A stretch of DNA of 64,000 bases, taken from Candidatus Vallotiella sp. (ex Adelges kitamiensis) (GTDB taxonomy: Bacteria > Pseudomonadota > Gammaproteobacteria > Burkholderiales > Burkholderiaceae). Below are positions 1-64,000 of this stretch, piece by piece (position 1 is the stretch's first letter; each line of letters begins with the position of its first letter). Where the stretch lies: assembly GCF_020342435.1 (NCBI RefSeq), contig NZ_CP080504.1:211698-275697 (forward strand), read 5' to 3'. The position numbers were made by a program, and so were the translations under genes. The notes beneath the pieces were generated by a model. It searched no databases and was not told where the DNA came from. It saw only the letters and a program-made list of their open reading frames with translations.

Positions 1-55
1 ATTACAATACGCTTTACGATATTCTAAACTAATTAACTCTAACCTAGAGTCTAAT

Positions 56-1069
56 ATGCTGCAGGCGGATTATGCCCTGCGAAATTACAATGCATTTGGC
101 TTTGACGTGCACGCAAGAATAGGTGGTCTAATTCGCTCAGAAACTGCTCTTGCTAAGCTACGCACTGATAAATGTATAGCTAGTATGCCGCGTATAGTGC
201 TTGGCGCGGGTAGCAATATCGTATTTACTCGCGACTTTGATGGTTTGGCTCTTGTTATTGATTTGCGTGGAAAGCGTATTGTCTCGCAGACTGACGACGC
301 TTATATCGTCGAGGGCGCTGCAGGTGAACGATGGCACGACTTTGTATACTGGACGCTGCAACAAGGTATGCCTGGATTAGAAAATCTTGCATTGATCCCT
401 GGTACTGTTGGTGCTGCTCCAGTACAAAATATTGGTGCATACGGCCTCGAACTTGTTGAGCGCTTTGAACGCTTGCGTGCATTTGATATGATCGATGGGC
501 GTATCGTAGAGCTTAATGTGCAAGAATGCGCATTCGGATATCGTGATAGCATATTTAAGAATGCGGCCCGCGGACAGCTGATTATTTTGTCTGTTATATT
601 TCGTTTGCCAAAGCGGTGGTATGCACGCGATTCATATGCGGATATTACAAGTCGGCTTGCTATGAATAAGATTAGCGAGCCGACAGCACAACAAATTTTT
701 GATGTGGTTACTGCGATCCGCCGTGAAAAGCTACCTGATCCTGCAGTCTTAGGGAACGTGGGAAGCTTTTTTAAAAATCCAATTGTCAGTGCTGAGTATT
801 TTGCAGCTCTGCAGGCAAAAGAACCGGATATCGTCTTCTATGCACAATGCGATAGTCGTGTAAAGTTATCTGCCGGCTGGATGATTGATCAATGCGGATG
901 GAAAGAGCGCTCAATCGGCGGAGCTGCTGTACATAAAAGCCAGGCTCTTGTGCTAGTCAATCGTGGCGGCGCAACCGGAGAACAAGTGTTAGAACTAGCG
1001 CAAGTAATTCGAGCCGATGTTAGACAGCGCTTCGGTGTGGAACTAGACATAGAACCGCTTGTCGTCTGA
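56..1069 (+). CDS. murB: UDP-N-acetylmuramate dehydrogenase
   Basis: Reduces UDP-GlcNAc-enolpyruvate to UDP-MurNAc with NADPH and FAD, the second committed step of peptidoglycan precursor synthesis in the cytoplasm. The 337-residue product has the FAD-binding stretch GAGSNIV (50-56), PGTVGAAPVQNIGAYG (116-131), the YRDS motif with Arg163, the catalytic Ser237 in GNVGSFFKNP and the C-terminal Glu333 in DIEPLVV. Length matches the E. coli enzyme (342). It is a type I MurB. The ATG at 56 is the first start and gives a normal N-terminus. Transcribed away from argF, with a small spacer after it. All expected catalytic residues are present, so it should be functional. Confidence 0.96.
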   Translation: MLQADYALRNYNAFGFDVHARIGGLIRSETALAKLRTDKCIASMPRIVLGAGSNIVFTRDFDGLALVIDLRGKRIVSQTDDAYIVEGAAGERWHDFVYWTLQQGMPGLENLALIPGTVGAAPVQNIGAYGLELVERFERLRAFDMIDGRIVELNVQECAFGYRDSIFKNAARGQLIILSVIFRLPKRWYARDSYADITSRLAMNKISEPTAQQIFDVVTAIRREKLPDPAVLGNVGSFFKNPIVSAEYFAALQAKEPDIVFYAQCDSRVKLSAGWMIDQCGWKERSIGGAAVHKSQALVLVNRGGATGEQVLELAQVIRADVRQRFGVELDIEPLVV

Positions 1070-1226
1070 ATCTTGAATTCAAAAACCGATTCTAATATGC
1101 CTACAATATTAGCGTAAGCTATGCGACGCTGTATATATTTGCACAGTAAATTTATGCATACAACGCACTGAAACAGTGCAGTTTAACTACTTATTTGCCG
1201 TTATGACACTCAGTCAATATTAAAAT

Positions 1227-2159
1227 TTAATAATTCAGGCGACCAAGCATTAAAAATTCTATTAACGCTTTTTGTACATGCAGTCGGTTTTCAGCTTCAT
1301 CCCATACCACGCTCTGTTGACCATCAATAACATCAGCACTTACTTCCTCTCCACGATGTGTAGGTAGACAATGCATAAATAGCGCGTCGGGCTGCGCAAG
1401 TGCCATTAGTTTCGCATCGACACACCAATCTGAAAATGCAACTTTACGTATATCATTTTCTTGTTCGAAACCCATACTAGTCCAGACATCGGTCGTAATT
1501 AAGTGAGCACCCTCGCAAGTAGCGCACGGATCATCCGTTTCCTCAACTGAGGTTAAATGTTTGGGGTCAATCGATGCATGATTAAGTCTATATCCAGGCG
1601 GTGTTGACACACGAAGTTTAAAACCGAGGATATGTGCTGCTTCAATCCATGTGTAGGCCATATTATTCGCATCACCTACCCAGGCGACAGTTTTTCCACG
1701 AATCGGCCCTCGATGCTCATGGAATGTAAAGACGTCAGCTAGAACCTGGCACGGATGGTACTCATTAGTCAGTCCATTGATAACTGGAACTCGTGAATTC
1801 TCTGCAAAGCGACGTAATATGTCCTGCCCGAATGTTCGAATCATAATGATATCAACCATTCTTGATATAACCTGTGCAGCGTCCTCGATTGGTTCACCCC
1901 GACCTAATTGAGTATCGCGCGTGTTCATAAAAACGGCGTGACCACCCAGTTGGAAAATACCAGCCTCGAACGAGAGTCGCGTACGCGTCGAGTTTTTCTC
2001 AAAGATCATAGCTAGCGTACGATCGTGTAACGGGTGGTAAGTTTCGTAGTTTTTAAACTTCTGTTTCAGAATTCGACTACGCTCTAGTACGTAGTCATAA
2101 TCTTCAGCAGAAAAATCTTGGAACCGCAGGTAGTGGCGAATTGTCTTAGTAGAGGTCAT
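1227..2159 (-). CDS. argF: ornithine carbamoyltransferase
   Basis: Converts ornithine and carbamoyl phosphate to citrulline in arginine biosynthesis. The 310-residue protein has the carbamoyl-phosphate loop STRTR (57-61), HPCQ (134-137) and the ornithine-binding HCLP (262-265), all at usual spacing. Length is normal for the anabolic enzyme. It faces away from the DUF3579 gene. The spacer upstream carries a possible -10 (TATATT) only 7 nt from the ATG and a 14-bp palindrome. argH is intact later in the window, whereas an argD-type aminotransferase gene is a pseudogene, so the completeness of the pathway depends on genes outside the window. Confidence 0.96.
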   Translation of the reverse strand: MTSTKTIRHYLRFQDFSAEDYDYVLERSRILKQKFKNYETYHPLHDRTLAMIFEKNSTRTRLSFEAGIFQLGGHAVFMNTRDTQLGRGEPIEDAAQVISRMVDIIMIRTFGQDILRRFAENSRVPVINGLTNEYHPCQVLADVFTFHEHRGPIRGKTVAWVGDANNMAYTWIEAAHILGFKLRVSTPPGYRLNHASIDPKHLTSVEETDDPCATCEGAHLITTDVWTSMGFEQENDIRKVAFSDWCVDAKLMALAQPDALFMHCLPTHRGEEVSADVIDGQQSVVWDEAENRLHVQKALIEFLMLGRLNY

Positions 2160-2538
2160 AAAAACAAATATAGCTGACTAGCGCTAGTCGATCATAAAGC
2201 GCTGCCATTTGCTATGTTAATAAACATCACGCAGCATAAAGGATTTTGTTGTCTTTGACGAGTCACCTGTCTGTATGCCACTATAACTGCTAGTTTGGTA
2301 CGATAATTGTTTAGTCTATTATTAGATATCAAAGATATGATATGAGAATTATAAAAACTTTAGATTAAGCATCTCACGCGTCGTAGCGCACCACAGTGAG
2401 GAAACGTATCAGCTATAATAAGTAAGTTTCTCGGCGAGTTCACCATTAAGGTGTCGCCCGGCAGTGGGTCGTGGGGAACACGCCCGTGTGCTGTAAAATC
2501 TCCGGGTATCGTCGGGGTTGTCTTTCGGGGTGTTCCAC
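2160..2538. other. intergenic region argF/DUF3579 with GC-rich leader
   Basis: The left part is AT-rich with no coding signal. From about 2430 to 2538 the sequence becomes clearly more GC-rich than the other spacers and can fold: CCCGG at 2457-2461 pairs with CCGGG at 2502-2506, enclosing CGTG/CACG (2470-2473 with 2479-2482). A TATAAT at 2414-2419 would start a leader of about 110 nt in front of the DUF3579 gene. No known riboswitch class is recognised. Confidence 0.4.
2167..2189 (-). promoter_or_regulatory. candidate argF -10 box and 14-bp palindrome
   Basis: Read on the minus strand, TATATT lies at 2172-2167, 7 nt before the argF ATG, which would put transcription start within 1-2 nt of the start codon. 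A perfect palindrome GACTAGCGCTAGTC occupies 2176-2189 immediately upstream, where a spacer between -35 and -10 would be. No good -35 is visible. The operator idea is inference. Confidence 0.3.
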
Positions 2539-2889
2539 ATGGGCGACTCATTATCCTCAACCGAGTATTTCATTCAAGGAATTACTAAGAGTGGAAAAAA
2601 GTTTCGGCCGAGTGACTGGTCAGAGCGGCTATGTGGTGTGCTATCTTCGTTTGGCCCAGGCGCAACAGGACCCAACGCAAAGTTAAAGTATTCGCTATAT
2701 GTCCGACCTGTTATGCTCGGTGATATTAAGACGGTGATTGTCGATTCTCGACTGCGTGACATTGAGCCTATGGCTTTCGATTTCGTTATGAAATTCGCGC
2801 GAGACAACGATCTATTGATGACTGAAGCTTGTGAACTGCCGACAGAACATCCAGCGCATCAAGCCTTACCTATACGAAGAGGGGATTAG
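2539..2889 (+). CDS. DUF3579 family protein
   Basis: Small conserved betaproteobacterial protein of unknown function (116 residues from the ATG at 2539). Diagnostic family stretches are FFIQGIT-like (here YFIQGITKSGKKFRPSDW), followed by RLCGV and RLRDIEPMAFDFV. An ATG at 2518 in the same frame would add 7 residues, but the 2539 start matches the family's N-terminus. It sits in the usual Burkholderia neighbourhood between argF and rpsT. The lack of frameshifts or stops in a genome losing genes suggests it is still under selection. Function is not known. Confidence 0.85.
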   Translation: MGDSLSSTEYFIQGITKSGKKFRPSDWSERLCGVLSSFGPGATGPNAKLKYSLYVRPVMLGDIKTVIVDSRLRDIEPMAFDFVMKFARDNDLLMTEACELPTEHPAHQALPIRRGD

Positions 2890-3032
2890 GGCTCTATACT
2901 GCTGAGCAATTTTAGGGGACTAGCTTGTTGCTTAGCTAGATTAGAGAGTGTTGGTATTACGTTAATTTAACCATTGAGTTTTACTTAACTGTATTTTCTT
3001 ACTTTATGCTTTTAATGTGACTAATTAAATGA

Positions 3033-3308
3033 TTACGCTGTAGATTGCGCTAAACCTTTTATAGCAGCGGTTAGGCGGCTCTTGTGGCGAGCGGCCTTGT
3101 TTTTATGGATGATCTTCTTATCGGCTATGATATCTAGTGTCTTAGATGATTGCCTTAATACCTCGGCAGCTCTTGCCTTGTCGCCAGAGTGAATTGCTTT
3201 ACGCACAACCTTAATTGCAGTACGCATTTTTGAGCGCAGCGCAGAATTGTGTGAATTGGCTTTCGCGGCCTGACGAGCACGCTTGCGCGCTTGCGTGGAG
3301 TTAGCCAT
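3033..3308 (-). CDS. rpsT: 30S ribosomal protein S20
   Basis: Primary 16S rRNA-binding protein of the small subunit. The product from the ATG at 3308 is 91 residues, beginning [16 protein letters not shown] as in other S20 proteins and rich in Lys/Arg; the frame stays open upstream but an extended start would be atypical. A purine-rich GGAT lies about 10 nt before the start. A good sigma70-type promoter is found 70-100 nt upstream. Neighbours argF, DUF3579 and murJ match the Burkholderia arrangement. Confidence 0.96.
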
Positions 3309-3380
3309 GACGGTTTTTATCCTGTTTACAACGAAATTTGAGCATAAAACGCACACTCATTGTATTTTTGATTAAAAATC

Positions 3381-3409
3381 ATCATATCATTAAAATAAAA
3401 AAGTCGCAA
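3381..3409 (-). promoter_or_regulatory. sigma70-type promoter of rpsT
   Basis: On the minus strand, -35 TTGCGA (3409-3404) and -10 TATGAT (3386-3381) are separated by exactly 17 nt. This is the best canonical promoter I found in the window, pointing at rpsT with a leader of about 65 nt. Confidence 0.6.
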
Positions 3410-3601
3410 TCGACACTTCTTTTTTTCGTAAGGTAGAAAAATATAGTCAGCTTCTCGGCTGCAGTAGTAATAGGTAAGACAACGGTTATTTGCTATCGCT
3501 ACAGAACTCTATTAATAGAGAACCGCCCCGCCTCTGGGATAAGTACTATGCTTGCTCCCCTTATCAAAAAAGGCTACTGCAGCATAGCCTAATCGTTTCT
3601 G

Positions 3602-3628
3602 TTAACACAAGATCTCCCCCGTTATAAT
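3602..3628 (+). promoter_or_regulatory. murJ promoter, probably leaderless transcript
   Basis: A perfect TATAAT at 3623-3628 ends 8 nt before the murJ ATG at 3637, so transcription should begin about 2 nt before the start codon. TTAACA at 3602-3607 is a possible -35 at a short 15-nt spacing. There is no room for a Shine-Dalgarno. Confidence 0.45.
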
Positions 3629-3636
3629 GTTGCTGT

Positions 3637-5187
3637 ATGAATCTACTCCGCACTCTTTTTACTGTTACCACCTTTACTCTGCTTTCCAGGATTACCGGAT
3701 TAGCGCGCGAAGTATTGATTGCCCGCATTTTTGGCGCTAGCTTGTATACTGATGCGTTCAATGTCGCGTTCCGTATTCCGAATCTACTGCGCCGGCTTTC
3801 TGCTGAGGGCGCGTTTTCGCAGGCATTTGTGCCGATTCTAGCGGAGTTTAAGAGTCAGAAGGGGCATGATGCGACGCGCGCATTAGTTAATGCGACCGGC
3901 ATTGTATTGGCTTGGGTTTTAGTCGTCTTTTCGACTCTAGGAATTGTTGGCTCTGGATTTGTTGTATGGGTGGTTGCATCAGGGTTGAATCATAATGATC
4001 AGATATTTGCACTTTCGGTAACGATGACTCGGATTATGTTTCCGTACATCTTATTGATCTCGCTGACTTCGCTAGCATCTAGCGTCTTAAATACTTATCA
4101 GAATTTTTCGCTTCCGGCATTTTCGCCTGTCCTTCTTAATGTTAGCTTCATTTTTGGAACGTTAGTTATCGCACCGCGCTTGGAGACTCCAATCTATGCG
4201 CTTGCTCTTGCGGTGTTAGCTGGCGGTGTTCTGCAGCTACTCATTCAACTTCTGGGTCTAAAACGAGTTGAAATGATGCCGCAGATTAGGCCTAATCTGG
4301 CCCAAGCATTAGCCCACCCCGGAATTAAGCGTGTTTTGTTAAAAATGATGCCAGCCAGTTTCGCGGTATCGGTCGCCCAGCTATCTCTGATTGTTAATAC
4401 CAATATTGCTTCGCACCTATTGCCAGGTAGCGTATCGTGGTTATCTTACGCAGATCGACTAATGGAGTTCCCAACAGCGTTGCTAGGTGGTGCGATCGGA
4501 ACAATTTTATTACCTAATTTATCTAAAGCACATGTAGATGCCAACGCAGAAGAGTACTCAGCGCTGCTCGATTGGGGTTTACGGCTTACGTTTCTACTAG
4601 CCGCTCCTAGTGCTGTTGCATTATTTGTCTATGCAAAACCTTTAACGGCTACATTGTTTAATTACGGACGGTTTTCTGGCTATGACGTTGTAATGGTATC
4701 GCGTGCTTTAGCTGCTTATGGGGTAGGGTTGCTTGGGTTGATCCTGACTAAGATCCTTGCGCCCGGTTTCTATGCTAAACAGGACATCAAAACACCGGTA
4801 AAAATTGCATTAATAGTAGCAGGCATCACACAATTGTGTAATATCGTATTTGTGCCCTATTTTGCACATGCGGGCCTATCACTGAGTATTAGTATTGGTG
4901 CATGCGTAAATGCACTACTACTGTTTACGGGCTTGCGTCGGCGTTCAATCTATATACCATCAGCTGGATGGGGCGTGTTTTTTCTGCAATTAATTAGCGC
5001 GTGCCTAATGCTTGCTGGCGCGATGTACTGGTTTACCGGGTTGGTTGATTGGGTGGCATTAGGGCATTATCCGGGCATGCGTATTGCTGCATTAGGGGTG
5101 ACGCTAGTTATACTTGCAATACTATATTTTGCGATATTATTTCTGACGGGCTTTAAGTATGCATACTTTTATCGCTACGTGAAATAA
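3637..5187 (+). CDS. murJ: lipid II flippase MurJ
   Basis: Inner-membrane flippase that moves lipid II to the periplasm for peptidoglycan assembly; MOP exporter superfamily. The 516-residue product is hydrophobic throughout with about 14 membrane segments. The N-terminal family signature SRITGLAREVLIARIFGAS and the cytoplasmic FRIPNLLRRLSAEGAFSQAF (residues about 46-65) are intact. Length matches E. coli (511). The TATAAT nearly abuts the ATG, so the mRNA may be leaderless. Confidence 0.95.
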   Translation: MNLLRTLFTVTTFTLLSRITGLAREVLIARIFGASLYTDAFNVAFRIPNLLRRLSAEGAFSQAFVPILAEFKSQKGHDATRALVNATGIVLAWVLVVFSTLGIVGSGFVVWVVASGLNHNDQIFALSVTMTRIMFPYILLISLTSLASSVLNTYQNFSLPAFSPVLLNVSFIFGTLVIAPRLETPIYALALAVLAGGVLQLLIQLLGLKRVEMMPQIRPNLAQALAHPGIKRVLLKMMPASFAVSVAQLSLIVNTNIASHLLPGSVSWLSYADRLMEFPTALLGGAIGTILLPNLSKAHVDANAEEYSALLDWGLRLTFLLAAPSAVALFVYAKPLTATLFNYGRFSGYDVVMVSRALAAYGVGLLGLILTKILAPGFYAKQDIKTPVKIALIVAGITQLCNIVFVPYFAHAGLSLSISIGACVNALLLFTGLRRRSIYIPSAGWGVFFLQLISACLMLAGAMYWFTGLVDWVALGHYPGMRIAALGVTLVILAILYFAILFLTGFKYAYFYRYVK

Positions 5188-5741
5188 CGGATTTATGATG
5201 CTTTCTTGAGGCTTGATTTTATTTGATACTAGAGCTGCGAATAAGCGAGCTGATCAATTTATCTTTAGGCAAGAATTAGATCGATAAATCGCTAACACGC
5301 TATAGAACGAGTTACTATGCTTGGAAAGCGTAGTAGAAAAGTAGTCGTGTGAATTTTGTATAAGTTGAAGCTATTTCGGCAGCTCATTAAATGATAGCGA
5401 GAGTTAGTATCTATTTAGCTGCAATTCAGCATTTCACTGATAGAGCTGGAAAATAACTGGGTGATTGTAGTGCTGAGCATTATTTTGCGCTTCACTTTGC
5501 GCCTGAATCAGAACTTTATTTGGAGATATTGGTTTTTTATTGCACGTTACTCTGGAGTTTTTCTTGCCTTCGAGAAACCTATGGCACTACTTTTTACGAT
5601 AAAAGTTTAGTGGATCTGTATATGAATCTGCAATTGTTTTCTTCTAACATCGCTACTTTTTTTAACCTTTTATGAGTTTCCGCTGCATGGCTAAAAGATT
5701 ATGGTAATCTCGGATTCGTTGTGTGTTGGGTAACACACGCT
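5188..5741. other. gene-poor spacer between murJ and adk
   Basis: Spacer of 554 bp between convergent genes. No reading frame of convincing family membership. Some stretches (about 5460-5600) look like eroded coding sequence but I could not assign them. Confidence 0.5.
5721..5738 (-). terminator. hairpin 3 nt after adk stop
   Basis: Perfect 7-bp inverted repeat GTGTGTT-loop-AACACAC with a 4-nt loop starts 3 nt beyond the adk stop codon. There is no clear T tract, so termination strength is uncertain. Confidence 0.4.
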
Positions 5742-6413
5742 CTATGCTAATGACTTTAGAACGTCAAACACATTTTTTCGGATCTCATAAACTGAGCCGC
5801 GCCCAGATATTTTTCTGTACCTTGGGGGACTTAGCCCATTCTCAGCACCTCGCTGCGCCCATTGCATATAGTAGTTAATTAATGGGTACGTTTGTATAAG
5901 ATAGACTTCTAGGCGCTTACAGACTGTTTCTTTTTTATCGTCATTGCGTTGAATAAGAGGTTCGCCGGTTACATCATCGATCCAGTCAAACTCTGGTGGG
6001 TTAAATTTAATATGATAGGTGCGTCCAGATGCTGGATGCGTGCGCCGCCCACTCATGCGTTCAATAATCTCGTTGAATGGTACGTTAATTTCCAGTACAT
6101 AGTTAATCTCTACGCCAGCTTTCTTCATTGCATCAGCCTGAGGGATCGTTCTCGGAAAGCCGTCGAATAGATAGCCATTCTTACAATCTTCTTGCTCTAG
6201 CCTTTCTTTAACAAGTTCGATAGTTAGCGCATCTGGAACAAGATCACCTGCGTCCATATAGCGCTTGGCTTCGATGCCAAGCGCTGTTCCGGATTTTACG
6301 GCTTCGCGTAACATATCGCCGGTTGAGATTTTTGGAATGGAAAACTCGTCCTTGATGAAGTTTGCCTGGGTGCCCTTGCCCGCCCCGGGGGCGCCTAACA
6401 GGATTAAACGCAT
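5742..6413 (-). CDS. adk: adenylate kinase
   Basis: Interconverts ATP + AMP and 2 ADP. The 223-residue protein has the P-loop GAPGAGKG (7-14), the AMP-binding STGDMLR, FDGFPRT and a long-type LID domain (about 122-163) without zinc cysteines, as is usual in proteobacteria. Length is close to Burkholderia orthologues. Lies downstream of kdsB on the same strand, as in Burkholderia, but separated by a spacer of about 200 bp, so co-transcription is uncertain. Confidence 0.97.
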
Positions 6414-6610
6414 AGTAATTATCTCCGAGATGGCTTGTAAATTCGCGGGCGACTTATTAATATTGAACGCTAATCTAACTTGCTATAATTTAACATTCGC
6501 TTTAGACGATTTGTCGCTAATAAATATTATACATACTGCCCATTCTATTTATTTCTATTAGAGTGCGCAGTATAAACTTTCAACTATGCCATGTGGATAT
6601 AACCCTTTAT

Positions 6611-7426
6611 TTATATATCGAGCATCGCGCGAACTCGCTCTAAGTCTGCTGGCGTGTCGACCCCGGGGGCAGACGCTTGTGATGTAATCAACACCGCGAT
6701 CCTTTCTCCATGCCATATCGCTCGTAGTTGCTCGAGGGCCTCAGTAATTTCGATAGGCGCCTGTGTAAGCTTAGGATAGCCTCTCAGGAAGTTAGCGCGA
6801 TATGCATATAAGCCGATATGGCGGTATATTACCGTAGTGTTTAGCGCAAGTGACCGAGTGCTGTTAATCTCGGGTGAAGTATTGCTCTCTGAATTCCATC
6901 TCTGCCGATACACATCATGTGACCATGGAATTGGCGCACGAGAAAAATATAATGCGATGCCGCGGGCGTCAAGGACCACCTTTACAATATTTGGATTAAA
7001 AACCTCTGCTAGCTCAACAATAGGATGAGCCGCAGTAGCAATTGCACAATCCTGATGAGCAGCTAGGTGCGCAGCAACACTCGCGATCAGATGTGGTTCG
7101 ATTAGAGGTTCATCGCCCTGCACATTAACTATTAGCGTATCGTCTGGAAATCTACAGGCTTCAACCACTTCAGCTAGTCGATCAGTGCCGGTCAGATGAT
7201 CAGTTCGAGTGAGCAGTGCCTCAATACCGTGGGCCCGACACGCATGAATTACAACTTCAGCGTCGGTGGCAATTAGTACGCGGCTTGCGCCTGAGGCGAG
7301 GGCTCGCTCGGCTACGTGCACTACCATAGGCTTACGAGCTAGCTCGGCTAGCGGTTTTTGAGGCAAACGAGTAGATGCGAGACGAGCCGGAACGATAACA
7401 ATAAATGGAACTTCGGTATGCATCAT
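6611..7426 (-). CDS. kdsB: 3-deoxy-manno-octulosonate cytidylyltransferase
   Basis: Activates KDO as CMP-KDO for lipid A-core synthesis. The product is 271 residues from the ATG at 7426, one nt after the TGA stop of the trm112 gene, which implies translational coupling; an adjacent ATG (7423) and an upstream in-frame ATG (7462) are alternatives. The nucleotide-binding [14 protein letters not shown] is near the N-terminus and NVQGDEPLI is intact. A somewhat longer stretch before [15 protein letters not shown] than in E. coli (248 aa) is the only oddity. Operon lpxK-trm112-kdsB. Confidence 0.95.
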
Positions 7427-7427
7427 C

Positions 7428-7622
7428 TCAATCGCTGTCAGGATTAACTGGTGCACCTTCAACTATATGACGTGCTTCATCAATTAGCATTACTGGAATG
7501 CCGTTTCGGATCGGGTATGCAAGCTTATCAGTATGACAAATTAGTTCCTGGGCGCTACGATTATGGTATAAAAATCCCTTACATAGCGGGCAGACAAGTA
7601 TTTCAAGCAGGCGAGCATCCAC
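7428..7622 (-). CDS. Trm112-like zinc ribbon protein
   Basis: Small Trm112 family protein (64 residues) of the kind encoded between lpxK and kdsB in betaproteobacteria. GTG at 7622 starts [16 protein letters not shown], matching the usual [12 protein letters not shown] N-terminus; an ATG at 7640 would add 6 residues. Shows CPLC, a later Cys in LICHTDK and the [17 protein letters not shown] signature. Overlaps the lpxK 3' end by about 20 nt and ends 1 nt before kdsB. In other organisms Trm112 activates methyltransferases; the role in this operon is not established. Confidence 0.88.
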
Positions 7623-8634
7623 GAAGTTTCTCCACAACAAGTGTAATTAGACGAGGATCAAGTATGGCGTTGACAGGTACTGCCCATAGGCGTGGATCAC
7701 GCCAATATTTGCATTTTACCGCATCCTTTTCAGTAATGAGGATTGCGTCAGCTATATCAGTTATGAATGGATTCTCATTAAAAGCATAATGGTCAGGTAG
7801 CGCGCGTGTTTCAGGCGCGAGGCCGCTTGAACGAAGTGTTTTAAAAAAACGCTCTGGTGCGCCGATTCCAGCGGCAGCTAGAACGCGCTTGCCAGCAAAC
7901 TGAGCTAGCGGTCGGCGTAGATTCGGATTATCCAAATGCCATGCGTCGGTAGGCTGCAACGTCAGTGTAAAGGTCGATGGCCATGGTGGTAAACTAAGCT
8001 GATGAGAGTTATTGATCAGCGTCGCATCTCGGGTACGACTCAACGGTTCTCGTAGGGGTCCAGCTGGCAATAAAAACCCATTGCCAGCTAGCCGGTAGTC
8101 GAAGACTACCAGTTCGATGTCACGCGCTAGCTGATAATGCTGCAAGCCGTCATCGCTGATGATGACATCCACTTCACGATGAGCTTGCACCAATGCACGA
8201 GCTGCCGCAACGCGATCGGGGCAGACCCACACAGGCACACCAGTTCGTCGGAAAATTAATAGAGATTCATCGCCTGTCAACGCAGGTGTCGACGTAGGGC
8301 TGACCTCGATAGGCTGCACGATTCGTGCACCATAACCTCGCGATACTACACCCGGCGTAAACGCCGCATTGCGTAATGCATCAATAAGTGCAATTACGGT
8401 TGGCGTCTTGCCAGTGCCCCCAACCGTTACATTGCCTACCACCAAAATTGGCACGCTGATATGATGCGACTTGCGCCAGCTGTGAGTATACATAAGCCGG
8501 CGAAGTGCAGAGACGCCGTAAAACAATTTAGAAAAGGGCCATAGCATGTAAGCAAGCACGCCACGGCGCTGCCATTCGCGCGAGAACATATACCTGATAT
8601 GAGCAATAATAACGCGATGCAGTAGCATAGACAT
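7603..8634 (-). CDS. lpxK: tetraacyldisaccharide 4'-kinase
   Basis: Phosphorylates the 4' position of the lipid A disaccharide at the inner-membrane surface. The 343-residue product has a membrane-associated N-terminus, Walker A GGTGKTP (72-78) and the DDGLQH motif (161-166). Length is normal. First gene of lpxK-trm112-kdsB. Start at 8634 is the most upstream reasonable ATG; a second ATG lies two codons in. No strong Shine-Dalgarno is seen. Confidence 0.95.
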
Positions 8635-8989
8635 AACAATAGAGCGAAGATAGAGTGCGGGTGTCGAGCGCCAGCATAGCTGGCCTCAACTCTTTATAAT
8701 AGCTTAGATAGTGTAATAACAGCCTAACCGTATCAGGCACCATACTGTTAAGAGACCCTAGATCCTATTTTTCTAAAATGAGATAAATGCTGATATACCA
8801 TCTCCATTTACATGGATAATTCCCCAGGAAAATCAAGGGCTGTGTTGGTGGGGATTATCACGCGAAAAAGTTTTCGGCGACTTTCAGCAGACTGGAATAT
8901 GCGAAAAGTTTAAAAAAACCGATGAAGCGGACGCACGGATAGCGCCGCTCTCTCGTGTCAAGCGAAGTAGGGAACTCTTTATTATTCTT
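8635..8989. other. divergent spacer lpxK/xseA
   Basis: 355 bp between divergent genes. No gene recognised. It should hold both promoters; a TATTAT sits about 4 nt before the xseA ATG. In Burkholderia exbB/exbD often precede lpxK, but I see no readable remnant of them. Confidence 0.4.
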
Positions 8990-10366
8990 ATGACAGTAGA
9001 ACTTTCCTCCTCAATTCCTTTTGTTAACCGTGATACGGTGATTCCTGTGTCTGCTTTGAACCACGCGATCGGTAATATACTAGGGCGTACGTTTTCGCTT
9101 ACCTGGATCTCAGGCGAAGTCTCAAACTTTACGCGAGCAGCTAGCGGCCATTGGTATTTCTCTATTAAAGACGATTATGCACAGATACGTTGTGTAATGT
9201 TCCGCGGACGCGCTCAATATGTACAGCTGATACCTCGCGAAGGAGATCAGATTGAAGTTCGTGCCATAATCGCGATCTACGAGCCACGAGGCGAGTTACA
9301 ACTAAATGTCGAATCGGTTCGACACACTGGGCAGGGTCAGCTATACGAAGCTTTTCTGAAACTGAAAACTCAGCTTGAGTCGGAAGGTCTATTCACCGAT
9401 GAGGGGAAACGTGCGCTACCGTCGCACCCACGGACTATTGGAATTGTCACGTCGCCGCAGGCGGCATCGCTACACGACGTATTAATTACGCTTAAACGGC
9501 GTGCGCCTCATGTGCCGATCATCATCTACCCAACACAGGTACAAGGCGCTGAGGCGTCTTCGTGTATCGCGGAAATAATTAGCATAGCTAACCGCCGCTC
9601 TGAAGTTGATGTGCTAATCTTGTGCCGCGGTGGAGGTTCGATTGAGGATTTATGGGCTTTTAATGACGAATCGCTCGCGCGGGCAATTTCTTCTAGTGCA
9701 TTACCGATCGTGTCTGGAGTCGGGCACGAAACCGATTTCACAATTGCAGACTTCGCGGCTGATATCCGTGCGCCAACGCCGACAGCAGCGGCGGAGCTAG
9801 TTAGTGCACAACGTACTACATTGCTGCATGAATTAGTTAATCGACACGCGGCTCTGGTGCGCGAGTTCGGGCGAATGATGGAGCGCCGCGCTCAATACTT
9901 AGACTCACTTGTATACCGTCTCGTGAGTCCTGCTGAGAGGATTGCTAGGCAGCTTCAGCACCTGAGGCAAGTATCTCTGCGCTTATGTTTAGCTGGAGCA
10001 CGGCCAGCGCGCGATGCTCGCGCGCGACTAACAATGATTCTATTGCGATGGCAGTTCGGTCGTCCAGATATAGACCGAGCATCCGAACGTATACAGTGGC
10101 TTAAGCAGAGCTTAAGCGTCGCACTGCGCAGGCAGAATGATCGTCGAAGTGCGCAAGTATATGAACTGGCCGCTCGTACCGAGTTACTCAGTCCGCGACG
10201 CACTCTAGAGCGGGGTTATGCAGCGTTAATTGATCTACATAGTGGCTCGGCGGTGCGCACGCCGAACGCGCTTAAGCCAGGTCAACGAGTGACAGTGTAT
10301 CTTGCGCAGGGTAGTCTCGATCTTAGTGTCACGCACATGCAGCTTCGTCTGAATGATGAATTCTAG
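8990..10366 (+). CDS. xseA: exodeoxyribonuclease VII large subunit
   Basis: Catalytic subunit that degrades single-stranded DNA to acid-soluble oligonucleotides. The 458 residues contain the N-terminal OB-fold (about 17-110, with SGEVSNFTRAASGHWYFSIKD), then the nuclease domain with PRTIGIVTSPQAASLHD, RGGGSIEDLWAFNDE and SGVGHETDFTIADFAAD, and a coiled-coil C-terminus. Length equals E. coli (456). xseB, the small subunit, is not in the window. Confidence 0.95.
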   Translation: MTVELSSSIPFVNRDTVIPVSALNHAIGNILGRTFSLTWISGEVSNFTRAASGHWYFSIKDDYAQIRCVMFRGRAQYVQLIPREGDQIEVRAIIAIYEPRGELQLNVESVRHTGQGQLYEAFLKLKTQLESEGLFTDEGKRALPSHPRTIGIVTSPQAASLHDVLITLKRRAPHVPIIIYPTQVQGAEASSCIAEIISIANRRSEVDVLILCRGGGSIEDLWAFNDESLARAISSSALPIVSGVGHETDFTIADFAADIRAPTPTAAAELVSAQRTTLLHELVNRHAALVREFGRMMERRAQYLDSLVYRLVSPAERIARQLQHLRQVSLRLCLAGARPARDARARLTMILLRWQFGRPDIDRASERIQWLKQSLSVALRRQNDRRSAQVYELAARTELLSPRRTLERGYAALIDLHSGSAVRTPNALKPGQRVTVYLAQGSLDLSVTHMQLRLNDEF

Positions 10367-10439
10367 AGTGATACGTGGGTAATATAATTAGAAGATCAGC
10401 AGCATACAAGCATCGTTTTTTTGCATCGACGTCAATATT

Positions 10440-10465
10440 AGTGTTAATTACTTGCAATTAACACT
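10440..10465 (+). terminator. 10-bp hairpin downstream of xseA
   Basis: AGTGTTAATT (10440-10449) and AATTAACACT (10456-10465) are perfect complements around a 6-nt loop, about 75 nt after the xseA stop. Tail is CGTTTA, a weak T tract. Confidence 0.4.
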
Positions 10466-10596
10466 CGTTTATAGATACAAGAAAAGAAATACTGCATATA
10501 AAAAGACAATGATTTGTGAGATTATTCGAGCTCATCTAAACCGATAATTAGTAGAAACATATCTATTCATAATCTCTTACCAAGGAAATTTTCACT

Positions 10597-11181
10597 ATGG
10601 CACAACATACGCTACCTCCCCTGCCGTTCCAAAAGAACGCTCTGACTCCGCATATCTCAGAGGAGACGCTAGAATTTCACTATGGCAAACACCATCGGGC
10701 CTATGTGACGAACCTTAACAATCTGATCCCGGGTACAGAGTTTGAAAGCCTGTCCTTAGAAGAAATTGTTCAGAAATCAACGGGCAGTATTTTTAATAAT
10801 GCAGCGCAAGTTTGGAACCATACATTCTTCTGGAATAGTCTTTCTCCGCAGGGTGGTGGAGCGCCGATTGGAAAGCTTGGTAACGCTATTAACGCGCAGT
10901 GGGGTTCATATGATGCATTTAAAAAAGCTTTCACAAAGATAGCAGTCAGTACGTTTGGATCCGGATGGACCTGGCTTGTAAAGAAGCTTGATTGCTCGCT
11001 TGACATTATCTCAACTAGTAATGCTGCTACACCGTTGACGGATAATATAACACCGTTACTGACACTAGATGTCTGGGAACATGCGTATTACATTGACTAT
11101 CGTAATGCGCGCCCGAAGTTTATCGAGGTATTCTGGGAAGTTGTTAATTGGAATTTTGCTACCAAGAACTTTAGCGTGTGA
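10597..11181 (+). CDS. sodB: superoxide dismutase [Fe]
   Basis: Dismutates superoxide in the cytoplasm. The 194-residue protein has the four metal ligands at His28, His75, Asp158 and His162 (in [15 protein letters not shown] and [13 protein letters not shown]). Fe-type residues around [15 protein letters not shown] are kept. An AAGGAA Shine-Dalgarno precedes the ATG by about 10 nt. Single gene following xseA. Its retention indicates aerobic life or host oxidative stress. Confidence 0.97.
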
Positions 11182-11974
11182 CGCTCTCTTATAATATTGC
11201 CGCCCAGGGGTGCTATCAACGTCGCTCTTACAAAGCTATACACCATCCTAGTCGATACTAAGATATATAAATTATTAAGAGTAGAAGCATATCTTTATTT
11301 TTGATAGTACTGGAGTATATATCGAGCAGCATTTAGAGAAAAAATAGGGTACTAAACGGTTTGGTTAATTTGGTTTTTTAAGTGTAAATAAACCAGACAC
11401 TGGCAAGCAATATTTAGAAGAGACTAACCTAAAAAACCCCGCCAGAAGCGGGTAAGTGCTATTTTGTTGCGTTGGGCACGACAGTACGCACCCCAACTAA
11501 ACGCTAGGCCGAGCTAGTCTGCGTAGTCATAGGTCTGCGTCCATAAAAAGCTAGGGTTGAACTTGTTTCAGCGATAGTTTGTTATAGGCGGGAGAGCTTA
11601 GCTATAAATAGCTTATAGGCTGGGGAACATTAGACGCAGCTCACCGTTATAAGTAAGCAACAGTAGTCTCTTTCTATCTTTATTATATTCTCCCAAGAAA
11701 GATTAGGCATTGTCGATTTATATCAACAGGGTTACGTAGACATTGAATTTATCCTGATGAAAATAGAGAAATGCGAGCGCATAGTATTAAATCTAGTTTT
11801 ATGTTGTATATAAGTTGTAGCTGTCTGTGTGCTGAAGTAACTCTTCGATTTAGAGGGAGGGGCCGTGAATCTTTAGTGAAGCCACCGTAAGCCATCCTAG
11901 CCTAGGAGTCAACGCAGGGATAGGTATGTTAATGCGTAGTACACTTTAGTCTGCACATATTATAAGAGTCGAAC
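11182..11974. other. gene-poor spacer sodB/icd
   Basis: 793 bp with no intact gene. It contains a classical minus-strand terminator (11431-11453) and a further inverted repeat (11471-11497) described separately. The minus strand upstream of that terminator shows only fragmentary frames. Confidence 0.5.
11431..11453 (-). terminator. orphan Rho-independent terminator
   Basis: On the minus strand, CCCGC-TTCTG-GCGGG forms a GC-rich 5-bp stem (11452-11438) followed by G and six T residues (11436-11431). This is the best canonical intrinsic terminator in the window, yet no intact minus-strand gene lies upstream of it before icd. Confidence 0.7.
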
Positions 11975-13228
11975 ATGCTATATCAGCATATCAAGGTTCC
12001 AGCTGGTGAGAAAATTATCGTTAATCAAGACTTCTCACTTAACGTCCCAGATCAACTAGTAATTCCGTACATTGAAGGCGATGGTATTGGTTTTGATATT
12101 ACGCCAGTAATGATTCAGGTAGTCGATGCAGCGGTTAAGAAAGCTTATAGCAAACGGAAAAAGATCTCCTGGATGGAAGTCTTCGCTGGTGAAAAAGCAA
12201 CTAAGGTCTACGGACCTGATATATGGTTACCGGAAGAAACACTGCAGATCCTAAGAGAGTATGTCGTCTCGATCAAGGGGCCATTAACTACGCCGGTTAG
12301 CGGCGGCATCCGCTCTCTAAACGTAGCGCTGCGTCAGAAATTAGATTTATATGTGTGCCTGCGTCCAGTGCGGTACTTTCGGGGCGCGCCTTCACCAGTA
12401 TGTGAACCCGAAAAAATTAATATGGTAATTTTTCGGGAGAACTCAGAAGATATCTATGCAGGTATAGAATGGGCTGGAGAGTCCGAGCAGGCGAAGAAAG
12501 TGATCCAATTTCTTCGTGAGGAAATGGGTGTCCAGAAGATCCGTTTTCCAGAAACATCAGGGATTGGCATCAAGCCAGTGTCGCGAGAAGGCACGGAGAG
12601 ACTGGTGCGCAAGGCTATTCAATATGTACTAGACAATAATCGAAAGTCGCTTACGTTTGTACATAAAGGCAATATCATGAAGTTTACTGAGGGCGCGTTC
12701 CGAAATTATGGCTATGCGCTTGCTAAAAAGGAGTTCGGCGCGGTGCTCATTGGAGATGGTCCATGGATGAAGATCAAAAACCTAAAGAGTGGTTCTGAGA
12801 TCCAGATTAAAGATGTAATCGCTGATGCGTTTCTACAGCAGATACTACTACGTCCATCCGAATACGATGTAATCGCAACACTGAATTTGAACGGAGATTA
12901 TATCTCGGATGCATTAGCAGCGCAGGTCGGGGGTATTGGTAGTGCGCCAGGCGCGAACCTATCAGATTCGATCGCGATGTTTGAGGCGACTCACGGGACA
13001 GCCCCGAAATATGCTAGAAAGAACTACGTGAATCCGAGTTCAGAAATCTTGTCAGCCGAAATGATGCTGCGCCATCTAGGTTGGATCGATGCGGCTGACA
13101 TAATTATTTCCGCGATGGAAAAATCGATCATACAAAAGCGCGTTACATATGACTTCGCGCGTTTAATGAAAGGTGCGATGCAGGTCTCATGCTCTGGTTT
13201 CGGGCAGGTATTAATTGAAAATATGTAA
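11975..13228 (+). CDS. icd: isocitrate dehydrogenase (NADP+)
   Basis: Oxidative decarboxylation of isocitrate to 2-oxoglutarate in the TCA cycle. The 417-residue protein keeps [12 protein letters not shown] (33-44), the phosphorylatable Ser114 in [12 protein letters not shown], Arg120 and Arg130, and [16 protein letters not shown]. Length matches E. coli (416). No good Shine-Dalgarno immediately before the ATG. Retained TCA capacity is consistent with an aerobic symbiont. Confidence 0.97.
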
Positions 13229-13270
13229 CGAAACTTTGAACGAACCAGCGTTTCATATTAAGGCGTAGTG

Positions 13271-13287
13271 CGCCTATATTATAGGCG
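13271..13287 (+). terminator. icd terminator-like hairpin
   Basis: CGCCTATA and TATAGGCG form a perfect 8-bp inverted repeat with a single central base, 42 nt after the icd stop, followed by a T-rich tract (about 13289-13306). Confidence 0.5.
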
Positions 13288-13841
13288 ATATGTTTTATAT
13301 TTTATCAGGCCGGGTACAGTGCTATCGGTTGTTTGTAGCGCTAATTATTAGCATTAGCTTTTATGTGAAAAATCAGCATTATTAGTATTTATATCAATAA
13401 AACCTCGATACCTAGCCAGACTAGACGTAAAACACGTATACTCGCAGTAACGCAAGCGCTAGACCAGCGTGCGCATGCTACTCGCTTAGCTACGATTCAT
13501 GTATGCAATTCAGCTATAACCTGATTATTTATAGCTTGCATTGAGGTGGTCTGTTCTTAAATCAGACCTAGGTTTTCTCAATATTTTCTGTCGTGCAATA
13601 GATGATTATACAGGCAGTGCTATATGTATTAAAAATCGGTTTCCGAAGCGGGGCTGAACTATCAAAACAGCTTTAAAAATTTTTTTCAGTTTTGTATATA
13701 TTGAAAATTGCAGATAATCTGAGGCGTCTTATGTAACTAAATAGAACTACAGTGCGCTATTATCGCATCATTATTTACTTAATTCCTTCAAGAGAGACCC
13801 ACCTCAGATATATAAGATTACAAGCTAGACGCAATGTTCCG

Positions 13842-13883
13842 CTTGATATGTAACCTGCTCTTTAGGGCGGGTTACATATCAAG
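13842..13883. repeat. 19-bp inverted repeat hairpin
   Basis: Left arm CTTGATATGTAACCTGCTC (13842-13860), loop TTTA, right arm 13865-13883. All 19 positions pair (17 Watson-Crick, 2 G-T). It lies 71 nt past the coaBC stop on the minus strand, between convergent genes. There is no T tract on either side, so it is not a textbook terminator; a bidirectional terminator or mRNA 3'-end stabiliser is possible. Confidence 0.75.
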
Positions 13884-13953
13884 GAAAGTAGTTGTCACCG
13901 ACATTGTATTGATATTGAGAAGATAGTCGAGTCTATAAGATTAGATGACCTTA

Positions 13954-15177
13954 TTATAGGCCGGACGAGCTGAGAGGCGTAGAACTGCCTAGTACGCGCC
14001 GGGCAATCTCATCGACCAAGGTACGTGCGAGTGATTGTTTGTCAGCCCGAGGTAAAGGTGTGGAACCGTCTGCGTCGAATAGTACGACTTCATTTCCATC
14101 CTTTCCAAATGTTTTTGGTCCTAGGTTACCGATAAGCAGTGGAACGTTTTTGCGCCGCCTCTTCGCTTCACCGTTCATCCTAAGCTCACTACTTTCCGCC
14201 GCGAAACCAACACAGTAGGGGGGCGCAGGCAATGCAGCAACACTGGCAAGAATATCCGGGTTCTCGATAAAGTACATCGGTGGTGGAAGTTGACCAGCAG
14301 TTTTCTTTATTTTATGCTCAGATACCTGGACAGCACGCCAATCAGCAACCGCAGCAACAGAGATAAAAATATCGGTATCATAAACGGACTCCATGACCGC
14401 GTCATACATTTGCTGTGCTGTCTGTACATTCTCTCGGCTAGTGCCCCATGGAGTCTTGAAAAGAGTAACCAAGCCAGAAATAAGATGTACCCGTGCACCA
14501 GCTTGAGCTGCGGCACGGGCTAGCGCGAATCCCATTTTTCCGCTAGAACGATTAGTAATACCTCGGACCGGATCAATAGGCTCGAAAGTAGAGCCCGCTG
14601 TGATTAATACCCGTTGCCCTGCAAGTTTCTTCGGCTGAAAAAGAGCGATAATTTCTTCATACACTGTTTCGGGTTCAATCATACGGCCATTTCCGATCTC
14701 ACCACATGCTTGCAGGCCAGTATCTGGGCCAAGCACCATAATACCGTCTGCATGCAATTGAGCGATATTGCGTTGTGTTACTGAGTTTTGCCACATTTGG
14801 CTATTCATTGCTGGCACGACTAACAATGGACAGTCGCGAGCTATGACTAGTGTAGATAATAGATCGTTGCATAGCCCATGGGCTAGCTTAGCGATGAAGT
14901 CAGCTGATGCGGGCGCGATTACGATCGCATCCACGCGGCGAGACAAATCAATATGTAGCATGTTGCTATCTATTCGCGTGTCGCATAGTCTAATATAGAC
15001 TGGATTGCCAGAGAGTGCCTGCATTGTAGCCGGCGTAATGAATTGCGTAGCGGCTTCTGTCATTGTTACTTGAACCGTGACGCCAGCTTGCGTTAGTAAG
15101 CGTGTAAGTTCAGCTGACTTGTAGCAAGCGATGCTGCCTGTTAGTCCAAGCAACAGCTGTTTGCCCGCAAGATTCAT
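13954..15177 (-). CDS. coaBC: bifunctional CoaBC (PPC decarboxylase / PPC synthetase)
   Basis: Makes 4'-phosphopantothenoyl-cysteine and decarboxylates it in coenzyme A synthesis. From ATG 15177 (407 residues), with GGAGG 6 nt upstream; an upstream ATG (15207) lacks this. N-terminal CoaC: GLTGSIACYKSAEL, PAMNSQMW and the substrate-clamp Cys in ACGEIGNGRMIEP. C-terminal CoaB: ITAGSTFEPIDPVRGITNRSSGKMG with the catalytic Asn, and the HKIKK lysine. Follows lspA on the same strand. Confidence 0.95.
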   Translation of the reverse strand: MNLAGKQLLLGLTGSIACYKSAELTRLLTQAGVTVQVTMTEAATQFITPATMQALSGNPVYIRLCDTRIDSNMLHIDLSRRVDAIVIAPASADFIAKLAHGLCNDLLSTLVIARDCPLLVVPAMNSQMWQNSVTQRNIAQLHADGIMVLGPDTGLQACGEIGNGRMIEPETVYEEIIALFQPKKLAGQRVLITAGSTFEPIDPVRGITNRSSGKMGFALARAAAQAGARVHLISGLVTLFKTPWGTSRENVQTAQQMYDAVMESVYDTDIFISVAAVADWRAVQVSEHKIKKTAGQLPPPMYFIENPDILASVAALPAPPYCVGFAAESSELRMNGEAKRRRKNVPLLIGNLGPKTFGKDGNEVVLFDADGSTPLPRADKQSLARTLVDEIARRVLGSSTPLSSSGL

Positions 15178-15234
15178 ATTTTTCCTCCCACTATTGCGTA
15201 TGCCCAAGCTTGAATTGTCTTTCAGTCTGAGTTT

Positions 15235-15741
15235 TCAAGGCGCAGCATGCACGCGCCTTAGTTCATCAAGCACCAGTAGTACAGCACCATTCGTGATGCT
15301 ACTGTCGGCAATATTGAATACAGGCCAATGCCAATTTCGAATATGAAAATCAATAAAATCAATTACATAGCCGTATATTATCCGGTCAATAACATTGCCA
15401 AGAGCACCACCTAGAATTAGGGCTAGGGCTGTGCAAAACAGTTTGTGTTCACTATGCTTCTTAAGCAAGTAGGTGATTGCTATCACAGAGACAGTGCTTA
15501 ATGCAGTGAATACCCAGCGTTGCCATCCACCAGCTGTCGACAGAAAACTGAACGCTCCACCATTGTTGTAGATCAGTAGAAGATTAAAGCATGACGTAAT
15601 AGGATACGGGTTACCGTACGCGAATAGGTGCGACATCACAATTTTAGATGATTGATCAATCAGAACTGCAATAAGCGATATGATTAGATATGGCGTAAGC
15701 GTTGTCAGGCATGTATATTTTCGAGATAAAGTTCTCATCAT
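15235..15741 (-). CDS. lspA: lipoprotein signal peptidase (signal peptidase II)
   Basis: Inner-membrane aspartyl protease that cleaves prolipoprotein signal peptides after Lgt acts. 168 residues with four membrane segments; the catalytic aspartates are in GNVIDR and FNIADSSI, with NNGGAFSF upstream. The ATG at 15741 abuts the ileS stop (TAAATG), so translation is probably coupled. ileS-lspA-coaBC is the conserved order. lgt is present elsewhere in the window. Confidence 0.96.
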
Positions 15742-18570
15742 TTATGACATACTCCGGTGTTCTCCCTCTCCAAATAAGTTCGCCATGCAACGTTCACACA
15801 GGGTTGGATGTTCAGTGTTTTTTCCTACTTCCTCACAGTAATGCCAGCAGCGCTCACACTTTAGATGCCGGGACATAAGCACGTTGATTGCCTCATCAGC
15901 TTCGCTATTAACCCTATTTAGACGTGCCGCAGATGTTATTAAAACGAATTTCAAGTCACTACCAAGGCTTGAGAGGATGTTATAGCGTGCGCCATGCGCA
16001 TGAATCTCGACTTCAGCCTGCAGTGACGAGCCAATTAGGCCGGCCTGCCGCGCGGTTTCAAGTTCTTTAATGACATTATTTCGAGATTGACGGATAAGCG
16101 CCCATTTATTTAATAATGCTGTGCTATCTACTAGCGTAGGATAAATATAGTACGTTTCAGTAAAGATTGTTGTGTGTCCCGGCTGGAAAATTTTCCATGC
16201 TTCCTCTGCAGTGAACGACAGAAAAGGTGCGATTAGCCTTAGTAACCCATGCGTAATATGGTATAGCGCCGACTGTGCGCTTCGGCGCGCATGCGAGTTA
16301 ACTGCTGATGTATATAACCGATCTTTGAGTATATCAAGATAGAAGCTGCCGAGGTCTTCTGAGCAAAAAGTCTGTAATTTAGTCACCACTTGGTGAAGCT
16401 CGTACGTGTTATAGTAATCAATTACTTCTTCTTGCAGTACTGAGGCTTGTGCAAGTATATAACGGTCAATTTCAAGCCAGTTCTCAGACAGTACCACATG
16501 TCGGTTTGAGTCAAAATCTGATAAATTTGCCAGCAAGAATCTTAATGTGTTTCGAATTCGGCGATAGCTTTCAAGCACACGCTTTAGAATTTCATCAGAG
16601 ATTGATAGTTCCCTAAAATAGTCGGTTGATGCTACCCAAAGACGAATAATTTCGGCACCAAGTTTATTAGAAACTTCTTGTGGCGTAATGACATTACCAA
16701 CAGATTTTGACATCTTCCGACCTTGCCGGTCGACTGTAAAGCCGTGCGTCAACAAAGCCTTGTAGGGGGGACGGCCATCAAGCATCGAACTAGTAAGTAG
16801 AGACGAATGAAACCACCCACGATGCTGATCTGAACCCTCAAGGTATAAATCAGCAGGCCACTGCAGCTGTTCAGCGTGCGAGCCTCGTAACACATGCCAG
16901 TGCGTCGTTCCGGAGTCGAACCACACATCTAGCGTGTCACAATTTTTTGCATACAGATCAGCATCATCGCCAAGCAACTCTCGCGCATCGAGTGATTGCC
17001 ATGCCTCAATACCATGTTGCTCAACAAGTTGTGCAATTTGTTCAAGTAATTCCAGCGTGCGAGGATGTAACTGACCAGTCTTTTTATGGATAAAGAAAGC
17101 TATTGGTACTCCCCATTGGCGTTGTCGCGATAGCGTCCAGTCGGGTCGATGTGTGATCATATTATGTAGTCGCTGCTTACCCCAAGCTGGATAGAACTCT
17201 GTCGACTCGATACCATTAAGCGCAGTTTCGCGCAGAGTCTTACCCCCACTAATAGGCGTCAGGTCCATTCCAGCAAACCATTGCGTCGTGGCGCGATAGA
17301 TAATCGGCGTCTTATGCCGCCAGCAGTGCATATAGCTATGAGCGTAATAGTTTGTATGGACTAAAGAACCGGAATGGCGTAGGGCGTCAACGATTTTTAG
17401 GTTCGCATCCCAAATTGACAGGCCACCGAATAATGGTAATGATTCATTATAGTGGCCATCGCCCATTACCGGGCCTAGAATAGATGCATCATCAATGCCA
17501 TATGCTTTACACGACTCGAAATCCTCGATGCCATAGGCTGGCGATAAATGTACGACACCGGTACCAGAATTAATAGTTACATGGTCGCTAAAATAGACTG
17601 GTGCTGTACGCTTATATCCCGGGTGAAGATTGGCAAGGGGATGATAAAAGCAGATATCACCTAGTACAGCACCCGGTGCCGACGCGAGCACGGTGCCATC
17701 CAAGCCATATGTGGTTAGGCAGAGTTCAACGCGGTTAGAAGCAAGGATTAAAAATCCGCGGCATGTATCTACAAGGCTGTATGATAGCTTTGGGTTCACA
17801 CTCAGCGCTTGATTCGCTGGAATAGTCCACGGCGTAGTTGTCCAGATCACGATTGCGCCATCAGCGTCCCGCAATGATGGCATACCAAACGCCTCGGCGA
17901 TTTTCGTCGATTCGAAAAATGGAAATGCGACGTCCACTGCGATATCGACGCGGTCCTTATATTCGACTTCTGCCTCTGCCAGTGCCGAACCGCAGTCAAA
18001 GCACCAATTTACCGGTTTTAGACCGCAGAAAACGTAGCCTTTCTTGAAGATACTTGCGAACGCCCGGATTTCGTTCGCCTCGTTCTTAAAGTTCATAGTG
18101 TAATAGGGATTGTCCCAATTGCCGATCAATCCAAGCCGTAGAAAATCGGCTTTTTGGCACTGAATCTGCTCAATAGCGTACTGTCTAGCGTTACGTTGCA
18201 TCTGATCAACTGGTAGTAACTTGCTAAAGCGCTTCTCAATCTGGATTTCAATTGGCATACCATGACAATCCCATCCAGGTACATAATCTGCGTCAAAGCC
18301 AGCCATATTACGCGCCTTGACAATTATATCTTTCAGAATTTTATTGACTGCGTGTCCGATATGAATATCGCCGTTTGCATAGGGTGGGCCATCATGTAGT
18401 ACGAATTTCGGTCGTCCTCGGCTAGCCTCTCGAATGGCCTCGTAGACCTTATTTTGTTGCCATTCTCGGACCCATTGCGGTTCGCGCCTAGGCAGATCCC
18501 CGCGCATTGGGAATGACGTCTTGAGTAGGTTAATGGGGTACTTAGAAGGCTGATTAGAATTGGTTTTCAT
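15742..18570 (-). CDS. ileS: isoleucyl-tRNA synthetase
   Basis: Charges tRNA-Ile. From ATG 18570 the product is 942 residues. HIGH motif at 70-73 ([13 protein letters not shown]), editing domain in the middle, KMSKS near residue 621 (RKMSKSVGN), and a C-terminal zinc finger with paired CERC motifs (CERCWHYC ... LCERCMANL). An in-frame ATG at 18636 would add 22 atypical residues; [20 protein letters not shown] matches the normal family N-terminus from 18570. First gene of ileS-lspA-coaBC. Confidence 0.96.
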
Positions 18571-18789
18571 ATCACTTATGTGTGAGATAGTAGAAGGTTG
18601 GCTGTCACTAATTACTTGTGCCGACTGCACTAGCAAGGTTCGGCATATTACAAGGCACTAAGCACATAGCGTTATGTCAAATAAGATTTCTTGATAATTT
18701 ACTTGCGCAGCAACCCGGCTTCATCCAATTCGTTTTTACGGACATATAAAAATCTCTGTCCAGGCTGTAAGTCTCTACAGAAGTTCAGA

Positions 18790-19752
18790 CTAAGTGATAG
18801 GTTCGGCTACCGCTAAAGCGCTATGCTCTATGAAGTATTTTCGGGCGTGGGCGACATCGCATGTTATTGCCTGAACAAGCCTCTCTAAGTCCACGAACTT
18901 TTGTTCGTCACGCAATTTCTCTAGAAATTCGACTCGCACCAGTTTCCCATATGCATCACCATGCCAGTCTAGTAAGTGTATTTCTAACAGTAAGCGCCCA
19001 AAATCAGCTACGCTCGGGCGCCAGCCTAGACTGGCCACGCCAGGTAATGGATCTGCCTCAATACCACGAACTTGAACAATAAAGATACCGGACAGTGCGG
19101 GACGCTTATTCAAAATTGGTAGATTTAGCGTTGGAAAGCCTAAGTCGCGCCCCACTTTCATTCCATGCACGACGTGGCCGCTAATTACAATTGCTCTACC
19201 AAGGGTAGCGCGAGCCGCAGCGAGGTCCCCCGTAAGAAGCGAAGCACGCACGCCAGAGCTTGAAATACGCATCCCGGATGGGCCTGACACGGTAGGCATC
19301 TGCTCAACCTCAAAACCATACTGTATGCCAGCTGACTTTAGCGATAGGAAGTCACCAGCGCGCCTTGCTCCGTACCGGAAGTCATCGCCAATCATTATCC
19401 AGCGAGCGCGCAATCCGTTAACAATGATGTGCTCGACGAATGCCTCCGCTGACTGACTGGCGAATTTACAATTAAAATGTTCAACTACAACCTGATCCAC
19501 ACCATTGCATCGCAATGCCTCAAGCTTATCGCGCAAGATTGCGATACGCGGTGGCGCGGTAGCCGGATTGAAAAACTCGCGGGGGTGCGATTCGAATGTC
19601 ATCACACAGACCGGGAGTGCGCGAGCTCTAGCAGCTGTACAAACGCGCGCCAACAACGCTTGGTGGCCGCGATGTACACCGTCAAAGTTGCCGATTGTCA
19701 GCGCACAAGGTGCGCAATGATCAGAATTTGGAAGACCCCTAAAGACTTTCAC
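18790..19752 (-). CDS. ribF: bifunctional riboflavin kinase / FAD synthetase
   Basis: Converts riboflavin to FMN and then FAD. The GTG at 19752 (VKVFRGLP) gives 320 residues and matches the family start; the frame is open further upstream to 19848 but that part has no family resemblance. N-terminal adenylyltransferase domain with TIGNFDGVHRGHQ and GDDFRYGARRAGD; C-terminal kinase domain with GRDLGFPTLNL. Upstream of ileS on the same strand, as in many proteobacteria, with a 219-bp spacer. Confidence 0.95.
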   Translation of the reverse strand: MKVFRGLPNSDHCAPCALTIGNFDGVHRGHQALLARVCTAARARALPVCVMTFESHPREFFNPATAPPRIAILRDKLEALRCNGVDQVVVEHFNCKFASQSAEAFVEHIIVNGLRARWIMIGDDFRYGARRAGDFLSLKSAGIQYGFEVEQMPTVSGPSGMRISSSGVRASLLTGDLAAARATLGRAIVISGHVVHGMKVGRDLGFPTLNLPILNKRPALSGIFIVQVRGIEADPLPGVASLGWRPSVADFGRLLLEIHLLDWHGDAYGKLVRVEFLEKLRDEQKFVDLERLVQAITCDVAHARKYFIEHSALAVAEPIT

Positions 19753-19904
19753 GATAATTAGCCAGATCGGGCCCCTGCAGCGTTTAATGGGCGCGCTAAT
19801 GAACTGCGCGAGCACGATGCCGTAAAGCCTATGATTATAAACACTCAAACTTGATTTCAGCTGGAATCAGATAGACGATGTAAGTAATCGGAGAAGCCTA
19901 ATGG

Positions 19905-19910
19905 TAAAAT
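19905..19910 (+). promoter_or_regulatory. purN -10 box close to ATG
   Basis: TAAAAT ends 6 nt before the purN ATG (19917), placing the predicted transcription start at the start codon itself. No Shine-Dalgarno would be included. -35 is weak. Confidence 0.3.
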
Positions 19911-19916
19911 TCTAAG

Positions 19917-20558
19917 ATGAAAAAACTCGTCATTCTGATTTCTGGACGCGGTTCTAACATGGAAGCGATTGTACGTGCATGCGCTGTACAACGCTGGCCA
20001 GCACGCGTTGCTGCAGTTGTATCTAACCGCCCCGACGCCGCAGGCCTAACTTTTGCCGCCGCACACGCTGTGGTCACATCAGTCGTCGATCATACGCAGT
20101 TTAATAAGCGCGATGAATTTGATGCCGCGCTGATGCGGGTAGTGGACATGTATGAGCCAGATCTAGTTATTCTAGCTGGATTCATGCGCGTGCTAACGCC
20201 AGCGTTTATTAAGCACTATGCGGCACGTATAATGAATGTGCATCCATCATTGCTACCAAGCTTTACGGGCTTACATACGCATCAGCGTGCATTGGATGCG
20301 GGAGTTGTGGTGCATGGCGCTACGGTCCACTTTGTGACCACTGAATTAGACTATGGCCCGATTATTGCGCAGGGTGTAGTGCCAGTCCTCGTGGGCGATA
20401 CTAATATTGTACTTTCTAAGCGGGTGCTACAGCTAGAGCATAAACTCTATCCACGCGCAGTGCGGTGGTTTGTTGAGGATCGGTTGCGTATGTATGATAA
20501 CCGAGTCGAGCTGGAGGTCACTGAGACACGGTTTTTATTTTGTCTGGACGTTGTATGA
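19917..20558 (+). CDS. purN: phosphoribosylglycinamide formyltransferase
   Basis: Third step of de novo purine synthesis, transferring formyl from 10-formyl-THF to GAR. 213 residues: phosphate-binding ISGRGSNMEAI at the N-terminus, catalytic NVHPSLLPSFTGLHTH and LDYGPIIAQG supplying Asn, His and Asp. Ends in an ATGA overlap with the downstream methyltransferase gene, so the two are translated together. No purine gene neighbours in the window. Confidence 0.95.
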   Translation: MKKLVILISGRGSNMEAIVRACAVQRWPARVAAVVSNRPDAAGLTFAAAHAVVTSVVDHTQFNKRDEFDAALMRVVDMYEPDLVILAGFMRVLTPAFIKHYAARIMNVHPSLLPSFTGLHTHQRALDAGVVVHGATVHFVTTELDYGPIIAQGVVPVLVGDTNIVLSKRVLQLEHKLYPRAVRWFVEDRLRMYDNRVELEVTETRFLFCLDVV

Positions 20559-21841
20559 GGCTGCATAGATTTTTGATTGGACAGACCGAAGTGCTATTAA
20601 GTGATGTACTAAAGTTTGATAATCTAGCTAAGGTAATTACGAGTAAGTTTTTTTACGCACATCCAAAGTTAGGTCGGGTTGACCGTAGTCTAATTAGCGA
20701 GGCTATATTTGCAGTTCTGCGTCGTAAGATGGAATACGAGTATTTAGCCGAAAGAGGGAGTGGCACTTTAGCACGGCGTTTAGCGCTGCTTGGCCTAATG
20801 CAGGTTGCCGGTCTAAATGCGTTACGCTTACATGTATCACAGCAGGAATTGATATGGCTCAACTATGTGTCGAAAATTGATCCGACAAGCCTTCCAACTC
20901 GGGTGCGAACAAACTTACCACTATGGATTGAGTCTATAGTAAGGCAGCGTTTAGCAACTATTGTTGCTAAACCAAATGCAGTGGAACAAGAACTGTTACA
21001 GCTTACCTCATCGTTAAACCATCCAGCGCCGTTAGATCTACGCGTGAATTCAATTCGCGCTCATCGAAATGAGGTTCTCACTGCTCTAACACGGTCTTAT
21101 GTGAGGGCAGAACCAACGCCTTATGCCCCGCTAGGAATCCGCGTGCTTGGTAAGCCCGCAGTTCATATGATGCCAGCTTTTCAGCAAGGGTGGTTTGAGG
21201 TACAGGATGAGGGTAGTCAGCTATTGTGCGAACTTGTTGCGCCTCAGCATGGCGAGATGGTCGTAGATTTTTGCGCCGGGGTTGGCAATAAAACGCTCGC
21301 GTTAGGCGCGATGATGCGTTCATCTGGAAGATTGTACGCGTTTGATGTATCGGAAAAACGATTAGACCAGATCAAATGTAAAATCGCACGTAGTGGTTTA
21401 TCAAACGTACACCTAGTAGCTATTGATAGTGAGCATGATATAAAAATTAAGAGATTGGCGGGTAAAATAGATCGTGCGCTGGTCAATGCGCCGTGTAGTG
21501 GTCTAGGTACACTACGCCGAAATCCGGATCTTAAGTGGAGGCAAACGCCGCAAGTAGTTTCCGAGTTAGCGGTAAAGCAGATATCAATTCTCGCCTCCGC
21601 TGCGCAACTGCTCAGGCTAGGCGGGCGGCTTGTCTACGCGACGTGCAGCTTTCTGGGCGATGAGAATGAGAGCATTGTTGAACAATTTATTGCCGCCGAT
21701 CCAAAGTTTAAACGTATAGCGGTAAGCCAAGTGCTAGTCGACCAAAAGATTGCGCTTAATACTGGTGACAATCTCACTCTCTGGCCTCACCAACATGGCA
21801 CCGACGGTTTCTTCGCAGCAGTAATGCAACGGGTTTTCTGA
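20555..21841 (+). CDS. RsmB/NOP-type RNA m5C methyltransferase
   Basis: Predicted SAM-dependent RNA cytosine-5 methyltransferase, 428 residues from the ATG that overlaps the purN stop; a TTG 15 nt earlier is possible. N-terminal part is NusB-like helical, followed by a Rossmann domain. Motif I reads DFCAGVGNKTL where the family has DFCAGxGGKTL, and motif IV reads LVNAPCSGLGTLRRNPDLKW where the family has an Asp before APCSG. The catalytic Cys of motif VI is present in YATCS. The two substitutions could reduce activity. Followed by the MscS gene with a 1-nt gap. Confidence 0.88.
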   Translation: MRLHRFLIGQTEVLLSDVLKFDNLAKVITSKFFYAHPKLGRVDRSLISEAIFAVLRRKMEYEYLAERGSGTLARRLALLGLMQVAGLNALRLHVSQQELIWLNYVSKIDPTSLPTRVRTNLPLWIESIVRQRLATIVAKPNAVEQELLQLTSSLNHPAPLDLRVNSIRAHRNEVLTALTRSYVRAEPTPYAPLGIRVLGKPAVHMMPAFQQGWFEVQDEGSQLLCELVAPQHGEMVVDFCAGVGNKTLALGAMMRSSGRLYAFDVSEKRLDQIKCKIARSGLSNVHLVAIDSEHDIKIKRLAGKIDRALVNAPCSGLGTLRRNPDLKWRQTPQVVSELAVKQISILASAAQLLRLGGRLVYATCSFLGDENESIVEQFIAADPKFKRIAVSQVLVDQKIALNTGDNLTLWPHQHGTDGFFAAVMQRVF

Positions 21842-21842
21842 C

Positions 21843-23180
21843 ATGCGAGACCGAGTACTGCCTCACTTATTCAGCGACTTAATACGAGACCTTGGCCAGC
21901 CAGCGATTCTTTGGCAAATTGCTGCGCTCATTGGCGCAATAGTGATGGCATGTGGGCTCGCGGGTTATATCCGAAAGAGGCTCGATGCGTACTGCCTCGC
22001 GCGTAACGCAGCAGTACGATTCGGCGCAGATGGGTTGAACAAAGCGTTATTTCCATTTCTCGGCTGGTTGATTGTTGGCGGCACGGGGCTTGCGCTGGGT
22101 CAGGTTATGAAAACGTCATTACTAGACCTAGCCCGTGTGCCGCTGTTTGGTATTGCGTTGATTTATGTAGCCTTATACTTAATGCGTCGCGTGTTTTCTC
22201 ATGATGGGCACTTGCACGGACTAGCATACCTCATCGAGAAGATCGTAACCGTTCTAGTATGGGTGGCTATGGCGTTGACTGTAATGGGCATCGAGGATGA
22301 CGTACTACACTGGATGTCCAGTATAGAGTTTCGCATAGCTACTGTACACTTGAGCCTGCTATCGTTGTGTAGCGGCCTACTATGGGTCATGATCACGTTA
22401 ATCGTAGCGTTGTGGGCTGGCCGCTCTCTAGAGGAGAGGTTGCTACGAGCCAGCTTACTTGATGCGAACTTACAGGTCGTATTGTCCCGCATCGGTCGTG
22501 TATCGTTAATCCTATCTGCGGTGCTTGTAAGTCTATCAATCGTTGGAATCGATATTACTGTACTTGGCGTATTCGGGGGTGCGCTTGGTGTCGGACTAGG
22601 TTTTGGATTGCAGAAAATTGCAAGCAACTACGTGTCTGGGTTCATTATTCTTTTAGATCGCTCGCTACGGCTCGGTGATGCAATCTGTGTAGGTGGTTTG
22701 CAAGGCCGGGTCACGCAGATTCGCACTCGCTATACAGTAGTTCGTGGACTAGATGGCGTTGAGACCCTCGTGCCGAATGAGAAGCTAATTACCGACATTG
22801 TACAAAACCAGTCATCTTTCCTGACGCGTGGCCTGACTAAACTGTCAGTCCAAGTAGAGTATAGTGCTGACGTCCAGCTTGCAATGCGCGTGCTTGTACA
22901 GGCGACGCAAGGTGTAGATCGTGTGTTGCAGGATCCGGCTCCCTGCCCCTATTTTTCCGGGTTTGGTGCTAATGGAATTAACTTAGAGCTTGGATTCTGG
23001 ATCGCCGAAGCAGCACTCGGTAACGCTTCAGTACGATCGGCTGTTAACTACAACATCTGGATAGGTTTCGCCGCGAACGGTATTCGTATTCCATCTACAC
23101 AACATGAGGTGCGAATCCTGAATCCTTCCATAATTGAACCGATGCTCGCTACCACGGCTAGAGCCGAAAAACTAGCTTAA
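21843..23180 (+). CDS. MscS family mechanosensitive channel
   Basis: Inner-membrane channel protein of 445 residues with about five hydrophobic segments, then the pore-lining segment of the MscS domain (GGALGVGLGFGLQKIASNYVSGF, from residue 246) and the beta domain with VPNEKLITDIVQN. It is longer than E. coli MscS (286) and resembles the mid-size MscS-like proteins of Burkholderia. Starts 1 nt after the methyltransferase stop: third gene of the purN cluster. Likely osmotic protection. Confidence 0.9.
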   Translation: MRDRVLPHLFSDLIRDLGQPAILWQIAALIGAIVMACGLAGYIRKRLDAYCLARNAAVRFGADGLNKALFPFLGWLIVGGTGLALGQVMKTSLLDLARVPLFGIALIYVALYLMRRVFSHDGHLHGLAYLIEKIVTVLVWVAMALTVMGIEDDVLHWMSSIEFRIATVHLSLLSLCSGLLWVMITLIVALWAGRSLEERLLRASLLDANLQVVLSRIGRVSLILSAVLVSLSIVGIDITVLGVFGGALGVGLGFGLQKIASNYVSGFIILLDRSLRLGDAICVGGLQGRVTQIRTRYTVVRGLDGVETLVPNEKLITDIVQNQSSFLTRGLTKLSVQVEYSADVQLAMRVLVQATQGVDRVLQDPAPCPYFSGFGANGINLELGFWIAEAALGNASVRSAVNYNIWIGFAANGIRIPSTQHEVRILNPSIIEPMLATTARAEKLA

Positions 23181-23388
23181 CTTTTTGTTGAGATATATTA
23201 GTTAATGTATTACTGAGAACGTTATAATTATGCGCTAGATAATATAAAAATATTTTTATAACATGCGCTTCTTTGTAATAAGATGCAGTTTTCAACTAGA
23301 CTACAGCTTACTGCTATAGTACGTCACATCTATTGTGAAGTTGTGAAGGCTAGGCTGTTTTTCGAAATGTATTTTCTGGGTATAATTT

Positions 23389-24582
23389 GTGAATTCCGCG
23401 CTTAACTTTGTTGCTCATGGCCTGCTAAACTGGTCTTGGTGTCAGATTATGCTTTATACGCTCGTGATGACGCATATCACGATTGTTGGTGTTACCGTCT
23501 ATCTACATCGGCACCAAGCTCATCGCGCGCTGGACTTGCATCCAATTGCAAGCCATTTCTTCCGATTGTGGCTGTGGCTAACCACCGGTATGATTACTGG
23601 TCAGTGGACGGCTATCCATCGTAAGCATCATGCAAAATGTGAGACTGATGAAGATCCGCATAGTCCCCAGACACGCGGAATATGGAAGGTACTGCTTGAG
23701 GGCGCTGAACTATACCGGGCTGAGGCAAAGAACCAACATACTTTAAAAAAGTATGGGCAGGGTACTCCATCTGATTGGCTCGAGCGTTATATTTATGCGA
23801 GGTATGCGTTACTTGGTGTGACAATTATGGCGTTAATCGACCTAGCACTATTTGGAATTATCGGAATTTCGGTATGGTCTATTCAAATGTTATGGATTCC
23901 ATTCTGGGCCGCTGGTATGGTAAATGGTTTAGGTCATTTCTGGGGTTACCGTAATTTTAATTGTATAGATGCAAGCACAAATCTATTTCCATGGGGCGTT
24001 TTGATTGGCGGCGAAGAATTACATAATAATCATCACACCTACGCGACATCAGCTAAGCTCTCAAATAAGTGGTATGAGTTTGATATTGGCTGGATGTATA
24101 TCCAAATTATGTCTGTATTCCGACTTGCGAAAGTCAAGAGAACTGCGCCAACGCTAACTCTATTAACGCGTAAATCTGTACCAGACTTAGATACATTACA
24201 GGCCGTACTTGCTAACCGTTACGAGGTAATGGCACGGTATGCAAAGACAGTTAAGCGAGCGTATCGACAGGAGATAGCACAATTAAAGGAATTAAATATA
24301 TACGAGAAGTACACGCTAATTAAAGCCGCACATAAATGGATTCATAAAGATGAGTCAGGTCTAGATAAACCACAAAAACAGAAATTAATACAGATTTTTT
24401 CTAGTAGCCAAAGTCTGAAAACTTACTATCAATTGCATACAGAACTTATGCAGATATGGGATCGATCACATGCATCACGTGAGCAGTTACTATCACTCTT
24501 ACAGAGCTGGTGCTATCACGCTGAACAAAGCGGCATTCAAGCATTTCGAGAGTTCGCATATCACCTGCGTCGTTATGCATAA
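23389..24582 (+). CDS. acyl-CoA/fatty acid desaturase (membrane di-iron)
   Basis: Integral-membrane delta-9 type desaturase, 397 residues. Three histidine boxes are intact: HRHQAH (40-45), HRKHH (77-81) and HNNHH (about 212-216), with hydrophobic segments between. C-terminal 150 residues are helical and charged, as in Burkholderia homologues. Start is GTG at 23389, where the family N-terminus begins; oddly a TATAAT ends only 2 nt before it, so that box can hardly be the promoter for this start. Probably maintains membrane fluidity. Confidence 0.9.
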   Translation: MNSALNFVAHGLLNWSWCQIMLYTLVMTHITIVGVTVYLHRHQAHRALDLHPIASHFFRLWLWLTTGMITGQWTAIHRKHHAKCETDEDPHSPQTRGIWKVLLEGAELYRAEAKNQHTLKKYGQGTPSDWLERYIYARYALLGVTIMALIDLALFGIIGISVWSIQMLWIPFWAAGMVNGLGHFWGYRNFNCIDASTNLFPWGVLIGGEELHNNHHTYATSAKLSNKWYEFDIGWMYIQIMSVFRLAKVKRTAPTLTLLTRKSVPDLDTLQAVLANRYEVMARYAKTVKRAYRQEIAQLKELNIYEKYTLIKAAHKWIHKDESGLDKPQKQKLIQIFSSSQSLKTYYQLHTELMQIWDRSHASREQLLSLLQSWCYHAEQSGIQAFREFAYHLRRYA

Positions 24583-24951
24583 AGACAGAAGCCTAAGTAA
24601 TCTTAGGCATTAGCATGTATACTTATATTAAGTAGTAAAAAATTGTTGAATTTATGTTCAAATAAGGTAATTAAAGTCTAATTAAAATTAGACACTCTAA
24701 TTACTGGACGTTGAATCTATATTTGTATAGATAGATTTTATCTAATTAAGATGAGAGAAACGTTTAGTGTATTAGTGCATAGCAGTCTAACTGTAAAAGT
24801 TGTACGCAGCTTACGTGTAGATAAAATAATTAGATGACTTATTTTTTAAATAACGTGTATATAGTTTAAGTCTAAACAGCTATTTATTACGACGGCGATC
24901 AGATAATCAGACGCTAGGATTTAACATCTAAGTGACGACCCCGTCGTTATA
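24583..24951. other. AT-rich spacer desaturase/rpmG
   Basis: 369 bp between convergent genes. Contains the hairpin above and a second perfect 8-bp inverted repeat at 24676-24693 (GTCTAATT / AATTAGAC). No coding signal. Confidence 0.5.
24591..24608 (+). terminator. desaturase gene terminator-like hairpin
   Basis: GCCTAAG-TAAT-CTTAGGC, a perfect 7-bp stem 9 nt after the stop codon. No T tract follows. Confidence 0.45.
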
Positions 24952-25119
24952 TTACTTAATCTTTGTTTCCTTGTATTCTCCGTGCTTACGCGCCAGTGGG
25001 TCAAATTTCATGATTGCCATTTTTTCGGGCATCGTGCGTTTGTTCTTTGTTGTAGTGTAGAAGTGACCTGTTCCGAGTGTTGATTCTAGCTTGATTTTAT
25101 CGCGACCACTTTTAGACAT
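24952..25119 (-). CDS. rpmG: 50S ribosomal protein L33
   Basis: Small ribosomal protein of 55 residues, starting [20 protein letters not shown] and ending EYKETKIK, the exact family pattern and length. No zinc cysteines (C- form). AAGGAG lies 8 nt before the ATG. Immediately downstream of rpmB with a 27-nt gap, the usual rpmB-rpmG operon. Confidence 0.96.
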
Positions 25120-25146
25120 ATTACAACTCCTTTCCCTTAAGCTTTT

Positions 25147-25368
25147 CTAATAACGTAAAGATTCTAGTACAGTGTCAATACCATTCTTATCGATGAGGCG
25201 CAAGCCAGCATTAGAAACACGCAGCCGCACCCACTGATTTTTGCTTTCTACCCAAAGCCGACGGCTTTGTAAGTTTGGAAGGAAACGGCGCTTAGTTTTA
25301 TTGTTTGCGTGAGAAACATTGTTGCCGACCATAGGCAACTTCTTGGTGACTTGACATTTACGTGTCAT
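25147..25368 (-). CDS. rpmB: 50S ribosomal protein L28
   Basis: 73 residues from ATG 25368 ([20 protein letters not shown]), with the family core [19 protein letters not shown] and [14 protein letters not shown]. An in-frame ATG at 25392 would add 8 residues. The C-terminus ends ESLRY, about four residues shorter than typical Burkholderia L28 (77 or so). Operon with rpmG. Confidence 0.96.
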
Positions 25369-26381
25369 TAAAGCATTCCTAGTATGCATCAAAATTCAGA
25401 TGATCTGAAAGGAGCGATTTAAAAAGGTTTTTAGTGTAACAGAAAAACATTGTAGATTACTTATTAAACAATCTAATTAGCACGGCGATCTTAGTCTTTA
25501 TCACGCTAACCTACTTCACTTAAATATAGTAGATTAGGCATTTGGTAATAAGTGGAGGATATCTTATCCTAAATGCAGAATATGTAATTAAAAGTGTTTA
25601 AAGCATAGGCTTATAAAGGCCTTATAAAGGCAGTTGTTAATTGTGTAGCACAGATTATTTGGTAGATTTTGATATCCCACGTATTTGTTAGTGCAATCTC
25701 TTCTAACGATTGATTATCCAAATTTTTCAAATTCAGATACTAAATGTCTAAATTAGCCTTATTTTTAGATAAGAAGCATAACTCTGTTCGGAGCCCTAAC
25801 GCGCATAGGTAATTTCTAATTTAGAACTATCAGGTACAGTCTGATTAACTAGTTCCAAGAGAATTTAGTTGTTAACGCTAGAAATAAATTCTAGCTTTAG
25901 CGGCTGAGTGTACTTTGACTATCAGCATGTTTAGATTGGTATATATCGGCACGGCGGTCACATTATTAGTTTTGCAGTGTATTGATGAAGATTAATTATA
26001 ATCACTCGTCAGTATGCATTAGTTTAAAACTACATATACATATATTAATGCCTCTGAGGTTAAGCCCACTTCTTATGTACGTGATAGGATTGGCTAGAAT
26101 GAATATCATCAACACATGCATGACAGGTCTAGGATGCTATTCCAGAACATAGAATAGAGTATAGAATTTTTTTAGGGTATCCTCTCCTATATAAAATTAG
26201 ATACCACCTAACTATGTAGTACTAAATCAAGTACGCGGCTTGTCTAATGCAAAACTAGTGAAGAAAGTTCTTTTTGGTTAAGCTATATGAAAAATATCGA
26301 TGTTAGATGAAGACTTCTCCCTTGGAGGTCTAGTTTTAGCTCTTGATATTTCAACTATGAGTTTCTGCAGGAAGAAACGCT
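25369..26381. other. gene desert rpmB/ispH
   Basis: About 1 kb of AT-rich sequence. Burkholderia usually has radC and an FKBP-type isomerase gene here; I see no readable remnant of either. It holds a tandem 11-bp duplication (25610-25631) and a 7-bp hairpin GCTAGAA/TTCTAGC near 25877-25895. Confidence 0.5.
25610..25631. repeat. tandem 11-bp repeat
   Basis: CTTATAAAGGC occurs twice in direct succession. Probably a replication slippage product in non-coding DNA. Confidence 0.7.
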
Positions 26382-27335
26382 ATGAATACAATAATAAAAT
26401 ATCCAATCGAAGTATTGCTAGCACAACCTCGTGGATTCTGCGCGGGAGTGGATCGAGCAATCGAGATTGTTGAGCGTGCATTAACGCTGTTCGGTTCACA
26501 GATTTATGTACATCATGAGATTGTACATAACGTCTATGTTGTGGATAAATTACGTCGTAAAGGCGCGGTCTTTGTTGAATCACTTGACGATGTCCCAAGC
26601 GGTGCAACGCTAATATTTAGCGCCCATGGGGTATCAAAAACAGTACGTACTAGAGCATTTAATAGAGGATTGCGAGTTTTCGACGCTACCTGTCCACTAG
26701 TTACTAAAGTACATATGGAGGTGGCCAGGCTTCATGCCAAGGGTTTTGAGATCGTGATGATCGGCCATCGCGGCCACCCAGAGGTTCAAGGTACAATGGG
26801 ACAAGCTAGTGCAGGTATGCATCTAGTTGAGACTGCGGCAGATATTGCTGCATTAAATATTATTAATCCAGATCAACTTGGATACGTAACACAGACTACA
26901 TTATCTATTGATGATGTAATAGAGGTGATTAGTGCTCTAAAGGCTCGTTTTCCTGCCATTCGCGAGCCTAAAAAGCAAGATATCTGCTACGCAACCCAGA
27001 ATCGTCAAGATGCAGTAAAATTTATGACGCCGCAGTGCGATGTTGTAATCGTCGTTGGAAGTCCAAATAGTTCCAACTCGAATCGCCTATGTGAGATGGC
27101 TAGAAAACGTGGCGTGACAGCCTATATGGTAGATGCGCCAGAGCAAATTAATCCAGCCTGGCTAACTGATAAACAACGTATTGGGGTAACAGCGGGTGCT
27201 TCGGCGCCTGAGGCTCTTGCACAGGCTGTCGTCGAACGACTGTACCAATTAGGCGCTTGCTATATTCGAGCACTAGATGGTGTACGAGAAAACGTTTCTT
27301 TCCCATTGCCTAAAGAATTAGTAAGACTAAGCTAG
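26382..27335 (+). CDS. ispH: 4-hydroxy-3-methylbut-2-enyl diphosphate reductase
   Basis: Last step of the MEP isoprenoid pathway, making IPP and DMAPP with a [4Fe-4S] cluster. 317 residues; cluster cysteines in [23 protein letters not shown] and a third Cys in [16 protein letters not shown] region/[17 protein letters not shown] and [13 protein letters not shown] present. GGAAG Shine-Dalgarno about 9 nt upstream. Length equals E. coli (316). Stands alone between two gene-poor stretches, which shows strong selection on it. Confidence 0.96.
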
Positions 27336-27377
27336 CAGCGCCGTGTTTTTAGATTTAAACGATGCTTTGTATTTTAT

Positions 27378-28178
27378 GCGACTAATTAGTGAGTTGCTGT
27401 TATATGTATCACCTTGATCACTAGCCTTCGAAACAAGCAATTTCGTCACGACAAGCAACGCAGCAGCTTATGTTTAGCCTAGTATCGCTGAGTTGATAGC
27501 TGAACAGTATACCGGTACGGCCGCACCCACTTTACACTTCGTCGATGATTAATGGTATATCATGTTCTCGCGTGAGAGCTTGTAATTTCTGCATAAACTC
27601 GAACGATGTGGAAATAACGCTAGCCTCACCTTGAATCGGCTTAAGTCGGTTAAAATCCTCTTGACGGAGCTAATATTGTTGAATATGGCTTTTAGAAAGC
27701 TAATCGTCTGCGGATGCGTATAGAGTGTCCGGCCAGGTTTACCGCTAGCCGGCATCATTTCTAGTGTACGGCCGTGAAAGCTGTGATTAAACATAATAAT
27801 TTTATATGCGCCGCTCTTGAACTTACGACTCTATTTACGTGCGAGCTTAATCGTGCTCTCGTTTGCATCAGCTCCGCTGTTAGCGAAAAACACTTTATGA
27901 AAGCAACTATTTTCTGTAAGCAACTCCGCCAGCCGTCTCATCGGTTTATTATAGAACGTCGGACCAAGATTAATTAATAGTTATGCTTGTCGATTAAGCG
28001 CGTCAATTACTGCAGTATTGCAGTGCCCGAACGCATTGACTACCGAACTCTAGATGAAATCTAAATAGCGCTTTCCATAGTTGTTATATAACTATAATCC
28101 CGCGCTCCACGTGAAAACAATAGCGGGACGATTAGTTGTATACATCACAGACTGAAATAAGTAATCCTGAGAGTTTAT
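27378..28178 (-). pseudogene. argD: acetylornithine/succinylornithine-type aminotransferase remnant
   Basis: Reading from 28178 on the minus strand one frame gives recognisable class III aminotransferase sequence: [78 protein letters not shown]. It carries in-frame stops where relatives have Trp (TAG), Gln or Trp (TAG), Lys (TAA) and Trp (TAG), and ATA where the start ATG should be. Near 27650 the frame shifts with a small deletion; IQGEASVI, FEFMQKLQALTREHD and LIIDEV-stop-SGCGRTG follow in another frame, then a larger deletion and finally SDQGDTYNSNSL. The PLP-lysine part is lost. Clearly dead. Whether another argD exists elsewhere cannot be seen. Confidence 0.85.
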
Positions 28179-30453
28179 AAAAAATTATTAATAATACTGA
28201 TTATTACAATAAATTATTACTCGGGATCTGCAAAAAGTTATAGGAATCTCTAGCTTTATAAGTTATGTGATAGTATTTTAGCGCGAAATAAGAGGTGATC
28301 ACTGATCGCAAATTATTCCGAAGAATACGCGCTGTGAAGATCGGGTGCAAACTTGAAGTTACGATGTACTTATTTAACAGTGTCGCGAAATATAGATATT
28401 TCGACATAAGAGTCAATCAAAACTGGTTCCCAAATCTGCTACACTTCGAATGAATCTATATAGAACTTATCAACCGGCAAACCGTGACGTATAGTAAAAT
28501 CGTGTCTCTTAACCTCATCTATTACTGGCACCTTAGATATTACATACCTAATACTTAAACAAGTCTATCGATCCCCGAGCGATGTAGGAAACCTATACGT
28601 CTTCTATAACTATTAGCTAGATCAGGTTCAAAGGTCAACATCTATGTTGACTCTGTCGTCTGCTCCAGCACGGTATCATAGGGCGATTTTCGCCTTTAAA
28701 ATATTATTCAATAATCGCTTTAGTAGGGCTTCTGTTCTAGAAGCAAGCAGTACAATTAGCTTATTTAATTCTCACGTAGACAGAACGCCGCACAGCGGGG
28801 CTCTCGAAGCGAGAGAATGTCATATTCTTTTATAACACTAAAACATAGTCTGTAAGTAAGATACACCCGGTATCGGTATATCCTTAATATACACCTTGAG
28901 CGGTCCCTTATAGTCTTCTAGCGCGCTTGCTATTGAATGGCTTCAGCGCTTGCCATCGTTAAGGACGAGTCTGATATACTAACCCGCTAAATATTACAGT
29001 CTTTTATTTTTAAGTAGTTGCAGCTGGAGCGCTATTGCGTCGTGTTCTACGCGCTAGTCTTTGTATTATAATCGCCAACCTTACTTATCTAGATCGATTG
29101 TGTAGTAATGATGAATAACAGCACCATGCCACCGGTTTTCTATCTTTTGATAGAACCGATAATGAATGTTAACACTGATCAACACGGCTATTTACTAATC
29201 GATCTTTATTGAACCACATACATCTTTCTTGCGGCCGTATGAAAGATTGATATCCTGACACAATGCGGTAGATAAAAGTAATTTGCTAGCTTTTACTTAG
29301 ATTTGCTTTTGCTCTGTCTGAGCATTACTCTAAATGTTATATCTCAATTATAGCCACTCATGGAGCTTTGTTTATGTTGGTCGACACGCTGTATTAATAA
29401 CCGAGTGCAGATTTCCCATACATTATTTATATGTTTACGCTTTTATATTGTGCATTATATTCTTGATAATAGACTGACGATATGCTGAAAACACTATTTC
29501 AGTGTTTAAACTAAATTTTTCTGATTAGCTACGCTAGCTTAAACAAGATTAACTGCGGTTCAATTATTTAAGTTTAGCTTACTTGGGTTCGCGAGAAATA
29601 AGATTGCCCAAAAATTCTGGGGCGTTTCATCACGCGCAATTTAAGGAGTGCTTTTCTTGAAAAAGAGGAGATGAGAAATACATCAATAAGTATTCGCTAA
29701 GCGTGATGAACACAATCGTGCAGCTATCGCCGCTAAGCATAGCGATATTTCTAGGAGAGTGCTTGTCAAAGTTTTTATTTATCAATGTAAGATATACTTG
29801 GGAAGTATGCCTCTTATAATGATCCGTACGTCTAGGCTTATGAATACATGGATAACGCAGTTTGTTGCTGCGGAGATTCTCTATGCTTCTTGCTGGCACC
29901 GTTTATAATATAGATCGTTCTATGATTTTGACTCACTAATGCTTCGGCTCGAGTACTTTAGATAGCATAAATGTTTTAACAGATTTGCACTAAAGCCCAT
30001 TAGGATAATTTGATTGGCAGGCCAGAGACTCGAACCTAATAATTCTACAGAACAGGATAAGCCCTGAGGGCTATACAACTAGCGTATGCTCCGCATATAA
30101 ATAATCGTCTACTGTATTAAAATAGAGCTTAGATTATCGAGGCATAATCGTCAATTATGATTGCACCTCGAATTATTAGCATTTCGAGTTTTTACTAAGA
30201 TCTGAGGCCCGATAAAAAGAGTGCTATGCCCTAGATACCCCAACAATACGCTCGTTATACCAAAATTAGTGTGGACTACGCTTTGTATTATATGACAATG
30301 TACTAGTACGTCCCAGTCTGGGACTATCATATATTAACTGAACAATTAAGTAACACTTGTATTCTAAACACGGCGGGCATCAGTACTCTACTATGTAGAC
30401 ATATAACAGTGCTTTGTTCCCGTACATCGGTGAGAACTAGTTCGATTTTTCTG
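28179..30453. other. 2.3-kb gene desert
   Basis: No intact gene on either strand. The only longer frames (for example 29630-29899 minus, 89 codons) have no family resemblance. It holds a short hairpin CGAAATA/TATTTCG near 28385-28402 and a tRNA-like 3' end at about 30015-30040. Probably eroded former genes. Confidence 0.5.
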
Positions 30454-31752
30454 ATGCAGACATTTCTAACGTTTGTTGCTGTCCTGCTTCTGGTTATTCT
30501 GAATGGTTTTTTTGTTGCTTCAGAGTTCTCGCTAGTTAAGCTCCGTGGCACACGGATCGCGGCTATTTCGCACCAATATGGCTGGCGGGGGCGTGTATTA
30601 TCACGTGTGCACGCTAACTTAGAGACTTACCTATCAGCCTGCCAACTCGGTATTACCTTGGCGTCCTTAGGCCTAGGCTGGTTAGGAGAGCCAGCGTTTG
30701 CTCATTTACTAGCCCTTTTGTTTGGCATGCTGCACATCTTGCCACCGCTTGCAGATGCAATCGCGCTAGCGTTAGCGTTCTTAATTATTTCATTTCTACA
30801 TATTGTTGCGGGTGAGCTTGCGCCGAAATCGCTTGCCATCCGGATGCCAGAACGAGCTGGCCTGCTAACTGCTATTCCTCTGTATCTATTCTACTGGATT
30901 ATGTATCCAGCTATTGCACTACTAAATGATAGTTCGAACCGTATGCTCGCGTGGTTTGGACTACTAGAGGATGGCGGGCAGGCTGAAGCTCCGTATGGTC
31001 GCGACGAATTAAAATTAATTGTACGTGCAAGTCGATGCCACCGGCAATTTTCAAACGACGAACTAAGTACGCTATCTCACTCACTAGAGTTTAGCGAACT
31101 AACCGCATCGGACTTAATGCGACCACTTCGTGAGGCAATAAGCCTCAATGTGAGTCTATCATTTGATGAAAATTTGGCGTTGGCAGCAAATAGCCGATAT
31201 AGTCGGTATCCGCTATTTGATGAAAGCGGAGATAAAGTACTTGGTATGATTGATGTGAAAGATTTACTATTCTGTCGTCTTGGAGGACATATAACTAATA
31301 ATCTGCGCAAACTCGCCCGTCCTTTACTTGAAGCATTACCAGAGATGCCTGCGCCTGAACTATTGCGTCGCTTTCGTTCGGGTTCGCCTCACTTTGCGGT
31401 AATTGGACGTCCTGGGCTGAAGCCAGTTGGTTTTGTTACATTACCAGATCTGCTCGCAGCGCTAGTTGGCCAAATCCAAGATGATACCCGCGCGACTGAC
31501 GTTGAATGGCAGCGGCAGCTAGATGGTAGCGTGATCGGTCGTGGCAGCCTATCGATTGTTTCGCTTGAGCACTTACTGGGTATAGATTTTGGTGAGCAAT
31601 CGTCCGAGTCGGTTGGGGGTATGATCTTAGATAAGCTAGGCGAACTGCCCCAGCAAGGGCAGAGTGTAGATTTTGGGCCATGTTTAATCACCGTAAACGA
31701 ACGAGTCGGTCCGAGAATTGTGACAGTCAAGGTCTGGTTAAAAATACCGTAA
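30454..31752 (+). CDS. CNNM/CorC-HlyC family membrane protein
   Basis: Integral-membrane hemolysin family protein of 432 residues from the ATG at 30454 (MQTFLTFVAVLLLVILNG); an upstream in-frame start at 30409 adds 15 residues. N-terminal DUF21 membrane domain (about 1-195, four hydrophobic segments, signature NGFFVASEFSLVKLR and LGWLGEPAFA), two CBS repeats (about 200-325) and a C-terminal CorC_HlyC domain with VGGMILDKLGELPQQG. Family members are linked to magnesium/cobalt efflux or membrane repair; the actual role is not known. Flanked by spacers, so it is a single-gene unit. Confidence 0.88.
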   Translation: MQTFLTFVAVLLLVILNGFFVASEFSLVKLRGTRIAAISHQYGWRGRVLSRVHANLETYLSACQLGITLASLGLGWLGEPAFAHLLALLFGMLHILPPLADAIALALAFLIISFLHIVAGELAPKSLAIRMPERAGLLTAIPLYLFYWIMYPAIALLNDSSNRMLAWFGLLEDGGQAEAPYGRDELKLIVRASRCHRQFSNDELSTLSHSLEFSELTASDLMRPLREAISLNVSLSFDENLALAANSRYSRYPLFDESGDKVLGMIDVKDLLFCRLGGHITNNLRKLARPLLEALPEMPAPELLRRFRSGSPHFAVIGRPGLKPVGFVTLPDLLAALVGQIQDDTRATDVEWQRQLDGSVIGRGSLSIVSLEHLLGIDFGEQSSESVGGMILDKLGELPQQGQSVDFGPCLITVNERVGPRIVTVKVWLKIP

Positions 31753-31925
31753 GCCGCAACAGCTTAGAAGCATTGTTTTCTTGTTTGCATAAGCTTACTA
31801 ATGTCTATACCGTTATATAGCAACTAGCGTAGCCTCAAAATACTCTATAGGAATAGTCTTTATACAGCAATATCGCATATCAAATAAGGATATTAATTTT
31901 TCTAGCACTATGATCTATTATCCAT

Positions 31926-32242
31926 TGGTGCCCGGAGCCGGGATCGAACCGGCATGCCTTTCGGCGGGGGATTTTCTTCCCACCTCGGCTTTCGCCGCCG
32001 CCCTACCGAGAGTGGGCGTTCGTGGTCTGGAGCACGCCTTTACCTTAGCTTTTCAGCTTTAGGTACCCGCCGTCTGCTCTCTACACCTTCTAAGATACTT
32101 TTAATATCTTAGCTTGGATCGGCATTAGCTCGAACTTTTATTCAGGGCTTTTACCGAGTTTGACGGGCTTCACCCCCAGGATTTCTCCCGAAGGGCTCAA
32201 ATTTTTTGAGTCCCCTGCGTCTACCAATTTCACCATCCGGGC
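31926..32242 (-). tRNA. tRNA-Leu(CAA) interrupted by a group I intron
   Basis: On the minus strand the acceptor arm GCCCGGA (from 32242) pairs perfectly with TCCGGGC followed by A and an encoded CCA ending at 31926. Exon 1 (32242-32208) carries the D arm and the 5' anticodon stem GGGGA plus CTC; exon 2 (31975-31926) starts AAAA-TCCCC, then a class II variable arm, and the T arm GCCGG-TTCGATC-CCGGC. Joined, the exons give an 85-nt tRNA with a 7-nt anticodon loop CTCAAAA and anticodon CAA, reading UUG. The intron sits after position 34. Confidence 0.93.
31976..32207 (-). other. group I intron in tRNA-Leu anticodon loop (232 nt)
   Basis: Self-splicing ribozyme candidate. It begins AAAAAATTTGAGCCC, whose GAG pairs with exon CTC to form P1, and ends in G (omega-G at 31976) before AAAA. 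Conserved core: R-type GTGTAGAGAGCAGACGG (about 32085-32069) and S-type AAGGCGTGCTCCAGACC (32040-32024). P7 pairs GAGCA (32079-32075) with TGCTC (32034-32030); P3 pairs CCGTC (in 32168-32162) with GACGG (32074-32070); P8 is the hairpin 32065-32041. A peripheral 8-bp hairpin is at 32112-32090. Arrangement closely matches cyanobacterial and plastid tRNA-Leu(UAA) introns (subgroup IC3). No ORF inside. Confidence 0.9.
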
Positions 32243-32697
32243 TTACCTTATATCTTATGAGAGATACGTTCTCTATGTAAAGTGTTTAGGCAGCTCACGG
32301 GTGCGATTATACTCAATATGATACGATAAGTATTTAACATAAATTCTAGCATCAATGCAGATAAGAACTAGTCTACAATGGCTATCTTTATGCTAAATAA
32401 CACCATAATATTTTGTATATAGTTTTCTATGTATTTAGTCAAGTGACTAATCAAGTTTATCATGAACTAGTCTATAAGCAGTTTCTAAATAAAAGTAGTA
32501 TTTATTCCGAGAATACGAATGACTCTATATTTTGCGGCTATGCTAACTGACAATATCTGCATTAAAAATTCGAGCTTATACGTGTCCTACCCACAAATAA
32601 TTCATCTTGAAGATGATATTGAAATAACAACACTCTTTTAGTCGGTTACATATGGAACCAACATGAGTATATTATTGAGATAGCAAGCATGTAAATG
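32243..32697. other. spacer upstream of tRNA-Leu
   Basis: 455 bp, AT-rich, no gene seen. The tRNA promoter must lie near its left end on the minus strand but no convincing box pair is visible. Confidence 0.4.
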
Positions 32698-33846
32698 TCA
32701 GTGTTGATTGACCCGGTGCAGCGCAAATAATCCTAATATAAGGTAGATTACGCTAGGTGTTACAGCCGTTAAAGGCGCCGGCCATGCGTTGAGCGTACCG
32801 ATGTGCGAGAATAGGGTGTTAAATAGCTGGAAGCTCATACCAAGCATGATACCGCCAAACATCTTTACGCCAACAACGCTAGCGCGCGTATGCAAATAGG
32901 CAAAAGGGAGTGATAGCACTAGCATTATTAGTACTGCAAACGGATAAAATAACTTTCTCCATAGTACGATCATATATCGCTGTGCATTTTGATGGTTATC
33001 ACGTAAATGTTGAACATACGAAAATAAGTATGTTATTGACATTCGCTCTGGCGAGATAAGTAGTACAGACAGAATCTGTGGTGTCAGATCAGATCGCATC
33101 TGATACACCGGCCTTGATATTTTTACCGACTTATATACGGGATTAAGAGGGTCCTGACTTGTCGTAGCAGTAGGTACCAGCTCATGTAGCTGTACTTCGG
33201 TTACGCCCTTAAGCAGCCACTGGCCCGGTCGAACATAAAGTCCACTATCAGCTGTACGTACGTTAGCAAGACGAAATTTTGAATCAAACTCATAGATTCG
33301 CACATTCGCAATAGTTTCATCTGGTTTTAGCTCTCCTACGTTAATAAAACGAGTGACTTGTGCGATAGTACCATTATATAACAACGTATCTTTAGCCCAC
33401 ACACCTGATTGAAAATTGCTCGATATTGAGGATCCTAGTGCCTCCAGTCGCATATGTTCAGATAATTGGTTAGCATAAGGGCCGACAACTTCACCTACAA
33501 TAAAAGTCAATACAACAATTGGCCAACTAATTTTTATCAGCGAACTCAGTGCGCAATATACAGATAATCCGGAGACGCGAAAAATCGTAAACTCAGAAGT
33601 AGCTGCCATCTGAGAAAATACATAGATCGAGCTAATAAGCGTAGCGACAGGAATAGTCTCATAGAATCGAGATGGTATTTGCAGTATCACGCGAAAAACC
33701 GCATAGAGAAACTTATAGTTTCCGTGGCCGATGGAGTTTAGTTCGTTAATTAGATCAAAGAAAAAAAATAACCCTGAAAACGCGAATAGGATAAAAGAAA
33801 GTGTCAGATAGACCTGCTTAGCGATATACTTCTCGTAAAGGCTCAT
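32698..33846 (-). CDS. lptG: LPS export permease LptG
   Basis: Inner-membrane subunit of the LptB2FG ABC transporter that extracts LPS for transport to the outer membrane. 382 residues with hydrophobic segments at both ends and a periplasmic beta-jellyroll between. YjgP/YjgQ family, with N-terminal YIAKQVYLTLSFILFAFSGLFFFFDLINEL typical of LptG. Starts 3 nt after the lptF stop. The ATPase lptB is not in the window. Confidence 0.93.
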   Translation of the reverse strand: MSLYEKYIAKQVYLTLSFILFAFSGLFFFFDLINELNSIGHGNYKFLYAVFRVILQIPSRFYETIPVATLISSIYVFSQMAATSEFTIFRVSGLSVYCALSSLIKISWPIVVLTFIVGEVVGPYANQLSEHMRLEALGSSISSNFQSGVWAKDTLLYNGTIAQVTRFINVGELKPDETIANVRIYEFDSKFRLANVRTADSGLYVRPGQWLLKGVTEVQLHELVPTATTSQDPLNPVYKSVKISRPVYQMRSDLTPQILSVLLISPERMSITYLFSYVQHLRDNHQNAQRYMIVLWRKLFYPFAVLIMLVLSLPFAYLHTRASVVGVKMFGGIMLGMSFQLFNTLFSHIGTLNAWPAPLTAVTPSVIYLILGLFALHRVNQH

Positions 33847-33849
33847 TAG

Positions 33850-34947
33850 TTAGCCTCTAGACCTGATTCGAAGAAGTAAGTGCCATAGCGGTAAACGGTT
33901 TCGTACGCGCAACCAAAATGCGAAAATAACAATAGCTAACATGATCAAGTGCAGCCCTAGTAGCCCAGGCACAAACGAAATTACACCTTGTTCGACCCAG
34001 GCTTGTACTAGATTCATCAGGTTTGAATACGTCAGATAGATAAGTACCGCCAGCACTAGATTAATCGTATAGCCATGCCTCGGGTTCTGATACGCAAGTG
34101 GAATTGCTAGCAGCATCAGGTTTATCGCAGTTAACGGTAGACTAGCGCGCCATACAAACTCAGCTAGATTAGTATTATTCTGCTCACTTAGCAGTGTAGT
34201 CGTGGGTAGACTGGTAGTCATCGGCCTATTAACTAGTTGTTCGCTTTGTATTTTTATACCATAGTAAGAGAATTCCATTATTCGGAAATCGATCTGCCCT
34301 AAGTTGCCATCATAGCGGCGTCCATTCTTCAACACGACGAAGCGGTCGCCGTTTGGGTGTGTCTCCATATAACCAATCTTAGATACAAGAACATTGACCC
34401 TTCCGTTTTCTGTACTCGTCACGAATATATTCTCGATACGCTTTTGATCAGGGCTCGCTTTTTCAATAAAAAATACCCGATGCTTCGAAGCAGATTCACG
34501 AAACTGACCCGGGGCCAGTAATGATATCTCGTCGCGCTGTTGGAAGCGTTCTCGAATCAGCTTACTTTGCGCATTTGCCCACGGCCAACCAACAAATGCA
34601 AAAAAAGAAATGAGCGCGACAATCGGTATAGAAAACGTCAAAATTGGCTTAATCAGGCGGGTCAGACTGACGCCGCATGAAAACCAAACAAGCATCTCAG
34701 AGTCGCGGTACCAGCGCGTGAGCACGAATAGAATCGATGCAAATAAGGATGCAATTAGCATTACCGCGACATAGCTAATCATCGTCAAGCTAATTAGAAC
34801 GATAACATCACTAGGATCAATTTCGCCTAAGGCGGCAAAGCCAACGATACGAATCATCATCGTTGTCAGGACGAGAGTAAGCAGCACAAAAAAAACCGTA
34901 GCGCCTGTATAAGCGAGTTCGCGCTGCAAAGAGCGTTCAAGAATCAT
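33850..34947 (-). CDS. lptF: LPS export permease LptF
   Basis: Partner of LptG in the LPS extraction complex. 365 residues beginning MILERSLQRELAYTGATVFF, as in Burkholderia LptF; six membrane segments and a periplasmic domain with LLAPGQFRESASKHRVFFIEK. No Shine-Dalgarno; a TATAAT (34957-34952 on the minus strand) ends 4 nt before the ATG. First gene of lptF-lptG, divergent from pepA. This divergent pair is conserved in proteobacteria. Confidence 0.93.
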   Translation of the reverse strand: MILERSLQRELAYTGATVFFVLLTLVLTTMMIRIVGFAALGEIDPSDVIVLISLTMISYVAVMLIASLFASILFVLTRWYRDSEMLVWFSCGVSLTRLIKPILTFSIPIVALISFFAFVGWPWANAQSKLIRERFQQRDEISLLAPGQFRESASKHRVFFIEKASPDQKRIENIFVTSTENGRVNVLVSKIGYMETHPNGDRFVVLKNGRRYDGNLGQIDFRIMEFSYYGIKIQSEQLVNRPMTTSLPTTTLLSEQNNTNLAEFVWRASLPLTAINLMLLAIPLAYQNPRHGYTINLVLAVLIYLTYSNLMNLVQAWVEQGVISFVPGLLGLHLIMLAIVIFAFWLRVRNRLPLWHLLLRIRSRG

Positions 34948-35157
34948 CTCGATTATATAGTTGTGTTGCGCTTACTGGATTAACTGCGGATTGTCCCTTG
35001 ATTAATAGCTCTTTCACGATAGGGACATGGATGATATACGTAGACCAACATATCAAGGTGGAACATCAAGCAACAGTAATGTTGTAGTAGAAAAAATGTC
35101 AGATAATTGCAGTTTGTTTTTAACCAATAGACCAATATTCTAAATAAGGATATCAAA

Positions 35158-36675
35158 ATGATATTTAATATAGAAGCCTTTGATTTAAACAAAGCCGCAG
35201 ATAGTGTTTTATTTAATATAAAATCGGATTGCATCGTAGTCGGCATATTGCATGAGAAGACGCTCTCCGGTGTTGCACAAATGCTGAATGTGGCTACCAA
35301 AGGACTTATTAGTCGTCTAGTTAAGAGCGGTGACCTTAACGCTAAAGCCGGTTCGACCCTGATGCTGCATGAGGTAGCTGGTGTTAATGCACCGCGTGTA
35401 CTGCTAGTCAGTCTTGGAAAGCATAATGTTCTAAGTCCAAAAACATTTATCGATGCATCTAGCGCGGCATGGCGCGCTGTATCGGCTACGCGCGCAACTA
35501 GTGCGACTTGGATGCTCGCACAGGTGGCTGTTAACAACCGCGATATTAGCTGGAATGTGCGTATAAGCGTGTTAACGCTGCGTGAACTAAACTATCAGTA
35601 TACACAAACTAAGACTAAAGCAGCAGCTGATGCAGATAATGATAACGCAATAAAGAAAGTGCTTATAGCCGTAGATCACGAATACAATCAGGCGTGTAAC
35701 ACCGCATTAGGTGAGGGTGTTGCGATTGCTAATGGTATAGATTTAACCCGAGAACTAGGTAATCTGCCCAGCAATATCTGCACGCCAACCTACCTGGCTA
35801 GTATCGCAAAACAGCTAGAAAATGACTGGCAGTTGAAAGTTGAGGTTCTTGATCAAAAGCAAATTGAGACATTAAAAATGGGGTCGTTTTTGTCGGTCGC
35901 TAAAGGTTCAGCGCAGGCACCAAAATTTATTGTGCTGGAGTATCAAGGCACTTCCTCAAATCAGGCGCCGGTGGTGCTCGTCGGAAAGGGCATTACATTT
36001 GACTCGGGTGGCATCTCAATCAAACTAAGTGAACACATGGATGAGATGAAGTACGACATGTGTGGTGCTAGCGCTGTCCTTGGCACGTTCCGAGCGATTG
36101 TTGAGATGCACCTAAAGCTTAATGTCGTAGGGCTGATACCAACTTGCGAGAATATGCCAAGCGGCAACGCGAATAAACCTGGTGACGTTGTAACTAGCCT
36201 ATCTGGTCAGACGATTGAAGTTTTAAACACCGACGCAGAGGGGCGGTTAGTCTTGTGCGATGCGCTAACATACGCAGAGCGTTTTAAGCCGGCTGCTGTA
36301 ATTGATATTGCATCGTTGACTGGCGCCTGCGTGATCGCCCTTGGACACCATAATAGTGGATTATTCTCGAGGAATGATGCATTAGCCAACATGTTACTTA
36401 CAGCCGGCCTCTATGCGTCTGATCCCGTGTGGCGGTTGCCTTTAGATGAGGAGTACCAGGATCAATTAAAGTCGAATTTTGCGGATATATCTAACACTGG
36501 TGGGCGTTCGGCTGGCAGTATAACAGCTGCTTGTTTTCTCTCCCGTTTTGCGCAGGCTTACCCATGGGCGCATCTGGACATTGCTGGAACCGCATGGAAG
36601 GGTGGTCGAGAAAAGGGTGCCACCGGACGCCCTGTTCCGCTGCTTACGCAATTCTTGATCGATCGCGCGAAGTGA
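35158..36675 (+). CDS. pepA: leucyl aminopeptidase (M17)
   Basis: Cytosolic di-zinc/manganese aminopeptidase that trims N-terminal residues. 505 residues; N-terminal macro-like domain and C-terminal catalytic domain with [10 protein letters not shown], the metal ligands, and the signature NTDAEGR (357-363). Length equals E. coli PepA (503). AAGGAT Shine-Dalgarno upstream. Divergent from lptF and followed by holC, the conserved arrangement. E. coli PepA also binds DNA at cer/carAB; not testable here. Confidence 0.95.
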
Positions 36676-36726
36676 TGCCTCTAAATATCTCGCCGTATAA
36701 ATGAACCAGTATAGCTGGGACTATTA

Positions 36727-37143
36727 ATGACTCGCGTGGACTTTCATACCTGTCTTCAAAATCCACTGGACTATACCTGCCGGCTGGTGCGCAAGGCTTA
36801 TCAAGCCGAGCGCCAGCTCATCGTGCTAGGCGAACCCGCTATACTGCACGCTTTAGATAAAAGGCTATGGATATTTTCTCCGCTGGATTTTATCCCACAC
36901 TGCATGGCTAGTTCGGCACTAGCCGACGAGACACCAGTAGTGCTAACTACTAACTTAGATCAAGCGCCATACTACCCAATCATGATTAATCTAGGAAGAG
37001 AAGTGCCACAGCAATTGATGCATTTAGATCGGTTAATCGAGATTATTGGTAATAAGAAGCATGAGCTCGAAGCTGGGCGCAAGCGATACGGTTTCTACCG
37101 ATCTCGAGGCTATACGTTGAACATGTACAAGAAAACTGAGTAA
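36727..37143 (+). CDS. holC: DNA polymerase III chi subunit
   Basis: Clamp-loader accessory subunit that links polymerase III to SSB. 138 residues, matching the family in RVDFHTCLQNPLDYTCRLVRKAY and LWIFSPLDFIPH. Placed just after pepA with a 51-nt gap, as in most gamma- and betaproteobacteria. AGCTGGGA precedes the start. Retention of this accessory subunit is notable in a reduced genome. Confidence 0.92.
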   Translation: MTRVDFHTCLQNPLDYTCRLVRKAYQAERQLIVLGEPAILHALDKRLWIFSPLDFIPHCMASSALADETPVVLTTNLDQAPYYPIMINLGREVPQQLMHLDRLIEIIGNKKHELEAGRKRYGFYRSRGYTLNMYKKTE

Positions 37144-37713
37144 CAGTCGTGCGGTATCGAAATTTGTATTAATAACCGAGGACGAATCGTAATTGACGCT
37201 ATCATAGTTCTACTATAATTTTATAATTAGATATACTAGTTAGTAAAGTTGCTCCGAAATAGTCTGCAGCTTCTTTAATAGCTACTTAAGTTAGAGATCA
37301 ATAGCTACTTGCTCTGTTTTACAGAACGGCGTGATCTTTTACCCTGATATAAGAAATATATAAACTTATACTTAGCAGATGTCTTAAATTACCTAAATTC
37401 AAAGATTAATCTGGCAAATTTAACTATCTCTCTCATTTTAGTTATTTCTATATCATAGATAAGCATTTGCGTATGACCTAATGTTTTCTATTAGAGGTCA
37501 GCGATCTTATTCTGCAGATAAGATATCCGGTGGGGTAAACACTTGTATAAGAGCGACTGTGCTGGAATTTTATATGTCACCGATATTCTGGATGCGCTCG
37601 TGTAGAAATAACATAGGCAGCTCAATACATTTATTTTCTATTGCATCCATAGTTGATAGTGTGCTAGTTGTATGAATTTTATTCATAGCACCACTAGAGC
37701 CCTCTGTGGCTAT
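37144..37713. other. convergent spacer holC/ilvD
   Basis: 570 bp, AT-rich, no gene recognised. Its right end carries the ilvD hairpin. Confidence 0.5.
37685..37713 (-). terminator. hairpin directly after ilvD stop
   Basis: ATAGC-A-CCAC pairs with GTGG-CTAT around an 11-nt loop (two 4-bp helices with a bulge), abutting the ilvD stop codon on the minus strand. Followed by an AT-rich tract with T-rich minus-strand bases only in part. Confidence 0.35.
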
Positions 37714-39387
37714 CTAATCGGTACTTGCTCCTTTGTCGGCTGAGCTTGTAAGCTCGGCATACTTAGCAAGCACCCCGCGGCTATAGCGGGGTTTAGGCTG
37801 AATCCATGCAACGCGTCGTCGTTCCAGCTCGGCCTCATCAACGTTTAATTGAAGTAGCAGCTTACGCGCATCAATAGTAATTGAATCACATTCCTTCACC
37901 AGAGCAATCGTGCCGCCCACGAAGGCCTCTGGCGATACGTGGCCAACTACCATACCCCAGGTGCCTCCAGAGAAACGTCCGTCAGTAATCAGCCCAACCG
38001 TTTCACCGAGTCCTTTACCGATAAGGGCGGAAGTTGGAGCGAGCATTTCTGGCATACCGGGACCACCCTTAGGGCCTAGATAGCGCAGAACTATGATATC
38101 ACCAGCCTTTATCCAATCTGATAAAATTGCTTCTAGTGCACTCTGCTCGTCATCAAATACACGGGCTGGCCCTGTGATAATAGGGTTTTTAAGGCCAGTG
38201 ATCTTCGCGACTGCACCAGACTTAGCTAAATTACCTTTTAGAATCGCTAGGTGCCCCTCACTGTACAGTGCCTTATCGATCGGGAAAATTACTTTCTGAT
38301 GAGAACAAGGCTTGCTCGGTACGTCTTTTAGTTCCTCTGCGATTGTTTTCCCCGTAATTGTTACACAGTTACCATGTAGAAGATCTGCTTCTAGCAGTAT
38401 CTTCAGCACTTGTGGAACACCACCTGACCGATGCAGATCAGTAGCTACGTATTGGCCGGATGGTTTTAGATTGCAGATCACCGGCACACGTTTTCGGATA
38501 CACTCGAAATCATTAATCGTCCACTCAACCTCGGCGGCATACGCGATGGCTAGATAGTGCAGAACCGCATTTGTTGAGCCGCCAGTTGCCATAATGAGCG
38601 ATATTGCATTCTCAATAGATTCACGCGTGATAATATCGCGCGGTTTCAGGTCGTTTTTGACCGCCTCAACGAGTACGCGCGCCGAATCAGCGGCGGATAT
38701 AATCTTCTCGTCATCTGGATTAGCCATAGTCGACGAGTATAGAAGAGACATGCCCAGTGCTTCAAACGAGGAGCTCATCGTGTTCGCAGTGTACATGCCG
38801 CCGCACGAACCGGTACTTGGACACGCATTACGCTCGACCCCATCAAAGTCCTCCTGCGTCATGCGTCCCGCTGTAAATTCTCCAACTGCCTCAAACGACG
38901 ATACGATCGTCAAATCCTTGCCTTTCCAGTTACCAGGCTGAATCGTGCCGCCATAGACATAGATGCCCGGCACGTTCATCCGAGCCAATGCCATTATTCC
39001 ACCGGGCATATTTTTATCGCAACCACCAATAACTACTACGCCATCCATCCACTGCCCCTGTACACAGGTCTCGATACAATCTGATATCACTTCTCGCGAC
39101 ACCAGAGAGTATTTCATACCTTCTGTACCCATTGACATACCATCCGAAATGGTTGGTGTTCCAAACGTCTGTGCATTAGCGCCGGAGTTTGTTATAGCGC
39201 CGACTGCTGCATCAGCGAGACGTTGCAAGCCTGCGTTGCATGGCGTGATTGTTGAATGACCGTTGGCAATGCCGATCATTGGCTTATCAAAGTCTTCTTT
39301 TTTATATCCAAGCGCGTAATACATTGCGCGATTCGGCGCACGGGCGACACCTTGGGTGATGTTCTTCGAACGACGATTGTATGGCAT
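37714..39387 (-). CDS. ilvD: dihydroxy-acid dehydratase
   Basis: Iron-sulfur dehydratase for isoleucine, valine and pantothenate precursors. 557 residues from ATG 39387 ([20 protein letters not shown]), preceded by AGGAG at about 10 nt; the frame is open to 39447 but the extra 20 residues are not family-like. Cluster/active-site motifs [30 protein letters not shown], and [20 protein letters not shown] key essential amino acid step that symbionts often keep for their hosts. Confidence 0.96.
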
Positions 39388-40100
39388 AGTGGGGAAGCTC
39401 CTATTAATTTGGACAACAGCATGCGGCGGCATGAATAAAATGTCCAATATATTTGGTAAAAAATAAAGCTATAAACTTTATCGGTTTCTGATTTCGACGT
39501 TCGCATGTCCCGTGATTTGTATCTAATGCATTAGTACCCTTTTATATTCCGTCCAGGATTAACATTAATTATGGTATTTTTAAGAAAGAATTAAAATTTT
39601 CAGATTTTTCTAAGCGTCAGTTCCAAATGACAAAGGCAGCTAACGCTATTCGGATTTATAAACTCTATTATCACGATCCAGCTAATTCCACGCCCTCATA
39701 CGGTTGCACTGTTGTTATATATCTTCCGCTTCCACGCAAGTTTTTTATTCGTTGTCATTATTTCGTCTACACTAGTTTGGCTACTAAAGCCGGTATACGA
39801 TTAGGCCTGAAATCAAGTGGGCTTAGTTTTCTAACGTTCTATAGATGATTTTCGTAGCATGCCGATGTTTGATTTCTCGACACTATGAGAGGTTTCGATA
39901 AAACCAGGGGTATTCTCTCACGAATCAGCTAAGACTCGTCTAAATTTAGACGAGTGCCAGAATTATGTTGATGATGGTATAAGCGCTGCATTGTAGCCAG
40001 AAATTATTCATCACAACTTATATAGCATGCCCGTTATCTGCCTAGTGCTTCACGGTGCTACCGGCACTTTTCTAACACCACTTGGTCTAAAACTCCTAGT
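39388..40100. other. divergent spacer ilvD/lgt
   Basis: 713 bp. A 73-codon frame at 39627-39848 has no family resemblance. Holds a 22-nt perfect palindrome at 39934-39955. Confidence 0.5.
39934..39955. repeat. 22-nt perfect palindrome
   Basis: Each arm is ACTCGTCTAAA, 11 bp, with no spacer; the whole is self-complementary. In RNA it would be a hairpin with a GC-containing ACTCGTC/GACGAGT stem. It lies 145 nt upstream of the lgt ATG. Confidence 0.8.
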
Positions 40101-41012
40101 ATGCTAATTCATCCAAATTTTGACCCTATTGCAATTCGATTCGGCGCAGTCGCAGTGCGCTGGTACGGGCTAATGTACCTGATCGCATTTATTACAGCAC
40201 TTATTTTTAGTCGATTACGATTACAATTTCCACATGTTGCGGCGCAAGATTGGAAATTGCATGACATTAACGATATGCTGTCTTATGGCCTGCTAGGCGC
40301 AATCTTCGGCGGCCGATTTGGCTACGTGTTATTTTACAGGCCTGACTTTTACCTTGTCCATCCAGCTGATATCTTTAAGCTTTGGGAAGGTGGGATGTCC
40401 TTTCACGGTGGTTTCTTGGGCGTAATGTTTGTAGTGATTGCGTTTGCGTACCAGCGCAACCGCATGTGGCTTCAAGCCACTGATTTTATAGCACCAATAG
40501 TTCCAGCTGGACTAGCCGCCGGTCGGTTTGGAAATTTTATTAATGGCGAGCTGTGGGGGAGAGTTACAGTGCCAGATATACCCTGGTCCATGGGATTTCA
40601 GGGAGCAATAAATGAAGATCTAATGTGGCTCAAATCTCATCCTATGGAAGCCGTTCAATGGCACTTGCTTGAAGTATTTCAGCGCTATCATATGCTACCG
40701 CGCCACCCGTCACAGCTTTACGAGGGTACTTTAGAGGGTGGTGTACTATTTATCGTACTCTGGTTTTTCACACGCAAACAGCGGCCGGTTGGCACTGCCT
40801 CTGCAGTCTTTCTGCTTGGCTATGGCATAGTACGTTTTATAGTCGAGTTCACTCGCGAGCCAGATGACTTTCTCGGATTACTTGCTTTCCATCTATCGAT
40901 GGGACAGTGGCTTTCCCTGCCGATGATTTTTGTCGGCTTACTAATGCTTGTCTCATCTATTTTTAAAAAACATCTAGCAGTCTCCACTTGTGCGGCTGAC
41001 GCGCACCTGTGA
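40101..41012 (+). CDS. lgt: phosphatidylglycerol--prolipoprotein diacylglyceryl transferase
   Basis: First step of lipoprotein maturation at the inner membrane. 303 residues with about seven membrane segments; conserved HGGFLG and the Lgt signature [14 protein letters not shown] (about 145-158), plus RHPSQLYEG. Length is normal for Burkholderia. Works upstream of LspA and LolA, both intact in this window. Single gene. No clear Shine-Dalgarno (CTCCTAGT precedes the ATG). Confidence 0.95.
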
Positions 41013-41980
41013 TCTTTAGGGAGGGTCTTACGGGAAAGTATATTTAATGTACAGAAAAATAAGTAGTCTATGTTTAACGTTAGTTACTAGTATTAATCTA
41101 GATATATTAGCTATTGTAATGATTTTCCGCCTTAATCTCTAGGGCTGAGTTGGAGCTTTCTCATGGAAGACTTAGATGGAATCTCTAGTCAGATTCTTTC
41201 TACGTACTTAAGTCACGTAACTTTCGCATAGGCGAGTTTTTAAAGTTATCTGAACGTCTATCTATACTTTCTGGAGTGCATAGTCGGCGCGTTTATTCAG
41301 AAAACTGGTCGGGATAATAGCATCTAAGCTTTTCTTCTTATAAGAAGACATAATATACGCGACATCTTCTTTGGATTTAAAATTTTCCTCTGCACTTGGT
41401 TATAAAAGACTGGATGATTGGATGGTAGCAAAACTAGCGTGCACTTAAATGCGCATGTGCCCTAATGCCCAATAAAGTCAGTGGCTCTATAGTGATACAC
41501 GAAGATGCCGTTTATTGTTTTAGCATACATAAAGTTTTACAAATAAACTTAGCCATTTTATTATAGAGCAAGCTTAATAAAGGAATATTGTTACAGGCTA
41601 ATACCCTTATATTTATAAGGGTAATACACTATGTATAGTGTATTAACTTAATTAACATACCTCCTGTCTATGTATGCGTTTGATGAGAAAATAGCATTGA
41701 AACTTTAGATAAAAGTTAGAATCAACGCAACAATAATCTGGGCCAGAAACGATTAAGATCGTGGTGTTTTTAAAAAGTTCTTTTAAAGCCGTACATTATT
41801 ACGCATTATACTGCGCACCTTGTGGGTGCATAGAAACTCTTCATAACAATATAGAGCTAGGAGTATGATAAACAGGGTGCTTTATTTTACTAAAAAATTT
41901 TAGAGAACCAGATAAGAAAGCAAAAAGAATATGTAAGCTGTATGCTTTTTAAGCCGTAGGTTGCACGATATGATACACAT
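41013..41980. other. gene desert lgt/zapA
   Basis: 968 bp of AT-rich DNA between convergent genes. Contains two back-to-back 10-bp hairpins (41602-41644). The 6S RNA gene often follows zapA in betaproteobacteria; I looked at 41700-41980 on the minus strand and could not recognise it. Confidence 0.5.
41602..41644. repeat. two adjacent 10-bp hairpins
   Basis: TACCCTTATA/TATAAGGGTA (41602-41623, loop TT) is followed without gap by AATACACTAT/ATAGTGTATT (41623-41644, loop GT). Both are perfect. Located about 590 nt downstream of lgt and 340 nt downstream of zapA. Confidence 0.75.
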
Positions 41981-42313
41981 CTATGCCTTCGAAAGCGGTG
42001 CTACGAGATTATTCTGACGAATCACTATTGCGAGTCGATTGTTTATTTTAGCTATTGTACGCTGGATTTCCTCTGTAGGACACGCTTCACTGTGTCGCAT
42101 GCTTTTATGCAACTGCAGCAGTTCGGAAGCAATCGACAGCGCGGCCATTACAGCGATTCTCTCATGACCACGCACACTGCTTGTAGCTCGGACCTTATTC
42201 ATTTCCCGGTCCACTCGCTCAGCCGCTTCACGTAACGCAGGCTCGTTTTCAGGCGAGGTAACCAGTCGATACGATTGGCCGAGTATTGACACTTCGATTT
42301 GTTTCGTCGTCAT
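41981..42313 (-). CDS. zapA: cell division protein ZapA
   Basis: FtsZ-ring stabiliser of 110 residues: MTTKQIEVSILGQSYRLVTS at the N-terminal beta part, then the conserved helix AAERVDREMNKVR and MAALSIASELL. Family length is about 109. Lies 24 nt after the small coiled-coil gene, on the same strand, as in Burkholderia. Confidence 0.93.
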   Translation of the reverse strand: MTTKQIEVSILGQSYRLVTSPENEPALREAAERVDREMNKVRATSSVRGHERIAVMAALSIASELLQLHKSMRHSEACPTEEIQRTIAKINNRLAIVIRQNNLVAPLSKA

Positions 42314-42337
42314 GCCTTTTCTCCTGGGGTGTCTGTT

Positions 42338-42637
42338 CTAGATATGAGACAGTATGTTATGACCTTGTGATCGTTCTACGTCAGGCGGCGTTTCTGAAAG
42401 TCCTGTATGTAATAGTTTCTCCAGGATCGCATTCAGGCGGACCTGAGCATTGATGATCTTTGCGGATAACGCATCACGCTCGCGTTGCACCTGTTCGAGG
42501 TGCGCCCGAAGCGCGTCGCGTTGTATGCATATATCTTCGAGTTGCTCTTCTACGGCTAAGTGTGATTGACGATTCCGATTGCTGATCTCAATAAGTAGAT
42601 CTATGTTCTGGGATAACTTGTGAAGTTCGGTAAGCAT
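42338..42637 (-). CDS. small coiled-coil division protein (TIGR02449/ZapB-like)
   Basis: 99-residue protein, almost wholly a predicted coiled coil (about 5-70, rich in Leu, Glu, Gln and Arg: EEQLEDICIQRDALRAHLEQ). Position directly upstream of zapA matches the conserved betaproteobacterial pair, so it probably works with ZapA at the division ring. Assignment is by position and composition; true ZapB orthology is inference. Confidence 0.75.
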   Translation of the reverse strand: MLTELHKLSQNIDLLIEISNRNRQSHLAVEEQLEDICIQRDALRAHLEQVQRERDALSAKIINAQVRLNAILEKLLHTGLSETPPDVERSQGHNILSHI

Positions 42638-44564
42638 TATAGCGTTCTCTTCAGAAGAGGCATTTTAGAGCGCCTCTATCGGCAATCGACACCCTAACCC
42701 GTGTTTAATACAACAGTGTGTGTTACTAGTCATTAGCTTCCCACATAGTAATATCTCCATTTATGACACTTGTGGTGCGCATGCAATAGTTTTTCGAGGT
42801 ATCAACGGTAATATATTAATGTTATACGTAGCCTACGCTGGTTAGCAACTGCGCCCAGTTATTTACGCATGATAGCGGTAATCGCACAATACACTTTAAG
42901 CTAGATAGCGAAATTTAAACTATTAGTCCGGCCCAGAAATGTAGGCTTAAAAGAAAACATTAGACTTGGAGAAGGCACTAACCTTCGGTATTAATACATC
43001 AGACATGAAACGATAATTTCTCATCGATTGATACACATAAGCTTCGAGTGAAGCATCCGAATGTAAACAATTGGCTTAACGAGACTACATAAGTGCGCTA
43101 TTAAAGCGTGGCTTTATTCTGCACTAGGGGGGCCCTAATGCCTGCTATTTGTAATAATTTTGAGATCTATCAATAGAACCTAAGTAACCATGTAAAATAC
43201 GCTCCTGATCATATACAGAATGCTAACTACCCGCTCATTAATCTTTACGAGTAGGCTCGGATTATAGTATGTGTACTTTTTCTGATTTGCATGCTTATAA
43301 AGCATACACATAGTGTATTACCTTTACTAAAAGGTAGTATTTCTTAGTGTTTCTGTGCAATCCGCTTTCAGATTATTATGCTTAGCGCACTAAGAGTGCG
43401 CGCCAGTATGATAAGTAGATACGATATTCCGAGATGACTGTACCGAGGCACAGGGGTACTACGTTTACTAGCTGAAAATAGTAGTGACAATATTATGTTC
43501 AGATTTTCGAGCCGCGGTACAGTGCATGTAGATTTTTTTAAAATCAGTAGCTTCGAAAATTTTATTTATTACTAGACAGTTCAATAAATAACCTACGTCA
43601 TAATAACATGCTACATCTTAGATTTAAGCATCATACACATATTAGCTCCCGTGCCTCGCTATCCGTCCTCCCTTGAATACACCTCACCTTGCGCTATGCG
43701 TGATAGACGGGGCGAAGTATAAAATCGGGGGGGAACTAATAGATTGCTATGGACGATTAAATTTCTATGTTATCAATAAGCCGAGCTGCTCTAAGATGTG
43801 ATGCAATAAGCCCAATAAGGGGGGTTTGTTACTCTTTATAAGCTGTAGCCGGCACAGATTGACGCGTTTAGAATAGCAATATAGGCAGGTTACCAGCCAC
43901 TCTTGATCAAAGTCTTAAATGCTGTAAGCTCGAGCTTAGAAAAATCTCCGTGACCCGTAAGAACATTATCGCGCATGTGTTGTAGTATGAGATTCAGGTT
44001 TGGCGCTTCAGAACGCTCTAATGATATTAGATACACATCACATTATGCGACGATAGAACAAGCCCTTTTGTGTTGCGCACAGTTTCAGCAGAAAATACTA
44101 TGACACGCAGCCGAACGCATGATATTAGTTTTATTACAATTGAAGAGAAGCTGCAGAAGAATCCTAGCCGAAACTTACCATCGAGGGTATGGCATAGATC
44201 ATGTAGTGGGTGTATTTGATATACTAGGGGACAGGGGTACATATCCTACTCAGTCAGTAAAAAAAGTAAAAAATATTTTCTCGCCGTAACTTTCGATAAG
44301 AGATAAGAATATAAGAGATCAACTTTTTGAAATGTGATTCAATTATAAATTGAGACTGACGTGTAAGTAATCGAAGCTGTGGGGTTGCGTAATATGATGT
44401 GAGTACGCAGTATAAACAACCATAGAAAATATCATAGTTGCTTAGAACCATGATATCTGTATAAAGCACGCAATTCATCGAATGGGATAAAGTCTAGATT
44501 GCATGAGATGTAGCCGGCTCTAACGGGCTATTGGGCTATTTTAAACAGTATGTATCTATAATTC
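42638..44564. other. 1.9-kb gene desert
   Basis: No gene recognised on either strand; frames at 44027-44242 and 44254-44478 look random. Contains two perfect 7-bp hairpins: TACCTTT/AAAGGTA (43319-43336) and GCGCACT/AGTGCGC (43385-43401). Confidence 0.5.
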
Positions 44565-44815
44565 ACCTGCCCGCTGACGCGATTAATCGCGTACTTTTAA
44601 ACATGCCAAACCTTATTTCTTATGGCGCCAGGTTCTTAACTATTATGATTAGCTTCTCGATTAATTCTTTTAAGTGTATGTTACTTTGTATTCTTAAGAA
44701 TATTTGTGCGGTTCACCACGCCCACGTCTAGCATCAGTTGTATTAGATTCTTCTATAGCTTTACAGTAAACGATGCGCGCATTGCGCAGTTGATCCTTGT
44801 AAAATTATTAATCGC
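44565..44815 (-). pseudogene. decayed C-terminal tRNA-binding domain of MetRS
   Basis: On the minus strand just downstream of metG, fragments of an EMAPII/Trbp111-like domain can be read: LRNARIVYCKAIEE, then GEPH, then EKLIIIVKNLAP-stop-EIRFGM and RLIASAG. These align in order with the normal MetRS C-terminus (DLRxARIV, GKLTVMVANLAPRKMKFG, MVLAASA). Stops and a frame shift interrupt it, and it is separated from metG by an in-frame stop. Confidence 0.8.
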
Positions 44816-44901
44816 GATAAAAGTCGCATTACTTTCTACTATGTGGATATAGCAAATAACTTGCTTGTTCTCGTTACGATGGTAACTGTAGTCTTGTTTG
44901 C

Positions 44902-46590
44902 CTATGTTGACTGTTGATTAATAGAAAGAAGCGTATCAATTTGCCCCTGGTTCACACGCTGCATTAGATTCTGGTATGGCCGAATCGGCTTCATTGATGA
45001 CAAAGACACAGTGATGTCAGACCATTTGAGCGGTTCAATAGAGAGAAATGTCTCAACCGATTCAGCAAGTTTTGGTAACACAGGTTTGAGTGCTAGCGTG
45101 AGTAACCGGAATCCCTCAAGACTAATGCTACACGTCTTATGTAACGCTGCTGAATTATTAGGATCTTTAGCTTGTATCCAAGGTTTAGCCTCATCTATGT
45201 ATACGTTAATAGCATCCGCTAACACCATTACCTGACGAAGTGCGTGGCTATATTCTCGACTTTCGTAATGCGCTGCAATCGTTGGGAGCGCAACGCGTAA
45301 CTGAACTAAAAGTTGATGGTTCATTGCACTATCTAGCACGCATGCATTAAACCTCTTAACCAAGAAAGAGGCGGTACGGCTCGCAATATTTACGTATTTG
45401 CCAAGCAAGTCACTATTAACGCGCGCTTGGAAGTCATCGAAGTTCAGATCGATGTCCTCCATCGTGCTGTTGAGCTTCGTAGCGAAGTAGTATCGCAGCC
45501 ATTGCGGGTCTAACCCGGTTGTGATATAGCTGTTCGTATTGATGAAAGTGCCACGTGACTTAGACATTTTCTTACCGTCTACAGTCAAGAAGCCATGCGC
45601 AAAGATATTCGTCGGTGTGCGGTAGCCTGAAAATTTCAGCATAGCAAGCCAGAATAGCGTATGAAAATATAGAATATCCTTACCGATGAAGTGATATTGC
45701 TCAGTGGTCGATCCAGGGCGAACCCATTCATCAAAATCTAGGCCGCGTTGATCACATAGATTTTTAAAACTTGCATAGTAGCCGACCGGCGCGTCAAGCC
45801 ATACGTAGAAGTACTTACCAGCCGCACCTGGTATTTCGAAGCCAAAGTATGGTGCATCACGCGAGATATCCCAGTCTGAAAGCTTTGTATTATCATCCTC
45901 GCCTAGCCACTCACGCATCTTATTAGTGGCCTCCCGTTGTGCCAGCCGTCTAACCCAGCCGCGTAGAAAAGTTTCGCAGCGTGGGTCAGACAGCTTAAAA
46001 AAATAGTGTGTCGATGCTTTTTTAACTGGTGTGACACCTGATAATACTGAATACGGTTTAACTAGTTCAGTTGTCTGATATGTTGATCCACATACCTCGC
46101 AATTGTCGCCATACTGGTCTTTCGCATTGCATCTCGGGCAATTTCCCTTGATAAAGCGGTCCGGTAGAAACATTTTCTTAGTTGGATCATACGCTTGCTC
46201 AATATCACGCACCGCGATCAATCCGCAAGAATGGAGTGAGTTGAAGATACTCTCGGACAACACTCGGTTTTCATCCGAGTCCGTCGAATAGTAGTTGTCG
46301 AATGAGATACCAAAATAATCAAAATCGCGCTTATGTTCATGCCAGACACGCTGGATTAATTGACGTGGATTAATCCCCTCAAGCTGAGCGCGTAGCATAA
46401 TTGGTGTGCCGTGTGTATCGTCCGCACAGACATAGTACACTTCATGACCATGCATTCGCATTGTGCGTACCCAGATATCTGTCTGGATATATTCAACAAG
46501 ATGGCCAATATGAATCGGGCCGTTTGCGTACGGTAGTGCGGATGTAACAAGCATACGACGCGGCATTCTAGCTAGGACAGAAGATGACAT
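44902..46590 (-). CDS. metG: methionyl-tRNA synthetase, C-terminally truncated
   Basis: Charges initiator and elongator tRNA-Met. 562 residues: HIGH at 27-30 ([12 protein letters not shown]), zinc knuckle with CPRC and CEVC, KMSKS near 339-343 ([10 protein letters not shown]) and a complete anticodon-binding helical domain ending at [13 protein letters not shown]. Burkholderia MetRS has about 720 residues with an extra C-terminal dimerising tRNA-binding domain; here the protein stops in the linker and that domain survives only as a remnant downstream. Some bacteria have MetRS lacking this domain, so the enzyme is probably active, perhaps as a monomer with weaker tRNA affinity. Confidence 0.95.
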
Positions 46591-47283
46591 AATTTGACAA
46601 AAACGGGGTGGAGTACCGATTTTAGTGGGTATGATTCTGATAACAGACTTGCGCTAGCGGATGGGCAAAGTGCGTCCGTTATTATGTAAGGATTAAATCT
46701 TAAATTTAAACCTAAGATCAACCCTTTTTAAGGAAAGCATCGCAATAGTTTCTAATTGCCTATAGACGAAAATTTAATTAATAGCAGTTAGATTGGCTCT
46801 AAATATCGTTCTGGACGACAAATTGGTAAGCTGCAATTATCGTTATACATGATGAAGCTGTTAGGATACCCGGCACTGTAGTAGTCCTAAAAGTTTATTT
46901 GAATCGCCGCTAGTAATACCTACTTACTAACGTCTAAACAGCACCCGATTTTACTAGGGCTAAAACAGACCATTGCAATAGAGGGGAAAAGGGGAAATTA
47001 AGTGACGCGTACAGCTACTAACTAGAGCATTGTTTACAGGTTACATCGAAGAATCGAAGTATTGTTTTCTAACAAATACACCTATAGCGCGACAGTAACA
47101 TACCCCTACAATACTAGTATTGTAGCTAGATGATAACTATAGCGCGTAGCACGAAAATCTGGATAGCGATACTACATAATAATTTGAAATACTCACTTTG
47201 GTCGGCCCGAACACAGCTCTGTGCTCAAGGCCTAAAGAAGATGTTTAGTGTTCGTTAATATACCTATAAATAATGAGGAAACG
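46591..47283. other. divergent spacer metG/apbC
   Basis: 693 bp with no gene recognised. Contains a 20-nt perfect palindrome (47106-47125) flanked by two copies of CTATAGCGCG (about 47082 and 47142). Confidence 0.5.
47106..47125. repeat. 20-nt perfect palindrome
   Basis: Arms CTACAATACT and AGTATTGTAG meet without a spacer, 160 nt upstream of apbC. Confidence 0.8.
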
Positions 47284-48372
47284 ATGATAATCGATAGGGC
47301 TCAGGTTGATGCTGTTCTGAGCAGCGTTATCGACCCGAACACAGGAAAGCCGGTAACAGTGGGTAAAGGGGTGTGCAATGTTGAGATTGACGGAGATACC
47401 ATATCAATCAAGATTGTGTTGGGCTATCCAGCCCAAAGCCAGTACTCTTCAATTATAGCACATGTCGAACAAGCTCTGCGTGCTGTACAGGGAGTGGCAC
47501 ACCTACGTGTAGAGGTATCCCATCAAATTAGAGCGCATGTAGTACAAAGTGGCCTACATTTGCTACCAAATGTGCGTAATATTATCGCAGTCGCCTCAGG
47601 AAAAGGCGGGGTCGGCAAGAGCACAACGGCCGCAAACCTCGCGCTTGCGCTAACCGATGAAGGTGCGTCTGTTGGAATACTAGATGCAGATATCTATGGT
47701 CCGTCTCAGCCAGCAATACTCGGTATTGTCGGTCGTCCAGTATCCGAGGATGGAAAGACAATGATTCCACTCGAAGGCCATGGTGTACAGACTAATTCAA
47801 TTGGATTCCTAGTTGAACAGGATCAACCGATAATGTGGCGCGGCCCTATGGCTACGTCTGCCCTAGAACAGTTGCTACGGCAGACAAATTGGCGCGACCT
47901 AGACTATTTAATTATTGATATGCCACCTGGTACCGGTGATATCCAGATCACGCTATCGAAACGGATTCCGCTAACCGGTGCGGTGATCGTTACAACACCG
48001 CAGGACATTGCTTTAATAGATGCACGAAGAAGCCTAAAAATGTTTACAAATATTGGCGTGCCTGTCTTAGGTATTATTGAAAATATGAGTGCCTATATCT
48101 GCTCACAGTGCGGTTATGCCGAATCAATATTCGGTGACGGCGGGGGGAAGCGTCTCTGTGAGCAGTATAGTGTTCCGTTTCTAGGCAGCCTTCCGCTAGA
48201 TCTTAATATCCGAGAGCATGCCGACGCAGGGTATCCTACCGTAGTCTCTGATCCGCATGGCCGTATTTCTAATCTATATCGCGATATTGCTCGACAGATT
48301 GCAATACGGATTGAGGCGCTATCGCGTGATATGAGTTCTAAATTCCCGGCCATTATAGTTCAGAACACTTGA
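47284..48372 (+). CDS. apbC: Mrp/ApbC iron-sulfur cluster carrier ATPase
   Basis: P-loop NTPase that carries [4Fe-4S] clusters to apo-proteins. 362 residues from ATG 47284 with GAGGAAACG directly before it; an in-frame ATG at 47248 lacks this. N-terminal MIP18/DUF59-like domain (about 1-80), deviant Walker A GKGGVGKST (106-114), and the cluster-binding CxxC (YICSQC, about 272-275). Adjacent to metG (divergent) and dcd, the usual order. Clients here may include IlvD and IspH. Confidence 0.94.
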   Translation: MIIDRAQVDAVLSSVIDPNTGKPVTVGKGVCNVEIDGDTISIKIVLGYPAQSQYSSIIAHVEQALRAVQGVAHLRVEVSHQIRAHVVQSGLHLLPNVRNIIAVASGKGGVGKSTTAANLALALTDEGASVGILDADIYGPSQPAILGIVGRPVSEDGKTMIPLEGHGVQTNSIGFLVEQDQPIMWRGPMATSALEQLLRQTNWRDLDYLIIDMPPGTGDIQITLSKRIPLTGAVIVTTPQDIALIDARRSLKMFTNIGVPVLGIIENMSAYICSQCGYAESIFGDGGGKRLCEQYSVPFLGSLPLDLNIREHADAGYPTVVSDPHGRISNLYRDIARQIAIRIEALSRDMSSKFPAIIVQNT

Positions 48373-48982
48373 TGTGCTTTTATCGCATGCTTATCCCATT
48401 AAGGAGCATCCTTAATAAATGTGTTATATGCAATATTATTGCCGTTTGTTTGTATCCTAAAATTTAATAGAACTGCGACGGAGATAAAATTTTTTGAACA
48501 CTGCAATCGTCGTTTATAACTAGAGATATTCTAGTTAGTTGTTTATGTATCAATTTTCAAAAATTACTAAAACGCGTCAATATCTAGATCGCATATTTTG
48601 CTTACTATACAGTATGCTCACATTGAGTGATCATACTAAGAAAATTCGAATAAGCTATAGCCCAAATGCTACTGGATGGCGATCATGTTCTCTAGATCTA
48701 TAAACGCTGAAGTTATAATGTCATCTTCCATAGGAAGAGAGTTAGCTCTAAGGGGGCATCTTATAAGTTATGGAGGTATCATCTCGAGGTCGATCTGGAG
48801 ACCTGCATATAGAAAAGAATAGCATTGCATCCGAATTCATAGGTATGTTTCTGCGACGTAATGTAGGCCTATATTTAGGCTGCAGCATTATTGAAAATAA
48901 TGTTCAAGGAAGAGAAAGCAATGCAGCTCTAAACTCTATCCAATCTTTTAACCCGCGGCCTTGCCGCCTTTCAATTGTATAT
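48373..48982. other. spacer apbC/dcd
   Basis: 610 bp. Besides the apbC hairpin it has a 7-bp inverted repeat AACTAGA/TCTAGTT near 48518-48536. The dcd frame stays open back to 48770 but that part shows no family resemblance and has no clear ribosome binding site. Confidence 0.5.
48398..48416 (+). terminator. apbC terminator-like hairpin
   Basis: ATTAAGGA-GCA-TCCTTAAT, a perfect 8-bp stem 26 nt after the apbC stop, with no T tract. Confidence 0.45.
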
Positions 48983-49552
48983 ATGACGATTAAATCGGAC
49001 AGATGGATCCGGCGCAGGGTTGAGCAATACAGCATGATCGAGCCATTCGTGCCAAATCAGGTATGCATTGCCTTAGATGGTCATAAGATCGTCAGTTACG
49101 GCACGTCGAGCTATGGCTACGACGTCCGATGTGCAAATGAATTCAAAATATTTACTAATATCAATTCAACTATCGTTGATCCGAAAAACTTCGACGAGAA
49201 ATCTTTTATTGATTTTAATGGAGACGTGTGCATTATCCCACCAAACTCATTTGCCCTGGCACGCACTGTCGAATACTTCCGCATCCCACGCAACGTGCTG
49301 ACTGTATGCCTTGGAAAATCTACATATGCCCGCTGCGGGATTATTGTTAACGTTACACCTTTCGAGCCAGAATGGGAGGGGCACGTAACACTTGAGTTCT
49401 CAAATACGACGCCACTACCAGCGAAGATCTATGCTAACGAAGGTGTCGCGCAAGTTCTATTTTTTGAGAGTGATGAGGTTTGTGAGATTTCCTATGCGGA
49501 CCGTGGCGGAAAATATCAGGGCCAATATAGCGTTACACCACCCAAAATTTAA
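48983..49552 (+). CDS. dcd: dCTP deaminase
   Basis: Converts dCTP to dUTP, feeding dTMP synthesis. 189 residues from ATG 48983 ([16 protein letters not shown]), exactly the family length. Signature [28 protein letters not shown] with the catalytic Glu, and [11 protein letters not shown] at the C-terminus. Since dut is not seen near coaBC, dUTP hydrolysis would depend on a gene outside the window. Between apbC and the decarboxylase, as in Burkholderia. Confidence 0.96.
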
Positions 49553-49667
49553 ATTTTCCTGCAGCGTTATACTACACATGCGAAGCATATTCTGCCGATA
49601 TATTACTTACTTTCGCTGTATTTTTGAATAAAAGAGTGCTGTAGCTTGTTTTTGGAAAATTACGTCA

Positions 49668-51953
49668 ATGAAGTTTCGCTATCCTGTCGTTATTATCGAT
49701 GAGGATTTTCGATCGGAAAATATCTCTGGTTCAGGTATTCGCGCACTGGCCGAGGCGATAGAGCGCGAAGGGGTCGAGGTTCTTGGCTTAACGAGCTACG
49801 GTGATCTAACCTCATTTGCGCAGCAATCCAGTCGTGCATCTTGCTTTATATTATCAATCGATGATGATGAGATAGCACTAGTTGATGAAGTCGCCGTGAT
49901 GCACGACCAGGTGCACGATCTTGCCCATGCGATCTTGGCATTGCGCGCGTTTGTTTCGGAGGTGCGGCGTCGCAATGCTGATATTCCGATTTTTTTGTAC
50001 GGCGAAACGCGCACTTCGCGTCACATCCCAAACGGTATACTGCGAGAATTACACGGTTTTATTCATATGTTTGAGGATACGCCTGAGTTTGTTGCTCGGC
50101 ATATCATTCGAGAGGCAAGGGTATACTTAGATTCGTTAGCACCTCCCTTCTTCAAGGAGTTAGTCAAGTATGCTGACGAAGGCTCTTATTCATGGCACTG
50201 CCCGGGCCATTCCGGGGGTGTAGCATTTTTAAAGAGTCCGCTAGGACAGATGTTTCATCAGTTTTTTGGCGAAAATATGCTGCGTGCAGACGTATGCAAT
50301 GCTGTAGACGAGCTCGGTCAACTGTTAGACCATACTGGTCCGGTAGCTGCATCCGAGCGCAACGCAGCGCGTATCTTTAGCGCAGATCACCTATTCTTCG
50401 TAACTAACGGCACATCTACGTCTAATAAGATTGTCTGGCATGCTACTGTCGCGCCTGGTGATATCGTAGTGGTAGATCGTAACTGCCATAAGTCGATCTT
50501 GCATGCGATCACGATGACTGGTTCGATCCCGGTTTTCCTGATGCCTACTCGTAACCATTACGGTATTATCGGTCCGATCCCGCGCGATGAGTTCCGACCA
50601 GAGAATATCCGTCGTAAAATCGATTCGAATCCGTTCGCGCGTGAGGCAATCAAGAACAATCCAAAACTAAAACCACGAATTCTGACGATCACGCAAAGCA
50701 CCTACGATGGTGTAGTTTACAACGTCGAAATGATCAAAGCTTTGCTTGGCGATACGATTGATACGCTACATTTTGATGAGGCTTGGCTGCCGCACGCTGA
50801 GTTCCACTCGTTTTATCAGGATATGCATGCGATTGGACAGAACGCTCGCTGGACCGACGCACTAGTATTCGCAACTCATTCGACGCATAAGTTATTAGCT
50901 GGTATCTCGCAGGCATCTCAGATTTTAGTACAAGATTCACGGCTACCGCGCTTTGACCGGCATCATTTTAATGAAGCGTACCTGATGCATACATCGACTA
51001 GCCCACAGTACGCAATTATTGCGTCATGCGATGTAGCTGCGGCGATGATGGAGCCGCCTGGCGGCACCGCGCTTGTCGAGGAGTCAATTGCTGAAGCACT
51101 TGATTTCCGTCGTGCAATGCGTAAGGTTGATGCCGAATATGGAGACGATTGGTTCTTCAAGGTATGGGGGCCAGACCGTCTTGTGACAGAAGGCATTGGT
51201 TCTCGCGAAGAATGGATGTTGCCGCCAAACGACCGTTGGCATGGTTTTGGTAATCTAGCTGAAGGTTTCAACATGCTAGATCCAATCAAGGCAACAATCA
51301 TAACCCCTGGGTTAGATGTGGAGGGCGCGTTTGGTGAGGTAGGCATTCCAGCTGCAATCGTTACCCGCTATCTCGCAGAACACGGCATCATTGTTGAAAA
51401 GACCGGACTATACTCGTTCTTCATTATGTTCACGATTGGTATTACGAAGGGCCGATGGAACTCGATGGTTACTGAATGTCAGCAGTTCAAAGACGACTAT
51501 GATCGAAATCATCCGCTATGGCGTGTGCTTCCAGAATTCGTAGTGCAGCATCCGATGTACGAGCGCGTAGGACTACGTGATTTGTGTCAGAGAATTCATA
51601 GCGTGTACCGCGAAAATGATATTGCGCGACTGACTACCGAAATGTACTTATCTAATATGGAACCAGCGATGCGTCCGACTGACGCGTTCTCAAAGATTGC
51701 ACATCGAGAAATTGATCGTGTTCCAATCAACAGCCTAGAGGGACGAGTCACTAGCATCCTGCTAACACCCTATCCTCCCGGCATTCCGTTACTAATTCCT
51801 GGCGAGCGATTTAATAAAACCATCGTACGCTACCTAATCTTTGCACGTGAATTCAATATGCAGTTTCCTGGTTTTTATACTGATATCCATGGATTAGTTA
51901 CCGAAGTAGTTGATGGTAAGGTTGAATACTTCGTAGATTGCGTTCGACTCTGA
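49668..51953 (+). CDS. arginine/lysine/ornithine decarboxylase (fold type I PLP)
   Basis: 761-residue basic amino acid decarboxylase: N-terminal response-regulator-like wing domain (about 1-130), PLP domain with the cofactor lysine K408 in THSTHKLLAG and HFDEAWLPHAEFH, and C-terminal domain with PGIPLLIPGERF. Length and domain order match E. coli AdiA/LdcC/SpeC. Substrate (arginine, lysine or ornithine) cannot be decided from sequence by eye. Probably makes a polyamine precursor; it may be the cell's route to agmatine, cadaverine or putrescine. Codons are cleaner and more GC-rich than neighbours, which suggests high expression. Confidence 0.9.
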   Translation: MKFRYPVVIIDEDFRSENISGSGIRALAEAIEREGVEVLGLTSYGDLTSFAQQSSRASCFILSIDDDEIALVDEVAVMHDQVHDLAHAILALRAFVSEVRRRNADIPIFLYGETRTSRHIPNGILRELHGFIHMFEDTPEFVARHIIREARVYLDSLAPPFFKELVKYADEGSYSWHCPGHSGGVAFLKSPLGQMFHQFFGENMLRADVCNAVDELGQLLDHTGPVAASERNAARIFSADHLFFVTNGTSTSNKIVWHATVAPGDIVVVDRNCHKSILHAITMTGSIPVFLMPTRNHYGIIGPIPRDEFRPENIRRKIDSNPFAREAIKNNPKLKPRILTITQSTYDGVVYNVEMIKALLGDTIDTLHFDEAWLPHAEFHSFYQDMHAIGQNARWTDALVFATHSTHKLLAGISQASQILVQDSRLPRFDRHHFNEAYLMHTSTSPQYAIIASCDVAAAMMEPPGGTALVEESIAEALDFRRAMRKVDAEYGDDWFFKVWGPDRLVTEGIGSREEWMLPPNDRWHGFGNLAEGFNMLDPIKATIITPGLDVEGAFGEVGIPAAIVTRYLAEHGIIVEKTGLYSFFIMFTIGITKGRWNSMVTECQQFKDDYDRNHPLWRVLPEFVVQHPMYERVGLRDLCQRIHSVYRENDIARLTTEMYLSNMEPAMRPTDAFSKIAHREIDRVPINSLEGRVTSILLTPYPPGIPLLIPGERFNKTIVRYLIFAREFNMQFPGFYTDIHGLVTEVVDGKVEYFVDCVRL

Positions 51954-52093
51954 CCTAGTACGTTATCTATTACAGTAGCTGAGTGATTAATTAACACACA
52001 ATAACTATAGAATTTTTGTGCTCTAAAAAGAGGGGCAATAGCTTAATGAGTGAGTAGGTAGTCTTATTGCTATAATTTGATAGTCAGTTAATA

Positions 52094-53503
52094 TTACAGA
52101 GATAATTTAGTACGGGCTGCTATTATAGCGGCCCGTACTTGTTCGGGTGCTGTTCCGCCAGCGTGGTTTCGGCTGGCGACCGACCCTTCTAGAGTTAGGC
52201 AATTAAATACATCATCACCTAGCAAAGATGCGACTTCCGGTAATATCGCTCGAAGCTTCCCAAGATTCAGATCTAATAAATCATGGCCTCTGTCTACGCA
52301 GATGCGTACCACATGCGCCACAGCTTCGTGCGCGTCTCGAAACGGTAAGCCTCGCTTGACAAGATAATCAGCTAGGTCGGTAGCAGTTGAAAATCCTTGC
52401 GATGCTGCAGCCCGCATTGTATCTGAATTGACTGTGATTCCAGAGGTCATTTCAGTAAAGATACGCAGCGTGTCGACTACTGTATCAACGGTGTCAATCA
52501 GCGGCTCTTTGTCTTCTTGATTATCTTTATTATACGCAAGCGGTTGTCCCTTCATTAGCGTGAGTAAAGCAACTAGATGACCGTTTACGCGGCCAGTCTT
52601 GCCGCGTGCAAGCTCAGGCACGTCAGGATTTTTTTTCTGAGGCATAATAGACGAACCGGTACAAAAACGGTCAGCTAAATCGATAAAACTAACCCCTGGG
52701 CTCATCCATAGCACAAGCTCTTCAGACAGCCGAGAGAAGTGGGTCATAATCAGCGCCGAAGCCGCTGTAAATTCAATTGCGAAGTCTCGATCTGAGACTG
52801 CATCCAGTGAATTCGCACAGATACCATCAAAGCCTAATATTTTAGCGACTTGCCTTCGGTCAATTGGGTAACTAGTACCAGCAAGTGCTGCAGCACCAAG
52901 CGGTAATTGATTGACTCGCTTTCGGCAATCTAACATCCGCTCAGTGTCGCGTGTAAACATTTCTACGTATGCTAAAAGATGGTGGCCGAATGTCACTGGT
53001 TGCGCGACCTGCAGATGCGTAAATCCCGGCAGAATCGTGTCTGAATTCCGTTCCGCTAGGTCAAGTAGCACACCTCGAAAACTCTTAAGTAGAGCGATAA
53101 TCCGGTCGATTTCTACCCGGAGCCAGAGCCGAATGTCGGTAGCAACTTGGTCGTTGCGCGACCGCCCGGTATGTAACTTTTTGCCTGCATCACCAATCAA
53201 TGCGGTTAGTCTAGCTTCAATGTTTAGGTGGACGTCTTCGAGATCGATTTGCCATTCGAATTCGTCGCGTATAATCTCGCTGCGAATTTGCTCCATGCCT
53301 CTTTGAATTGCTGCATCGTCATCTTTGCTAATAATCTGTTGCGCGCTGAGCATAGCTGAGTGAGCGAGCGAACCCTCGATATCGATAAGTGCAAGCCGTT
53401 TATCGAAAAACACAGATGAAGTATAGCGCTTGACGAGATCAGACATTGGCTCAGAAAAACGCGCAGACCAAATTTCGCCTTTTTTGTGCAATTGGGAAGT
53501 CAT
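52094..53503 (-). CDS. argH: argininosuccinate lyase
   Basis: Last step of arginine synthesis, releasing arginine and fumarate. 469 residues from ATG 53503 ([21 protein letters not shown]); the frame is open to 53668 but those 55 residues are not family-like. Signature [16 protein letters not shown] (about 280-295) with the catalytic serine, and [14 protein letters not shown]. Convergent with the decarboxylase gene. Together with ArgF it covers late arginine steps. Confidence 0.95.
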
Positions 53504-54486
53504 GAGAGGATTACACAATAGTGGTAGGATGCAGCTTACCGCACTATGTGCGGCAAAACCATCATTATAGCATTGTGGCACGATAGTGCTGACGTAATAC
53601 AAATAAGCATCACGAATTTTATATCGGAGTATTAGATTAATTAGATTATTAAGAGAGTATCTAATCAAGCCAACGCACGCTTAATTTCTAGATCTGGATG
53701 ATCGGACTTTCAGCAGCCTACCCCGTTCGAAAATATATTCTTATAATAGTCAAAAGATCTAAGAACGTCGTATTATAGATACCTATGCCGCGCCGTTTGA
53801 CCCGGGCATTCTGATGCGCGATCAATCCCTTTTACTAGGGGAAGAGTATCAGCTACTAAGCAGGGGGCAAAATTCAGACTTTATGAGACGCCTAGTGTAA
53901 TCGCTACATACGTAACCTCAACGCGGTAATACTCGGGCTCGTTTCGTTTTAAGAGAGGTTGATCCATCGCGACATTAGTTCGCTCATTTTAATAATCGGA
54001 GTAGAAAGAGTCATAACAAAGACTAGGGTTTTATACGGGCAAAAAGATATGCTGATATCGTCTTCTAAATAGTACCGTATTAAAGACTTGTTTATTTCGA
54101 ATAAGATATAACTTAAAACGTAATCTCAACTTACCTCTAGCGTTGTGATAACTACAGTCGATTTTAAGACATATTCAATACTTTTAATACGTTAAGCAGC
54201 CCCAGGACAAGTATTATGAAACTGATTGATCCCAAGCATCGAGGACACGCCACACCAGAATAGAAGCTACACTAAAGGTATAGTGCTGATAAGTAGCAGC
54301 CCACAACCTAGCACACTTGATTATCATAATCAAGTGTAAAGCAATACTATACTCGTCTTTTTATTAGAAAAATAGAGTCAGTGTATTAATTATAATCACC
54401 TTATATTTTAATAATCGCAGCCAGTTTATTGATAAAATAGAATTTTTGTTCCTACTATTTATTCTCTCATTATTAGGAAATTCGAT
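53504..54486. other. gene desert argH/ppa
   Basis: 983 bp without a recognisable gene, AT-rich. Holds a near-perfect 25-nt palindrome at 54313-54337. The ppa promoter must lie near the right end. Confidence 0.5.
54313..54337. repeat. 25-nt palindrome
   Basis: ACACTTGATTAT, one central C, then ATAATCAAGTGT: two perfect 12-bp arms. 150 nt upstream of ppa. Confidence 0.8.
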
Positions 54487-55017
54487 ATGAGCTTCAATCA
54501 TGTTCCATCTGGAAATGAGCTACCTCATGATTTCAATGTTATTATTGAAATTCCAGCGCAAAGTGATCCGGTCAAGTATGAGGTGGATAAAAAACTAGGT
54601 CTTCTCGTCGTGGACCGCTTCATCGGCACAGGCATGCGCTATCCAGCTAACTACGGATTTATACCAAAAACTCTAGCTGGCGATGGTGATCCAATTGATG
54701 TGTTAGTGATCACACCATTTCCGCTACTAGCGGGTTCAGTCGTGCGTTGCCGCGCGCTAGGTATGCTAAGCATGTCGGACGAATCTGGTCAGGATGCGAA
54801 GTTAATTGCAGTGCCAGCCGATAAGATATGCCCAATGACCGTGAGCTTTAAATCTGCTGATGACGTACCAGTTTATCTGAAAAACCAGATTAAGCATTTC
54901 TTTGAGCAATATAAGGCGGTCGAAAAGGGAAAGTGGGTCAAGGTTGAAGGCTGGAAAGACATTGTTCACGCGCACGAAGAAATTACCAATGGCGTTGCAA
55001 ACTTTTATAAGCCATAA
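54487..55017 (+). CDS. ppa: inorganic pyrophosphatase (family I)
   Basis: Hydrolyses pyrophosphate and pulls biosynthetic reactions forward. 176 residues, matching E. coli (176). Metal-binding signature DGDPIDVLV, plus MRYPANYGFIPKT and the C-terminal KWVKVEGW. AGGAAA Shine-Dalgarno about 10 nt before the ATG. Single gene between two gene-poor stretches. Confidence 0.97.
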   Translation: MSFNHVPSGNELPHDFNVIIEIPAQSDPVKYEVDKKLGLLVVDRFIGTGMRYPANYGFIPKTLAGDGDPIDVLVITPFPLLAGSVVRCRALGMLSMSDESGQDAKLIAVPADKICPMTVSFKSADDVPVYLKNQIKHFFEQYKAVEKGKWVKVEGWKDIVHAHEEITNGVANFYKP

Positions 55018-56252
55018 GCAGCGCACAGTATCGGCGTGTATTATCGCTTACCGATAACATCCTGCTTAGGTACAGATTGTCGACCTTATATATTTTTTAC
55101 TGGCGTTGCGCAGTTGATCTAATTAGCTGATTACGGCTCGCTCTTAACTATTTTCGGCATCTTGAGTGCCAGGATTATTCTATTAATATTTTTTAGGGGG
55201 GTATAGGTGACAGAATATCACCGTGCTTTATAGCTGCCCACCTCAATGACATCACCCAGCATTTCCATATGCCAGATCGAGGAGATATAGTGCTTAGGGT
55301 GTACAACGCAAAAATGGCGGTAATTCTATGCAATAATTCTACCCATATAACGGTACGCAGCAATAGTTTAACCATATTACAGATATCCACGTGCGATGGC
55401 GATTACTGCATTATTCAGCTTATTGAAGCTATTAATAAAGCTGAATATTACAATACTTTTTATTTGTTTGTATAGTCGCTATCAAACTCGTAACTCGACG
55501 CTTTAACGATAGACACCATTGGCTATGGTACTTACCACTTTATAAGTAATAACTCGCCGCTTTTATAAGCCGTCAGTAAACTAGTAATTAGCATGCTAGC
55601 GCTCTCTGTTATAACGAGCATAAATTCTCTGATATAGTTTTTTAGTCACTCAGAAAAATTAAATATCAGGAAAGGTATGAGATAATTCTTACAGAAAACG
55701 CCAATTTTTAGTGATTACTTCGTTTAATATAGAGATGGCATCGTTATAGGAAGTTGTTCAGCGCTTTCTCTTTTCCTGTATAAATAGTTGCAACAACATT
55801 TCGTGCCTCTATTTCTCAAAACAAATAATTCGCCAAGCAACAGACCTAATTTATTACGACGCTCTCATGAGACTATACCTATCATCCACTAAATCCTTCT
55901 GCATATAGCAATCAATAAATAGTAGTGTCTGTGGTGATGGTATAAATCGACTAACGATCAGTGAAACATATATACGCTTTATTATACGAATGTCAGTGAT
56001 GTTGTCTTGAGAACTTTGCACAGTGCATTCTCCTATAGTAGGATGCACTGTGCGTGGATCAGTCTCGGTCGCTTCCCATAATTACATAGTACACTTGCCT
56101 GTAACGTTTTAATAAATACGTGTGTAGGAGCGGAGGAGTTGCCTTTCTACGTGGGTGATGCATTTTATTATGTTATATCAACCTTTAGTTAGTGCGCTCA
56201 AAATCTTGGGAAATTATCATTTTGACAAGGTCCACTCGTTCATTATTTTGTT
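55018..56252. other. gene desert ppa/nadE
   Basis: 1.2 kb without a recognisable gene. Contains the bulged hairpin at 56018-56053, and a TTGACA at 56222-56227 with TATTTT 16 nt later that nearly abuts the nadE ATG. Confidence 0.5.
56018..56053. repeat. 15-bp bulged hairpin
   Basis: GCACAGTGCA pairs perfectly with TGCACTGTGC; inside, TCCTA pairs with TAGGA around loop TAG, with a 3-nt bulge (TTC) on the left. 200 nt upstream of nadE. Confidence 0.75.
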
Positions 56253-57932
56253 ATGAAAATCGCTCTTGCTCAGATTAACGTAACCGTCGGAGACTTTTCT
56301 GGAAATCTTTCGAAAATTGTTTCTGCTGCTCAAACCGCCTATGATGCGGGCGCATCTTTGATGATTACACCAGAACTCGTGCTCTCAGGCTACCCGCCTG
56401 AAGATCTTCTGCTGCGACCAGCGTTTCATACAGCTAGTCATGTTGCATTTAGCGAGCTAGCTACTCGGCTTAGACGATTTACTGGACTCAGTGTGTTGGT
56501 CGGCCATCTGCTGCGCAGCCCGCCAATAAGCGATGCCAATCCGAATCAGCAAGCCGCACGCCCCGGACCAATAGTGGATGTATTCAATGCAGTATCTCTA
56601 TTAATCGATGGCCAGATTTCGGGAACATACCTGAAGCAAGAACTGCCTAATAGCGGTGTGTTCGATGAAAAAAGGTATTTCAAGTCGAATCTGAAGCCGC
56701 TAGTGTTTGAGCTGGAGTGTGTGAAATTCGGCGTCATTCTTTGTGAAGATGCGTGGCATCCATCGGCCGCGTTACTAGCGAAAGAAGCTGGCGCGCACGT
56801 GCTATTAGTACTGAATGGTTCGCCGTATCATATAAACAAAGAAAATTTACGAGTTCATGTTCTACGCAAGCGTGTTCGCGAGATTGGCGTGTCAGCTGTC
56901 TATTTGAATTTGGTTGGTGCGCAGGATGAACTAGTGTTTGATGGAGGCTCGTTTGTACTCAACGCGCAGGGTGAGCTAATGACTCGACTGCCACAATTTG
57001 TTGAAAAAACGGCAATTATTGAATTGGACAGCGTACGGGTGCAACGTGATAAAATCGCGCCTTGCGCCTCTGTTGAGGCGCAAGTCTATGCCGCTCTAGT
57101 GCTTGGCGTGCACGATTATGTAAATAAGAATAGATTTCCAGGCGCAATTATTGGGTTATCCGGTGGCATAGATTCAGCACTAGTACTAGCTATCGCATGC
57201 GATGCATTGGGCGCGAATCGCGTAAGAACAATTATGATGCCCTCTCGTTATACCACGGAGATATCCATATCCGATGCGACAGAAATGGCACGTCGTATCG
57301 GCGTATGCTACGATGAAATTGTTATTACTCCAATATTTGAGGCGTTCCGTACATCGCTAGCTTCGAAATTTGCAGGCTTATCTGAAGATGTTACCGAAGA
57401 AAATATTCAGGCGCGCATCCGGGGTATGTTGCTTATGGCTATGTCCAATAAATTTGGTTCTATTGTACTAACTACAAGCAATAAGAGCGAGATGGCTGTA
57501 GGTTATTGCACGTTATACGGAGATATGGCGGGAGGCTTTGCTGTAATTAAAGATATTACGAAGACACTAGTGTATAGACTGTGTCGCTATAGAAATACAG
57601 CCGCTACGTTCACTACGCGCGACATTATCCCGAAACGGATCTTAACTCGGACGCCATCTGCCGAGCTACGGGAAAACCAGTCCGATCAAGACTGCTTGCC
57701 GCCGTATAAAGCGCTGGATGCAATTATACAAATGTACGTAGAAGAAGAGTGCTCGCTCTCCGAAATCGTCGCAGCTGGCTATACTCGAGACGATGTTCAG
57801 CAGGTCGCGCGGCTGATTAAACTCAACGAATACAAGCGCCGACAGGCACCAATCGGGATCCGCGTTACGCACCGCGCATTCGGACGAGATTGGCGATATC
57901 CGATTACATCTCGTTTTAATGAAGAACTCTGA
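56253..57932 (+). CDS. nadE: glutamine-dependent NAD+ synthetase
   Basis: Amidates nicotinic acid adenine dinucleotide to NAD+. 559 residues in two domains. N-terminal nitrilase-type glutaminase with Glu41, Lys128 (TYLKQELPN) and Cys164 (VILCEDAW); C-terminal synthetase with the PP-loop GLSGGIDS (301-308) and KSEMAVGYCTLYGDMAGGF. Usual Burkholderia length. A P-II gene often follows in Burkholderia but is not here. Confidence 0.96.
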   Translation: MKIALAQINVTVGDFSGNLSKIVSAAQTAYDAGASLMITPELVLSGYPPEDLLLRPAFHTASHVAFSELATRLRRFTGLSVLVGHLLRSPPISDANPNQQAARPGPIVDVFNAVSLLIDGQISGTYLKQELPNSGVFDEKRYFKSNLKPLVFELECVKFGVILCEDAWHPSAALLAKEAGAHVLLVLNGSPYHINKENLRVHVLRKRVREIGVSAVYLNLVGAQDELVFDGGSFVLNAQGELMTRLPQFVEKTAIIELDSVRVQRDKIAPCASVEAQVYAALVLGVHDYVNKNRFPGAIIGLSGGIDSALVLAIACDALGANRVRTIMMPSRYTTEISISDATEMARRIGVCYDEIVITPIFEAFRTSLASKFAGLSEDVTEENIQARIRGMLLMAMSNKFGSIVLTTSNKSEMAVGYCTLYGDMAGGFAVIKDITKTLVYRLCRYRNTAATFTTRDIIPKRILTRTPSAELRENQSDQDCLPPYKALDAIIQMYVEEECSLSEIVAAGYTRDDVQQVARLIKLNEYKRRQAPIGIRVTHRAFGRDWRYPITSRFNEEL

Positions 57933-58033
57933 ATATCAAGGATAGCGATAGTACCTTAACTTCAGATATTTTCTGATTAGAATAGATCTATTATGTTGAA
58001 GTGTTTCTTTTTGAGTTATGGCACCGCTTGAGC

Positions 58034-58056
58034 GTATCTTTCAGTGTGAAAGATAC
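58034..58056. terminator. 10-bp hairpin between convergent nadE and trxB
   Basis: GTATCTTTCA-GTG-TGAAAGATAC, perfect. About 100 nt after both stop codons, so it could serve either gene. Confidence 0.5.
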
Positions 58057-58080
58057 TACTAGTAGCGGCAGGTGTGAACT

Positions 58081-58107
58081 GCGCGTAGCATTAACCATGC
58101 TTAGCGC
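58081..58107. terminator. second hairpin between nadE and trxB
   Basis: GCGC and AGCAT pair with ATGCT and GCGC around loop TAACC, with a 2x2 internal loop. 50 nt after the trxB stop on the minus strand. Confidence 0.4.
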
Positions 58108-58158
58108 GGACCCCCGAAATTACAAAAGAAGACAAGCATTAGCTTTGCTAGAATGCCA

Positions 58159-59235
<1,077 letters not shown>

Positions 59236-59426
59236 TCAGCCTGATTTTCTCTTTACATAAGCGTAGTGGCAGCTCTCCAGACTGATCTAATATTTGTAAC
59301 TGTCTCAATTCAGGAGCGTTTAGCTATTTTACTTCGTGCACTAGCGCTCTCTTATAGCGCCGATCTTACAGCTTTTACATAGCTGAGGATCTAATCACTT
59401 TACACTAAAAAAGTGCACACATTCCA

Positions 59427-61520
59427 GTGGCTGCCTACTATCCCTTTCTCGATTCAATGCCGAAATCTACGTATTCCTCTAGGGCACAAGTTTTGCCACA
59501 TCGTCTATCTCGTTTACTAACTGAAATCTACTGGCTGCTACAGGTTGGGTTCACTCTGTTCTTGCTAATGGCACTCGTTAGCTATAACCCGCGTGACCCA
59601 AGCTGGACACATGCTATACATATAGACCAGATTACGAATTGGGGTGGACGTGTCGGTGCATGGATATCCGATATCCTGTTGCTATTGTTTGGTCTGTCTG
59701 CTTATTGGTGTATTGTGCTGCTAGGGCGACATATTATTAATAATTATCGACGAATCATTGATCACGACGCACTAGGTAAACCACCTGTACCGCACGAAGG
59801 AGGTTGGTTGGCTGAGATTTTGTCGTTTGCACTCGTGCTTGTAACCAGCGACGGCTTAGAAGCATTACGAATGTGGTCGCTTAAAGCTCAATTGCCCCGA
59901 ACGCCCGGCGGCATTGTTGGCGACGCAATAGCTTACGGCGTACAGCACACGCTCGGGTTTGCTAGCGGTACGCTAGCACTATTACTTGCTCTGGCAATCG
60001 GCCTGTCATTATTTTTCCGTTTTTCATGGCTGTCAGTGGCTGATTATATTGGTGATTTTATCATCAATATTATTGTACTCCTGAAGTTGTGGCGAGATAG
60101 AAAGCGAAACCGCACAGCTAGCCAGAATATGGAAGTCAGGCAGAAGATTAATGTTGAGCATAGTCGGGTTCGACTCAGGGAGTGCAAGCCTGTTACAGGC
60201 GGACCTGCTATAGTGATGTCAACTAAGTCTGAATACATCGAAAAAGAAAAGCGGGTGCCGCTATTCCAAGATTTACCTAGTAATAGTACGTTGCCGCCGC
60301 TTGCGCTATTAGATCCACCACCGCCAGCTACTCGTGAGGCCGTATCGACTGATATGCTTGAGTTTACCTCACGACTAATCGAAAAAAAACTGAAAGACTT
60401 CGGCGTGCAGGTCAGCGTAGTAGGAGCCTATCCTGGCCCGGTGATTACCCGCTATGAAATCGAGCCAGAGACCGGTGTCAAGGGTAGCCAAGTCATAAAC
60501 CTTGCGAAGGATCTTTCTCGCGCGCTATCGCTTGTATCAATACGAGTTGTCGAAACGATTCCCGGCAAAAACTGTATGGGTTTAGAGTTGCCAAATCAAA
60601 ACCGTCAGATTGTGCGTCTTTCAGAAATTGTGGGTTCTGAGATTTATGAAAATACACTGTCGCTGCTTACAATGGGATTAGGTAAAGATATCGGGGGTAA
60701 TCCAGTATGTGTGGATCTAGCTAAGATGCCACATCTGCTAGTAGCTGGCACGACTGGCTCAGGTAAATCAGTTGGTATTAACGCCATTATTTTATCTCTA
60801 TTATATAAAGCTAGCTCGGAGCAAGTCCGTCTTATCATGATCGATCCAAAGATGCTTGAGTTATCGGTTTATGAGGGTATCCCACACCTATTATGTCCGG
60901 TTGTTACTGACATGCGACAAGCGAGTCACGTGCTAAATTGGGCAGTTATTGAAATGGAGCGGCGCTATAAGTTAATGAGTAAGCTTAGAGTGCGCAACCT
61001 AGCTAGCTATAATCTCAAGATCGACGACGCGAAAAAACATGGCGAGAAGATTCCAAATCCGTTGAGCCCGGTACCCGATGAACCTGAGCTGCTTGAGAAG
61101 CTGCCATTTATTGTGATTATCATCGATGAATTAGCCGATTTAATGATGGTTGCTGGTAAAAAAGTAGAAGAGCTGATCGCGCGGATCGCACAGAAAGCGC
61201 GAGCAGCCGGTATTCATCTTGTGATTGCAACTCAGAGACCATCAGTCGATGTCATTACCGGTTTGATCAAAGCGAATGTGCCTACGCGCATTGCGTTTCA
61301 GGTATCGTCGAAGATCGATTCCCGCACAATCCTAGACCAGATGGGTGCTGAATCACTGCTCGGCCAAGGTGATATGTTGTACCTGACACCGGGCAGCGGA
61401 TCGCCAGTCCGCGTTCATGGCGCGTTCGTATCCGATAATGAAGTTCATCGTGTTGTCGAGAAGCTTAAAGAACAGGGCAAGTTAAACTATATTGACGGTA
61501 TCCTGGAAGGGGCGATCTAG
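59427..61520 (+). CDS. ftsK: DNA translocase FtsK, lacking the gamma domain
   Basis: Septal membrane-anchored DNA pump that clears chromosomes from the division plane and triggers XerCD at dif. 697 residues from GTG 59427; an ATG at 59457 would be 10 residues shorter. N-terminal membrane segments (about 30-210), a short linker, FtsK alpha domain, and beta motor with Walker A GTTGSGKS (about 441-448), [15 protein letters not shown] as Walker B, and [12 protein letters not shown]. It ends at [10 protein letters not shown], exactly where the C-terminal winged-helix gamma domain should start. A decayed gamma domain is readable downstream. Pumping should remain, but sequence-directed loading (KOPS) and XerD activation are probably lost or supplied differently. 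Confidence 0.93.
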
Positions 61521-61840
61521 AGAAAACTAAGAAGCATGCAGTTTAAGAACTAGAGGCTCAGATGGTTTGTATAACCAAGCTGTCTAGGACATTCTAAAGT
61601 AGCAGCATATATCGACGCGTCACTTGCGTATCGGTTATAACTACGCTGCATAGCTTCCGAAGCATACGGAGCATATCTAGGTTAGTTTCAGAGATAACGT
61701 CTAACGTAATACTAGCGCATGCTGACAATGACTGAGCTACTGCATGGGGAAATAGTAGGGGGCGCTATGCTTATAATCATTTATATTCTCAGACTGTACT
61801 AAGTAAGCTTTCCGATAGAATTGACACTGGAAACATACTA
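61521..61840. other. spacer ftsK/lolA
   Basis: 320 bp occupied by the eroded gamma domain and its former 3' flank. No other gene. Confidence 0.6.
61561..61704 (+). pseudogene. decayed FtsK gamma domain
   Basis: A single frame, shifted relative to ftsK, reads DGLYNQAV, DILK, QHISTRHLRIGYNYAA, LPKHTEHI, with TAG stops at 61585, 61600, 61651 and 61678. It aligns with the family's gamma domain (DPLYDQAVxxVLK ... SLVQRHLRIGYNRAARLLEQME). Lies 40 nt past the ftsK stop. Remnant of the winged helix. Confidence 0.85.
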
Positions 61841-62515
61841 ATGATCGGATTACTTCTTGCTTCTATAGCTAGGATTGCAACAGGCGTATTAATTAATTTG
61901 GTTGCTATGCCGTTCGTGCATGCTGGAGGTACCATACAATTCAAAAATTTCGTTTCGCAGCTGCACTCAGCCGATGGGGAGTTTGTTCAACATCAGATCA
62001 AGGCAACCGACGGTTCTGCATCACAAGAGCTTAGACAACCAGTGCGCACCTCGATGTCTACGTCAAGCGGTACATTCCAGTTCATACGTCCAGGGAAGTT
62101 TATATGGGCATATCAGAAACCGTACAAACAGTTGCTACACTCTGACGGCCATACGTTATACATTTGGGATAAAGATCTAAATCAGGTAATTACGCTGTCA
62201 CTTAGTAATGCGCTAGGTACTAGTCCAGCTGCTATCCTGTTTGGTAGCGACAAACTAGAAAAAAACTTTTCGCTTCACGATACAGGCGTTAAACAAAGCT
62301 GCGACTGGCTCAAGCTCATTCCAAAAGAAAAAAATACTCAGTTCGAGTATATCGATATTGGTTTTCAAGATGGTAACCTCAAGATGATGGAGCTGCATGA
62401 CGTATTTGGAAATATAACCCTCCTCTCGTTCTCAAACATCCACAAAAATCCGGAGCTATCCGCCGATACCTTTAAGTTTTTAATGCCACAAGGGGTCGAC
62501 ATAATCAATAACTAA
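61841..62515 (+). CDS. lolA: outer-membrane lipoprotein carrier LolA
   Basis: Periplasmic chaperone that ferries lipoproteins to LolB. 224 residues with an N-terminal signal peptide ending near VHA (about residue 28). Mature part has the LolA pattern GTFQFIRPGKFIWAYQKPYKQLLHSDGHTLYIWDKDLNQV in order. Downstream of ftsK as in other betaproteobacteria; rarA, normally between lolA and serS, is missing. Confidence 0.93.
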   Translation: MIGLLLASIARIATGVLINLVAMPFVHAGGTIQFKNFVSQLHSADGEFVQHQIKATDGSASQELRQPVRTSMSTSSGTFQFIRPGKFIWAYQKPYKQLLHSDGHTLYIWDKDLNQVITLSLSNALGTSPAAILFGSDKLEKNFSLHDTGVKQSCDWLKLIPKEKNTQFEYIDIGFQDGNLKMMELHDVFGNITLLSFSNIHKNPELSADTFKFLMPQGVDIINN

Positions 62516-63050
62516 CTGCCATTAAGCGATATACTGCACGATAGCATCTATCTTTATAAACTAATTAAATATTATTTACTAGCATAGTATTATGCTGGCA
62601 ATTTCACTGATTAGTAAGTGGATCGCGTAACTAAATCTATAACACCTTTATCGTCTAACTCTGATAATACGCTTGATATATAGATACATTCCATGCTGAA
62701 TTATGCCATTCGCTATGTCTTGAACTGTTAAGGATATTAGAGAATCGGCCGATCTAGCGGCAGCTTCTCTGTAATATCTAGGTAACGAGTTAACTAAGTT
62801 AATAAGGGGGCTTATCTATGATCGTTTATACGTGCTATCGCATGACAAACCTAACCTTTATAAGCGTAAAGAAGAAAGTTAAATAGGTACTCCGTCTTAA
62901 ACGGCGCACGCTGAGGTATCACGGTAGCACTATATAACAGCATAATAGCAGGTAGTGCCGTGGTTCTATTCAGTCTTTAAGCTGCTAAAGCTCGTACAAT
63001 TAGTAAGGTAAAATCGTAGTTTACCTTATAGCAGTAGCGTAAAGCTTCCC
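62516..63050. other. spacer lolA/serS
   Basis: 535 bp where rarA lies in free-living relatives; no readable rarA remnant found. A 9-bp hairpin TAAGGTAAA/TTTACCTTA (63004-63028) sits 22 nt before the serS ATG. Confidence 0.5.
63004..63028 (+). promoter_or_regulatory. hairpin in serS leader
   Basis: Perfect 9-bp stem TAAGGTAAA (63004-63012) with TTTACCTTA (63020-63028), loop 7 nt, close to the start codon. Could affect ribosome access. It is not a T-box by structure, and those are rare in proteobacteria. Confidence 0.35.
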
Positions 63051-64000
63051 ATGCTCGATATTAACCTGCTCCGCAAGGATATGGACGTGGTTGCCAATCG
63101 ATTGGTCGATCGCGGCTACATACTTGATATTTCTACATTTCAGGCGCTTGAATCTGAGCGTCGTCAACTCCAAACGTATACCGAGGATTTGCGATCCCGT
63201 CGCAACATCTTTTCCAAGAAAATTGGCAAAATGAAGGGATGTAGCAAGGATACATCTTCAATAATGAAGGCAGTTACGAGCATCAGTCATGCTATGAAAG
63301 CATCTGATCTGAATCTGGATAAGATACAGGCTAAACTATCTGATCTAATACTTGATATCCCAAATATTCCACATGAATCTGTGCCAATTGGCATAAATGA
63401 GACTGGAAATATTGAGGTGAGGCGCTGGGGTACGCCAAGAACGTTTACTTTTGAAGTAAAAGATCACATAGACCTGGGTATGCCGCTAGGAGTTGATTTT
63501 GAGATAGGTGCAAAGTTAGCTGGTACTCGATTCACATTGCTGCACGGACAGGCAGCCCGCTTGCATCGGGCCCTTACAGGGTTGATGCTCGATACGCACA
63601 CGCAGAATCACAACTATACCGAGTGCTATATTCCTTATATCGTAAATTCAGAGATTTTGTACGGCACTGGTCAGTTGCCTAAGTTCGGTAATGATATGTT
63701 CCGTGTCGAAAAAGGGGGGGTCGATAATAAAGTGACACAATATTTGATCTCAACGGCGGAAATTGCGCTGACTAATACGGTGCGAGACAGTATTATTGAC
63801 GTAAATAAATTACCTATCCGGTTGACTGCACATTCGCCCTGCTTTCGATCTGAAGCCGGCGCGTATGGGAGAGATACGCGTGGTATGATCCGACAGCATC
63901 AATTTGATAAGATCGAGATGGTACAGATTACATCTCCGGACAGCTCATACCAAGCATTAGAGGAAATGGTAAAACATGCTGAAACTATCTTACAGAAGCT
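63051..64000 (+). CDS. serS: seryl-tRNA synthetase (5' part)
   Basis: Charges tRNA-Ser. 316 complete codons lie in the window and the gene runs off the right edge. Starts [22 protein letters not shown] as in the family. N-terminal coiled-coil arm (about 25-100), then the class II core with [10 protein letters not shown] and motif 2 [21 protein letters not shown]. Motif 3 would be beyond the window. The arm shows some unusual residues ([20 protein letters not shown]) compared with the consensus, but no frame break. Confidence 0.95.

Follow-up and report, generated by a model that had tools for sequence, protein, structure and literature searches.

Is the only tRNA-Leu(CAA) gene found in a reduced symbiont genome split by a working group I intron, and how did the intron come to lie there? 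The question arises at one locus of the window, by which we mean the whole 64,000-nucleotide stretch of Candidatus Vallotiella sp. (ex Adelges kitamiensis) DNA that was analyzed. Introns of this subgroup are best known from tRNA-Leu(UAA) of cyanobacteria and plastids, tRNA-Ile(CAU) of Azoarcus, and tRNA-Arg(CCU) of Agrobacterium; we take the subgroup to be IC3, the small bacterial tRNA type. A sequence-only reading of the window had proposed that the tRNA-Leu(CAA) gene of a reduced betaproteobacterium is split by such an intron, and covariation, ARAGORN, and a match to the Rfam group I model (RF00028) below that model's curated cut-off support it; the coordinates, strand, 232-nt length, and terminal G proved exact when ARAGORN was run with introns allowed. 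The features are as follows.

31926 to 32242, minus strand: tRNA-Leu(CAA) gene split by a group I intron (ARAGORN with introns allowed; the joined exons form a tRNA)
32208 to 32242, minus strand: 5' exon, 35 nt, with 3' end ...GGGGACTC (U33-C34) (ARAGORN, sequence)
31976 to 32207, minus strand: group I intron, 232 nt, with G at its 3' end (ARAGORN, RF00028, pair counts)
32196 to 32201, minus strand: internal guide UUUGAG (sequence; P1 pairs counted, P10 by eye)
32173 to 32195, minus strand: P2 hairpin with a GAAA loop (alignment; covarying helix)
32066 to 32166, minus strand: P3-P4-P6 core, CCGUC...GACGG and CUCGG...CCGAU, with a C-U outer P4 pair (RF00028, pair counts)
32027 to 32079, minus strand: P7 (GAGCA / UGCUC), enclosing the 3' strand of P3 and P8 (pair counts)
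31980 to 32025, minus strand: P9 domain, with a GAAA loop in P9b (pair counts)
31926 to 31975, minus strand: 3' exon, 50 nt, with 5' end AAAATCCCC (ARAGORN, sequence)

The interrupted gene and its ribozyme fold

With introns allowed, ARAGORN reported tRNA-Leu (caa) i(36,232), 317 nt in total, which places the intron in the anticodon loop between C34 and A35; its -ifo option set the intron 3 bases later, and the remaining options agreed on 36. The exon and intron limits are established by sequence and comparison. A tRNA search with the intron removed, one of the checks that the earlier reading had proposed, returned tRNA-Leu(CAA): the joined exons form an 85-nt tRNA-Leu with anticodon caa and a mature cloverleaf. 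Default ARAGORN reported zero tRNAs over the window, which bears out the warning that tRNA finders may overlook the gene. The promoter-like site immediately 5' of the gene does not exceed the chance level (2 in the region versus 2.5 expected), and a search for a terminator-like site found none.

Another proposed check, a group I model search, gave a significant match: RF00028 aligned to the window intron from end to end (model positions 1-253) with 32.2 bits and an E-value of 2.7e-6, although this score falls under the model's gathering score of 50, and an Rfam scan of the window at default cut-offs reported nothing. Three tRNA-Leu(UAA) introns (L011, L033, and L034) and a further CAA intron (L005) scored between 30 and 44.7 bits; all five introns scored therefore lie under the gathering score, and the curated cut-off of Rfam misses every one of them. 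A chance origin of the intron-like feature is excluded by the E-value, the covariation, and the conservation.

Helices P1, P2, P3, P4, P6, P7, P8, and P9 are all present in the window intron. The group I helices were drawn on one sequence (L093), and pairs were then counted across an alignment of 43 introns (37 CAA and 6 UAA, the window's included), hand-picked from 82 distinct ones. Standard pairs occupied 95.9% of the cells, versus 27.6-42.1% when partners were slid, a comparison in which a structure drawn on an aligned row has an advantage over the slid controls for that reason alone. Both sides change in 26 of the 58 pairs, and none of 500 shuffles matched the alignment in any of five measures, values that kinship among the rows can also push past every shuffle. 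P1, P3, P6, P7, and P8 were paired in 43/43 rows, which includes all four of the helices that the sequence-only reading had named (P1, P3, P7, and P8), and P4 was paired in 98.6% of cells. The core is nearly invariant across the alignment, and the covariation that comparison establishes for the fold lies in P2, P5b, P6a, and P9a; this covariation of peripheral helices is stronger evidence than the contrast with the slid controls. The window intron retains the GAAA loops of P2 and P9b and, folded in isolation, reaches -83.7 kcal/mol (z = -3.8), as low as none of 200 shuffles.

In the window, V. tarda, and V. lariciata, the two bases of the outer P4 pair are C and U, whereas all 40 other aligned rows form a pair there. 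At this position, five of six UAA rows carry U and 36 of 37 CAA rows carry C, the exceptions being L212 and L132. Such a pattern could point to a coupling of P4 with the P1 pair, but it may reflect descent only. The window differs at 5 of the 136 columns (counting exon ends) that do not vary among 33 non-Vallotia CAA introns, and the outer P4 position is one of the 5. Judged by its sequence, the window intron has the look of a ribozyme that is being maintained but is slightly worn.

Distribution and history of the intron lineage

One pattern scan of genome contigs yielded 103 stretches, all of which were inspected, and 62 of these hold a complete intron, 220-252 nt long, in a tRNA-Leu(CAA) gene. 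Two more (L049 and L070) are truncated by contig ends; the remaining stretches were uninterrupted tRNA-Leu genes, half-tRNAs, or chance matches. By title, 40 of the 62 loci belong to Burkholderiales (Alcaligenaceae 15, Comamonadaceae 13, Burkholderiaceae 9, and others 3), and the rest to Lysobacterales (9), Ca. Vallotia (3), other gammaproteobacterial or unplaced proteobacterial bins (9), and a Mycobacterium bin (1). In samples of whole genomes, the CAA-intron pattern occurred in 13/299 of the family, eight of which are the genus, and in 1/200 of the order, the window's own; a UAA-intron pattern occurred in 109/299 of the family and a narrower version in 11/200 of the order, these being pattern matches that are mostly unconfirmed. 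Judged by these matches, the UAA intron seems widespread and the CAA intron scattered, yet the latter is in every genus member examined. The earlier reading needs correcting in that the case is not isolated: introns at the same site are found in 8/8 genus genomes examined and in dozens of bacteria outside the genus, most of them Burkholderiales or Lysobacterales.

Several loci from these searches are unusual in themselves. One Pusillimonas caeni contig (L059 and L127) has two intron-bearing tRNA-Leu(CAA) genes with different introns, of 250 and 236 nt; Bordetella ansorpii likewise has two (L070 and L102), the former truncated by its contig end. At L067, L085, and L112, a tRNA-Leu 5' half is followed by unrelated DNA, as at the attachment sites of integrating elements. 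The 237-nt introns of L093, L123, L141, and L149, whose titles are Ralstonia (the metagenome bin L093), Variovorax (two), and Pseudorhodoferax, are letter-identical, either through a recent shared origin or through a misbinned contig. The locus titled Mycobacterium (L066) is a tRNA-Leu(CAA) gene with an intron and exons of the Rhodanobacter type, and its contig is probably misbinned.

A tree was built from the 103 intron sequences of all searches less 21 exact duplicates, leaving 82 (60 CAA and 22 UAA); L066 was included, and L093 was left out of the 15 Burkholderiaceae introns tested as a group. The CAA label needs 2 changes on this tree, as few as in none of 500 shuffles, and the UAA intron L212 is placed inside or beside the CAA introns. 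Uniting the 60 CAA introns in a single clade is not rejected (p-AU 0.255), although such a clade was seen in just 6% of bootstrap trees. For groups named after the tree had been inspected, and on a tree whose bootstrap was unsettled and whose program warned of long branches, a single clade was rejected both for the 15 Burkholderiaceae CAA introns (p-AU 0.0013) and for the 9 Lysobacterales CAA introns (p-AU 0.012); these tests reject vertical inheritance alone. The genus introns form one group with support of 98/92 (bootstrap / SH-aLRT), and nearest to them, at a weak 83/85, stand four Alcaligenaceae introns. We infer that the lineage descended from tRNA-Leu(UAA) introns and spread via horizontal transfer.

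The exons track the host more than the intron does, and those of Lysobacterales are a type of their own. The simplest history is that the intron entered a resident gene, whether through reverse splicing or through recombination inside its exons. A less probable course, though one that deserves real weight, is that the whole tRNA gene was acquired with its intron and replaced the resident gene. Exons are identical among Mycetohabitans and several Alcaligenaceae and Comamonadaceae, so that an exchange of exons would leave no trace, and certain CAA introns are letter-identical between genera. The locus, which comparison establishes, points the other way: a relative (G022) has an uninterrupted tRNA-Leu(CAA) gene flanked by lptF and ispH, and both the gene order and the orientation match those around the interrupted gene of the window. 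In two more genomes (G021 and G017), lptF lies about 9 kb from the gene on the expected side; in three (G015, G009, and G016), 0/6 of the window neighbors were found within 20 kb around the gene. Against replacement also stand the Lysobacterales, whose exon type is distinct and whose introns are mixed with betaproteobacterial ones, so that movement of the intron need not involve whole exons. Replacement through recombination inside the exons is possible.

Conservation in a reduced genome and a second intron

The genome (1,172,651 bases; completeness 99.95) consists of two contigs of 1,105,254 and 67,397 bases. Its nearest relative is Ca. Vallotia tarda, with whose intron that of the window groups in the tree; two papers (PMC8692619, PMC12696581) describe Ca. 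Vallotia as adelgid symbionts close to Mycetohabitans. The tRNA model RF00005 found 43 tRNAs, on contig 1 only, and ARAGORN assigned to the Leu loci among these 43 the anticodons CAG, TAG, and GAG, neither CAA nor UAA. A search pattern describing CAA or UAA genes without an intron, with up to 2 mismatches allowed, found no uninterrupted gene in the eight genus genomes; its six matches, in five of the eight, were three interrupted genes and three sequences that are not tRNAs according to ARAGORN. An intact tRNA-Leu(CAA) gene elsewhere was part of what would have spoken against the sequence-only reading; none was found in the genome, within the assembled sequence and among copies near enough to the patterns. 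As the intron interrupts the only tRNA-Leu(CAA) gene found, its loss would be possible only via exact deletion. A weak RF00028 match at contig 1 positions 716876-717035 (E 1.6) was discarded when a rescan of that locus (L002) gave none at E <=1. Between ispH and the next ORF, window positions 27336-30408 contain no ORF of at least 90 amino acids, as in a decaying genome.

Comparison establishes the CAA intron at the same site in 8/8 genus genomes examined. Could it nonetheless be decaying, the gene a pseudogene, the ribozyme inactive, and UUG decoded by tRNA-Leu(UAA) through wobble? That tRNA could decode UUG by an established decoding rule, the genome is reduced (1.17 Mb), and the outer P4 pair is missing from the window and two Vallotia species. 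We nevertheless consider decay very unlikely. The window and V. tarda share 91.2% identity in the intron and 96.5% in the exons, whereas the 3' and 5' flanks (66.7% and 72.6%) are near the shuffled level (66.6% for the intron and 68.3% for the 5' flank). P3, P7, and P8 are paired in every aligned intron, the window's among them, the exons once joined yield a complete tRNA, and tRNA-Leu(UAA) is itself split by a group I intron. When the window is set against V. lariciata, V. cooleyia, and one Mycetohabitans, identity is 80-86% in the intron and 58-71% in the flanks; between two Mycetohabitans (L005 and L007), the 5' flank is 94.8% identical versus 97.0% for the intron, i.e., there is no contrast on the 5' side. 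The survival of such an intron in a shrinking genome had been called striking: the intron is indeed present, but its survival is less surprising than stated, as it is inherited in the genus and sits in the sole CAA gene found.

The second intron, of 262 nt, lies in a tRNA-Leu(UAA) gene at positions 19334-19680 of the 67-kb second contig (G000:C2, L033; L194:7334-7680), which is the only UAA gene found in the genome. A direct scan with RF00028 gave it 35.9 bits, and it occupies a branch of the tree separate from that of the CAA intron. It was unlisted in the whole-genome RF00028 search even at E 10; the first pass of such a search therefore misses real introns, and more may exist. The UAA intron is present in all eight genus genomes examined. 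In two of them (G003 and G007, genomes of 3.6-3.8 Mb), it lies on chromid-sized contigs of 822 and 790 kb, and in V. tarda (G002) on a contig of 72,431 bp.

Decoding of UUA needs tRNA-Leu(UAA). Since this tRNA was found only on the second contig, that replicon, which may be a plasmid or a chromid remnant, would be indispensable for translation. On the stretch of it inspected by eye (G000:C2:12001-32000, L194) are ORFs resembling ThiC, RecB, RecD, and an aromatic aminotransferase. Other genes of the contig (ThiC-, RecB-, and RecD-like) may also keep the replicon in place. A hidden interrupted tRNA bears on why a small replicon persists during genome reduction. In the V. tarda paper, a plasmid of 72,431 bp is given 0 tRNA genes, and a Mycetohabitans paper reports no tRNAs on chromids; annotation can conceal tRNAs that matter, as the count of 0 on the V. 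tarda plasmid illustrates. Taken as a whole, the history that we somewhat favor is that an intron lineage switched from tRNA-Leu(UAA) to tRNA-Leu(CAA), exchanging U-G for C-G while keeping its guide, and spread in Burkholderiales and Lysobacterales, so that both UUR-Leu tRNAs of Vallotia would now depend on ribozymes and the replicon with the UUA tRNA would be indispensable.

Splice sites, proposed mechanism, and known systems

Exon CUC pairs with GAG of the guide in 100% of the alignment cells, making the three pairs of P1, and by eye the UUU of the guide can pair with AAA of the 3' exon as P10. At the 5' splice site, the 37 CAA rows have a C-G pair and the 6 UAA rows a U-G pair, the guide G being common to both. 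The patterns used to scan for CAA and UAA introns fixed the guide (the first required C34 and TTTGA(A/G)), so that this pair is built into the introns found by scanning, and introns with other guides would escape. The eight genus introns, by contrast, came from a BLAST search that used the whole gene as query and no guide pattern, and all have CTC opposite GAG, i.e., C-G; UAA introns from the same BLAST have CTT, i.e., U-G. With ARAGORN's placement, 62/62 complete CAA introns of the scan end in G and are followed by exon AAAA; the 5' bases of the introns differ (AGACC, AAACC, AAAAA, AAGCA, and ATAGA), whereas the 3' exon is constant. Given the CAA anticodon and the terminal G, the cut must fall after C34.

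From its sequence, the intron is very probably an intact group I ribozyme, of the small type known from bacterial tRNA genes, that repairs the tRNA-Leu(CAA) transcript. P1 would form between the guide UUUGAG and exon CUC, and C34-G would stand at the 5' splice site. A guanosine held in P7 would then cut 3' of C34, and the released 5' exon would attack after the terminal G, aided by P10 between UUU and AAA of the 3' exon; the predicted outcome is mature tRNA-Leu(CAA). We infer both splicing in the cell and tolerance of the C-G pair, which could slow splicing in comparison with the usual U-G.

U-G is the near-universal 5' splice-site pair of group I introns; reportedly, Hur and Waring (in 1995) had group I introns with C-G at this site, from fungal mitochondria. 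The C-G pair is shared with those introns, and the ones described here are bacterial tRNA introns; standing beside close U-G relatives, they offer a ready comparison for splice-site recognition. As far as its accessible text extends, the open-access literature on tRNA group I introns yielded no report of one in bacterial tRNA-Leu(CAA).

Bacterial tRNA-Leu(UAA) group I introns, also found here in Burkholderiales, are the nearest non-CAA relatives in the intron tree and are alike in the 34/35 site, the GAG guide core, the fold, and the terminal G. They differ in that here the host anticodon is CAA with CAA-type exons, the splice-site pair is C-G and not U-G, and the outer P4 position has C instead of U in nearly all CAA rows. 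That the closest non-CAA introns occupy the same site of tRNA-Leu(UAA) might suggest an intron-bearing UAA gene whose anticodon changed from U34 to C34, a scarcely credible origin that we reject on exon type and locus: the exons of a Mycetohabitans gene (L005) are unlike the UAA exons seen and letter-identical to uninterrupted CAA genes of G021 and G015 (the GACGCAGGGGACTC type), and the window gene sits where G022 has its uninterrupted CAA gene.

The tRNA-Ile(CAU) introns, as in Azoarcus, have a different insertion site. Set apart by description, they are likewise small, in proteobacterial tRNA, and overlooked by finders, and the tRNA is another one; the tRNA-Arg introns, of which that in the CCU gene of Agrobacterium is an example, are of the same general type, again in another tRNA. 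Published work names tRNA-Ile(CAU) group I introns in Acidovorax and Burkholderia (PMC8450103) and tRNA-Leu-TAA and tRNA-Arg TCT introns in Beggiatoa/Thiomargarita (PMC4853749). Group I introns in bacterial tRNA are known; what appears to be new is the host, tRNA-Leu(CAA), together with the C-G splice-site pair, and tRNA-Leu(CAA) is thereby added to the bacterial tRNAs that house such introns.
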